In this document: piece after piece, positions 1 to 64,000 of the stretch
Numbering within the stretch: position 1 is the stretch's first letter
Layout: every line of letters begins with the position of its first letter
NCBI RefSeq assembly: GCF_964275005.1
Contig: NC_092698.1
Span: 31,117,162 to 31,181,161 of the forward strand
DNA length: 64,000 nt
Direction: 5' to 3'
From: Diadema setosum
Lineage: Eukaryota > Echinodermata > Echinoidea > Diadematoida > Diadematidae
The notes under the pieces: model-generated
Database searches by the model: none
What the model was told of the DNA's origin: nothing
What the model saw: the letters and a program-made list of their open reading frames with translations, nothing else
Made by a program: the position numbers and the translations under genes

Positions 1-247
1 CTATGATGGGTATACATGTGAACTGATGTAAACACAAATGTGCCTCTGCCCTGGTATGTGCAATGATTTCATTGGTTGGGCCCTTTCACAGTGAGAAGAC
101 TGTGATGACGTGTGCACTCTCTTTGATATGTTAGAGATTATAATTATTATCTCGAAATGGTCCATCTGGACTCTTCAGCATCAATGCCCTTCTAAAGCCA
201 GTGTGAGATGTTTTCTATATCCATCAGACCATCACCACCAGTTCGTT

Positions 248-940
248 CAGATCAGCATGCCCAGTCAGAAGCTGTAGCATCTAAAGCTGGGAAAACCCTT
301 GGATTCTTGCGGAGAAACCTTGGAAAATGTTCTAACGACATCAAGAAATTAGCCTACATAACCCTAGTACGATCACAGTTAGAGTATGCATCAACAGTAT
401 GGGACCCCTACAAGCAAAACCAAATAGACCTGCTGGAGAAAATTCAAAGAAGAGCTGTTCGCTTTGTATGTGGGAATTACCAGAGAGAGGCCAGTGTCAC
501 GGCTATGAGGGAAAGTATCTGTCTCCCTACCCTAGAAGACAGAAGAAAGCAAGCTCGACTCACCACCTTCTACAAAGCAATAAACAACCAAATTGCAGTA
601 CCTAGATACCACATTACCTCAAACAGAGACAAAGAACAACACGAAGCAGCCAACATCAACGTTTTATGAGAACCGGCTCTACCTTGGATGCCTACAAATA
701 CAGTTTTTTCCCAAGGACAATCAGAGACTGGGATAGGCTTCCTCAACACATCATTGAACTGCCCTCTGTTGGGCAGTTCAAGAGAGCCATAGAAGCCAAT
801 TAAGCATGGCAGAGATTTTTTACTTGCACAAGCACAAAGCACATATAGCATCCACTGTCTGAAGCACCACACCACAAACCCTCATCCAGTTGCTGAACAG
901 GCTTTGATGAGAAGCACCATAGAACTAGAAGTAGAAGAAG
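248..940 (+). mobile_element. 5'-truncated non-LTR retrotransposon (LINE), C-terminal RT fragment
   Basis: The plus strand encodes the C-terminal end of a LINE reverse transcriptase. Recognisable stretches are LGFLRRNLGKC, LEYASTVWDPY and IQRRAVRFV, the usual motif order after the RT fingers/palm in Jockey/CR1-like elements. The frame is broken near position 665, where the reading shifts before continuing with FFPRTIRDWDRLPQHI and a stop at 801-803. The last ~130 bases look like a short AG-rich 3' tail. Only the 3' end is present, as is typical of 5'-truncated insertions. It lies in intron 1 of the second DHFR-like gene. The clade is uncertain. Confidence 0.75.
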
Positions 941-1679
941 CAGACCAGTCTCAGCCTCGTCAACAGCTCCTGTGTCCCTATTAAATGATCACAATGTGCT
1001 GGACACAATGTGCAATATACTCAGTCCCACTGCAGCATCAACTGCTACATGCACAACATGTTTCCAAGAACTGCCCTATTCGCAACTGCATAAATACTCT
1101 CCCAAACTCTGCCTTAGCTTCAACTTCTAAACGTCTAGATTCCAGGGAGCAGCATTATTATGACAATGATCCATGTAACGTTAAATCTACCACACTCTTG
1201 AATCTTCTTCTTCTTCTTCTGATTAAGTCTGCCTCCTTCAATAGACTGAAGATTCTTGCAGACTGGTGCTATTTACATTATAATACAATTTATTTACAGA
1301 TATTTACAAGCACATAGAAAATTTGACAAAAAAAACTAGCCACTGTGATCAACCGTTAGACGGTTTCGAAATGATCCCGCAGATGGCGCTGAAACAATTT
1401 CTGACGACAGGGAATTCCAGTTCCTTACAGTTCTTGGGAAGAACGAATCTGTAACACATTGACATTGTATTGGAAACTAGATCTGGGTCTACATATTGTA
1501 ATCAAACATCATTTTCATAGACACAGAGTTACTAGAGGCAGAGTGTAATAGGCACAGACTAACTGCGACCAGCCCCAACGCTACGCTCCCACAAACTAAC
1601 ATCATGTATCATATTCATACTAATCAGCTCCACAGCCCAGTCGCTGTATACGCACAGCGTCTGGTCGGAGTCTACTTAC

Positions 1680-1774
1680 CGAAGTCTCCACGGTAAGTTA
1701 CCATTGACTCCAATTCCCATTTTTCCATTGCTGGTGCATGCCGCGGCGATCAGACACAGACGTTTCTCGGCCAT
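1680..1774 (-). CDS. Second dihydrofolate reductase-like gene, exon 1 (rest off the left edge)
   Basis: Read on the minus strand, an ATG at 1774 opens MAEKRLCLIAAACTSNGKMG, then IGVNGNLPWRLR, and runs into a GTAAGT splice donor in phase 2. This is the N-terminus of dihydrofolate reductase: the A-A-x-S/C-x-NGK-x-GIG-x-NG-x-LPW motif lines the NADPH and folate pockets. The exon ends at the same codon and phase as exon 1 of the DHFR gene at 14217. The two encoded N-termini are close but not identical (for instance NGN here, NGD there), so these are diverged tandem paralogues rather than an assembly duplicate. Later exons were not found in 1-1673 and presumably lie beyond the window. Whether it still makes an active enzyme cannot be told from one exon. 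Confidence 0.85.
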
Positions 1775-2240
1775 TTTGTATAAGATTGTACAGTGTATTC
1801 AAACGTTGCCGAAAATGTAATGCTGGGAGTGTCGTTGTTCAACTTCGAGCAGTGATGACAGATTCTGCACCAACGATGTACCTGAGACAGGTCCTTATCG
1901 ATATCCAACCCAACCTCGATCCTATGTGGTACGGTACACCCGTCCCGTACCCGTGCGCCTAGCGCCTGGCCTTCTTGCCATCGATCCCCGCGGCGCGCCG
2001 CCCGCGGTACGGTATGTACTATAATTATGTGACACGTATTTGAAAATGGCGCGCACGTTTTCAAAGAGCACCGACTTCCGGACCCCCGACTTCTACAAGA
2101 GCGAGGGAGGTCGGTCAAAGAGATTACACCGCGTACCGAGGTCGGGGTGTCATAGAGAGATGATGGCATCTGTCATGGATGATGCAGTTCCACGGCACTG
2201 AGACGCAGTACATGTAAGCCTATACGACCCATATTATATT
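1775..2240 (-). promoter_or_regulatory. CpG-rich upstream region of the second DHFR-like gene
   Basis: Just upstream of the ATG the sequence becomes much richer in G+C and CpG than its surroundings, most clearly at about 1925-2015 and 2045-2130. It includes CGCGGCGCGCCGCCCGCGG and ATGGCGCGCACG. This fits a promoter of a housekeeping gene. The GGCGCGC stretch resembles an E2F site, and DHFR promoters are classic E2F targets in vertebrates, but the exact consensus is not met. No TATA box was recognised. Confidence 0.4.
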
Positions 2241-2250
2241 ACACTAAGTA

Positions 2251-2605
2251 AACCCAAATATAACATTTGGATTGGGTGAAAGTAGCATTATCAGTGGAAT
2301 ATATCATTTGAAGTTTGAGGAAAATCGGACAGTCGATTTAAGAGTACTGTTGTGAATTTTTAAAGGTTCAATGCAGTTACTGCTGGAGGAGACTTCTACA
2401 GTTCATGATGTCATTGTGGACAATATCAAGAAAAATTCATGGAGAATTCCACAAAATGTAAATTTTCATGGAAAGCACGCATTCTATCGACATGATATTG
2501 ACACAATGTAATGTTATTCCCTCTGCTTTCTGAAAGAGCAAGCAAAGTGCTTTTTCATGATGCTAGAAAAGTGAAAATATGTTGAAATTAATCTTTGTTT
2601 CCTAT
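2251..2605. repeat. Partial copy of the palindromic TTAA-type MITE (family A)
   Basis: This stretch matches the left half of the elements at 15732, 47247 and 62316. It carries the motif order GAGGAAAATCGGAC, GTGAATTTTTAAAG, then ACTGCTGGAGGAGACTTCTAC, and near the end AAAAGTGAAAATATGTTGAA. The right half and both TTAA ends are missing and the copy is more diverged than the others, so it is probably the oldest of the four. Confidence 0.6.
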
Positions 2606-4100
2606 ATAATTATAATTATTATCTTTCATCCTCTCTCTCTCTCTTTGATATCCATTTCAGTCATGCATACACAATCCATTTGAATGTGCAAATGTACGAA
2701 ACAAATAAACACAACACAAACATCTAATGTCAAAGAATAGTGGTCAACTTACTATGGTGAGAAAGAAACCTTGTGTAAAAATTTACTCGAGATTATAGGT
2801 TCTCGCGTATGAGTACATGAGTACTGTAGGGTATACAATGTACTATAAAGTAGGCCTTTGCGTATTTGGATGAACGTGAAATTCAATTGACTTTTCACCT
2901 GTCTTATAATACTGTGATAGTTTGGCTTATGTATCAGCTATGAAGAAAAGTCTTATTGATCTTCTTTGCGCCTATAAATGCGTGCATTGTCCTAAGCCAT
3001 TATACCAAGTTCAGCACCATCGGTCTTGAATTCAGTGTGTATAAGTTGCAAAATATCGCCACCTTTTTCTGGTTGATCATATTACATGATGAATAGGAGG
3101 AGTGCAAGAGACGTTTTAAAAGTCATGCATGCTGGTCGCATATACAGTAAAAATCAGCAACTGAGCGGGGATAAAGTGCGACCATAGGCCTACGTTCATG
3201 GTTGGTTAATTTTCTAGGTTGCAAGAAATTAAGAGCACCAATAACAAATTAAATTCTGTAGAATTGTTGCATCTTTATTCTTAATTTCATTCAAGGATCA
3301 ACCAAAATCTGATCTATAAAGCCCAGCGACCGGGTGCGGGTGGTGGGGGTTGTACCATGAGGTGTACACGTAAATGGGGGGGGGGGGGGGGGTAGCATCC
3401 GACACGAGGGAGCTTGATCATTTATTTAGAATTGAAATTCAACCTGATTTGGTCTACACTTTCGGTGGAATATTTGGGGAAAATCTTAAATTAAAATGTA
3501 TAGAAAATATGTTGATAACTTATTCTAAGTTGTAAGAAAATTAGCCCCACCCCCTCAACCCCCCCCCCACTAAATTATGTAATTGTTGTGCGATTAATTA
3601 TTTCAATGCTGATCAAATCATACAGGAAATTTCATAATTTATTATAAGCTCTGCGACAGAGCGGGGGGGGGGAGGGTGTGGTATAGGGGGAACTCCTCCC
3701 ACAATTATGAGTGAGTTTTTTTTGCAATTTTTGTACTGAATTCATCGACCTGGTGCACACTTTCGGTGGAATATTTGGGAAGTTTTCAATCAAAAAAGTA
3801 AGAAGAGAAAATTTGCATGGCTAAGTTGCACGTATCTGCCACCCCTTGTTGCGGGTGTGCGTCTTCACTGGGTGGTATCACAAATACATGTACGTCTATG
3901 GAAATGGATAGCAGTCATGGGCAATCAATGGATGGAGTGCACTGACAGATATCATGATTTTGCCATAAATGTATACATCTTCTCACAATAATGGATTGGA
4001 TAACAAGAAATGAAGTTTGCAAGCAGCAGGAAAAATATTTCTTTAACTGTTACACAATTATAACTTACAAATCAAATTGTATGAAAATCCAATATTCGAG
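2606..4100. other. Intergenic stretch with two related repeat units and poly-G/poly-C runs
   Basis: No gene was seen. Two imperfect units share CACTTTCGGTGGAATATTTGGG (positions 3459-3480 and 3759-3780 approximately) and are separated by GC-homopolymer runs: a G run near 3377-3392, a C run near 3562-3569 and a G run near 3662-3670. The pair looks like a diverged local duplication of an unidentified repeat. The (CT)n tract near 2632-2643 is a simple repeat. Confidence 0.4.
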
Positions 4101-5047
4101 TACAGTTAAACTCGCATAAGTCGATCTTCTCGGGACTGAGCAAAACACATCGACTTAGGCGATTTTCGACTTGTGCGTAAGTCGAAAAAAATCGACTTAC
4201 AGTTTCACCACAGGTACATATACATGCATGTTTAATGTACATGTATGTTTTCTACTCTGGAGCCGAGAGCTGGAGCGGTGTGCCGCAGCACGGGTCGCCC
4301 AGCAGGGCCGCGGCTAACTTTGCATGGACAGTGCATTAGTATTGGCACAGGTCCGATTACTTTACACCCTTGTTAAACCTCGGGGAAGTGAATATGAACG
4401 ATATTTGAGCAGTGATTGATTCCAGTTTACCATACCGTGGCTTGAAATGCGTGTAGAGGTGCAATTCCGATTTACCCGTGCCCGTAACTTTCCCCCTACT
4501 TTCCGCTTTGAAAACTCAGCAGCTTCATCCATTATACCACTCCACTGCACAGCGCTGCAAATGCCAAGCTACATGTACACTGCAAGCTCAATACTGCATG
4601 TAAATGAACGCATGTGTACTGTACGAACGCTGTACGTACGTAGCGCGACAGCTGACAGGGCTGTACCAGCGGACCTCCAAATACGAAGAGAGTTAAACAA
4701 TCCCATGCGATCGCTTTGAATTTGATTTTAGATCATTTTTTTTTTTTGGCCACCTCAAACTCATCTGACAAACAAAATAATGATGAGTAATAAATAATGA
4801 ACAATAAATGACAGTGATTTATTACACAATAAAATCTTATTCGACTTAGGCACAGTGAAGTCAATGGTTTTTCCGTGAAAGTGTTCTTGGAATTTCATCG
4901 ACTTAGGCGAGTATTCGACTTACAAAATTCGACTTGTGAGTGAATTAATACACGTACGTCAATGGGGAAAAATCGGGACTTTTTGAAATCATCGACTTAC
5001 GCGATTATTCGACATATGCGACGTCGACTTAGGCGAGTTTAACTGTA
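4101..5047. mobile_element. Non-autonomous pogo/Tigger-like DNA transposon (MITE) with TA flanks
   Basis: The ends are inverted copies: TACAGTTAAACTCGC on the left and GCGAGTTTAACTGTA on the right. Reading the TA as the duplicated target leaves a CAGTTAAACTCG terminus, in the style of pogo/Tigger members of the Tc1/mariner superfamily. The subterminal regions carry many copies of CGACTTAGGCG or CGACTTACGCG in both orientations (near 4148, 4900, 4995 and 5024). The 0.5 kb middle has no transposase; its short ORFs are not recognised. Confidence 0.7.
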
Positions 5048-6390
5048 TAAAGAAAATGGTAGATTTGAAAATGTCAGGAGGAGAAAGGGGTGCAGAACTG
5101 CTCTTCTCTCCCCCACCCTCCCCTCCTTCCGGACGGCAAAAAATTGTCGAGTTTGGGCAATGCTGGATCTCAATCACTCAGAGTTAGACCCTCCAACCAT
5201 AAACGCCAACCAAGCGGGAGTAGAGAGGAAGGGGGGGGGGGTCAACTTGTCAAAGTACAACATTGTAAGTTATTTGTAATCATTTTTTTTTTCTTACAAA
5301 GAATAAATCAGTCTTTTGTTGCATTTGGAGTTTTGGGAAGAACCTATTTGCACTTTCTTTCTTTCTTTCTTTCTTTTTCAAGCGGTCACGAGATTCTTCC
5401 AAACCCTATAGTCCCCCGGCACAGACCTGCAAGCAGATGAATGAAGTATGAATTGCTTTCCTTCTAAAACATATTCTTTATATAAGCTGTCAAAAAAATG
5501 GACAATATCAAAAGTCGATCAAATAAATACAAACAAGTATTTGATTTTCTCTTGCTGTAGCATTAATTCCTCCTTAATTCCATTCCTGTTATAAGTATAG
5601 ATACACCCAGCACCTTTTACCAATCTCCTTCCTTACACCCTTCTATCATCCCATGTTGTTCCCTAATATAAACCACAAAACACACTCCAACACGCGCAGA
5701 TAGGCACTTAAATACGCACACTTTTTTTATTTGTTTTTTTTTTCGATAATCTTAATTTCATTTATCATATTCATCATATTGTACGCTATACGACAAAGCA
5801 TAATCAATTAAATCACTGAAACAGAACGTATTAAATACAAAAGGATGAAATGTTACCATTTCCTCTCCTTACCTAAACAATAAAACTTAAATTGTAAAAT
5901 TACAGTAAAACAATAATTTATTCTTACTCCACTCTCCTTAATTATATCCATTTATTTCCATCCCCTCCTCCTCGTCTCCGACCTAGCCTGTAATATTTCA
6001 CAGCATAGACACAGACACACAGACAGACAGACATACACACACATTTACACACACAATATTTTTTTTCTGCAATCTTTATTTATTGACATTCAAATCAATA
6101 CAAATATGATATTATCAGCTGGTGCACCCCACCCACACACGTTCAACACACACACACACACACACATACACACACAAGGACCCCTGTTACACGTCCACCT
6201 ATACATTCACTCACGCTACGTAATCTCAGATTCCTTCCTGTTCACATTCTGAACTTGAATATTCGAATGACAAGCAACGTCATACACAAGTCATGCGCAG
6301 TTCAAACACGAAGCACAAATTATGAATGTGAGCCAAAGAGCTTATAATGGTGCTTACATTACATTATTTATACAGGTCCAACTGGAAGTC
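5048..6390. other. AT-rich intergenic DNA with microsatellites
   Basis: Nothing coding is visible. The stretch holds a (TTTC)n run near 5356-5375, (CA)n tracts near 6008-6054 and 6146-6176, and several T or A homopolymers. It lies between the MITE and the LINE and separates the two DHFR-like genes. Confidence 0.5.
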
Positions 6391-8405
6391 CCTTAGTTCA
6401 GTTCAGTTCAGTTCAGTTCAGTTCAGTTTTTATTTCTGCATTTCAAAATCAATACAAATCCACAAATCAACAAAATACTTACATAGTCATTTACACAGCT
6501 AATATTCGTATCGTTTGGATCTTACATACATTTTTTTTTTTTTTTTTAATTCAAGAACGAATATCATATATGAAAGGAAGCAATAGGAGATGATAAAAAT
6601 GAAATGCAGGGGACCATCATCATAAGCTAAGCTTGACGAGGAAGATGGCCCCAGGTAAAGAGATACATAAGGAAAATCTTGCCACTCACTGAGTGGGGGG
6701 TAATTGTGCAAAGGGCACAACGAAGAAATACATTAAGAAAATCTTGCCACTCACTGAGTGGGAAGTAATTGTGCGAAGGGCGTGCGGTGCAGTGCGGTGT
6801 GCATTGTGTTGGGATGAATCTTGGTTTGTACGTTGAGTGTTATTTTGTGTATCAGTGTGATGAGGTGAATATTACTTCAGTTATGGCCGTGAACTCATTG
6901 TTTAGGGTGTTTGTTGATCAGGTGGTATGAATATTTATGTGTCAGAAGTATACTGGATTATGAGGGTGTTTTTTAGTTCTCGTTTGAAAATGTTCAACGA
7001 CGTACGTTGTTTTAAATTATTGGGTAAAGAATTCCAAATATCTGGTCCATTGTGCTTTAAAGATTTTTGAGCTAAAATGATTCTGGGGTTTTCGAGATGG
7101 TAATCGGACGACTGACGTGTTGGATATGAATGAACGGTGAAATTTGGAGTGAAGAAGCCATCAAAAATTTTTGGAAGACAATTAAATGTATATTTATACA
7201 TAAAAACAGCAGTTTGAAAGGTGTGAAGATCCTCAATTTTTAATGTTTTTAGTTGACGAAATAGGGGATAGGATGGGGATAAGTAACGGGAATTGGTAAT
7301 CAAACGTACAGCACGTTTTTGGAGAGTAAGAATTGGATTAATTTTAGTTGAGCCACAGTTTCCCCAAACGATATTGCAGTATGTGATATGTGGTAAGATC
7401 AATGCATTGTATAGAATAGTCAGGGAATTTTGAGAAATGAAGTTTTTCAGTCGATATAAAATTCCTACAGTTCTTGAGACAGACGTGTGGATATTATGAA
7501 TGTGATCGTTCCAAGTTAAACTCGAGTCAATTGTGATTCCTAAAAATTTAGTAGATCTTACTTCAGTTAAAGATAATCCATCAATATTGATATTATAACT
7601 GCTGTTAATGTTCTGTGAAGCAGTAGGTTTAAAACGTATAAAATTTGTTTTAGAGACATTAAGGGATAATTTATTACATATAAACCATCGGGAGACTTTG
7701 TCTATTTCCGTGTTCAGAGTATTAAACAGTGTTTCGAGGTTCTCATGGGAGTAAAAAATATTAGTATCATCCGCAAAAAGTATAAATTTAAGAGTTTTTG
7801 ATGTATTTATTATATCGTTAATATATACAAGGAACAGTAGGGGGCCAAGAATTGATCCCTGGGGAACACCACATACAATATTAGAATTCGGAGATTTAGA
7901 TGACTTAAATAGTACATATTGCTTTCTGTTGGATAAATAATCAATAATCCAAGAAAGTGCTAAACCACGAATACCATATCTTTTTAATTTGTAAATTAAT
8001 ATATCATGATCTATGGTATCAAAAGCCTTTGATAAATCCATGAAAATTCCTATAAAATGTTTTTTATTTGCAAAAGATTCAGTAATCTTATCTAACAATT
8101 GAATTATAGCTAAATCGGTGGAATGGCCCTTTCTAAATCCAAACTGATTAGGTATAAGTAGGTCATTTACATGAAGAAAAATGTACAGGCGTTTATGAAT
8201 AATTTTTTCCAGAATTTTAGAAATACTAGGTAATAACGATATTGGTCTATAATTTGTTAAAAGAGAAGGGTCGTCTTTTCTTTTGAAAATTGGAACTACT
8301 TTCGCAATTTTTAATGAGTTTGGGCATATTCCAGAAGACTGTGAAAGATTGAAAATGTAAGATAAAGGTGTGGTTATTTGTTTGATGATGGTTATTTGTT
8401 TGATG
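6391..8405 (-). mobile_element. 5'-truncated LINE with a nearly intact RT C-terminal half and an (ACTGA)n tail
   Basis: The minus strand is open from about 8390 to 6935. It shows canonical non-LTR reverse transcriptase blocks in order: TNYRPISLLPSISKILEKII, NQFGFRKGHSTD, MDLSKAFDTIDHDIL, CGVPQGSILGPLLFLVYIND, the catalytic FADDTNIF, then KFLGITIDSSLTWNDHI and the LINE C-terminal WNSLPNNLKQ. Downstream of the stop is a ~0.5 kb 3' UTR containing a ~60 bp tandem duplication (near 6660-6720 and 6720-6780). It ends in a pentanucleotide tail, GTTCA repeated about seven times on the plus strand (6393-6427). The 5' end is missing. The domain style and tail fit the CR1/L2/Jockey group. The long open frame suggests a fairly recent insertion between the DHFR genes. 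Confidence 0.88.
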
Positions 8406-8550
8406 ATTTAGTCCAGACATAAAAAAAATGCGCCTTCTTTGTATTCGTTTAAAAAAAAAAAGATTGAAATCATTCCTCCTTAAGTCTTATGATGTAACAG
8501 AAAGAAACTAAGTTTGTATGTCTATTTTTTTAAGCATGTATGTTTTGTAA

Positions 8551-8981
8551 CAGAAGCGGATCTAGAGGGGTGGGGGGTTGCAACCCCCCCCCCCCCCAAA
8601 AAAAAAAGGTAGTTCAGCGAATTGTGCAGAAACATCCACGACGTCTCTTCTGCCAGTCCATCATATTCGACTGAGATTTGCCAGTGAGTATCAGTGACAA
8701 GCTGTTCATAATAAAAGTATTAGGCTGACAGTGCTTATTCCAAGGTCCCCAATTCTTTGTATCTGTCTTGTCAACTGGCCTTACATTGCAGGAAAATGCA
8801 ACTAAATTTTACAAATTTTCATGGGGGGTTAATTTGGCAATGACCTCGATACCAAAAATAGTGGTGTTTTAGATGCAAGAAAACGCCATTTTCACACACA
8901 GATTTTCAAAAATTCTCCCTATTCTCCCCCTCCCACACCCTCCCCCCCCCCCCCCCTTTATAAAAAGCTAGATCCGCCCCT
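8551..8981. mobile_element. Inverted-repeat MITE, GGGGCGGATCTAG type
   Basis: The left end reads CAGAAGCGGATCTAGAGGGG and the right end CTAGATCCGCCCCTG, giving imperfect terminal inverted repeats. C-runs and G-runs lie just inside both ends. The middle has no coding capacity. It is related by its termini to the MITE at 15232. Confidence 0.55.
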
Positions 8982-9239
8982 GTGTAAGCACCAGGATGCT
9001 ATTGATTCTTCCTAGGCATGTTAGGTCGCTTCTTTCGCGGCATTCCACATCACATCCCTTGCTTATTTCATTGCGAACTTGTACACTATTATACGTGCCT
9101 TCACAGAACAGAAAATATGTTCCGCTATCAGCAATTCCATATGTCACTTTCTCGGTCGCTTTCAACGCTCTACACTTCTACTATGGTAAATAGTCTCTGT
9201 GGGCTTGATCTTTATGTATCGATTGATCTAGGCTTTTTA

Positions 9240-9596
9240 TTTTTAGTTGTCTCGTCTCTTTACTTCTATTTCTGTTTCCTCTCTCTCCCCTTTTCCCCTT
9301 CTTTTCTCATTTCCCGCACACTTGTAAGTTAAGTTATTCACCTATCTTTTTTTCCCCTGCGAGGTGCCCACATAGTACAAGCACAGTCTTTTGAGTGGGT
9401 ACCTCCACTTTTTTTCGCAGAATGTATAAATATGTTTGTATGAAAAATGCCTCACTTTGTAATGACTACTGACAAATGTTATCCTTTGCTATCTACGTAT
9501 CATTCCTTCAAACGCATGTCGAATTTATACTTTTGGTACATTCTGTTGAAAGAAGTGAAAATAAAATCTTTGAATTGAAAAAAAGAAGAAAAAAAT
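9240..9596 (+). mobile_element. Possible 3' end of a LINE or retroposed transcript
   Basis: The plus strand ends with GAAAATAAAATCTTTGAATTG followed by an A-rich stretch, which looks like a polyadenylation signal and tail. The upstream region lacks any recognisable ORF, so it would be only the 3' UTR. An alternative reading of 9516-9558 on the minus strand as a DHFR exon is discussed under the rejected items. Confidence 0.3.
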
Positions 9597-11393
9597 CTCT
9601 TTGATGTCAGCACAGAATGTGAACGCGAGAGCATCCATGCTTTCGCCGCAGTTGTGACGCTTATGAGAACACGCTAATTTCCCCTACAGTGCAGCTGCTC
9701 TATCCATGGCATAAAGCTGAGCAACTCAGTACTTATAAAACAATTGTTTACTGTGTGTTTTACGATGTCTTGGACATGAAGAGAACGCAACAATATATTT
9801 AATTGCAATGAAACGTAGTCATTTCCTTTGCTTTTTACTGTTACATAATACATTATTGTACCCTGCGATTACATCTTCATGTAGGATGTATTTATGACGA
9901 CATAGAAACCCAATAAATCATATCAAATCCTACGAAAGGAAATCAAATCAAGTCAATCACATAATCATCTTTGAATATCATTTTCGATGAGAGTATTTGT
10001 AAAGCCCTATCATTAATTTTTAACCTTTTTTAACGCATAAGGCAAACGAGCTTTCCGAATGTATAGTAAAACGGAACGTCAATTGTATAGTAAGATACAA
10101 ATCTAGATAGAATGTTAACAAACAAATATGACACCATGTAGAAGTATACCATATAAAAATTGTTGTCTTGATACCACTTCCGTATCCCTCATAACTCACG
10201 ATGTCGTGGCTGGTATTCGCACTGTTTCCAAACCAAATGAACACTTTTTTTAGCAGAAAATTATCCGTACTACATCCAAACTGGAACAACATTGTTATCA
10301 TCGACGAATGATAGAAGACAAATCTTTTTGATCTTTCATGTCCCACACGCAAGACATCAAAAGAGATAATGACTTGTAATCACGCCTATCACATTTGTGT
10401 TGTCTATACATTACGCCTATATCATGAGATAACACCCTCTTGGTTTTTTCTTGCTGATAGTTAGGGGATAGTTATTTCCTCTTAAACACTATCCGTTGCT
10501 GACATGACTACGTCTCAATGCATTTTCCCGCTCCCACTGCTTGTTACTGTCAAACGTGTTTTCACTCGCTTTGTCTCAAATGTTCGTATATCTCGTACTT
10601 GTACTGGATCCCGTTTTCTTCCTGCACTTCAGTACTCACGGCTGGATCCCTTGGAGAGAAGGGAAAACACAACAACAACACTATAGATGTTAATTTCTTT
10701 ACTACAAAATTTCTGCATTGTCATAGAGAATAGCGCAAACAATCAATATGTAAATACGACATTGTAACCATGGTTGCTGCAGAGAGCCATTGATCGAAAT
10801 AATATATTTCACAAACTATCGTACGTAACGTATAAGGTTCGTCAATAAATTAACCTTGCAATCCAAATAAGCTTACTTTACATTCTTAAAACGGCGATTT
10901 GATCCATTATGCTTAAGATATAATTTTCATACATGAAGTTGTTTTTGCTCCTCAAATTCGGTTTTATTGTACACATTAAATCTTTCAGATTTAACGATTT
11001 GTAAGGTGTGTATTGGTATCTTGAACGTCAACATAATTTGCTGCACCATGATATTTCAATGATGATATCACAATGCTCATGTAGATACCGGGTTATTTTG
11101 CTAGCTCCACTCACTCATTTTGCTTATTTGTTTACGTGCCCTGGATTTGGGATAACAAATTTTGAATGAGCTTTGAGCTTCTTCTTTTTTCTTTTTTCTT
11201 TTTTCATTTTATGATGAATTTTCTTATTGTCGGGGATCTTTAGGTTATGTTTGATCTGATTTGAGACTTATCATAGCTGTATGGAAAAAAAAAGTGTTTA
11301 CGAAGATAATGATACCAATGTTACCATCTAAGACATTTTACTCCTCTCCCCTTTCGAATCAAATCTTGTAAACTTGTATAACTGATTGTACGG
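9597..11393. other. Downstream flank or last intron of DHFR, no confident exon
   Basis: The sequence is AT-rich with short ORFs on both strands, none resembling a known protein. The final DHFR exon, which should encode about 15-20 residues ending near a KYKFEVYEK-like motif, would be expected here or a little further left. I did not find a convincing one. Confidence 0.35.
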
Positions 11394-11399
11394 ACTTAC

Positions 11400-14217
<2,818 letters not shown>

Positions 14218-14420
14218 GATGCATCGATGAATGTGACCGCTCTATGTAGAATACTAGTACACCCTTCTATATAGTACGTAGTACCCACCGCAATGAATCT
14301 ATGAAGTCGAATCTCGGGGCACATCATTCATATTCAATGGCACATGAACGTGAACACTATCCTTCATAATTAAAACGCATGCCGCCCCGCACGCTTCGCC
14401 CCTCCGTCTTTTCACCGTAA
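14218..14420 (-). promoter_or_regulatory. Probable DHFR promoter region
   Basis: Upstream of the DHFR start codon lies a modestly GC-rich patch at 14380-14410. It contains GCCGCCCCGCACG and CGCCCCTCC, which resemble GC boxes (Sp1-like sites) on the minus strand. No TATA box was seen, as in vertebrate DHFR promoters. The transcription start is not defined. Confidence 0.35.
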
Positions 14421-15231
14421 TAAATAAGGCACAGGCACATGTGGGTGCCCTAGAAGTTTGACGACGTACTAGGATTTTTTATTTATTATTATTTTTTTTT
14501 TTTTTTTGCAGTGTAATTGTACAGTTTGTTGCTCCGCCACACTACTTCACGTGCATGACAATCAGTCCAAAGATCATCCTACATGTACACACACAGTCAC
14601 ACAGACACAGGCACGGACAGACATGCCATAATAAATTTTCAACCCTTTCCATCTGCATGATTAAAAAACAAACAAAAAAACTACAACACAATATAGCAGG
14701 GCCTAACATCAAGGATATCAAGACAATTAATTGTTATTTTAGATTCTATTTTATTACAAAACAAAGAGGAAACCGGAAGAACACATAGAATCAAAGTAAT
14801 GAAATAAACACAAAGACACTTTGTTTATTGAAGGCCCCCCCCCAAAAAAAAAAAACAAACAAACCCAAAACCAAACAAACAAACAAACAAACAAACAAAC
14901 AAACAAACCAAACTTGATTGTACATAGAAAAAAGGCGACGTCATTTGACTTCCAGAATTTAAGTCATACTCACTCGACTTGTCCTGATTATTATTCATTT
15001 AAAGTAAATAAAGATTAGGCATACTGGTGTTTTTTAAGGGTTATGAAACACATTCAAATTTGTTTCAGCAACTTGTAACACATCACGTTCAACTTCAGTG
15101 AACATAATGTACATGGATGTATAATGCCTTTGGTCTAAAACAATATTTCACTGCCTTAGCATAGAATGAACTATTCTATCTGTATCGAACTGTCTATCTA
15201 TGCCTAAAGAATAACTGTGTACACCCCTCAC
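14421..15231. other. Gap between DHFR and the EMI gene
   Basis: No gene seen. It contains T and A homopolymers (14479-14508) and a CAAA microsatellite at about 14872-14908 preceded by a C/A homopolymer pair. Confidence 0.5.
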
Positions 15232-15398
15232 CAGGGGCGGATCCAGGAATTCCGTAAAAAGGGGGCGCCTTTACAAAATTAAAGGGGGCGCACGTACTCC
15301 CCCCCCCCCCATTTTTTCTTTTTATTTCTTTTGTTTTAACACACAAAAAAAAAATAACGGGGGCGCGCCCGGTGCGCTCCCCCCTGGATCCGCCACTG
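15232..15398. mobile_element. MITE with AGGGGCGGATCCAGG termini
   Basis: CAGGGGCGGATCCAGG on the left is matched by CCTGGATCCGCCACTG on the right. Just inside are inverted GGGGGCGC/GCGCCCCC blocks and a poly-C run. This terminal sequence is common to short non-autonomous elements in many invertebrate genomes. No coding capacity. Confidence 0.75.
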
Positions 15399-15731
15399 CT
15401 CATACTTCAATCAGGAAGGTTTCTCACCTCCCTGCTTCAATCAAGTTACAGGAGCTATGGGCAACATCCGATGGTTTATGAGTCTTTCATAATCGGTTCC
15501 ACGTACGGTAACTTCAATTATGCACAAACGACAAGTTTGAACAACTTTTGACTGCCGTCCTGTTACGGCCATTGTTGTCTTCTTTTTGTCGGGAAACAGG
15601 ATGTTAAATCAAACCTTCAGCAGCTCCACCACGGAACATGACCTTTACTAGCCTGTAATGATTTGTTCGCTCATCATCTACGTACATGCATGTGGTAATG
15701 CACACTGTATGACATGACTGCAATGTCCTTA

Positions 15732-16300
15732 TTAAAGGACAAGTCCACCTTCATAAACATTTGGATTAAGTGAATACAGAATTATTAGTAAAACACATCA
15801 GTGAAAGTTTGGGGAAAATCGGACAATCCGCTCAAAAGTTATGAATTTTTAAAGTATCTGCACAGTCACTCCTGGATGAGAAGACAACTACAGTGTATGA
15901 TGCCACATGCGTAGAACGTTTAAGGAAAATATAAAGAGATTTTCACAAACTTTAGTTTCCGACAAAAGTGCACATTTCCTCGACCTGTCACCCACGTAAT
16001 GTTAAGGGTAATATTATTCCCCCTAACTGCTGAAAGAGGCAAGTCAAGTGTTCTTTTATTATGCGAGAAAAGTGAGAATAAAATATGTTGAATTTTCTTT
16101 ATATTTTCTTAATATTGTTGTACACGACATCACAAGCTGTAGTAGTCTTCTCATCCAGCAGTGACTGAGCAGAAACTTCAAAAATTCTTGAATGGATGAA
16201 GAACTTTTGAATGGATTGTCCGATTTTCATCAAACTCTCACTTATGTGTTCTACTAATGTCGCAATGTTGATGCTTTCACTCAATCCACATTTCTCTTTG
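15732..16300. mobile_element. Palindromic TTAA-type MITE (family A), 3' flank of the EMI gene
   Basis: The left end is TTAAAGGACAAGTCCACC. The two halves are inverted copies of each other: GGAAAATCGGACAATCCGCT and CACTCCTGGATGAGAAGAC on the left, GTCTTCTCATCCAGCAGTGA and GGATTGTCCGATTTTCATC on the right. The last ~20 bp of the right end, including its TTAA, have been lost. It ends about 15 bp beyond the EMI stop codon, so it probably lies inside that gene's 3' UTR. Full-length relatives are at 47247 and 62316. Confidence 0.8.
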
Positions 16301-16314
16301 GGTTTTGGTTTCTT

Positions 16315-16415
16315 CTAACGACACAACAGACAGAACACCAGGGCCGAAGTACTGGCGATGATGGAGAGCTCTGGCCATGATCTTCCCTTTCCGCCGGAGG
16401 TCATTCCGGATGCCT
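16315..16415 (-). CDS. EMI gene exon 4: spacer, hydrophobic tail and stop
   Basis: After the acceptor TTTTGTTCTGCAG it encodes ASGMTSGGKGRSWPELSIIA then STSALVFCLLCR and a TAG stop at 16315-16317. The phase matches exon 3. It could be one of several alternative last exons, though none other was found. Confidence 0.75.
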
Positions 16416-19094
16416 CTGCAGAACAAAACCAACAATGTTTATTCAGAAGTCACGAAATGTTTAAGATATCCTTTAAAGGCGACATCTTTTTTTATTCTTG
16501 CACTGTCTCATCAAAATCAAAAATATAAAATTGTTAATTAATTTTCATCCTAAACCTCCTATGAAAAACACAAGTATTCATAGATGCGTGTAGCTGTGTT
16601 GACAATTATCTTTTTTTTTATTATTAGCCAGTCATGAATATCTCTAATATTTGTCATTATCGTCATAATCCAAATCAGACTTTATGCTTTGAAGATCTGT
16701 TGTTGCGCACACAACACTGAATCATGAAGCATGTCAATCTACACTGTAGACTATCATGTCCCCTTTCCGCCCCCTTTTTTGTAATGATTGTGCTTCTTGA
16801 TTCTGATTATTTGAAAGTTGAGTACCCATGAGGTGTTTGATCATTTTCTAGTTACTTTCTTTTCATAAAAGAAAGATTAAAGGCTTGTTTTAAGACAATA
16901 TGGCGTATATTTTAATCGATGGTGCAATGGCATAGAGGAAACATGCTGACTTACGTAGACACAGTTGTCCCTGCTGTAAATAGCCCTTGCAACATACCCG
17001 GATGTGACGGTAGGTCGTTCTTTGTTCCAGCCGATAAGTCAGACGATATACGTCTCTACAATTAAAAAAAAAAAAATAATAATAATAATAAAAGTACGGG
17101 AAATGTTTTGTCTCAGAAACCATCGTGAATTTCATGATGCGAAACGTTTGAGGAAGCTTCAAAATTGGGATTGATATTACGATGGAATTTGCGGGACACA
17201 GATGAAGAAAGAACACGCCTCTCAGTCATGTCTGTGTTTCATGCGTCGTATATTAAAGATGATTATACAATTAACCAGCGAATATTACATAGGAATATTG
17301 ATCAATTTTCACGATATGATTTTAGCGTGACTGCTAATTTTAGATGCATGATAAGAAAATATTGGGCATAATACTAAAACAAACGCTACTCTTTCACACT
17401 CATAGGGGCTTCTGCTGATGAATGTGGTTTTTATTTAGAAGTGCAGTCCTCATCTTGCGTTAAAATATGTTAAGACAGATGTTTTATAGAAATGGCAAGA
17501 CAAATGGTGATGATAAAAGACATGAGAATTAGGGAAATTGTGTTTGTGTGCGTTAGCATAAACCTTGGGTGATAGATTTTGTTTCTCTCCTGACAGAAAA
17601 TATGATGAATTTAGATACGCGCATACACCACTATACTCACCTTTTACGTGTGCATTTAAACCATGACATAAATTTGACACATGGAACGAAGTAGATTTCC
17701 GTGTACAGTTTGTTCTGCGTTGTGGTGACGTTTGTTGTGAAGCTGGGTTACCATGGTGACGAGTTGTTAACAGGCGAGGCGGAGAAGTTAGAGCGGAGAT
17801 TGAGAAATAAAACGAATACGAATTCATAGACAGAAAGCTGATATTATTGAACGCTGCACAACTAACCTCGGTAAAAATACACGATGAAAAGTATGCACAA
17901 CATAAGGCAATGAAATTGAATGTGAGAGGATGGAAGAAGAAATGGATTTGTCACGAAGTGTGGAAATCAACGATGGAGATGAAAGGCGCAAGACAACCGA
18001 ATAAGCTAAACGGAATAATAACAATTCAGCATAATCGTTACAAATACGGAGCATTCGGAATAATGTATCTTACATCTCTGATGCTTTTCTTTTGTGAGTT
18101 GTGCTCACGAACGATATGGTGATATAATGATTGCAATAAGGAGGTTCTATAGACTTTATCAGTGATGATGATGATGATACTGCCAACATATAATGATGAC
18201 CAAGAAAGTAATAATTAGCAACTGAAACATGATCTCGGCAATAACTGACAGCAATCACATCTGCATGAGAGAGAAAGGGAGAGGGGAGGGGGAGGAAAAG
18301 GGAGTTTGACTGCAGGCAATTTAAGCAGGGACGTGGCGAGAGATCTTTCCACGTTCCTGATTTAAGCTATCACCTTCGCTAAAATGAAGAGCATGAAGTT
18401 GACATTGACATCAACGGTAAACTATAAGTCATGCAGTGCGACTTGAAAACAGTAGTTTCGGTATGAGGACCACTGAAATGCGATCTACACAATGTAGGCG
18501 TACCTTTATATGAAAGGGACGGGTTCCTTGATAGATCAATTCCTCCTCTTCTTTTTTAATGTCCAATAATTCTATATAATCCAATGTTTGTTACTATATA
18601 TAATGCCACTTACCTTTGTCATTTTGCGGACCTCTGGACGGTCATAACAGGCATTTGAAGGCAGGAATATCATCTCAGCTTAATATACCATTTTTTAAAT
18701 ATACTTCATCTAATCTCAACAACCAAATTTCATAGTCATGATGTATGATACCCGATTTAGGAAAAGGTTGATGAATATGGTTTTCTCTCATATTGTGAGT
18801 GGGAAAAGGTAGTAGCATACTTATAAAATCATTTGTATAATCGTGTACAGCTATATAGGCAATTTACCTTTCTATTCTCCGACAGACATGGGGACCCGAT
18901 TGGTTGAGCGACTTTGCAATGACGTCGTCATAATCGGCATAGCTGCTAGAGTCAGACCGTGCATCGTCGGAGTCAAAGTCGATCACGCTCAAGCCGAGAA
19001 TGGCGGGAACCATGAGTAAACAGACGACAGCTATACATAACCGGAGTGGGCAGATTCCTTCCGACATACTCGCAGAACACACAGGCAGTGGCAT
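16315..19094 (-). CDS. Small secreted or membrane-tethered EMI-domain protein
   Basis: Four minus-strand exons (18868-19094, 17641-17742, 16955-17055, 16315-16415) join with GT-AG introns of phase 2, 2 and 1 and encode 176 residues. Residues 1-35 contain a signal peptide (hydrophobic CIAVVCLLMVPAILGL). An acidic Ser/Asp linker follows (36-62). Residues 68-142 are an EMI domain with its six cysteines in order: HVC at 71, VPC at 97, FKC at 106, VCC at 131-132 and LC at 142; the WFKCTRKR and CCKGY blocks are hallmarks of the family. EMI domains mediate extracellular multimerisation in emilins, multimerins and MEGF10/PEAR1-like receptors. Here the protein stops soon after: a Gly/Ser-rich spacer (146-156) leads to a hydrophobic tail (LSIIASTSALVFCLLC), which suggests a GPI-attachment signal or a C-terminal anchor. 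Possible N-glycosylation sites are NQS at 64 and NVT at 80. No EGF or collagen exons were seen nearby. Ligand and role are unknown. Confidence 0.85.
16955..17055 (-). CDS. EMI gene exon 3: C-terminal EMI segment
   Basis: After the acceptor TTAATTGTAG it encodes RDVYRLTYRLEQRTTYRHIR then VCCKGYLQQGQLCL, ending in phase 1 at GTAAGT. The double cysteine is the conserved end of EMI domains. Confidence 0.88.
17641..17742 (-). CDS. EMI gene exon 2: central EMI segment
   Basis: The acceptor is ATGGTAACCCAG. The exon encodes FTTNVTTTQNKLYTEIYFVP then CVKFMSWFKCTRK and ends in phase 2 at GTGAGT. A stop lies in frame just upstream of the acceptor, which supports the splice. Confidence 0.85.
18868..19094 (-). 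CDS. EMI gene exon 1: signal peptide, acidic linker, first EMI cysteine
   Basis: The ATG at 19094 has a purine at -3; a second in-frame ATG at 19067 (MSEGICPL) would also keep the signal peptide. The exon encodes VIDFDSDDARSDSSSYADYD and ends at PHVCRRIE plus two bases, then GTAAAT. Confidence 0.82.
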
Positions 19095-19096
19095 CC

Positions 19097-19104
19097 TTTA
19101 AATA
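19097..19104 (-). promoter_or_regulatory. TATA-like box just upstream of the EMI gene
   Basis: TATTTAAA on the minus strand lies 2 bases before the first ATG. If it is a functional TATA box, transcription would begin near 19070 and the second ATG at 19067 would be the real start. This is inference. Confidence 0.25.
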
Positions 19105-19324
19105 GCGAACAAAATTAATGTTCTTTCAATTACCTTCAAGACGTCAGATTGTGCAGAATTTAGTTAGACGTGGGGATCTTTAATGATATTGCAGGGGCCG
19201 GTAACAATCTAGAAAATGTTTAACTCCATAACTGTATAACATGTTTTAAATTTTTCAGGACGAAATTGACGTAAAGGTTAAATTGTTCTTGTCAAGTTGA
19301 GTTCTAATACAGATTGATATTTTG

Positions 19325-19669
19325 TCAGGGAAAAGTTGAAGCGAAAGTTGAAGCGAAAAGAATAGGAGCGGGTGGCCTCTTTCTGACAACTACTTCTCGA
19401 AGTTGACGTTGAACATGCCACGACCGATGTTCGAACACTTCGTCTACGCCTTTGTTGCCTGGATTCTCCCGCCGGATCAGGCTGATTTTAGAAGTAATGC
19501 CCACCGCGGGTTTCCCCCAAGAGTTTCCGAAATCAATCAACTCCATCAGTGTGACCTTTCGAGCGAGCTCGTGTACGCCCAAAACTGCCCCAACCGAGCT
19601 GGCACGATCTATCAGGCTGTGCTCGACTCCCACTCCGAGACTTTGAAGATGCAAAGCCTCATCCTGCAA
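19325..19669 (-). other. Unrecognised open stretch with higher GC content
   Basis: A 114-codon frame beginning MQDEALHLQSLGVGVEHSLI is open on the minus strand, and an overlapping 95-codon frame is open on the plus strand. The stretch is richer in GC than its flanks, which suggests either a real exon or a piece of a mobile element. A plausible acceptor (AAAATTGCAG) precedes the minus-strand frame at about 19664. I do not recognise the protein in either direction. Confidence 0.25.
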
Positions 19670-21052
19670 TTTTGTTGTAAGAAATCTTGAACAAAATTTC
19701 GCCTAGTGTTGTTGGAGACATTTTACCCCCTCCCCCTTTTTGTACAATATGACAATTCTTTGTCTTAGAAAGTTATTCAAACTTCTTGGCGTTTCCGACC
19801 CTTTAGGAGACATAAATAACAGAAAGAAAATCCGAGAGTTGCGAGGTTGCAGACTTTGTAAACACTATGTGTTACGAATCTTCAGTTCAAAGTACAGTAG
19901 GTAACCGCTTTTCCTTTGACTTTTCACATACAGTCTACTTGAGAAATAATGGAATTTGTAAGACTATGATTCATACTCATATCAGTATTAAGGATTTGTT
20001 TAATCTATATGGAAAGGAACCCACAGATAACCTTTCCCCTTTGCAAATTGTTGTTGTTGTTGTTGCTTTTTTGCATATCCTTTCGTTTAATGAAATTAAT
20101 CCCCACTTCTAAAATATGGATTATGAGACCTGCCACAATGGGAATTTACCACGAGTTTTCATGGAACACAAAGGCTACTAGTATTTACACGCAATTTATG
20201 TATATATATTTTTTTTATATTTCATTTCACCTATAATAAGACATTCCTCATCCTTCATACATCGTCATCCGCCCACTTCCAGAAGCACAGATTCGGAAAA
20301 TGACGTCATCACCTAGACTTCAATTTTACCTCACGAATTATTTAGTCACTTCAGACGTAGGGGAGGTCGAAGAGAACAATGACCTCCCTCATCTCTTCAC
20401 ATAGGACATAGATCTGCACAGACATAATAAACAAAAAGAGGGAGGTAGAATCAGAAATGACGGAAGAGGTATGACTAGATAGAACATTGCATTATACATC
20501 ACTGCGCACAGAGAGAAAATGATATGATGGGGGCATGGTGACGGAATTTTAAGCTTAACGGATGGGCAACAACTGGCAGCATTATTTTTAATCAAACCAA
20601 ACGAAAAAACTCTTTGAAAATCAAATTGTCATCACTACTCTAATCATCAACTTTTTGACCAAGCTAAGGAGTCAGCGTTGGGCAACACTTCTTCGCAGAA
20701 GGATGATACTTATACTGGAAGATATAAAGTCACTGTCATCCTTGTTTTCCTTTTCAGTAAAGGTCTGCTCGTCCCCCCCCCCCCCCTCTTTTTCTACATT
20801 ATTCATATTGCACGATACCCGTGGCGCATTTTTTCTTATTCTTTATTTGAATTTCGTTCAATTTCATATCACAAAATTCATTTCCACAGAAACAAAAATA
20901 AAACATTATGCAAAGACAAAGACAAACAATCACATACTGATTGCTCTCCCCCCCCCCCAACACACACACTTTTTTTTAATGTTATATTCTTTGAGTTTCA
21001 TTCAATATCAAATCCATATTAACAATGAAATTAATCTTACCAACAATCTTAC

Positions 21053-21086
<34 letters not shown>

Positions 21087-24000
21087 AATACACAACATTA
21101 AACAGCCCCTGAAACATATGACATCATCTGGGCCGCATTCTGACATCATTTTGAGAAGGACCCATTTACACTGCCTCAATATGCACCCCTCTTTATTGTG
21201 ATTCCTAGGAATGAAGCTCGATTGTTTTCATCACGAGCAATATGTTTATGCAATGACTTGAGGTTCAGATGTATTGGGTAACAGGCCGTTTCAATTTTCA
21301 CATTTCAATTTCACAATTTTCACACATACCAAACATGCACACACACACACACACACGTAAAAACTAGAGAAAACAAGAGTACATTTGGATCCTGTCTTTG
21401 TATTTTGTAACCTGTTCTGTTATTTATACTTTACACACAAATTTGCATACTTTTGTTGCACATTGCACATTGACAGATAACTAAATGTTAACAAAACACA
21501 GAGTCCATCAAACTTGTTTTGCGGATGAGGGCTACTTATTTTACTTATCACTTATCTTTTGACTGGTCATAAATAATGAAATAAAAAAAAGCATGTTATT
21601 CACAATGATTACTAACATGACTAACTTTTCAAAAGAAGCTGATACACAACATTACGAACATTGACATAGAATTTACTTTGCATTACGTACATACATTGTT
21701 ATATTAGCTATATTGCTTGTATACATGATGAATGATTGTTCTTTAAATGCTTGGGGTCTTATTCAGCAGTCTTATTACCATGCAAACGTTGCTACAAGTT
21801 ATGTGTTGAGAGGTAGAGAAATGTTCAGAAATGAGGTTTTACATTCTCCTCTTTCTCTCAAGTTCCTCTGAACTTTCCTAAAGTTGCATAATTAATCTGC
21901 AAGTTTGTTTCATCTCATTTCCAGAATGCACGAATAAAACAATTCACTCCACTTTTGTAGCTGGACTTATTTTACATGTGAATCTGGACTAATGCAAAAA
22001 TGTACTAATCCCTCACATAACTGCTACATGAAAAACCAGGATTCAATTTTCTGTGGAAATGCAGCCAAACCTGGATGGCACAAACACCATGTTTAACACT
22101 GTTGCAAGTGTTCCTTTACCATATGAAAACCATGGTGTATTCAGCTATGGAACTGCACACTCAATATCGAGGAAAATTGATAGGTGGTCTAATCTTTTTT
22201 TCTGTCCCTGCAACTTGGCTAATTCTGAATAGTTAGCTTCTTGATAAATGCTACTAAATTGCCCTGTTGAGACTTAGATATCTTAGCACAGCAAACAATG
22301 CTCTGTGTCAGTCTCCTGAGTTTGCAAAAAAGAATTGCCTTCCATTATCCTCCAAACTCTCCTGGCAGATCATTGTACAGCATACTAAAGCATCAAGCCT
22401 ACATGTACAGCATAATACATAAGTCTTGAAATTGACATAGATGGTTGGATGATGATAAATATGACAACCTTACTGGCTAATGACCTGGTGGTGGAGGAAA
22501 AAATCCCAACAAATGAAAAAAAAAAAAAACCCTGAATAATCCACTTTTTAACAAACCAATGTACTCAGCTTCCAAAATATACAGGTAAAACTTAGTGACT
22601 ATAAATAAGTGATGTAAAAAAGAACAAACATTTACAAATTGTAAAGAAATATTGTTATCAACATGGAACCACAGCAATTTAAATAAGAATTTACCTCAAA
22701 GGGAAAAAAAGGCATTAGGAATGGAAGTAATGAAACATAAATAATATAGACAACAAAGCTTTCAATGTTGTGACCATTTGAATTGAATGTTATCAATTTG
22801 TCTCATGCTTGGAAGCTATCTATGCTTTCTTTGTCATGTACCTTGGACAATGTGTACATGGGTATAGTGTAATGGGGTTTTCTGTGACAATTGATACTCA
22901 AGGCACACACATAGTGTCAAAAAATCTTGCAGACACGGGATAAAAGCTTCTGCAACAATGTTACTATCACATCATTTGCATAACACATCTTATTAGGGTG
23001 TTCTTTTTTTCAAATATAATGTCATGAAGTTCACATTTTCTTAAAAGAAGCATTTTGTCCATTACTTTGCTCTAGGTGTATTATTGACATAATTCAAAAA
23101 CAAAAATCTCAAGGACAGACAAACTACACAGTGAAAAAGTCTTTGAAAGACCAATGAGGCCCCATATATGACATCCAGATACAAACAGTCATGACATTCT
23201 TGTTAATCTCTTCATACTTACTAATCTGTCCCTTCAGTATCACCATTTCAGTAAAAATCAATGATAAAGTTACCAGTCCTGTCTTCAGGAAATTTTACAC
23301 AAAGGCGGTGATCATTCAAAACAATAAAAAAAAAAATGTCATTGTAAATATGCAGATGGAAGGGAACACACAACCATCATTTAACAACTTTACAGAATGC
23401 AGTAGACACCATAGATTACTTATATACTAGGATACTTTCCCGCTGGACATAATGTCTTTTGATTCAGATCAAATCAAATGTGTCCTGCAAGCAACAAATC
23501 ACCATGGACATTTGTACAAAGCGCTAAAAAACAAAATGTGGCTGAATGTGCATATATATGCGCACTGATTTTTGGGAAGTATGCTTGTGACTGTACACAT
23601 TTTTGCACATACCTTGCTATCATGATAAAAAGAAATTGACACGAGACATATGCACACAGTGTACATGCTTTCTATCTCTTTGTCTTTCTTTCTTTCTGTC
23701 GGTCCGTCTGTCTCTCTTTATGGCACACGGACAAAACAAACATTATGAAGTAAAATGTACAGGATACAAAACACAAATAGAGCTTCAAAATCTTGTCTCT
23801 GGTATTTGTACATACCTCAAAGAGTATCATATTCAAATACATGTAATTCATGGCATGAAGGTACATCACACATGACAAAAAAAAAAAGGAAGAAGAAAAG
23901 AAAAGAGTAATGTGAGTGCAGTTTAATACAAAAATGGAAATTGTTGTGATGACAAAAAAAAAAAAACAACATTTAATTCTTTACAAATATTTCTTTTTTT

Positions 24001-24245
24001 TTTCTTTTTTTCAGCATACATTTGGCATCTGCCCTTTCTTTCCATGCTTAAGACACATTTCATTGGGGTAAATAATTTTAATGTGGAATTAAAAATTGAG
24101 TAAGATGTCATAAGACAGGCAAGTGAAACAGACTGATTCATAAAATTATCTTCACATCATTTCAGACTTCCTGATTAAAACTTGTCACATCGTATGCCCA
24201 GACAAATATTCTGTGGTTCCAGGGTTGTTCCATGTTTATTGTTTT

Positions 24246-24277
<32 letters not shown>

Positions 24278-24349
24278 CACAGAGTCATAAAGTATATGAT
24301 TTTAGCAGACAGCATGAGTCAAATCGCTTTTAATAGAATACAGTAACAA
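19670..24349. other. Interval between the EMI gene and SPPL2, probably partly SPPL2 3' UTR
   Basis: No gene was seen. It is AT-rich with (CA)n tracts near 21052-21080 and 21337-21355, C-runs at 20774-20788 and 20947-20958, and many poly-A or poly-T runs. SPPL2 ends at its right edge, so the right part is likely transcribed as its 3' UTR. Confidence 0.4.
24235..24240 (-). promoter_or_regulatory. Candidate SPPL2 polyadenylation signal
   Basis: AATAAA on the minus strand lies about 110 bases after the SPPL2 stop codon. A (GTT)n microsatellite at 24241-24277 directly precedes it in the gene's direction. Other weaker A-rich signals follow further left. Confidence 0.35.
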
Positions 24350-24360
24350 TTAGTCATAGC
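24350..24360 (-). CDS. SPPL2: SPPL2 exon 15 (last two residues and stop)
   Basis: After the strong acceptor TTTTCTCTTTTTCTCCCCAG, the phase-1 frame gives Gly (shared), Tyr, Asp and TAA. Only 11 coding bases precede the 3' UTR. The assignment rests on phase and acceptor quality alone. Confidence 0.55.
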
Positions 24361-25229
24361 CTGGGGAGAAAAAGAGAAAATAGCTAGACAATTATTTCAT
24401 TTCTCAGCATTGTAAGTGCTTCAAAGTCACTTGTATCCACATGTGAACAAACTGGATAAGCAGTATAATCAACTCAATAAAGACAAAACAACTCTGCACC
24501 ATACACACACAGATGATAAATTTGTTACACCTATGACCTAACACTGATTGGTCCCCGGTGTCGGTTAAATTTGTCAAAGGCATGCATTGACTTTATATGT
24601 GCAGTCGAGTGCTACCTGCATAATGACTAAATAAGAATTAGGTTCTACTCTTGCCTGGCTCAAACAAACTCACAGACCTAGCATACGTTCAAATGCATGA
24701 TTTATGTCTGTTTTTGTCCACACAATTCTGTGTCTGAGAGTTAGATGGAACTCGGGGGGGGGGGGGGGGGGGGTGGGCAGTTTAATCTGCAGGGAAGACA
24801 TATCCCTCTCATTTCAGCTTAAAACCAAAGTCATTGTGTAGGATAGCTAACATCACACTAAAACAACATGAAGCAGGCTAAGCAGCAGCATAAAAATGCC
24901 TTTGAATACACACGAAATCAGAATTATAATGACTGTTGTCATCAAAAGTGTGTGCAATGCAACAAGAAAACACCATTTGAGTGGACACCTTTCTACTGCT
25001 GTATTGATGGTGAACTTACTTATCCACTTTACACAATAATACAACACATAACCTCACCTCCTTAGGTAAATAAACACAAATGTGAGACAGCAAAATGTCA
25101 GACGCCAATACTTAAACAGTGGTTTGGTAAATTTGTAAGTGAAGATAACTATGTGCATGAGGGATATAGAAGTGGCGTGCATTAAATTGTTCCGTATCAA
25201 GATATACTATATACAAATGCATACTGATA

Positions 25230-25286
<57 letters not shown>

Positions 25287-27673
25287 CAAGATTCGTAGAG
25301 GGCACTAAGCCAAAAGAAGCATATACTCTTTGCCTACCCTATCTCTTGATATTTGCCGCACAGGGCAAAAAAAGACCCAAAAAACAACAAAACAAAACAA
25401 CAAACCTTTGCTTAACCTTCTTTGCTTTTATTACCTGACTCCTTGTTGCCCACACACTGACTGCTTTGAGGGCTAACAGGATGAATCATTCGTTCAACTT
25501 CACTTGGTTCTCCTTCGTCTGTACGCGGCTGGACTGTTTGAGTTGAATCAACATTCGCTGAGGCTCTCGAGCTAGCTGGAGACCCCACACTTTCTTTCTG
25601 CACGGATAAAAAATATATCACGTGTCATTGGCTATGTGCAAATATCATACACGCTTTCATGCATGCATCTATCATGTTCTAGCAGCATGATGCTTGTTAT
25701 GATATGTTTTCTAACTGTCTGGCAAAACCAAAGACCAGGCAAAGCATGATAGTGTTGTACATTCATCAATCCAAAACAAGTACAGCTGAGGATCTCTGAT
25801 CACAAACATCTGAGACTAAAATGGATACAGGGTAAGACCTTCAATTAAATACTCTGTTCAGATTTATTTTTGCATTTCAGACATTTCACAAATCAAAGCT
25901 GCATCTGTGGATTTCCTTTCTATGTATGATATCACAAATACTCAGCGTCAATTGATGTTTGTTTTTTCTTAATCACCTTTACTGTCAAAATATCTGGGAC
26001 AACAACAAACTTTTATTCAAGTCAGTACTAGACACTTTCTACCTAATGGGCCATATTTTATTCACATTATTTCACAAAATGGGATTAGTACATAAACAAT
26101 TGTGTAATTTTACTGTAATTCTGATCAGTAAAGGAATTTTTCATCATATATTCAAAATGAAAAATAAACAATATCGCAAAAACAAACAAAACAAACAAAA
26201 ATCAAGAACTTATAATGGCTGTACACTGCAAGACATAAAACAAGTAATGTGACTGTGAGAGACAGTCAGAAATGAATCAATGTCGGATTACAAAACTGAC
26301 AAATGGCATGCTGGCTTTTGATTCCATGCAATAGGTTGCCATACCAACACATGAATTCACAGCGCACACTACAGCTTGCAAGGCTTTACACCAGAGTGCT
26401 ACATACATGTAGGTATAGAAAGTCGCTTGGTTTACCGGCTTGGATCATACACGCAATGGCCCCGGGGGCATGTAGTGTGGCCCAAACATACAAGGGGAAT
26501 GGATTCATGTCATGTTAAACTTTTTAGCAGTTACAGAACTCCACACCGCCTGAGAGACTGCGCTATACATGTAACTTGTTTTTGGCAACAGGATCACATC
26601 AACAGGTGGTATTTATGAATTTAATGTTTCTTGCAGCTGTATTTTGCAGACCGGGGCCGGTAAATCAACATGCTTGTAGCACCCTGTGAAGTTGGGATTA
26701 GTAAAAATGTCTCGCCAGGATTTGTACAAACACCAGGAAATGTACAAATGTCTCCCTAGGAAATGTACAAATCTTGTAAAAATTGAATCAACGGGAAATG
26801 TACAAACATCTCGCTTGGAAATGTACAAACGTTCAATTTTGCTGGGAAATGTACAAACACTGCTGGGAAATGTACAAATCATGTACTTCAACGGTATTAC
26901 ATACCAACGGTATATAGATGAACTCAATGTCTTACAAAACTGCTCATGAACCTTTACCACTTGGCAGCTAGCATCTTCATGGCGATATGATTTTTATTTG
27001 TTTAATATGGTGATATGATTTTTATTTGTTTAAATGAGCCCCCATCCCCGCCTAAGAAAGGGGTGGGGTGGGGGACCTGAAGTCTCCCATTTTTCACATT
27101 TTCTGCATCTTCTTGAAAAATCTATGAAGGTTATTACCAAATGTCAGGGGGAGGAGGAGGATTTTTCACATTTTCAGCATCTTTTAAAAAATCTATGACA
27201 GATCACCAGACGTGGAAGGTAGCATCCCCAGGGTAATAGAATCCCACTTTGTATGAAGGGGCAACAAGTCTGGGGGATGGAGGGGTGGGGGTTGGGGAGA
27301 CCAAGTCTCAAATTAAGAGATTGTTTTAAAAAAACAAACAAACAAACAAACTTCTCTTGAACCAGAAGTGATAGGGATAATACAGTGCTTCATTAAGTAC
27401 ATTTAAGTACATCATAGTATTATGATGATGGAAAAACTGAGTTTATCATATTTGGATAAAAACAGCAGCTTGCGAAGTTAAAAATTCCCAGTCTTCATAT
27501 TGGTCAGTATCAATCTGCCCTGGAGGGGTGGGGCTTGGGGATGGAGGGGTGGGGCTTGGGGAGACAAAGGCCCAAATTAAGAGATTGTTTTAAAAAACAA
27601 TCAAACAAACTTCTCTTGACCCAGACGAGATAGGGATAATACAGTGCTTTATCTATATATATAAAAGTCTCGA

Positions 27674-27725
<52 letters not shown>

Positions 27726-30700
27726 GCACTTGCTCGGTGCACTCAGGCGGAACGCCAAGGGCATTCATAGGTCATTGCATTGAAAAACTGCCTGCCACTA
27801 GGCAGGAGGGATGATGCGTGTACACTCGTGCGAATGTGCACTTAGTTGACTCAATACAGCACTAGTTTATGTCAATTTTAATGAAAAGAAATAATAAACT
27901 GTGAAGGTATAATGAACAAATATTATGTTTCTGCGTATTTTATTCATAAATCATCTTCATTTCAACCTATCTGTAATCACATTTTACCCACTTGCAAATC
28001 GACGTGTCCATAGTGTCCTCGAGCCCACAGAGATAGCGCTGGGACATTCCATTCAATGACGGGGTTTTTATTTTGCAACGTTATCAACTAACTCTCATGT
28101 AAGCAAGTTCTTGCTATATGGCTAATCTATTCTATAATGTATCATAATCTATCTATGCTTAGATAGCCTAATTCAATTTTGCAGAGACATAGGAAAAGAT
28201 TTGTTTTACAATCGTGATACGTTCAACTACTCATTTACCCTGTGCTGCAATCCGCATGTCTGCTCCGCACGTGTTATCGCTATCGCTCAAACTTCGATCG
28301 CGATGGCTTGTGTGTAGGGGAAGCATGGGGCTGAAAAAACATGCAGCACGTGGCATGGTACAAACAAATCGGACGTAAGAAGTCGTACATTCAAGAGCTA
28401 AAACAGACAAATAGTGAAATCAATGTCCACTGAAAAGGTCTTGACACTGTAATGTATGTTCCAAAATCATGTCTGGCTTAGTTTTGAGAGGATTTTCGAG
28501 GTTTTCCTCGCTCGAGATCAGGAATGAGATAACTGAACTAGGTACTCATACAACGTGTACTGTAACATGTGCAATGTGACTGCTGCATGCATCGAGCGCG
28601 ACAAGAACGCTAGGAATGCACCAGCTACGCGGTGTGCTGCAAATTCTTGGGGCGAAATTAGACTTCATTGTTCAGCCCGTCTAGTATTTACATTTTCATA
28701 ATAATTCTAATTCTTCATAAAATCACGATTAAAATACTTGATAATTATATTCGTTATATATTTTAGAAGCGTAATATGAAATATTTGGGGTTTTTTTCAG
28801 TCCGAGAGAAAAAGACTTTTGAATAAAAAAGTAATAATAAACAAAAATTCTTAACTCAAGTCTAAAATCCATGCGCTTTCTTGCAGTTCCCCGCAGTTGC
28901 CCATGGATACGATGCATAAGTAATCAACTGTTTACAGAAGGCGTTTTCACATCAGCCCGATAAAAATCCAAGCTCGAGATATTTTTTTTTTTATTCCCCA
29001 AGTCAGAAAATAGCGCGCTATTTCGAAACATCGGGCTGATGTGAAAACGTACCTACCCTTAACTGCTCCTGTTAGATTGTAATTGAGAGCGATTGTGAAT
29101 TTATCGGTGGTGTTTATAGTTTTATAACCCTAGCCAATAAAAAAAAAGACAAATTCAAACATCAAATGGTGTGACAGTTTTAGTCAGAATTCCCTATCGA
29201 TATCACTTGTTGCCACGATAGTTTTCAGATTTCACTTGCTTCATTATCGAAGCTGTTGGACGTTTGAAAGAACTGCTTCACAAGAAATCACCTTTGATTT
29301 ATCATTTATTTTCACAAATAAGAATTTTTATCACTTACATATTTCTTTTATTAGTTTAATGTCATAATATTTCATGATGGTATGTGTTCTGTCTTTACAT
29401 GGCAAGATGGGATTTTTTTTTCCATCCAGGGTCAAAGAAGAAAGTGACAGCAAGGAAACAAAAAGGATAGGGAGGAAATGAAGAGGACAGAATGAAATAC
29501 CTGCTCAGCAGGCTCTTTTTTTTTTATTGATTTAACACAATGGTGAACGCAGTACATCAGATTATAAGTACAATTCTAAATAATTTATTAGTCGAAAAAT
29601 TAGCAAAGAAAACGGGATTTCATCAAGTTCTAAATGAAAACTAAATAAATTAGCATCGTCATTTAGATCTAATATTCACTACAGAATAGACCTAATGCAA
29701 GCTTATTGTCAAGCTTTTGGTTGAGTTTCTTTAGAGACACAAATTTTGGTAGCACTAAATCCGAGTGAACAAGCAAAATGAAAAAAAAAAAAAGATAAAA
29801 TGCAGGTCTCTAGACCATTCCTGTCTGTGCACGAGCGAGCATCAGCACCGTTTCAGTGTCTCTCTCGTCATCGGCCTAGGCTACTCGTGTCATGTCGTAC
29901 TCGCCATCAACGTCATGCTCATGGTCACACGAAATAAATTGCATCATAAGGGTTCGTACATCAACATCACCAGAATCATGGACATTATCATCATCATCAC
30001 TATCATCTCAACCACAGCAAATCCCTGAATATCACTCCCATCATCATCATACTCTTCACTCTCACAAAACACATCAGCAAACGAGACCTAGCTAGACATT
30101 AGTTATACACAAAAATGAAACGGAGGTGGAAAACAAGTAATGAATACACGAAGACTATCGACAGTGGTATTTTACCGTAGAAAAAAATACACAGAACATC
30201 TTGCACCGGAAAAAAAAAATCGAGGTAAAAAACTACGATGAGGAAAACTAGGGTGAAAACCCGATGCCTGGAAGACGAACGATGAAAACACTTTAGGGTA
30301 AAAATGCTAACTCGAAAACAAACGAGTGGGTACCATACAAAGAACGATGTTCTCGCACACACGTAGATAATCTACTACATCGTGTTCAATCAAAAAACTC
30401 AACAAACACTCGAACAAAAACTCACCTCTAAATTGTTGCAAACGAGATAATCACTTAAAATAATGAACAAAACACTCTCAGAAGTACGATTGTACTCTGA
30501 GAATAAAAGATATAGAATGATACGAAAGTAAAAGAGAAAAAAAGAGGGAATGGACTGGAAACCTAGAGAAGTTACGCAACACTCACTAACGTAGATGGAA
30601 TTCGACACACACAGCTAGGTAATCAGATATCCACGCACTCCTCTCTGAGGAGATCGATCGATATCACGATACCGCGCGTAAGAAATCACTGCAGTTGCTT

Positions 30701-32678
30701 GGGCAACAAAGATACATGCGCGCTGTAAACATGAATATTGATTACTTTCTCAGCAGGCTCGAACCCCTGGTAGGTGTTTTGGCCAATAAGAGACATTCTA
30801 AAATACATTTCTTTGCTTGTAATAATTTTTCTGAGTCCATGAAGGATCTCTGTGATTGGCTAAAGTTATTCTACAGCTCCTTGGCTAAGTCTGAGGCACA
30901 GAACTCTTACTGTGTAAGAGTTCTGTGTGTAAGAGTTCTGTGGTCTGAGGTTGTAGGACGCCCTCTTTTGGTCATAAATAATGCACCCCACGCTGGATGT
31001 TTCAGATTTTCGCGAAAAACTGTTCAGTTTTCACCACAATTTGCTTGGTTATGGTGGCCCTGCCAAGTTTCCAGCGTACTGAACACATTCCCGGTCATAA
31101 ATTTTTGTTTAGTGTGATTAAAACAATTTTAAGCGGGGTGACGGTATTCGGGCCCCTGACGAGGTGCGGGCACCTCGCTATACTTGACAAGGGACGCCGA
31201 GGCGCGTAGCGCTGAGCCTAGCTGCCGAGGCGCGCGCGCAGCGCGCGCCGAGGCAGCTAGTTAGTAAGTACATTTAAGTACATCATAAGTACATCATAGT
31301 AGTGTTGGGTTCATGAAAGTTCATATCCCATAGTTAGGCAAAAGTTGTATTCTGGACAACCACTTTTGAATTGGGATGCAATCTGGGGGTACACATTAAG
31401 ATGACCCCATAGATGGAATAAACAAACTGTCTGGGGTTTTACAGGGTCCAGCCATAATAAAGCGTCAAATGTGAACCATCAATCTGTAGCAAGGTGACTT
31501 AGTACAAATTGCATATCTCAGGAGATCCTATAACGAGGTGAAACCACTGGCTGGGGGTATGTTAATGGGGTGATACCTAAATGATATTTTTACTTGCATG
31601 GGGGTAAAATGGCTGGACATGCTCCAAATCAGGGACTCGGAGCTTGACAGCCATCGAAGTGAGTTGGATTTTGGCGGCCATCTCGAGATCGGAGACCGGC
31701 ATGCATCTTACAATAAAGTAATGATACAAACTATACTCCTGTTGTGTTCGGTGTCATCATTCAAACCAGTGGCCCATTATGGCAAATAACACAATCTACA
31801 AACACAACAGTATTATGATGATGGAAAAACTGAGTTCATAATGTTTGCATCAAAACAGCAGCTTGCGAAGTTCAAAACTCCCAGTCTTCATATTGGGACA
31901 GTATCAATCTTCCCTGTAAACAAGGTTTGTGATCTTGGAGGAATATTTGACTCCAATATGACAATGGACTTGAAAGTGTCAAACATTGTGAGACTTGCAT
32001 TTCACAGCCTCCACAATCCTCGCGCTATACGCAAGTATCTGACTCCTATTAAAGACTGCCAAGCAGCTGGTGCATGCATTCATCACATCCCGCATAGATT
32101 GCTGCAACGCTCTACTGTATGACCTCCCTAAGTGCCAAGTACAAAAGCTCCAACGTGTTTAAAATGCTGCTGCCCGTCTGGTGATATATTTGAGGAGATT
32201 CACTCACATCACATCAGTCCTACAACAACTCCATTGGCTTCCTGTCGAACAACGGCTAACCTACAAGGTCCTCCTCATCACATACCGGGCTCTGAAGTTC
32301 TCTTCACCACAATACATCTCATCTCTACTCAACCTCCATAAACCATCTCAATCTGGACTGTGCTCCACTAAAGCCTCTTGTCTTCTCACCCCCAAAACTA
32401 AAAGATCATGGGGAGATAGAGAATTTATGTCAGCAGCTCCCCGCTTATGGAACAGACTCCCGGACTCCGTGAAGGATTGTGACACTGTCAATGACTTCAA
32501 GAGAAAACTAAAATTGCACATTTGGTCTACTTTTCTTTGAGGAGGAACATGTTTGCAGCTGTGGGAACTTACATATGTAATAAACCGTTGGATTGTGTAT
32601 TTGGTTATAAACATTATTGTGAGCGCCTTGAGCACCATTGAGTGGATACGTTGCGCATTATAAATGTATGTTGTGTTG

Positions 32679-32711
<33 letters not shown>

Positions 32712-35700
32712 CATTACTATTATCATTATTATTATTATCTTACACTAAAGAGCAAGTTTTTCATATTTCAGAAGTTGTACGAAAGATACTATCTCAGTGT
32801 TCAACTCATCGCCGCATGAATGTGAGATTTACAAACAAAGCACCATATATACGCATAATGGCAAAACGCATGATGGAAAAGAACCTGGTTGACCTTCTCA
32901 AAATGAGAACAACAGCTATGTACAAGAAAAGGTGTTACAGATATGTACTAACAGCAATTGACGTCTTCAATGATGCTATCCGACCTCATATCTAAAAGAC
33001 AGGGTGTAAATTGGGCACGTGAACTTCCCGACTATGCAAGGGTATTTAAACCTAAAAAAGTCTTGGGTTGGAACACCCCATTCATTGCTTTCTTTGACCG
33101 ACATCCCGATATCTCAAGCAGAAAAAAACCGAGTGGAACAAATGATATGCAAGAATGGCGCAGGAAAGTGAACCTCATCAGAAAGCAGGATTCTGTCTCG
33201 ACAAAACACGAATATTAAAGATTGAGATTACTCCAGCGAAGGAGTCATGTTAGGGACAAGGTTCTTGTTTGATTAGCAAAGTAGGAAATTGAGAGTGACG
33301 AACAGAATGACGATCTTGCCAGGCAGGATTACTGAAAGGAAATTACAGAAACACAAATATAAGGTTGCTATTATACATCAGTGTATGAATACGAAGACTG
33401 AATAATGGTTTCTGTTGGTGGACATACCTGCCGATACTCTGTCCAATCAACACAGACAAGAACGGGTCACCTTTCCAAGCAGCCAACGGGTTAAGATCTT
33501 ATTATATAGGGCTAACTGTAACTCAGACATTGCGAACTGAACAGATAAGTGAAGACTCTGGACTCTCTGTACATTTGAATCCAACAGGAGATGGCAATTG
33601 CCAATTTAGTGCCATATCTGATCAGTTGGCAACAATGGGAATCTTTAGATCCCCTATCACTCTTAGAAGAGAAGTGGTTTGATACCTGGGAGCCACCGCA
33701 TACCTTAAGAATTGAAGAGAATGGTCAGCATTTCTTACGGAAATAATAATGACTTAGACGACAGTGTGCACGTTAATGGCCTAGATGACGGAATGCACAA
33801 TGATGGCCTGGACAAAGGATTGAAGGATGATGACCTGAAAGAAGGAGTGAACGATGATGGCTCTGTTGACGAGGGAGTGAATAATGATGACTTGGACTAG
33901 GGAGAAGACAATAATGACTCAGTCGACGAAGGAGTGTAGGATGTCTAGACGACGGCATGCAAGCTGATGGCCTAGAAGTCAGAGTGCACGCTGAATCATT
34001 AAAAAAAAAATTAAGATCATATCACCATAAAGAAGCTATCTGTCAAGTTTGGTGAAAATCTGTAGTGGAGTTTACAAGAAAATGAAAATGGTAAAGGTTC
34101 ATGAGCAGTTTTGTGAGACATCGAGTTCATCTACACGTACATCAGTACGTAATAACAGTGAAGTGCTTGATTTGTACATTTCCCGGAAAAACTTAACATT
34201 TGTACATTTCCCAGCCAGACGCTTGTACATTTGCCGTTTATGCAATTTTTTAGATTTGTACATTTCCTGTTGATGCAATTTTTTAGATTTGCACATTTCC
34301 AATCAAGACGTTAGTACACTTCCTAGTGTTTGTACAAATCCCGGCTCCATACACCCTGCCATGATAACTCAAGTGAATAAACACAAGACATCTAGACACG
34401 CTACACACCAGCCCTTATGAGCTGACACAATGTTGTATGACAGGATGTGATGTTAAAAGGTTTTTGCACATACAGTACACACATTCAAGTGAATTGAAAA
34501 GCATACTGGCTAATTGGCATGCAACAAGCTTGACTGTAACTTGGATTCAAGCATGCTATATTTCGTCGGCTGAGAATGAGAAGGGCGTTAAGTTGTTTCG
34601 AACACTATGGCTCAAATTCACAAAGGCGGTACAACCTTTGTCCATGGTTTAAACCATGGATAAAGACCATAGTTTTGCATGGGGCGCCAAGTGTCGCATG
34701 ACCCATTTCATTACGAAATCAGTCATTTCAAAATGAAATAGGCCATGCGACACTTGGCGCCCCATACAAAACTACGGTCTTTGTCCATGGTTTAGGGATT
34801 TCGTAACGAAATAGGCCATGCGACACTTGGCGCCCCATACAAAACTACGGTCTTTGTCCATGGTCTAAACCATGGACAAAGATTGTACCACCTTCGTGAA
34901 TTTGGGCCTATGGGTTAAGTGGCAACTTAACGCTCTCCTCATTCTCATCCGACAATTTGTAAATGCCCATAAATTCACCAAAAAAAAAAAAAAGAACACT
35001 GCATTGTAATAGAGGTTACTGGATCACTACTGCTGCGATGATAAATCGATGCATGATTCCTTTAACTTCTGGGATGTAAATGTGACTTGCAAATAAGGAT
35101 TTCCTCTGCCCCTCCCCCCCCCCCCCATCCAAAGAAAAAAGGAAATATAGGAAGTCAAATATGGTGGCACAGTGCATATTCATGTTTATGGGATAAAAAA
35201 GAAATACTGAGAAGCTGAGATGGACTTCAAAAGCTGTTTTGGAAATGACTTGAACTTAAGCATTTGTGCAGTTCTAAGTAGGTTTACTTCTATTTTCACC
35301 CATAAACTTTGAATTCATGACTTCTACTAGTTGTTGACTGTGCTGAATTTTGTGATAATAAATCAAAGCACATAGACCTCCTTTGAAAGAATACAAAGGT
35401 ATAGCAGTCATAGAACTACAAATGGTGTTTAGGAGAGTTTGTCATGGTGGCACATGACATTGTGACAACACAGACTTAAGAAGCGCTCTTTCGGCAAAGC
35501 AGTTCAGAATGAGAAGTTACATCACACACCTTGCGATACCACATTCTACTTTGGCTTTTACATATCCACTGGTAGGTCTCTAATCAAAAGCCAGATTGAC
35601 ACACAAATAGAAATGCTTTTGTGACACCATATTGCAATCAAAACACTCTAGTTGCAGAACAAGTCTTTTGATGCCATTGAATTGAGAGAAATATGAGGTA

Positions 35701-38700
35701 ATATCACACGTGAAAAATGAGAAGCCTCATTTGCTCCACCTTTAGGCTAATCTCACATCGCTTGCTGTATTATTTGCAGCTGGCAGACGTAAAATATGAT
35801 TTGCACAGCAAAGTTCACAGAATAGTACGCGAGGGATAAGTCTTTACAAAGTGAAAGCAAGAAAGTCACTGCAAATAAGGACACCACCGAGACACACGGT
35901 TGACACAGAGGGCGCTATAAATCTTGTCGTTCTGACCTCTTTTCTTGAGCTCCTCCTTTCCTACACTCTACCGCCTTCCCCCCTATTGGCGTTCACAATA
36001 TGTGATGGTTATTCACCGGTCCACCATTCCAGAGTTCGCTGACTTCTTTCCTGCACGTTCCCACGGCCAGAGCGGTCAGTACGGTGCACGGGACCAGGTA
36101 TAGGAGGGCTGGCTGACCGGTCTGCATGAGGGTCAGGGCGATGAAGGTCATGACAAGACCAACGCCATATGCTGCGATGAAAAAAAAAAAAGGGGGGGAA
36201 GCCTATGAGTGTTTGAATGGAAGAGGGTTTCATAATGATGTGAAATAACTGTCGTAGCTGAGACTTTATTCTTTGGGTTTCCCTGTGAAGATACGTATCT
36301 GCCTAAGCAGCTGTGAAGGCCACTGCTCACAAATATAAAATCATAATTTATTCAAATATAAAGCAATGCCTTATTTTATGCAATCAGAGTCATAACATTG
36401 CATATGCTTCCATGCTACTGCCTGTACCACTACTTCCTACAGTTCAACATATGGTAGCATTTGTCAATGTAGTGAAATTGGTGTAAATTCTACAACAAAG
36501 ACTGTATCACCTGAGAACACACAACGCAGGCAGCTCTATAATTGTATTTCTATTGTTCTGGACACTATGAAGACAGTGCATCTCTGAGTAATGCGAAGAA
36601 AGATGCACCTAAATAAACACATAGCATTCCTGCACAAGCATTTTGAGAAATTGTACTATTGTATATCCTTACATAATGTTATCATTTCCACTGTATTCTC
36701 AATCTTTAAACAGAAAAAGAAAGAAAATAAAAACTACATGTGCCGGGACATACAAAAATGTTAAAAAAAGGAAAAATCGAGCAAAACCAACAAATTGAAA
36801 GCAATGACTGCCGTAAAAGTGAGTGAAAGATTATAATTTTTTACCTATCACAGATGTGATGAAATAGATCCTTGAGAATTTGATCTTGAGATCATAGGTA
36901 TGGCAGAAGCCGACCAGAAGACCTGATAATGGGGAAAAAATGCATGAAATGTGAAAAAAAAAATTGACTGAGTACAAAATAGGACTGTATATATTCTTAC
37001 AAGAATCAACATTTTGAATCAAAGATAGAAAATCAAATATATCCATAGATTTAGATAATGAAAATAATGTCAAATTTTCAAATCAACTGAATCCATCTAG
37101 GATGTATTTAAAACTAGATATATCGCTACGGCGACTGATATGCCTCCGCCATAATGCATGGTTCTAATAATAGGTCTATAGTACAATGTCTTGACAATGT
37201 GTGATGACAGTTTCACACAATTGGCAAAATATTAAAATGACAGGTTTGCCACAAATGTGCCGAATGTTCACTTTCCTAGAACTAGGTTCAATTGGATGAA
37301 TGATTAAAAATGTCAGAGTGCAGGTATTTGGGGAACTGATGATTTTTACTTGACTTTTGACCCTTTTATAAGTTTATGCATTGAGTAATTTTCAAGGTAT
37401 TGAGAAAAAGTATAATTTCAGTATCAAATGGGAAAATAGCATTATCTAAACCTGGCCTTAGACCTTTGACCTCACAGTTCCAAAGAGAATCACTGTTAGG
37501 TTGAACATGCATAAATATGTAAGTTTCATGATGATACCTTGAGTTACTTTTGAGATATGAAGGAAAAAGTGCAATTCAACGCTTTCACTTGACCTTTGAC
37601 CTTTTGACCTTTGACCTTTTGGCCAGAAACTTCCCACAGAATATATATCAGGTAATACATGCATACATCAAGTTTAAAAAAAAAAACCTTCAGGCATTGC
37701 ATAACCATAAGGAAAGTAGTGATATTTTGAGGAGTTGACCTTGACCTTTGACCCCTGACCTTTGAACCATGACCCCCAACTTCCCTAGATAATCACTGCC
37801 CATTGGAACAAGCATATATACTAAGTTCCATGAAGATACCTTGAACCATTTGCGAGATATAGAGAAAAACATGAATTTCCAACCTTTTTTTCACAAAATA
37901 ACCTGTGACCTTTGACCTTCGACCCCGTGACCCTAAAATCAAACAAAGTATTATCCCCCCAGGATATACCCTCATACCAAGTTTGATGTAAAACCACCAC
38001 ACGGTTCTTGAGATATCAACAAAAACAAAATGGGACGGACGTACGGACGGACGGACGGACGACCCGAAAACATAATGCCTCCGGCCACTTCGTTGGCAGA
38101 GGCATAAAAAAAATTGGTCACGAAGCAAGGCCAGCGTCGCATACACAAACAGACCCTGTTAAATTTACTTTTTCATGTATAAAGACGGAACAAGCGAGGG
38201 CACCATCACCAAAAACAATAGGCGTCTTCGTTTTACCATAACACACCTTCATGCCAAATTTGAAGATGATCTAAGAAGAACTGCAGCCAGTAGAGTGCTC
38301 ACAAGAAAATCTCTGCGGCGGACGCGGCGCAACGAGGCCAAATCCATAGTATCCTCCGAACTCTGTTCGGGGGATACAATGAGTGGATGACCTATATGTC
38401 AACACTCAGCATACTTTCACACCCCATGATAGCATACTATGCAAATGATATGCAAATGAGTCCATTATGCCCATTGCATATGGATATGAAAGATTGAAAA
38501 TACTGAAAAATGTGAAATACATGCACTTTGTATGACTACGTTCCTCTTTAACTGGAACATTTTCTCTGTGTGTACAGCTATAATTGTCATCTACAGAAAC
38601 ATTCAAATCCAAACTTCAAAACGTTACCTATTCCTCTCACACTGAGGACTATAATTGCAGTCTATAATGTTCGGAACAATTGTATTCTTTATCTGGTATG

Positions 38701-41320
38701 TGTTTGTTGTTGTTAGCCATTTTCTTCTCTGTTGTCATGCTTGAACATGTGCTATATCTATCTTTTCATTTATGAAGCGCCATGAGCACTAAAAAGCGGA
38801 CCTGTGCGCTATACAAGTAGCCACTATTATCATTATTATTATCATTGCTACTTCTACTACTATTACTACTACTACTACTACTACTACTAATAATAATAAT
38901 AATACTAATACTAATACTAATTGAACTCTGCAATGCATCTTGTAAAACTATGTCTGCTGATTCTTTAACTCCTTTACATGTATCAGTGTTTTTTTGTGAG
39001 TGAATATATGCTACTGTCATACATTGTATAGTACATGTGTGAATAATGTGCACAGCTATTAATATTTACCAGGTACCATATTTTTTTTTTCATTGATTTC
39101 ACATTTTTCACAGAGGAAGACATTCAAAACTACAGAAGCACTCTGAGAGCGCAGACCTCCGCCAAGCATGCAGCTCATTTCCACCACTGATCTCGTTCTT
39201 CCATAGAAGTGATTTCCACCCATACATACTTATAGCATTGTGTGCTGAAAGTCGCCCAATTTCCCAATATAGAAGCCTTTGTTACGTCATAAACCCTCAG
39301 CTGCACGGCGCGCCTCGCCCTAGCAGAAACTAGAGCACGCACTAGTGCGCGCATGCAAACCTCAAATACGCGCAGCTTGAACTCCCAAGTTCATTGACCC
39401 TACCTGCCAAAATATCAAAAATCCTTCATAAATTCCTCCAAAATTCTCAGATCACTACCAAAATTTGATCGTCTGTTACTTGTATCAATCTAAACCTTTC
39501 CTGCAAGTTTCATCCAAATTCGTTACCTACTTTTTGAGTTATTTTGCACACAGACAAACTAACAAACAAACAAACCAACGGTAACGAACACATAACCTTC
39601 CCCCTGGGCAGAGATAATAACACGGTAACAGCAGATTTGTGACAGAAAAAATCTACTTTCTCTGCAGATTATCCTATCATTGTTTTGATAGCAGAAATTC
39701 TAAAGAATTTGATAGGGTTGGGGTTTTAGGTGGTATGGAATTGTTAAATGGTATTGTTAAATTCAAGTATCAGAATGGCTAATCACTTTCGACATCCAGC
39801 TGAATCCCTGCTTGGTAAACTGCTTGGCACACTCTCTTATTGCCACAAACTAGCATTAGACTAACATGAAAACATATGAGTGGGACTGTAAGGACAGCAG
39901 CAATTCTGCTTAACCCACCACCTAGGCTTCAGTTTCTGTACCCGTTCACATGGGTGAACCGACATTTAAGAATTTTTAGCTGGCAGAAGTATGTATCAAT
40001 ACATTGCTTTGAAAGTGATTACTATACAGAATCAGAGCGTATGTGAGTTTGTCCTGGCAGCTCATATTACAGGATATAACAGTAGTTGTTGAATTCATGT
40101 TCATGGAATACAGCAGTGAACACAGAAATGTACACATGCACGTTACATGATCAGGAGTTGATATTTTCACATGTTGTTAGATTTGCGAATAGTACCCAGA
40201 TCGGACAATTCCCACAAATAACCCCAGGAAAACAGGTACGGTATGAAGTCTCATTAATAAAGATAGTCTTTGATGCATTTGAGGTGACAAAAAATGATGT
40301 CAAGTATCAAAACTAAATGCAATCGTAAAATTTGCTTTGTGTTTGCTCTGTGTTGTGGGCTGCTCAGGTGCAGCCCTGTCGCGATTTATACAGCGACTGG
40401 GCTGTGTATACAAGTTAGTGTACAGTGTATTTACATAATATGCACAGCCCTGTACAGTGTATTTACATAATATGTGTATGCACAGGCCTGTCACATCATT
40501 TTCACAGCAAGTCATGACTGTGTATAGTTAGTGTACAGTGTATTTACATAATATGTGTATGCACAGGCCTGTCACATCATTATCACAGCAAGTCATGACT
40601 GGTACTCTTAGTGGTCTCAGTCTGGTGGCCCCTGGCTGGGCCCCCTGCCTTGGGCCAGCACTTAGGCTCCTGGCCTCGGCCTGGCCTTGGGCCCCGTGGG
40701 CCCCTGGGCCACTGGGCCTGGGCCCACTTGGGCTCTGGGCCCCTGGGCCTGGGCCCACTTGGGCTCTGGGCCCCTGGTTCCGGGCTAAGGCCCGTGGCCT
40801 TGGGTCCGGCCTTAGGCCCCGCCTTTGGCCCGGCTGTAATTTGTACATGGTCTATGTGAAATCAGGCTTGTCTGTAACTGTATAATTACAAATAATTACA
40901 AATAATCACAAATGATCAACAGGTCCATACTACATATAGGACTATATGAATATATGAATATATGATTATATGAATATATGAATATATACAATGTATGTGA
41001 ATATATATATATCATTATATATGAATATATAAATGTGATCAGGCATTCTGTTACGGTGTCAGATCTGCGGTCATTCATATATAGCAAATTTTATGCATGT
41101 ATAAATGGCATACATTCATGTGTACAGTATGCTACTTGATTGAACCAGCCAATGGAGAAAGATCACACCATTGAACAATACATGAAAGACATGTACAGTT
41201 CAATGACTCATTGCTTGTTATTATGAACTCTGTAGAGGTATGCAGCCCTCTTCAGATGGAAAACATACAGTTGGCTATCAAACAGAGCTTGCAAAACCAT
41301 CAACAATTTATTGAGTTGGA

Positions 41321-41381
<61 letters not shown>

Positions 41382-44300
41382 GAGCTATTCGGCTTGTTTC
41401 CTTTGCATGCATCATCACAAATTCCCGAAGTCTGAATAAAGTGAAACCAAGACCTTCATATAGATGTTCTGCATTGTAAGGTGCTGGATCAGAGCACTAC
41501 CATAAGATTGACACCATGGCGGGAATTGTGCTAACAGTGTACTATCCTTCCTGTGCATTTATGTTAAAGTGTACCAATACCCTGAAAATCACATTTTAAG
41601 CTAGAAATGTCATTATGGCGACTGATACCTCCACCATAATGCATGATTCTCCCAATAGGTGTATAGTACAATGTCTTCACAATGTGTGATGACAGTTTCA
41701 CATAACTGGCAAAATACTGATATGACAGGTTTGTCAGTATACAAATGACGCACAGGTCTGAGTGCATCAGTCAGAATTGTGTGCATAAGGTAACTATGGA
41801 ATGCTTAACCCACGAGGCGAAGCCGAGTGGGTTTAGGCTAAATTCCATAGTTACCGCATGCACACTATATTCCGACTGACGCACGAAAAGACATGTGCGT
41901 CATTTGATTTATAGAATGGGTAATTTTCTTGTCAAAAACCCAGTTTTCTATCGTGTTACCCGATGACAAAATTACTGGATGCATTTCCTTTTGGCATTCC
42001 GTAAAGGGCATGCATACCCGTACTTATCGTTTTTACTGGATGCATGGCCAGCCATGCATAAGTTTTTACTGGATGCATGGCCAAGCTGAGTGCGCGAACG
42101 CTTGCTTTAGTGCGCGAACCTTTGTTACAAGTACGCATACTCTTGCTAAGTGCGCGATAACATGTTTACCACTGTGACTCAGCGTGCGGCCAGTAAAAAT
42201 GAACACATAGCTCTCGACCAATCAGATCGCAGGATTCTCGCTACCCATTCTATAAAAATGTATTGAATGTTCACTTTCCTCAAACTGGGTTTGCTATAAT
42301 TGTCTAAGAGTGCAGGTACACATATTTGGGGGATTGAGGATTTTTACTTGACTTCTGACCGACCCTGGTATAAGTTTATGCATTGAGTACTTTTCAAGGT
42401 ATGAAGAAAGAGTGTACTTACAGTACAAAATACATTTTTTTTTCATTTAAACCTGACCTTTGATCCTTAACCTTTGACCTCTGGAAATTTCCCGGAGAAT
42501 CTCCATTAGGTAATACAACATGTATATATTAAGTTTTAAAACTGATAATACAAGCATTGAATATACACTAGTATATGAGGGAAACAGATAAATTTTGAGG
42601 AGTTGACCTTGACCTTTGACCCCTGACTACATACTGACCCATGACCCCTAAATTCCCTAGATAATCCCTGCCAGTCAGTACATGCATACGTACCAAGTTC
42701 TATGAAGATACATTAAACCATTTGCGAGAAAAGTGAAATTGCAACATTTTCACCTAACCTTTGACCTTATGACATGAAACTCTCTCTGGAGAATCTTTAC
42801 GCAGTAGTACATGTCTACACTAAATTTCAATAAAATACCTTCGGGCATTGCATAGATATGGGGGAAATAGCAACATTTTTAGCATTTGACCTTGACCTTT
42901 TGACCTTTGACTTCTTGCCAATGTCACTAAAATCTCCTCAACTAATTGCCCCATCATACATCATCCTTGGACCAAGTTTGGTGAAAGCTACTTCATCCAG
43001 TTTTGAGTTACCACGTAAACAGATAAATTTTAGGATTTGACCTCTGTCCGATTTCACTAAAAAAACTAACATGTAATTGTCCCATCATACATCATCCTCA
43101 GACAAAGTTTGGTGAAATTTGCTCAATCCAGTCTTGAGTTATCGCATAAATGGATACAATTTCATGATTTGACCTTGACCTTTGACCTTTGGCCGATTTC
43201 ACCCAAAATCTAATCAAGTAATTGCCCCATCATACTTTATACTTGGACCAAGTTTGGTAAAATTCCAGTCAATATTTCTCAAGTTATCGCGTAAACGAAT
43301 GCGGACGGACGGACGGGCGTACGGACGTACGGACGTACGTATGGACGGACGGACAACCCGAAAACATAATGCCTCCGGCACCACTTCGTGGCGGAGGCAT
43401 AAAAATGTTCATAACCTGTTACACTATGTTTGGCAGAAAAATCTTTGTTGAAATTGGGAGAGCTGAATGCGGGACCTCTCAGATACTAACTGGTAGTTGC
43501 AGCAACTTGACTGAATTGTAAAGGAAATCTGGTTTACCACTGTCTTACAACACATCTTTATCATACACTGTCAAATGCACTGCATAATGAGCTTTGATGT
43601 CCTGTTATGTCAGGATCATTCTCTAGGCATGGGGGCCATAAAATGTAGTGATGTAACTTTATAGCTAGATTACTGCATATGCCATAACAGTAACCCTGCA
43701 TCACAAAAACCAACAAAAAGTCACCAGACATGGATTTTAAAAGTTGAAGGTAAATTTTGAAAGAGCAGACTCTAAGCTTTAAAATGATGTATACCTCAGT
43801 ACAAAAGGCCTTTCCCAACCTAAAAAGTAGAAAGAAAGTACACACTCTGGTTAAGAGTTTACTGAGAAAAGCTAAGAGAAGTTTAGGGTCTACTCAAGTG
43901 CTTAATCTCATACAACACTGCAGTACTGCACTCTGTGCAGTGAATGGGACAAAAGGCAGGAAGTAAAACTCCATAACAACCACAATGAGGCGATTATCAG
44001 TTAAGCTCAAATTGGGCACTCTCCATTGGCACACTCTATTCATGACTAATACCAGCTTTCAATGCAGTAGCAACATCCTTCCAAGAGTTACTAGAGTTGA
44101 AAGTGAAGAGCATTTATTGAAAGGTTTTTAAGAAATGAAAAGGGGCCTGTACGATTTACCTCCATTATTCTACTAAAAGGTGTTTTAGAAAATCTGCAGA
44201 ATAATGAAATTTCCCATTTGTTTTATGATCCAAAACTTAAAAAATAATGCAGAAGAATTACTCTTTCAGAAAATACAAAAAAAAAAGAAGAATTTTGATT

Positions 44301-47300
44301 GACTAGGTTGACCCATTTCATCTATTTTGAGTCCTCACATAAGATCGGGGTGTGCGACTTTTGTTGGATTTGTCGTGCACGGTCACATACATTGTATATA
44401 CTTCGCAAGATATTTATATTTGCAAATTTCATGAGTCAGGTGCTATTCACAAATTTAATCACACATGAAAATATTGACTCTGATCACAAGAAGATTGTGA
44501 TATGCAAGTGTACATCTTTCCGCTCATTACTGTACTTCACAATCACAAATTTGACCACTTGTGAAATTGTCGTACGGTCCCGATTCGAGAAAAAATTAGA
44601 CTCACAACACAATTGTGGAGAGCTGAGGCATAAAGCCCGCCGCACACTATACGACTCACCATAAGACCAGGTTGTACAACCTGGCAATGCACACTATACG
44701 ACCTGACCTTTCAACTAGTCTTACGACCGTTCTGGCTTCAGTAGGTTACCAACGAGTATCGGCGCGCACACAGTACGCATTGTGTGGGCTTCTATACTCT
44801 TTGCATAATACTGTATCGTGATTGGCTGAAAGCCCATGACCGGTCGTGGAAATTCAACATGTCAAATCTCTATGACTGGCACTAAGACGGGAAAGATAAC
44901 TGGAAACTGGCAAGACTGGTGACGTCACACTTCTGGTCTTAAGGTCATATGACCGGTCGGATCATATAGTGTGCGGCGGGTTTAACAGTGTGAGACATCC
45001 TACCTGGTACAAGTATGTCTCCAAAGCCAAGCATGGAGTAGATATTGCACACAGAGAATGCAGAGTGGCAGAAACGTGGCACTGTCAGGAGGACAGGAAT
45101 CTAGAAGGGTGGAAGAAGAACTCTTATGACTTCACACTCTAAACTCAACCATTATCAATGTTCTACTTTGAATTTCACATGACACATTGCACAATCCTGA
45201 TCATTCTGTGGTACATTTAAACCTGCATTCATAATTTCTATATTGCATAAGGGGAACCTGCAGAGAAAAATGAAAAAAAAAAAAAGTGCTCTCATATGTG
45301 CTTCATTTTTATTCATTCTCTATTTGGATTTTAGTTTCATGCAGAGAATTCTGTATCTTCGTATACTGCTGTTATGAAAGTAGAAACATTTTCTGACATT
45401 TAGTTTTACTGTGACATACACTACAGCACGCCAGTGTAAAGCTCCAAGAATTATGCATTGTCTGAAATAAGGCTAACACTGATTAACCACTTTTGCCCTT
45501 GAATGAGTTAATCTGATGACCGATTACCATAGCAACTAATTATAATTTGGGAAAATGATAAAGAACACTGACAAACAAGCAACCTTTGCTCTTAAAGGGA
45601 GTGGCAAAGGAGAGCAAATGAGAATTTTCTAGAAAACTAGGTATGTACCTACATAAATGTGATGATATGCTGTGGCAAAAACTCCTGATCCTGGCAAATG
45701 GACTTGTATTGTTAAACTTCTAAATAGGAAACTGAACTTGATTTCAATAAGTGCATTGGACGTATCTGTAGAGATCTGTTAACTGAACTGCACTTTGATT
45801 CCATTTTCATTATCAATTTTTCTACAGTGGCAAATTTTAGAAGCTATTGATTTCAACATGAAAATTTTGAAATATTTTCATGTCATGCTGAATCTACAGA
45901 GAATTCTTGTGGCTCTTCGCATGGACTTCCAGAAATGCCTCTCTTGGCTTAGAACTAATCAAATGAGAGAACCAAACACATGCATACTGCTACTCAGTGA
46001 AGTGGCCCCAAATCAGGAGGCCAAAGAAAGATCATGCAATTACCTGTTCTGAAGATGCCTGACCACCGGTCGCTACTTTCACCATCACACTCTCTCCAGT
46101 CTATAAGTCGGGTGATGAGAATTTATTTGTCAATAAATGAATATCCACACAAAATTATCATGTGCACATGATATTTAACTGACGCTTTTCATACATGCAA
46201 TAGAAGTAAGATATGGAATTCACAACAGTGGTCTGCAGCCAAGGTTTTCTCAAATACTTGGAAGAGAGAAGAGGCATGGAGGGCTTACAAGCTTACAAAC
46301 CTTTCAAACTGAGATCATCACTATCTCCATGTGGAACCTTTTTAATGCCAACTTTAAGCCTGACTGATTCAGTGAATTTTCAAATTTCGTATCAATGTGC
46401 CTTGATAGAAAATTGTCAGTATACACAATGTCACATGAAACACAGCATGACTTCTGTTTTCAATGAACTATTGTAAAATGATTCAAGTGAATATTTTGAG
46501 CCCTAATGGCTGTGTTAACAGTATTGCAACTGTTTAATCACATGACGACTTATAACATGTTTACATGTCAGCGGAAATGATGATTTCTATCTTCCATCTG
46601 CTTCAGGGTTGATGACCTATCAAAATTGTCATGGAGATATTAATTACCATGGTGTACATATCGCAAAAAGATTTTGTGTCGACGTTTGCTTTGATAATAG
46701 CTCTACATTCGGTCAGAAGTTTTGCACCAATTTAGGTGTGCTTTTAAATCTAGTTTCATCAGAATATTTACCATTTTCATACTCTCTTAATGAATAAATT
46801 CAAGCTCACATAATGAAATCTTTCCTGACACATACTTCATGTATGAACTGTAATTATAATCTCTTGTAACAAGAATACTGGAAACAGACACATTTTGCAC
46901 AGTAAATGCTTTCTTACCTTTGTTAAATGAGGAGTTACAAACACAAAGAAGATATCGTACACAAAAAGTAGAGAGAGCAGCAAAACACAGGTCTGTGTCA
47001 AGAATAAACAAAACAACAAACCTTGGTGAATCATAGATCAAATTTGAGTAACGAATAAATTCAGTATTTAAAAGTACTCAACATTGAACATTAGCTTGGT
47101 AGAGCATCAAATCACAATAAAATAACCATAGGATGGTATGTTTTAAGATTAAAAACAAGATTTTCTTTCTTAACTATATTTCAGCAACATAATGAAAGTA
47201 AAGTTGTTGAAAAGGAAGATGTAGATCATGGTCTATGCTGGAGCTTTTAAAGGACAATTCCACCTTCATATACATGTGAATTGAGTGAATGCGGCAATAT

Positions 47301-50300
47301 TAAATTTTGTAGAACACATCAGTGAAAGTTTGGGAAAAATCGGACAATCCATTCAAAAGTTATAAATTTTTAAAGTATCTGCACAGTCACTGCTGGATGA
47401 GAAGACTACTAGAGTGTATGATGTCACATGTGTACCACGATATAAGGAAGATATAAAGAGAATTTCACAAAATTTTACTTTTTGAAAAAGATGCACATTT
47501 CTTCGACTCGTCACTGACGTATGTTAAGGGTAATATTATTCCCCCTTGCCTTCTGAAAGAGGGAAGTCAAGTGTTCTTAAATCATGCGAGAAAAGTGAAA
47601 ATATCTTGAATTTTCCTTTTACTTTCTTTATCGTTGTACACATGTGACATCACAAGCTGTGGAAGTCTTCTCATCCAGCAGTGACTAAGCACAAGCTTCA
47701 AAAATTCATAACTTTTGAACGGATTGTCCGATTTTCCTCACATTCTTGCTGATGTGTTCTATTAATATTGCTGCGTTCACTCAATCCACATGTCTATAAA
47801 GGTGCACTTGTCCTTTAACATTTTTTTTTTTTTTTAAAAACAATAAAAATCGATGTAGACATGACTAAGTAGGCACTTTTGGTGTATAGATTCATGTGAA
47901 GTACTCTTATCATGATCAACTATTTCACAGCAATAAATCTGGACAACAGAAAATACTGCTGTGGTGAGAGGCACTGGTCTCTTCTTGGCAAATACTTGCG
48001 ATATTCGGGTATACTCAGGACTCATCCTCAATGGGTTAAAACACCTCCCTGGCCTCACCTTAAAGTTGGGTAGGCGCACCACCTTGAGCACGCTGATGCA
48101 GAAACAGATACCCAGGATGTCGAGGAGGATCCAGGCGAAGGGCTCGTGGCGGTAGAAGAACCAGCACATGACAAAGGCCCCGCAGCCAAGCCACAATATG
48201 GCACTGGTGACGGTGGGCCGCTTGTGAATGATGGGAAGGAGGGGCAGCCTTGTTTCGTGTCAAGACAGAATGAAGGGAAGCGACTGAATTAATAGCAGAT
48301 AACTAAGCTGCACAGGGTAGTGCTTTATCTTGAATGCTGCAACAGCCTTTTTCCAGAACCTTCTACAGACTTTTAATAGAAATATGGTTTAATTTGTTAT
48401 TTCCTGTGTAAGATAATAATGAGTTTCATTCAAATAGCTACAAGTACATCATATTTCATGCATACAGTAAAATGCTACCAATGTGCAAAGTCTATGGATG
48501 TAACAACCTGTTGGCAAATATGATTGAATCATATTTTCTATGGTTTATTGCTCACACATGTAAAGAAGATCATATTTTTCATCATACAGCTGAATAGGAT
48601 ACAGCTACGGTATGCACAATGGTAATTAAATTCATAAAGCATCTCCTATCTTGTTAGACATGTTTACATTTTTAACTTACTGCATGGTTTTAGCGGTACC
48701 ACAGAAGCACAAACAAAGCACTACAAGTTATTAATGACTTGTTAAGTTTGAATTAATGTTATGAATGTCATAAATATTTCACCACAATATGCAGCAAAAG
48801 TACTATTATTCTAAAAGCATATAACCAGAAAAAAAAAAGGAGAGGTATTTGTCAAGACAAAGAATAAAAATTGAAGCCTGATGATTACCTCTCTCTGCAT
48901 GGGAACACAAAGTTGACTACAGGCAAGACAGTGGTGTGCATACCAGACCAAGCACCGATGCAATATAGGGCAATGACAATGTACACTGCAAGAAGGCAAA
49001 GAAAAGTCATTGTGGATCATAAATAAACCTATGAAAAGTGCTGAAATCAAAAACAAAATTTAATTGAATAAAAAAAAATTGCCCATTTCATAGAATGCAT
49101 GAGACTTATATGTACACATACACAAATGTGTTATACTTTATAACACTGATTGCTCACATTTAAATTTTCATTTTTTTAAAACAAAATATCAGACATACCG
49201 GTACACTTCAAGTAAATCTGTATCAAGGTTGTCTGTGGACTAAATCAAAGTCAACCAAGAACTTTGGTATGGACTGAAATGAAAATGCAGTTCATCTACA
49301 ACGCAATGAAAACCAAAGTGTCAGGTGACATTATTTTTTTGTTAATACCCTATTCCAACAAGTGAGTCTTGAATGAGCCATGAACTATAAAATAAGAGTT
49401 GTTTGTAAAGAATGCCAGTAAACAAAGTAAATTTCCTGCTTTATTGACTCATTGACAGGTGAAATCAATACCAAATTTGATACATCCTTTGTCATCAAAA
49501 TGATTGACAGCAGAAGTATTGATTTCTTGCTTGTTTCTTGTTTACTGATAGGGAGCATAATCCACACATAACACCTGTTTTTATGACATGCCAACTGCTT
49601 GGAGCTGTGCAGCTCAAACACCTGTGTTTGGTACGTAATATAACACATTCACACCAACAAGTAAGTACAGATGCCTGGTTTGGGGCATCTAAAAATTAGC
49701 CAGGTGTTTACTAATATTCTTTTGCAAATATATGAAAAGAACTTAAAAAAAAAAAACACGACTTGTTCTGACTTCAAGAATCCAAATTTTGCATTAAACA
49801 TGTCTTATTGAGTAGACAAGTCATCTGGTGTTTACTAATATTCTTTTGCAAATATAAAAAAAACCTTAAAAAAAAATAAACATGACTTGTTCTGACTTCA
49901 AGAATCCAAATTTTGCATTACACATGTCTTACTGAGTAGACAAGTCATCTCAATTCCATTTCCTGTTTTAGTTATTTAACTTATTAACCGCATAGAACAG
50001 ATTATTGCTGTAAAAAGCAAAACATGAGGACATTAGAGCCAATTCATGTCAAAGAATATTACAGATTTCACCCCTTTCATTCAATGCAAATTTCATGCTT
50101 TGCTTGCATTGTATTTGTGCCATTTTTGCATTTTTTAACACTACAATTTTCATTCACAAGGGACAAAGATCCCCTCCCCTTCTTCAAACATAAAGGTGAA
50201 TAATGTGAAGACCAGTTGCAGCTTAGGTTGGAGTAGCTCATATCATGGTAGACCTACATACCAAATTTGAACAAGATCTGTTAAGAAATGTAGCCTATAG

Positions 50301-53300
50301 AGCACACACAAACCATCCACCAACAATATGACCTTTGACCCTATAAAAGATGGAACAATTGGGGCAGCAGATCAAAAATCTATAGGCTTGTAGATTATAA
50401 CATGGTAGACCTTCATACCAAATTTGAACAAAATCTGTCAAGGAATGTATCCTACAGGGCTCACACCTGTAAATAAAATGGAATGTCCCAGACCCCTTCA
50501 CAAATTCGTACCAAAGATACCAAAATAAATGAAGAAAAAAAATAATTACAAATCAATAATGCAGTCTGGCATAAAACTGAATAGCTGCAGATATTGAGTA
50601 TGAATTCCTCTACAAACTGCATTTTGGTTTGAAGATGAAAGCTTTTCTCATGGAATTTGAAGGGACTATATTTCATTAGGTGCATGTACAGAAAATAGGT
50701 GATTTTTTTTTTTTTAGTGAAGAGAACTCGTAGTCTGGCTTTGCGGACCCTTGGACAGAGTTTGAGCTGAAGAGCCCGCCCTGGATATTTGATGGATGAC
50801 AGGATATAGCTCACTTATCCAGGTTAATGAAGATGAAACACCTCATTTCTCCCAGCTTTTTTACAGAATTTTTTGAATTTTGAATTTTAACACACATCTC
50901 TACGGGGAATTATTTACCCGTGTGAGCCCTATAGAGCACACACAAACAAAATCAATAGGCTTGTAGATTACATCATGATAAACCTCCATACCAAATTTGA
51001 ACAAAATCCATTAACAAATGTGACCTCCAGAGCGCACACAAACTATGCACAAAAAATCCTAATTTTTCAGCATTCTTTTCTCTCTTTCTCTTTTCCTGCA
51101 AAGGCACTTTTGCAACTTTGCATCTTTTAATCTGAAATGCCGCTAGCAGTCACATTTTTAAAAAACCCCACTTGACAGAGACCCCGTTTACAGTGCAAGG
51201 CTCGGCCGCTGCCGAGCCGCGGCCGAGCCCAGCCCCGCTTCAGTGTAAACGCGCAAAAGGCTAAATGCGAGGCCAAAATTGGCCTCGCATTTGGCCTCGC
51301 TCTGGAGGTGGTCTCGGCCGCGGCCGAGCCGCGGCCGAGCCCGGCCTCTTCTTGGTGTAAACGCAAACTGGGCCAAATGCGCGGCCAATTGCGCGGCCAA
51401 TTTTAGTCTGGCTTCCAAACCCTCTGCCTGTATCTTTCGCTATTCAGGATATTAACCCCCTCAACGTGGAAAACTAGTATAGTTTAAGGTGGTTTTGTCC
51501 TGCAAAGGATTTTTTCCTTCCGCAAAGGCCTTTGCCCGAACGGCGACTTCGTCGCCACGGAATTCATTTGGCAAAGGGTCTGAAAACCAGACAATACCAA
51601 ATTGCGTTTGTTTACAAGCAGAGCGCCACTACGACAAAATATTGAAAGGTTTGAATCAAAAGCGCGGCCGAGCCCAGCAGTGTAAACGGACAAAATTGCG
51701 AGGCTCGGCCGCGCAATTGAGGCCGGTCTCGGCCGCGGCCGAGCCGCGGCCGAGCCCAGCCTCGCACTGTAAACGGGGTCTAAGACCGCAATTGTGAAAA
51801 CTATTCAGACAGTTGCCTGGGTTAAAACTCAGTTTAAAGACCAAATCAGACTACTGTATTAAGGCCACTTGTTGATACATACCAACTGGACTATAAAAGA
51901 AGAAGAGGAGGAGGAGCAGAACCATGATCATAAAGACCCAGCAGATAACAATGGGCGGGGTTATGGTCACCGCTTCCTCCTCCGCACTTTCATCCTCGTC
52001 TGATTCACTGGACTCGCCACTGTTCACATTTTGGTAGTGTCCTTGGCCATCGCGTCGTTCGTGGCGCTTTTCTCTCCTATATCTGTGTAAAAAAAGTAAA
52101 AAGAACACAAAAACATATATAAACTCAGATATATGTAAAAATGAGGTCATGCACAGCTGGTATCAGACTATGACCTCATTATCCATTTGGGAATTACAAT
52201 GTACACTGTTAGCAAAGAAATTGTTGTATGTAATGCTTGAAAAATGGTTGCTTCAAGGAAGACTGAGTGAGGTAGTTACCTTACTTGAGGTTAAACTTTA
52301 TCAGTGATAAAGATAAGGGGTGAAGTGAAAAGAGATTTTTAGTGATTAGAGTGCAGTGTTGGTGCAAGGGTATATGCTTCTGGAAACATGTGTGTGTGCA
52401 TGTACATATGAAGGAGTTGTTAATTTGTATATCAAAGTCAGATCAGGTTTGCTTTGTGAGAAATTCAGAGCAAAGGAAAAGAGAGACCAAGAACAAATAG
52501 AACAACGTTTGATGATTTACATTGTATCGTCTGAGATGTAATATTCATGTATGTTTTCTTAGCGAGAGCTTCAAAAGAATTAATTGAAAAAAACGTCTAC
52601 ACATGATCACATCTGAACATCCCGTCAATGAGATTTCAAGGACCGTGGATTGACATTACCTTCGGGTTGATTACTCAAATGCTTTTAAGTGGAATGATGA
52701 GCTAAATAAGACGATACATTTTGATTCAATAGGGAGAAAATATCAATTTCAGGATTTTCACTTTGTGAAATATAAGGCTGGAATGCGACAGTTAATGAGA
52801 GTGGATACATATGCAGGAAACTGACGAAAAAAACCCCCAAAAAACGACCGCCTTTTTTTTTTCTTTTTTTTTCTGCAGTAAGTGTTCATGTGAGAGTTAA
52901 TACCATTTTCCATTTAAACTCATAGTGAGACAGAGAGAATTCTTCCCCTAAAGGAATCATGGGTGATTACTTCACATACTGTTTGTATCCCAGAATGCCA
53001 GCCCAGTATCCACCCACAGCAACGGTACCAGTGGCCATCAGCCAGATGACGAAGATATTGTAGTCCCACTCGGGCACATCCGGGCTGTACAGGGCTGCTT
53101 GAGGGCTGGCACTTCTATCCTGTATGCCAGCAGAGAAAGTCATGAAGTCTAAAGCTGTTTCTTTTCACTGTGATGATGGATTACAATTGTTCTCCAACTC
53201 CTATGATATACAACTAACATGATCTTGCTTTATAAGTGTCTATGTTTTCTTTTTTTCATAAAGAATCTACAATGTACAATTGTAGTTGTCGGAGAGCAAG

Positions 53301-56300
53301 TGCATGTCTATGTAGATGTCTATGTATGCCATTACTCAACTTTATGTGTACCAATAACATATTAATTCTACAATGAATGTATGGCAACCTATTAGTATCA
53401 CACATAAAGCATATGAATACTGACTAATGACACATCAAGTATTTGCTGGGCTCTTGGCTATTACGAATTATCAAGTGATTATCACATGTATTCAAGCAAC
53501 AGATGTACAGTGCACCTCATTTTCAACTGCTGGACAGAAGTATGTGACGTACTTTACTTCAGCAGTATTCAACACACACAGAGGATAGAAACTTTGAATC
53601 ACTTTACCTTTATGTCTGTATAATCCTTGTAGTCCACTAAGACAACAGGAATGTTGATCTTAATGGACTCATTGAAGGATGGTGGGGTCTGTAGAAAGGA
53701 AAAGAAAGAGAACCATACCTCCCTTGATTTGTGTCACTTGCTTGTAAATTAGTTGGCATAATGATTTCTGATAACATTACCAGTGCTGGGCTTTTGTTTT
53801 TTTGCTATTTTGTATCTTCATGTGTGACAGCATATTTCGAATGAACATGAGCTGTCACATCATATCATGTCCTGCCCACAGAATAATAGGTTTCATATTA
53901 TACTTACCATGAAAACCACATCTCAAGCTTCTTAGGAATACAGTACACTAAGTATGATATTTCAACATGATGATATCATGCAACCTGGGTAGTTTTACAC
54001 AAAGCAATAACAATGACAACCTACAATGGTCTATATTGGCATTACCAGGTCCCTTTCCTGCGTGCTTCTAGTATGATTTCTAAATACTGATCTTTCTCCT
54101 CAAAGAAAATTCCTACTCATGGAATAGGTTCTTATTGTTGGAGTAGCATTTGAACCACATACAATCAAAACACCAAACTCACTGTGCCCGTTTTGCTGAC
54201 GACTATTGCCCCCTCAGCTTTGGCCTGCTGTGAATAGTAGCCTTTCTCACTGAAGGTACAGTTTCCCCTGAGCATGGCAGCTATATGGCCCTCTAGGGGG
54301 ACCTTGGGGACACTACACACAGGGGAAGGCAGGAGATCCGCCAAGGGTCTGTAGTCCTTTTAATGAAACAATATCATGAGCATGAAAATTGTATGATAAG
54401 CTATAATGTCTCTGTAGTACTTTTATGATATCTGCAAGTAAAAAGAAACTGTGCATACAAAGAAATACGAGGAAATATGTATTATGAGCATGAAAATATG
54501 ATGAGCTATATTTTCTTTGTGGTACTTTTATATTTACATATACAAAGAAATTATAAATACCAAGACATGCATCGTCAACAAATGACACTTGAGTAATATT
54601 TGTTTCATCTAGCTTTCTATTTGGACTGAGCCTTAAGTAATTTGTGGTTTCTAATATATCAAACATTCCAGCAATGTTCAACATATCTACTGCAACTTTG
54701 TTATTACTATCATTATTATTATCATTATTTAAATTAATCATACACAATGGTTCCACAGATGGACAAGATAGTAATACAGTACAATAATCTTACAGTTGGT
54801 TGAAGTTCTTTGGCTAAACGAAACTGTGCAGGGTCGTAAGTGATGCAGTATTCTCTGCTACTTCTTCCATCATTGTATTTCACTGAGAGAATTCCGTAGT
54901 AGGCATGAATCTGTAAAAGAAAATAAGGATAACATTACATGATGTGACCATCATTATCTCAACAATGAATTCCTTTAAAACTTTATGAAAAAGAACTGTC
55001 TTATTGTTAAGAGAAATGATATAGTTTAAAGTGTATGAGCAATGAATGAAAAGGACGACAGAAGAAGACATGAAAGAGACAGGTGGAGGAGGAGCTTATG
55101 AAGGGTTGCTTGAGAAAGGAGGACATCCCAAATACGGCGAGGTGGAGAGAAGGTGTGATAGCAGTTGCTGCAAGATTGAGGTACAGTAAATCCAGTCATC
55201 CCCATTAGAGGGGACAAACCTGGATAAAAAATGGATGACTTATGGAAGATGATAATGATGATGTGGTCTGATTATTCATTACTTATTGTGTGACAGTCAT
55301 GTCACACAAACTATTTATCAGAATATTCTATGCAAATTTGTACAATGGTAAGTTCCTCTTCAACATCGAAATTGTAGGCATGTTTCATCATCAATAAATA
55401 TTAACTGGCAATTTGCCTATCTCTATAAATCAAAACAAACCATTAGCAATCAGAAAGGTACTCTAGAAATATGATGCAATATTTGGTACCCTGGGGTACC
55501 AAATGAAAATTCGCCATTTTGTTGAATTAATTATTTTTTTTTCAGCGCTGTACCCTGGCTTACCAAAAAATGTGTCAAAATATTTTTTAGTATTATTATG
55601 CACAAAAATGTTTTCTTATTTGTGATTATGCATCAATTAATGCATGCAAGTGTACTTCGAAAAACACCTATGGTGCTAGTTCATTGCGACGACTTTGCCG
55701 TATCTGAATTCAGAATCGGCGTACAATTTGTGCTGAATTCGGATACGCATTGTAAATAATGGGCATGAGATGGCGCTATACAACGCGGTACCCTGGGTTA
55801 CAACGGTACCCCGGTGTACGGCGTGCCGAATCATATGAAGAAATAATTGACAGATATTGTCTGTCATAACGTTCCTGAGATGTTCAACTAATGGGATGGG
55901 GAACTTACAAGGTACATTGCATTTAAATGTTGTAATGTTGATTGATGATTGATTGATTTAATCAATGGACAATTATACTCACAAGTGCAGTTATCACCTC
56001 TGTACTAGCCAATTGTCTTGACTTAAAGGGAAACCATAGTATTGGTGGAGATGAAGACTGGACTTTTCACTTTTTGTGAGATACCAGGAAACTACATGTA
56101 CTTTATGAAATAACTACATGTACTACAAAGCGTACCATTCTAGGAGGAATTCAGTGTTCATTTAATGAAAAATTGGTTTTGGAATGGCTCAGACAGCCAA
56201 AAACAAAGTAAAAGAAACAATCGTAATAAAAGTTGGATCACTCTGTTTTGGATGTCTCAGCCATTTTCACACCAATTTTCATCAAACAATCATTTAATTT

Positions 56301-57987
56301 CTCTTGGAATTACATTGTAAACGCTCTTTCACATTTCATAAGAGGTTTCTCATCTCACCAAAGAATATTTGAATCCTTATGTTAGGTCTCAATCAAAACT
56401 ATATCATCCCTTTATTGCAAGACTTACACCATATTCTGAATACTCTATATTCTTCACAACTCTCTTGAATGGAAATGAAGAAGTCATCTTACCTTAGTAA
56501 TTTACCATGAGATTTTGGATTAACAAACTTGTCAGCTTCAAATAAAAATATAATGTTTAAGGTCATCTACATTATGCCACAATCATTTGTAGCCATGAAT
56601 AACTTGCTAAGTACTGTACAATTATTTTAGTTTAATTCAGTTCATTTTCAGTAAGCATTAATAAAGGTAATGTAGCATAGTTCTGGTATGCCTGCAGAAC
56701 TGTCAAATTTCACTCCAAAATGTACATATACATATGCCTAAGAAATGTGTAGAATAACACTGTAATAACAAGATATCCGTTAGGTAATGTGAAATATTAA
56801 CCAAAAGGGTTTGCCAGAGTCGCAATCTCAGAACTTACCCGATTGGGGTCAGGCTAAAACACTCGGACTCGCGGACAACTCGGCCTTGCTTTGACGGCGG
56901 GGCCGAGTTGTCTCTCTGGATTGTAAAGTGTTGTAGAAACCTACTATCTACTACAATGGGAGCGCTTAACCACTTTGCGTTCTGGCTGGTCGCAGTTATG
57001 GGCCCAGTTGATACAACGCGCGCATCAAAGAACCTCTTTTGGGGTGCATACAAACTTAATGTGCACCTGTGTACAAAATATCACCATCACGAACTGCATG
57101 TAAATTGTCTGAAACAGGGTCGAGTTGTCCCTGCCCTGAGACCGAGTTAGCCTGGATCCTTCTGGAGTAAAAGTCGGGAAAGAAATCTATAAAATTACCG
57201 CGGGATACCGACTAAGCAACTTATTATATATTTATTATTCTACACTTTGATCTCAAAATACTCCAAAACAACTCACCATCCAAGCAAATTGCATCAGTCA
57301 AGTAAGTTTCTTGGTCTCTTTTGATATATTCAGTGATATTGGAAGCAAATATGAAATGGTGCAAGATGGTTCTCAAACCCTTACCACTATTCAATACCAC
57401 TCACCAGAAGTAGGCCTACTACTAAGTACTAGGACTAAACAGAGCTGAGATGAGTATAAACTTTACAATAAATTTAAAACAGGTAATATTTTTTAGGGCC
57501 TAACGTTAGAAGTAGAACGAGAGGTCTATTTCTATTTCTAGGTACAAAAGTACAAATGCAGGAAAATTAATAAATCATACAGCATCATGGTATGAACATT
57601 AGCAAAGACAACGTCAATGCAATTGGTGAGGAAACGATGTTGTAATTGTTACTAAGATTCTTTATTTATCGTCATCTCCTACTCTGTAGAGAGTGCGACT
57701 GCTAGGCCTGCCTGAAAATGAACTCGAGTCGTACTCACGTCAAGAACATCACAGATCTTAACGTATGGGACTAGCTAACCCAGCATATCCCTGCCGATGA
57801 CTAATTACGTACAGTAAACAAAAAGGCCTTTTCGACGAAATTGTTCATCAAATACATATAAATTACACACAGTCACGAGCCTAAGCAATATACCTACTAA
57901 TTAATTAACTTCAGAGTTGTGTCAATAACTTACCATATGCAACAGAGATAAAAGAATAACAACCCTTTCCATCTTTACGATCGCCAT
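24350..57987 (-). CDS. SPPL2: Signal peptide peptidase-like 2, intramembrane aspartyl protease
   Basis: SPPL2 proteases are polytopic GxGD aspartyl proteases of late secretory and endolysosomal membranes that cut type II membrane-protein stubs within the bilayer. Fifteen minus-strand coding exons join in frame into 562 residues (human SPPL2A 520, SPPL2B 592). Residues 1-18 begin a signal peptide. A protease-associated (PA) domain spans about 25-150 with the conserved RGNCTF at 87-92. The first membrane span is about 163-183, followed by an acidic cytosolic linker (ESSESDEDESAEEEA) and the second span. Catalytic motifs: YD with Asp364, GFGD with Asp423, and PAL at 474-476 within QPALLYLVP. A disordered Ser/Pro/Glu-rich tail of about 57 residues follows. 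Every intron is GT-AG and every phase agrees, so the gene looks intact. Total coding length is 1689 nt. I cannot assign it to the A, B or C type; an invertebrate single-copy ancestor is likely. Introns carry many mobile elements. Confidence 0.95.
25232..25284. repeat. (AT)n microsatellite
   Basis: About 26 uninterrupted AT dinucleotides in SPPL2 intron 14. Confidence 0.95.
25435..25597 (-). CDS. SPPL2: SPPL2 exon 14 (disordered cytosolic tail)
   Basis: KESVGSPASSRASANVDSTQ, TVQPRTDEGEPSEVERMIHP then VSPQSSQCVGNKES. The composition (Ser, Pro, Glu, Gln) fits the variable tail of SPPL2B. The acceptor TTTATCCGTGCAG is phase 0 and the donor GTAATA phase 1, matching the neighbours. It lies 10.4 kb from exon 13. 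Confidence 0.78.
25598..26713. other. Left part of the large SPPL2 intron, nothing recognised
   Basis: AT-rich intronic sequence. Short ORFs on both strands show no family resemblance. Confidence 0.45.
26714..27035 (+). repeat. Left arm of a ~330 bp inverted repeat pair
   Basis: Begins GCCAGGATTTGTACAAACAC and contains six or so spaced copies of GGAAATGTACAAA. It then reads AACTGCTCATGAACCTTTACC and ends near CGATATGATTTTTATTTG. The whole arm is matched in inverted orientation by 34001-34345. The internal GGAAATGTACAAA array gives it a subterminal-repeat structure like long-TIR DNA transposons. Confidence 0.75.
27270..27523 (+). repeat. First copy of a ~250 bp local duplication, with L2 LINE sequence
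   Basis: This unit runs from GGGGATGGAGGGGTGG through AGAGATTGTTTTAAAAA and GGGATAATACAGTGCTTC into TATTATGATGATGGAAAAAC, a piece of L2 LINE. The second copy starts at 27538 but is split by a Helitron at 27652 and by another insert at 31302. This first copy therefore preserves both empty sites. Confidence 0.8.
27678..27722. repeat. (CTG)n microsatellite near the Helitron 5' end
   Basis: About 15 perfect CTG triplets, 26 bp inside the Helitron terminus. Subterminal microsatellites are a known habit of some Helitron families. Confidence 0.95.
28942..29049. mobile_element. 108 bp MITE inside the Helitron
   Basis: Perfect 19 bp inverted ends: CGTTTTCACATCAGCCCGA and TCGGGCTGATGTGAAAACG, around a T-rich and palindromic (TAGCGCGCTA) centre. 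A target duplication was not clear. Confidence 0.75.
31302..31808. mobile_element. 507 bp insert with AGTA target duplication
   Basis: The sequence AGTA occurs at 31298-31301 and again at 31809-31812. The undisturbed first copy of the flank (27408-27420) has it once, so the intervening 507 bp is an insertion. Its ends (GTGTTGGG and CACAAC) are weakly inverted. Family unknown. Confidence 0.65.
31809..32740 (+). mobile_element. L2-type LINE, decayed 3' end
   Basis: The plus strand encodes degenerate LINE RT C-terminal sequence: CDLGGIFDSNMTMDLKVSNI, then with frame changes LQQLHWLPVEQRLTYKVLLI and AAPRLWNRLPDSVKDCDTVN with FKRKLKLH. The 3' UTR has the typical GTGAGCGCCTTGAGCACCAT block followed by a TTA/ATC microsatellite tail. 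This is the pattern of L2 (Jockey superfamily) elements in deuterostomes. At least two frameshifts (near 32075 and 32160) break it. The copy starts inside RT, so it is 5' truncated, and it continues the second copy of the local duplication. Confidence 0.85.
32753..33720 (+). mobile_element. Fossil integrase/OTU-protease element (Ginger-like or LTR kin)
   Basis: Two remnants are readable. The first resembles the catalytic-core region of an integrase of the KRBA2/Ginger/gypsy type (KRCYRYVLTAIDVFNDAIRP, then NWARELPDYARVFKPKKVLG and WNTPFIAFFDRHPDI). The second, at about 33570-33680, is the start of an OTU cysteine protease (NPTGDGNCQFSAISDQLATM). An integrase followed by OTU is a known architecture in Ginger DNA transposons and related elements. 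The copy is broken in several places, lacks most of both domains and is clearly old. It lies inside the inverted arms at 26714 and 34001, which might be its terminal repeats. Confidence 0.6.
33740..33975 (+). repeat. Imperfect ~30 bp tandem repeats rich in GAT/GAC
   Basis: Repeated GATGGCCTGGACAAAGGA-like units, for example at 33778, 33803 and 33856, encode an Asp/Leu/Gly/Asn-rich acidic pattern in one frame. They follow the OTU remnant and are probably part of the same element. Confidence 0.5.
34001..34345 (-). repeat. Right arm of the ~330 bp inverted repeat pair
   Basis: Read on the minus strand it starts GCCGGGATTTGTACAAACAC and carries the same spaced GGAAATGTACAAA motifs. It then has AACTGCTCATGAACCTTTACC and GGTGATATGATCTTAATTTT. 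It aligns along its whole length with 26714-27035 in inverse orientation. Confidence 0.75.
34565..34953. mobile_element. Foldback MITE with nested inverted repeats
   Basis: The outer arms are GTCGGCTGAGAATGAGAAG and CTCATTCTCATCCGAC. Inside are GGCTCAAATTCACAAAGG and CTTCGTGAATTTGGGCC, then TTTGTCCATGGTTTAAACC and its complement. The centre has a ~100 bp direct duplication containing ATGCGACACTTGGCGCCCCA. The whole could fold into one long hairpin. No coding capacity. Confidence 0.75.
34954..36016. other. Right end of the large SPPL2 intron
   Basis: AT-rich intronic DNA with one poly-C run (35114-35126). Nothing else was recognised before exon 13. Confidence 0.45.
36017..36171 (-). CDS. SPPL2: SPPL2 exon 13 (PAL motif)
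   Basis: AYGVGLVMTFIALTLMQTGQ then PALLYLVPCTVLTALAVGTC and RKEVSELWNGGP. The donor is GTGAAT. If left unspliced the frame adds only VNNHHIL before a TGA, so a short-tailed isoform is possible. Confidence 0.94.
36845..36922 (-). CDS. SPPL2: SPPL2 exon 12 (TM7-TM8)
   Basis: LLVGFCHTYDLKIKFSRIYF then ITSVI, parallel to LLVAYCHRFD of human SPPL2B. It is 8 kb from exon 11; the intron carries both nuclear-receptor-repeat elements. Confidence 0.93.
37113..38106. mobile_element. Repeat element loaded with TGACCTTTGACC direct repeats, copy 1
   Basis: The left end reads GGCGACTGATATGCCTCCGCC and the right end ATGCCTCCGGCCACTTCGTTGGCAGAGGCATA (key blocks GCCTCCGG and GGCAGAGGCATA), giving imperfect inverted termini. 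Inside are diverged ~120-150 bp units. Each has a TGACCTTTGACC cluster, a variant of CCAAGTTTGGTGAAA or AAGTTCCATGAAGATACCTT, and a GGACGGACGG tail. It lies in SPPL2 intron 11 together with copy 2 at 41601. No ORF was found, so it is probably a non-autonomous DNA transposon. Confidence 0.65.
38575..38925 (+). mobile_element. L2-type LINE 3' terminus
   Basis: A short C-terminal remnant (ETFKSKLQNVTYSS) is followed by GAAGCGCCATGAGCAC, GCGCTATACAAGTAGCC and a TAT/TAC/TAA trinucleotide tail. This is the standard L2 3' end, 5' truncated to about 0.3 kb. Confidence 0.7.
39100..39640. mobile_element. Possible MITE or decayed repeat
   Basis: It starts near AGCGCAGACCTCCGCCAAGC and ends with AGACAAACTAACAAACAAAC and CCTTCCCCCTGGGCAGAG, a layout like the tails of the DR1-rich elements (receptor-like repeats, then a GGACGG or ACAAAC run). 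Terminal repeats are weak. Confidence 0.3.
40403..40600. repeat. ~85 bp tandem duplication
   Basis: The unit GTGTACAGTGTATTTACATA through GGCCTGTCACATCATT to GCAAGTCATGACT occurs twice almost perfectly (about 40435-40518 and 40519-40601), with a shorter third copy to the left. Confidence 0.8.
40615..40840. repeat. GC-rich minisatellite
   Basis: A run of GGGCCTGGGCCC, TTGGGCTCTGGGCCCCT and related units, with a 31 bp unit repeated twice at about 40715-40775. It contrasts sharply with the AT-rich flanks. Open frames on both strands through it are Gly/Pro/Ala-rich and probably meaningless. Confidence 0.8.
40920..41035. repeat. AT-rich minisatellite
   Basis: Repeated ATGAATATATGA-like 8-16 bp units. 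Confidence 0.8.
41322..41378. repeat. (GT)n microsatellite
   Basis: About 28 perfect GT dinucleotides in SPPL2 intron 11. Confidence 0.95.
41745..41907. mobile_element. Hairpin MITE nested in the repeat element
   Basis: Ends CAAATGACGCACA and TGTGCGTCATTTG are inverted. Inner arms are TAACTATGGAAT and ATTCCATAGTTA, around AACCCACGAGGCGAAGCCGA and its partner. The whole can form one long stem. Confidence 0.65.
41908..42256. mobile_element. 349 bp MITE with TTTATAGAATGGGTA ends
   Basis: Perfect 15 bp terminal inverted repeats TTTATAGAATGGGTA and TACCCATTCTATAAA. The middle repeats TTTACTGGATGCATGGCC and TAGTGCGCGAAC. It is adjacent to the hairpin MITE and was probably inserted with or into it. 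Confidence 0.7.
43403..44630. other. SPPL2 intron 11, right part
   Basis: AT-rich intronic sequence without a recognised repeat or exon. Confidence 0.4.
44631..44985. mobile_element. Harbinger-like MITE with TAA target duplication
   Basis: Termini AGCCCGCCGCACACTATACG and ATATAGTGTGCGGCGGGTT are inverted and both sides carry TAA, the target duplication typical of PIF/Harbinger. A second inverted pair (GCACACTATACGAC, near 44691, and AGTGTGCGG) lies inside. No coding capacity. It ends 13 bp before the splice donor of SPPL2 exon 11. Confidence 0.75.
45004..45100 (-). CDS. SPPL2: SPPL2 exon 11 (second catalytic aspartate, GFGD motif)
   Basis: IPVLLTVPRFCHSAFSVCNI then YSMLGFGDILVP. Asp423 is the second catalytic residue. 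The donor GTAGGA lies 13 bp from a Harbinger-like MITE. Confidence 0.94.
45101..46917. other. SPPL2 introns 9-10, apart from exon 10
   Basis: AT-rich intronic sequence on either side of exon 10 (46044-46100). No repeat family was recognised. Confidence 0.4.
46044..46100 (-). CDS. SPPL2: SPPL2 exon 10 (loop after YD motif)
   Basis: Nineteen codons, TGESVMVKVATGGQASSEQ, equivalent to the GxSIMVEVATGP loop. The acceptor is ACTTATAG and the donor GTAATT, both phase 0. Confidence 0.9.
46918..46992 (-). CDS. SPPL2: SPPL2 exon 9 (first catalytic aspartate, YD motif)
   Basis: TCVLLLSLLFVYDIFFVFVT then PHLTK. Asp364 in YDIFFVF is the first catalytic residue. Phase 0 on both sides. Confidence 0.95.
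47247..47818. mobile_element. Palindromic TTAA-type MITE (family A), complete copy
   Basis: TTAA flanks both ends; termini are AAAGGACAATTCCACCTTCA and AGGTGCACTTGTCCTTT. The two halves are inverted copies (CGGACAATCCATTCAAAAGT and ACTTTTGAACGGATTGTCCG). TTAA targets are used by piggyBac and Kolobok elements, so it is a non-autonomous relative of one of these. It lies in SPPL2 intron 8. Confidence 0.85.
48059..48248 (-). CDS. SPPL2: SPPL2 exon 8 (TM4-TM5)
   Basis: LPLLPIIHKRPTVTSAILWL, CWFFYRHEPFAWILLDILGI then CFCISVLKVVRLPNFK. The W-A-W-x-L-x-D-x-LGI-x-FC and RLPNFK blocks are highly conserved. Confidence 0.95.
48889..48985 (-). CDS. SPPL2: SPPL2 exon 7 (TM3)
   Basis: YIVIALYCIGAWSGMHTTVL then PVVNFVFPCRE; parallels VYVVIGIFCLASATGLYSCL of the human protein. 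The acceptor is CTTTGCCTTCTTGCAG, phase 2 out. Confidence 0.93.
49703..49950. repeat. 124 bp tandem duplication
   Basis: GGTGTTTACTAATATTCTTT through ACTTGTTCTGACTTCAAGAA to AGTAGACAAGTCATCT occurs twice in a row with few differences, so it is recent. It is intronic. Confidence 0.9.
50225..51040. repeat. Tandem units CATACCAAATTTGAACAA, split by a MITE
   Basis: Three diverged units each carry CATACCAAATTTGAACAA, then AAATGTAGCCTATAGAGC and CACACACAAAC, beginning near 50255, 50410 and 50985. The second is interrupted at 50456-50930 by an inserted MITE with AGGGCTCACAC ends. Confidence 0.65.
50456..50930. mobile_element. MITE with AGGGCTCACAC ends
   Basis: The inverted termini are AGGGCTCACACCTGTAAATAA on the left and TTATTTACCCGTGTGAGCCCT on the right, with two mismatches. 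No ORF of note. Confidence 0.7.
51179..51782. mobile_element. GC-rich MITE with AGACCCCGTTTACAGTGC ends
   Basis: The ends GAGACCCCGTTTACAGTGC and GCACTGTAAACGGGGTCT are inverted. Subterminal GCGGCCGAGCC and CTCGGCCGCGGCC blocks form many overlapping palindromes at 51200-51345 and 51663-51765. The GC content is far above the surroundings. The middle, 51440-51650, is unlike the arms. It sits in SPPL2 intron 6, about 100 bp from exon 6. Confidence 0.8.
51883..52082 (-). CDS. SPPL2: SPPL2 exon 6 (acidic linker, TM2)
   Basis: Basic RREKRHERRDGQG, then the acidic SGESSESDEDESAEEEA, then VTITPPIVICWVFMIMVLLL and a run of Leu/Phe. It ends in phase 1 at GTATGT. Confidence 0.92.
52980..53119 (-). CDS. 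SPPL2: SPPL2 exon 5 (first transmembrane span)
   Basis: ALYSPDVPEWDYNIFVIWLM then ATGTVAVGGYWAG; the VGGYWAG motif at the end of TM1 is characteristic. It ends in phase 2 at GTATGT. Confidence 0.93.
53608..53688 (-). CDS. SPPL2: SPPL2 exon 4 (PA domain end)
   Basis: TPPSFNESIKINIPVVLVDY then KDYTDIK, like the IPVALLSYKDMLDI segment of human SPPL2B. Phase 0 on both sides. Confidence 0.92.
54183..54356 (-). CDS. SPPL2: SPPL2 exon 3 (PA domain core)
   Basis: DYRPLADLLPSPVCSVPKVP leads to the conserved RGNCTFSEKGYYSQQAKAEG then AIVVSKTGT. The acceptor is taken as CATTAAAAG, because an alternative CAG seven bases further in would shift the frame to a stop. Asn89 is a likely glycosylation site. 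Confidence 0.9.
54794..54910 (-). CDS. SPPL2: SPPL2 exon 2 (PA domain start)
   Basis: IHAYYGILSVKYNDGRSSRE then YCITYDPAQFRLAKELQPT; matches the YCxLYNP region of human SPPL2. The acceptor is TTTTCTTTTACAG and the donor GTAAGA, phase 0. Confidence 0.92.
57934..57987 (-). CDS. SPPL2: SPPL2 exon 1 (start, signal peptide)
   Basis: MAIVKMERVVILLSLLHM is followed directly by GTAAGT, phase 0. The hydrophobic run after two charged residues is a signal peptide core. Confidence 0.85.
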
Positions 57988-58230
57988 TTCTAAAGTTGGG
58001 AAATTAGTCTGCAATCCACACCCTAGTGGTTGGCCTGCTGACTCTCGACTACTATACTACATACGGTCATAAATGCACAAAGTCAAATGAATGTGTGTGT
58101 GAGAGTATGAGTGTGTGTGTTTTTTCTTCTTCTTCGTTTTCGCGTGTAGTGTGTGTGTGTGTGTATGTGCTTGTGTAGAAAGGTGGGAAGGGGGTGAGGC
58201 CCTGAGGGAGGAGTCGACAAGTGCAAGAAG
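57988..58230 (-). promoter_or_regulatory. SPPL2 5' UTR and probable promoter
   Basis: The 240 bp between the start codon and the minisatellite element contain two short GT tracts (near 58092-58120 and 58148-58165) and no TATA box. The transcription start is undefined. Confidence 0.35.
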
Positions 58231-59453
58231 TACGGAAGCTTAAAAGTGCCAACCAGATGACGAGATAAGAAGACGAGAAGACAGGTTAAATACCGAGAAG
58301 CCGAGTTATTGCAACTCGGCAAGTCGACTTGCTTGGATCAAGAAGACAAGATGACAAGTTGTTGAAACTCGGTAAGTCGACTCGTTTGGGACAAGAAGAC
58401 ATGATAGCGAGTTGTTGAAACTCGGAAAGTCGACTCGCTTGGGACAAGAAGTCAAGATGACAAGTTGTTGAAACTCGGCAAGTCGACTCGTTTGGGACAA
58501 GAAGTCAAGATGACAAGTTGTTGAAACTCGGCAAGTCGACTTGCTTGGGACAAGAAGTCAAGATGACAAGTTGTTGAAACTCGGAAAGTCGACTTGCTTT
58601 GGACAAGAAGTCAAGATGACAAGTTGTTGAAACTCGGCAAGTCGACTCGTTTGGGACAAGAAGTCAAGATGACAAGTTGTTGAAACTCGGTAAGTCGACT
58701 CGTTTGGGACAAGAAGTCAAGATGACAAGTTGTTGAAACTCGGCAAGTCGACTCGTTTGGGACAAGAAGTCAAGATGACAAGTTGTTGAAACTCGGCAAG
58801 TAGACTCGTTTGGGACAAGAAGTCAAGATGACAAGTTCTTGAAACTCGGAAAGTCGACTTGCTTTGGACAAGAAGTCAAGATGACAAGTTGTTGAAACTC
58901 GGAAAGTCGACTCGTTTGGGACAAGAAGTCAAGATGACAAGTTGTTGAAACTCGGCAAGTCGACTCGTTTGGAACAAGAAGACATGATAACGAGTTGTTG
59001 AAACTCGGAAAGTCGACTTGCTTGGGACAAGAAGTAAAGATGACAAGTTGTTGAAACTCGGCAAGTCGACTCGTTTGGGACAAGAAGACAAGATGACAAG
59101 TTGTTGAAACTCGGCAAGTCGACTCGTTTGGAACAAGAAGACATGATAACGAGTTGTTGAAACTCGGCAAGTCGACTTGCTTTGGACAAGAAGTCAAGAT
59201 GACAAGTTGTTGAAACTCGGCAAGTCGACTCGTTTGAGACAAGAGGACATGATAACGAGTTGTTGAAACTCTGAAAGTCGACTTGCTTGGGACAAGAAGT
59301 CCAGATGACAAGTTATTGAAACTCGGCAAGTCGACTCGTTTGGGACAAGAAGACATGATAATGAGTTTTTGAAACTCGGAAAGTCGACTTGCTTTGCACA
59401 AGAAGTCAAGATGACAAGTTGTTGAAACTGGTTGGCACTTTTAAGCTTCCGTA
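58231..59453. mobile_element. TIR-bounded element made of a 53 bp minisatellite
   Basis: Perfect 26 bp inverted repeats (TACGGAAGCTTAAAAGTGCC continuing AACCAG at 58231-58256, and its exact complement at 59428-59453) enclose the array. If the outermost TA on each side is the duplicated target, the terminus is CGGAAGCTTAAAAG with a TA target, as used by Tc1/mariner transposases. Apart from about 45 bp next to the left end, the interior is only the tandem array, so it is non-autonomous. Confidence 0.8.
58304..59430. repeat. 53 bp minisatellite, about 21 copies
   Basis: The unit is ACAAGTTGTTGAAACTCGGC, then AAGTCGACTCGTTTGGGACA, then AGAAGTCAAGATG. Each copy centres on GTCGAC; the variant AAGTCGACTT is a perfect 10 bp palindrome. 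Two variant types (GTCAAGATGACAAG and ACATGATAACGAG) interleave. Because 53 is not a multiple of 3, the minus strand shows long overlapping ORFs in all frames, which are artefacts. Confidence 0.95.
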
Positions 59454-59777
59454 ATGAAGGGAAGAGAGGTTGAGGAGAGCTGCTGGGGGGGGGGGGGGTG
59501 GAGTTGGTGTTTTTGGACAAAATACAATGACCACATTCTGTTTTGTTGTACAATACCCGTGTGTTGTTGTTATTTTTCATTTCAATTATCAATGTTGATG
59601 ACTGGAATTCCAAGTGTCAAATATCTAGTTTGATGAATAATATCACATTGGACTGTTTGAATGTGGAAGAATGAATAATATTGAAGGAAAAAAAAACCAT
59701 GTGTGTGTGTATGTGTGTGTGTATGCGCGCGCGCGTATGTGTGCCCATTCTGTTTTACACTCCCCATTTCCATTAGC

Positions 59778-60030
59778 ATGGCCGACGCCACGTTTTCAAA
59801 AGTGAGGGGGGAGGGGGACACTTCAGACTTCTGGTGCCACTTCCGGGTTTCATTAGCTAACAAGCAAATGAAAAAAAAAAGAACAAGAAAAAACAACCAC
59901 ACCAAAACCCCCCACAAAAACCATAAAAAACAAAAACAAACAAATAAAAAAAAAAAAAAACCCAACTTATCTAAGGGTCTTTTACAGCGCAACGTCTGTA
60001 CATCTGCAGGGCACCACACCGGGTTTCTTC
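59778..60030. mobile_element. Partial family B MITE copy, inverted
   Basis: GGCCGACGCCACGTTTTCAA, then CACTTCCGGGTTTCATTAGC, match the family B elements at 11701 and 61069 in the opposite orientation. The other end is replaced by an A-rich stretch. Confidence 0.5.
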
Positions 60031-61068
60031 AGCTGACAAACAGAAAAAAAAAATGATCTTCAGCTCGGTGATACCTTATATATCCTTTGTATGGTGAAAA
60101 AAAAAGTGGGGGCCCACCTCCCCCCCCCCCCCCCCCCGTCCGCCGACCATGATTAGTGTTTCATTAATGAGAGGATACTCGAGTATAGAAGCATAGTGAT
60201 TACGTAACCTCTTTGTTCACCTCTGTCGAGCAAACCAACATAAACAAAAAACAAAACAAAAACAAATACGGCAATGACTAATAGTTTTATTTCATTGAGG
60301 TGTCACTGGCAGGTTCCTCCCCATACCCAAGATCAATAACACGAGCCCCAACCCCGACCCCATCACCCCGACCCTGGATCACACACTCACGCACGCAAAA
60401 ATAGTTTCCCTTTTTGTCTATAGAGAAAATCAAGCATGTTTCATTTACCTATCATTTCTGCTTATACACTTTAGCAGCAGAGCAAGTAGGTTAAAAGTGA
60501 AATAGATGCACATCTTCCAAAATAAGTCATGCATCTCTGCAAATGGCTGCAATTTGGGACGTTTCATGTCCATTCCCTCCCTCTTTTTCCATAGCAAACG
60601 GTTGTCTAAATACCGAAATTAGTGACTTCCGGGATGTGATTTCAAAAGGATAGCTATGCGACAAGCACAGCTTGAATAGCCTTATGTCTATACTCATTAA
60701 CCTTGCTTCCATCATTTCTGTTGTTGTTTATAAAGTAAAATCGGATCTGAAATAACAAAATAGGGTTTGTATACAATTCTGAAGTTTTACATTAATTATA
60801 GTTCCCTCATCAGAAGTGATTTGGTTATTGCAGCATTATTTGCAAATTAGCAGAGGAGCCGATGTTTCATCTCATAACGTGTGTTTTTATGACAAAATTT
60901 TATCTTTTGCGCAAAAGTAAGTTTGCAACCAAAACGATGATGACTTTTCAGGAAATATAAATAGAGATTATAGTGATTGAATGATGGATCAAATACATAG
61001 TATTACAAATCTTTGTATATACACATAAACTATGAAGTATTGTACCGCCTAGCAAGCCGGAATGAATC
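60031..61068. other. Intergenic stretch right of the minisatellite
   Basis: No gene seen. It contains a C-run at 60120-60137, GACCCC-like repeats near 60340-60375 and A-rich tracts. Confidence 0.4.
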
Positions 61069-61325
61069 CAGGGGCGGCGCAGCCGTGGGGGCCGTGGGGG
61101 CCGTGGGGGCTCAGGCCCCCACACTTTTTGTGCACCATACAAAGGAATATACATAAGGTGTCATCACTTTGGGCCCCCACACTTTTTTCAACCCGGAAGT
61201 ACGTAAGAGGCACTACAATGGGAGGGGAGAGAATGAGCTGAGGACCTTTTTTTTTTTTTTTTTTTTTTTGGCTTGTTAGCTCATGAAACCCGGAAGTGGG
61301 CCCCACAATTTTGAAAACAGTGCGA
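61069..61325. mobile_element. MITE family B copy
   Basis: Begins CAGGGGCGGCGCAG with three GTGGGGGCC units, then TTTGTGCACCATACAAAGGA and GGTGTCATCACTTTGGGCCC, and two inverted CCCGGAAGT sites. It ends near TTTTGAAAACAGTGCG. Same layout as 11701-11946. Confidence 0.6.
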
Positions 61326-62107
61326 AAAAAAAAAAACAATAGTATCCCTCCCATTATATGCAGTTACACTATCCAGTAGACCTATTTTTGTTTATACAAT
61401 GTCAAAGACGATCATAAAGCATGCTACTGCGATAATGTGACTGTTGAGAAGAATCGACAGCGCAGTGATCCACAGACAATCGTGTTTGCACTTATACTAG
61501 ACTTTTTAGTCATTTAACCAAATCTATTATGTTGACATACATCGTACTTGGTCTATAATGCTTGCCCCAAAGATACAGGGTTTTTGACAGCCAGTATAAC
61601 TTGCCTGGCAGTGGGTTGGAATATTGCAATGTCGACTTATCACAGTTTTTCAGTGAAAAGCACTTCTAGTAATCACAATCTGGGAGTATATGAAAAAAAA
61701 ACCCCAAATATATAATTTTTAGATAAAAAGTTTGATTATTCTCCGCCCTCAAGACACACTGCCATATGGTCAACCCAAGAAACTTATTTCAGTGGGACTC
61801 TTTTTATGGTAAAAAAGAGAGATGCATATAACTATAGAGAAACGTTTCTGCATGCGAAACACCATCGTTCAAATTTACACAGGACATGGAATAGAAAATT
61901 TCATAAAGACCAACTTCTACATATGATCTCAGCCAACTGAAGGCCGAGGAGCGATATCTAAATTGTCTACGGAATTTTAGAGTAATTCTGTTTATCATAT
62001 CTTCCCACATTAAAAACAAAAACAAAAACAGTGCTATGCCTGGTTTACACCATAAAATGCAAAATTCTTGTCATCATGCCTAACAACTATATAGTGTGGC
62101 TTCCAAT

Positions 62108-62215
62108 ATTATTGGTATTATTATTATTATTATTATTATCATTATTATTATTATTATTATTGTTATTCTTATCATTATTATCATCATCACCATCATCATC
62201 ATCATCATTATCATT
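62108..62215. repeat. (TTA)n/(TCA)n microsatellite
   Basis: TTA triplets grading into TCA triplets; the plus-strand poly-Ile and poly-Leu ORFs here come from this repeat. Confidence 0.95.
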
Positions 62216-62315
62216 GCCATGGATACCATTTTTATGATTGTAGAATATTCTTATTACTATCGTCACAGCGAATATGGAATATGTATTACTAATATTTTAT
62301 GATAAAATGGTGACA

Positions 62316-62880
62316 TTAAAGGACAAGTTCACCTTCATTACATAAGGATTGAGAGAATGTAGCAATATTAGTAGAACACATCATTGAAAGTTTGAGGAAA
62401 ATCGGACAATCCGTTCAAAAGTTATGAATTTTTAAAGTTTTTGTGCAGTCACCGCTGAATGAGAAGACTACTGCAGTGTATGATGTCACATGCGTACAAC
62501 AATATACGGAAAGTATAAAGAGAATTTCACAAAATTTCATCTTTTGAAAAAAGTACACATTCCCTTGACTCGTTACTGACATAATGTTATGGGTAATATT
62601 ATTCCCATTGCCTGTAGAAAGAGGCAAGTCAAGTGCTCTTTTAGTATGCGAAAAAAGTGAAAATGTGTTTAATTTTCTTTATATTTTCTTTATACTGTTG
62701 TACTCATAATATCACGAGCCTTAGCAGTCTCCTCATCCAGCGGTTCCAACACAAAAATTTTAAAATTTCATAACTTTTGCATCGATTGTCCAATTTTACT
62801 CAAACTTTCACTGATGTGTTCTACTAATATTGCTGCATTCTCTTAACCCTTGTGTTTATGAAGGTGAACTTGTCCTTTAA
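62316..62880. mobile_element. Palindromic TTAA-type MITE (family A), complete copy
   Basis: The best-preserved copy: perfect 23 bp ends TTAAAGGACAAGTTCACCTT (continuing CAT) and their complement at 62858-62880, with TTAA at the outer edges and inverted halves throughout (for example CGGACAATCCGTTCAAAAGT). No coding capacity. Confidence 0.85.
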
Positions 62881-64000
62881 AATTTCCGATTTGCCTGTTT
62901 TGTTACATCTACTTTGTCTAATTATCAATCTCGCAGCTGAAAGAGTGAGCTAATGGTGGTATATCCGCATTATTTTTTTATTTTCCTGATTATCGCTGAA
63001 AGGGACTTCCTGATTATCGAGTTGTAGCCTTTGGCTGTTCTTTTACTATTTCTCTTTCTTCTTTTTGCTTTTCCATCTGTTCAGCACAGCGTGTGAGCGC
63101 GGAACGATGCTTTTCCAAGAACTTCCTGGTTTACTCACATTAGTAGGAGGACACGACGTGGGATGTTGCACCTGAAAGTTGCAATACTAGTATGACGTTA
63201 CATACACTTCCGGTTAACAAAACAATACACGAATGGGCCCGACGTGTGTGTGAGCACATTTTGATTCACTAGCTAACAAAGAGTGAGAATTTTTTCTACA
63301 TGTAAAAAGCAATGTTCCATAAAATCTGATATTAAAAAATAGTATTTAAATTTCACATTTTTTTTATAACCCAAATATTTGTTTATGAATTGAAATAAAA
63401 ATCTAATTTTTGGATGAGACACATGATACATTCTTAAATACGGGGTCTTACTCTATATGAAATATCGGTATAAGCTCATTTCGTCATAATAAAAAATATG
63501 TTGACAAAAAAAGTGAAAATTCTTAAAATGCTAGTAGTTCCATGCACGAAATCTATTCAATATTATGAATGAATGACTCATAATTATGTATATTAAATCA
63601 CACAAAGTTATAAACATCAAATTTTATCTATTTTGTGACATGCTTTGAATCATAGGTCTTCCACCCCCGTTCAGCTAATGAACCTGTTGTGACCTGATAT
63701 TTCTGCAAGTACAGAGGATTCGCGTAAGTTTGTCTTCAATATCTGTACATTTTACTGCACACAGCTGTCAGAAGTAGAGACTTGTGTACGTAGACTGGAA
63801 GATTTTGATTATTTTATTCGAAATATGTACGTATGTTTGTGTTTATCCTGAAGGAATTATTCGAAATAAGTGTTATATGGCACGAGTGAGGAAGGGTGGG
63901 TAGGCGTTATGAACGTGATGGTGAGCTACACGTTGTACGTGCATGAAGTATTGTCCACAACGGTGTGCTGCCTCGGTCATGTCGTGCAGTGCGTGCGTGC
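62881..64000. other. Right end of the window, nothing recognised
   Basis: AT-rich sequence that becomes richer in CG near 63890-64000 (CGTTGTACGTGC, GTGCGTGCGTGC). This could be the edge of a promoter of a gene beyond the window; no exon was identified. Confidence 0.3.

Follow-up and report, generated by a model that had tools for sequence, protein, structure and literature searches.

The sea urchin TU elements have a foldback form, with tandem units in their arms. These elements are mentioned in the description of Tetris, a foldback element of Drosophila virilis for which that source gives target-site duplications of 8–10 bp and arms of up to 1,735 bp, with units of about 220 bp (PMC4079207). 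In Galileo, according to the account drawn on here, the repeats of the arms have been proposed to act as additional sites for the transposase (PMC3573991). The IS3EU elements, for their part, are described as ending in TA..TA and as being flanked, as a rule, by 6-bp duplications, with GingerRoot presented as much alike (PMC10045372), and the termini of fungal IS3EU elements are given as TAYGG..CCRTA (PMC12730594).

Here we analyzed a stretch of 64,000 nt from Diadema setosum NC_092698.1—hereafter the window, in whose numbering unprefixed positions are given—which contains, at 58231–59453, an element that we consider, with a probability of roughly 0.8, to be an internally deleted copy belonging to a non-autonomous DNA transposon family.

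Structure of the Window Copy

The element is delimited by two 26-nt inverted repeats of 100% complementarity, the left one beginning with TACGG at 58231–58256 (plus strand) and the right one at 59428–59453 (minus strand). When the window was searched with the inner 23 bases of these ends, allowing up to three mismatches, two matches were obtained (mean of 100 shuffles, 0) and no further copies were found. Between the ends TRF detected an array at 58304–59429 with a period of 53 and 21.2 copies, in agreement with the earlier note, which had described a 53-bp array of some 21 units between perfect 26-bp inverted repeats. The array proper, which we read as one arm of a larger element, occupies 58304–59427 (plus strand; 21 units plus 11 bp), and the CT at 59428–59429 is shared by array and right end, constituting a 2-bp overlap at the joint.

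That the ends bound the array exactly, as had also been stated, is correct on the right, where array and end meet directly, but not on the left, where 47 bp (58257–58303, plus strand) separate them. This subterminal stretch, which follows the end in the full arms of the family, resembles the 53-bp unit (score of 29, the highest among 500 shuffles being 27) and may be regarded as a degenerate copy of that unit. In the larger copies the stretch is present at the right end too, whereas the right end in the window lacks it, and the direct junction there would be a deletion joint. Also absent from the window copy are the right array and the core, and its inverted repeats consist of the 26-bp ends alone, with no long inverted arms. 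The 26-bp end was considered as the origin of the 53-bp unit and rejected, the score having been equalled by 375 of 500 shuffles. Outside the element lies the probable target-site duplication: the AAGAAG at 58225–58230 agrees in five of six bases with the ATGAAG at 59454–59459, a level reached by 1.2% of the six-mer comparisons drawn from the window copy's own flanks; nine clean family members agree here in all six.

Each unit contains a self-complementary GTCGAC, from which a regular series of small hairpins had been proposed. The motif does form part of an 8-bp palindrome, but the hairpin series fared poorly: compared with shuffles, folding gave a z of −0.43 for the consensus unit and −0.82 for a TTGC variant, the outermost unit being the sole unit tested that folded better than its shuffles (z, −3.16). 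In a set of 157 distinct units, from which outermost units and those with more than 14 differences were left out, GTCGAC varied by 2.0% per site versus 10.6% across the unit and ranked fourth in conservation among 48 six-base windows, a pattern that would suit a putative binding site, although it is no proof of one.

As for the neighborhood of the element, we read from the sequence a putative first exon of SPPL2 at 57934–57987 (minus strand), with 18 codons followed by GTAAGT. Its putative ATG at 57987 is 244 bp from the element, which distance bears out the approximately 250 bp upstream of the SPPL2 start reported earlier; and the gene was identified as SPPL2 from a supported signal peptide peptidase domain that lies downstream, at 47834–48259 on the minus strand. 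The SPPL2 region also contains, at three places, a GC-rich CGGCCGCGGCCGAG repeat (51201–51803). Shortly past the element there is an inverted pair of 53 nt and 87% identity (59837–59889 and 61247–61299, CCACTTCCGGGTTTCATTAGC...). Elsewhere in the window, a dispersed palindromic repeat of about 500 bp, MITE- or foldback-like, occurs in three to four copies (15732–16263, 47306–47818, and 62340–62880; also 2260–2614) with inverted arms of 133–196 nt at 80–86%; a 112-nt inverted repeat of 90% at 34609–34908 encloses another inverted pair of 70 nt; and a reverse transcriptase frame of 490 aa at 6935–8407 (minus strand; PF00078, E 1e-37) was read as the remnant of a non-LTR retrotransposon.

A Family with Paired Inverted Arms

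The window's own genome (912.7 Mb, 102 contigs) was searched with the window element, and 110 matches were listed for the 40 best-ranking of 148 candidates, most of the strongest starting at the 26-bp end. Among these same 40 candidates, end and array occur together at many loci with differing numbers of units, which finding supports mobility with these ends, as the earlier note had foreseen for a mobile family; nor are the ends confined to this locus, the end being exact over 24 bases at 19 of 20 loci fetched elsewhere. In this set of 40 out of 148, an array running into the right end was seen in the window copy alone.

In several cases a match on the plus strand has a minus-strand partner some 12–45 kb further on. 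For ten of these pairs—chosen as already paired in the search, and therefore not a random sample—both ends were fetched, and in all ten the ends are in opposed orientation. Nine pairs are clean, with spans of 14,007, 14,270, 15,173, 15,990, 16,463, 21,687, 22,770, 26,506, and 46,247 bp, and every one of them has a perfect 6-bp target-site duplication outside TACGG...CCGTA ends. Duplication lengths of 2–10 bp other than 6 gave no full match in the nine pairs, except for two bases at one locus, and none of 72 mismatched control pairs reached five of six bases. Since in each of the nine pairs the same six bases adjoin the TA on both sides, the element starts with TACGG and the duplication is 6 bp long; accordingly the TA, which had been taken for a flanking target site, is the element's own end. 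The tenth pair, at C19, is composed of two elements, one lying within the array of the other, and was omitted from the duplication count because a clean 6-bp duplication is lacking there. At two further loci, C13:5225253–5229452 and C3:34257300–34261500, family ends in the same orientation are 2.2–2.4 kb apart, suggesting nested or adjacent insertions; the latter locus (4.2 kb) contains two same-direction arms, of 33 and 21 units, and no compact copy.

That the arrays are the body of a family of short elements, as had been supposed, is not supported, since in the larger copies, of 14–46 kb, they lie in the arms; and the contrast formerly drawn with foldback elements, whose repeats lie in the arms, does not extend to the large copies, where the arrays occupy that same position. 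The window copy is unusual because its core is missing.

Interior and Arms of the Large Copies

Each arm of a large copy comprises the 26-bp end, the 47-bp stretch, and the 53-bp array, and the paired arms enclose a core that is common to the copies (17 interior pieces from ten loci). Additional arrays, of 14–16 bp and about 160 bp, were present inside the four elements run through TRF. The core pieces have a mean pairwise identity of 98.3–99.0%, as calculated on the 7–9 copies that could be aligned over at least 90% of each piece. A genome search with the core gave, in the best 40 of 885 candidates scored, some 39 places after split pieces had been joined by eye, with identities to the C9 core of 86–98% and one group near 90%, from which we deduce one recent cluster and another that is more diverged. 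Of the 43 end matches whose start falls in the first 55 query bases, 37 are no more than 45 kb away from a core match, where chance would give about 0.4% per end, paired ends not being independent. The other six—the window copy, one end at C8, three at C3, and one at C9—have no core match nearby, and coreless copies beyond that of the window may therefore exist, although two of the three ends at C3 belong to the same-direction arms described above. The 46-kb copy, C20:741396–787642, contains large internal repeats in the same orientation, with 92–99% identity over up to about 4 kb.

The 17 interior pieces of the ten loci held no stop-to-stop frame longer than 191 aa and no transposase gene bearing the family ends. 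None of the 18 longer interior frames gave a Pfam match above the cut-off, two of them giving weak matches below it, and no codon periodicity was found in the interiors.

From 22 arms we parsed 624 units, 165 of them distinct, the right end at C19 having been missed by the parser and two arms having stopped early, at one and seven units. Nineteen of the 22 arms share one outermost unit, and 20 of 22 have the same terminal 73 bp, arms for the latter comparison having been selected by at most two changes in the end. Agreement with the consensus is high in the outer units (unit 4, 99.2%) and decays toward the inner ones (unit 28, 84%); past unit 28 few arms are left, and the identity to the consensus fluctuates between 80 and 93%. 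Multi-unit blocks are duplicated within the arrays, and the copies differ in the number and order of their units. The left arm at C6, which has rare units in a common order with the window array, was considered as the parent of the latter and rejected, its identity over the whole arm being 0.964 and that of several other arms being higher.

Probable Superfamily and Search for a Transposase

The TACGG..CCGTA termini, present in the window copy as in the nine clean pairs, fit those of IS3EU and GingerRoot, as does the length of the duplication, which is perfect in nine of nine clean pairs, matches in five of six bases in the window, and is not clean at C19. The integrase core PF13683 was found at 126 places in the genome (150 of 809 candidates scored), many of these frames, at more than 1,400 aa, being taken for retroelements. 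By eye, two of the 126 are near parts of the family: C4:45274895–45275083 (minus strand), in a frame of 1508 aa between an end match and a core match, and C37:249314–249493 (minus strand), in a frame of 1017 aa with a core match about 14 kb away. Both were taken for putative nested retroelements, and they constitute the chief weakness in calling the family gene-less.

Origin of the Window Copy

The joint occurrence of end and array at many loci, the paired inverted arms, the 6-bp duplications, the shared core, and the coreless window copy are best accommodated by an internal deletion. A larger member consists, in order, of a 6-bp duplication, a 26-bp TACGG end, the 47-bp stretch, the 53-bp array, a core with 14–16-bp and about 160-bp arrays and without long reading frames, and the same end structure again inverted. 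The enzyme that presumably recognizes the ends and inserts the element with duplications of 6 bp would be supplied in trans and would most likely be a transposase of the IS3EU/GingerRoot type. From such a member a single internal deletion with the 2-bp overlap CT would leave the structure seen in the window, in which the left end is retained together with its 47-bp stretch and about 21 units of the left arm, but of the right end no more than the terminal 26 bp. Against this reading stand the one mismatch in the window duplication, the locus C19, with its lack of a clean duplication, the six end matches with no core match nearby, and the two integrase-bearing frames at C4 and C37, and no transposase gene bearing these ends was found.

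If the window copy is a deleted one, the question is whether the compact form has ever moved, and here we see the chances as even that it arose at its present site, by collapse of a large copy already inserted beside SPPL2. The target-site duplication would be expected under either order of events; the arrays do rearrange by multi-unit duplication and nest within one another, and no sibling compact copy appeared in the best 40 of 148 candidates, as a collapse on the spot would have it; but both ends are intact, and deletion before insertion is not separated from deletion after it.

A more elaborate form of the deleted-copy reading, which we put forward as a speculation with the odds rather against it, would make the family a gene-less giant transposon, of 14–46 kb and mostly satellite-like, moved in trans by an IS3EU-type transposase, in which the 53-bp arm arrays, with their conserved GTCGAC, would bind the enzyme multivalently and thereby enable a noncoding element of this size to compete for it; the window copy would then be the smallest mobile form.

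It is improbable that the large copies derive, by decay or as gene-less relatives, from a different superfamily that also makes 6-bp duplications, Polinton/Maverick for example, though their spans of 14–46 kb do overlap the size of Polintons. Polinton/Maverick elements carry DNA polymerase and integrase genes; the 18 interior frames scanned contained neither of these nor any other Polinton protein domain, and no interior frame exceeds 191 aa. Although duplications of 6 bp, as found here, are also given for Polinton (PMC10045372), the TACGG...CCGTA ends agree with the IS3EU signature as published in the sources used (PMC10045372, PMC12730594).

We regard as quite improbable an independent short element with terminal inverted repeats (a MITE) that captured a minisatellite as its body and is mobile as a family in compact form. 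The intact, identical ends of the window copy and its near-perfect 6-bp duplication are what such an element would display; the junction of array and right end, however, is confined to the window copy among the scored matches, despite the fact that siblings would score highest, 37 of the 43 end matches are near a core, and the joint lacks the 47-bp stretch that closes the arms of the larger copies. The window copy is best read as a coreless derivative rather than as a MITE-captured satellite.

That the paired arms are separate short insertions, brought together in opposite orientation by chance, deserves hardly any credence: nested or neighboring ends do occur (C19, C13, C3) and complex loci such as C19 may have arisen in this way, but for the nine clean pairs the notion is refuted by the common core between the arms and by the 6-bp duplication shared across the full span in all nine. 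Helitrons and Helentrons with central repeats, which make no target duplication and have asymmetric ends, are ruled out by the symmetric inverted ends and the 6-bp duplications.

Under the deleted-copy reading, the locus illustrates one route to a dispersed minisatellite, namely the leftover arm of a large transposon after loss of the interior. Given the variation among copies in how many units they have and in what order, the family could serve to test for an increase in transposition through the repeats of the arms, and also to study the homogenization of arm arrays from the outer end inward.

Comparison with Known Systems

The sea urchin TU elements probably differ from this family in the length of their duplication and in their ends. 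In a limited literature search, no giant foldback element with IS3EU ends was named in the titles and abstract openings. With IS3EU and GingerRoot, as far as those descriptions go (PMC10045372, PMC12730594), the family has in common the TA..TA termini and the 6-bp duplications, and it differs from them in its giant tandem-array arms and in that no transposase was found here. The Pacific oyster CgiSat35 and CgiSat47 likewise are satellite DNA linked to IS3EU, by annotation, their monomers being of 690 and 129 bp and arms and ends being absent from that description as consulted (PMC8268682). The Xenopus miDNA4 and Xmix MITEs are similar in that a short tandem array is spread by a non-autonomous element; but there, by the account used, the array lies within a small element (PMC9659126), whereas in the present family both arms of a large element are made of it, and it takes up the interior in the deleted window copy alone.

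Galileo, of the P superfamily in Drosophila, is described as having arms with tandem repeats, derivatives reduced by deletion to as little as the two TIRs, and chimeric copies without matching duplications, all of which recall the present family, from which its 7-bp duplications and known transposase set it apart (PMC3573991). The present copies form a candidate family with tandem arrays as arms, and their spans of 14–46 kb exceed those of the foldback elements compared, as given in these sources. In form, with 53-bp arrays inverted at both ends of the large copies and no interior frame above 191 aa, the family resembles foldback elements such as Tetris. The likeness to the latter, in so far as that source describes it, comprises tandem units in long inverted arms, a noncoding middle, an unknown source of transposase, and a small relative sharing the ends, which in Tetris is DAIBAM; the differences are the 6-bp duplications, the TACGG ends, the 53-bp units, and the spans of 14–46 kb found here, and among the systems compared Tetris is the nearest published form (PMC4079207).
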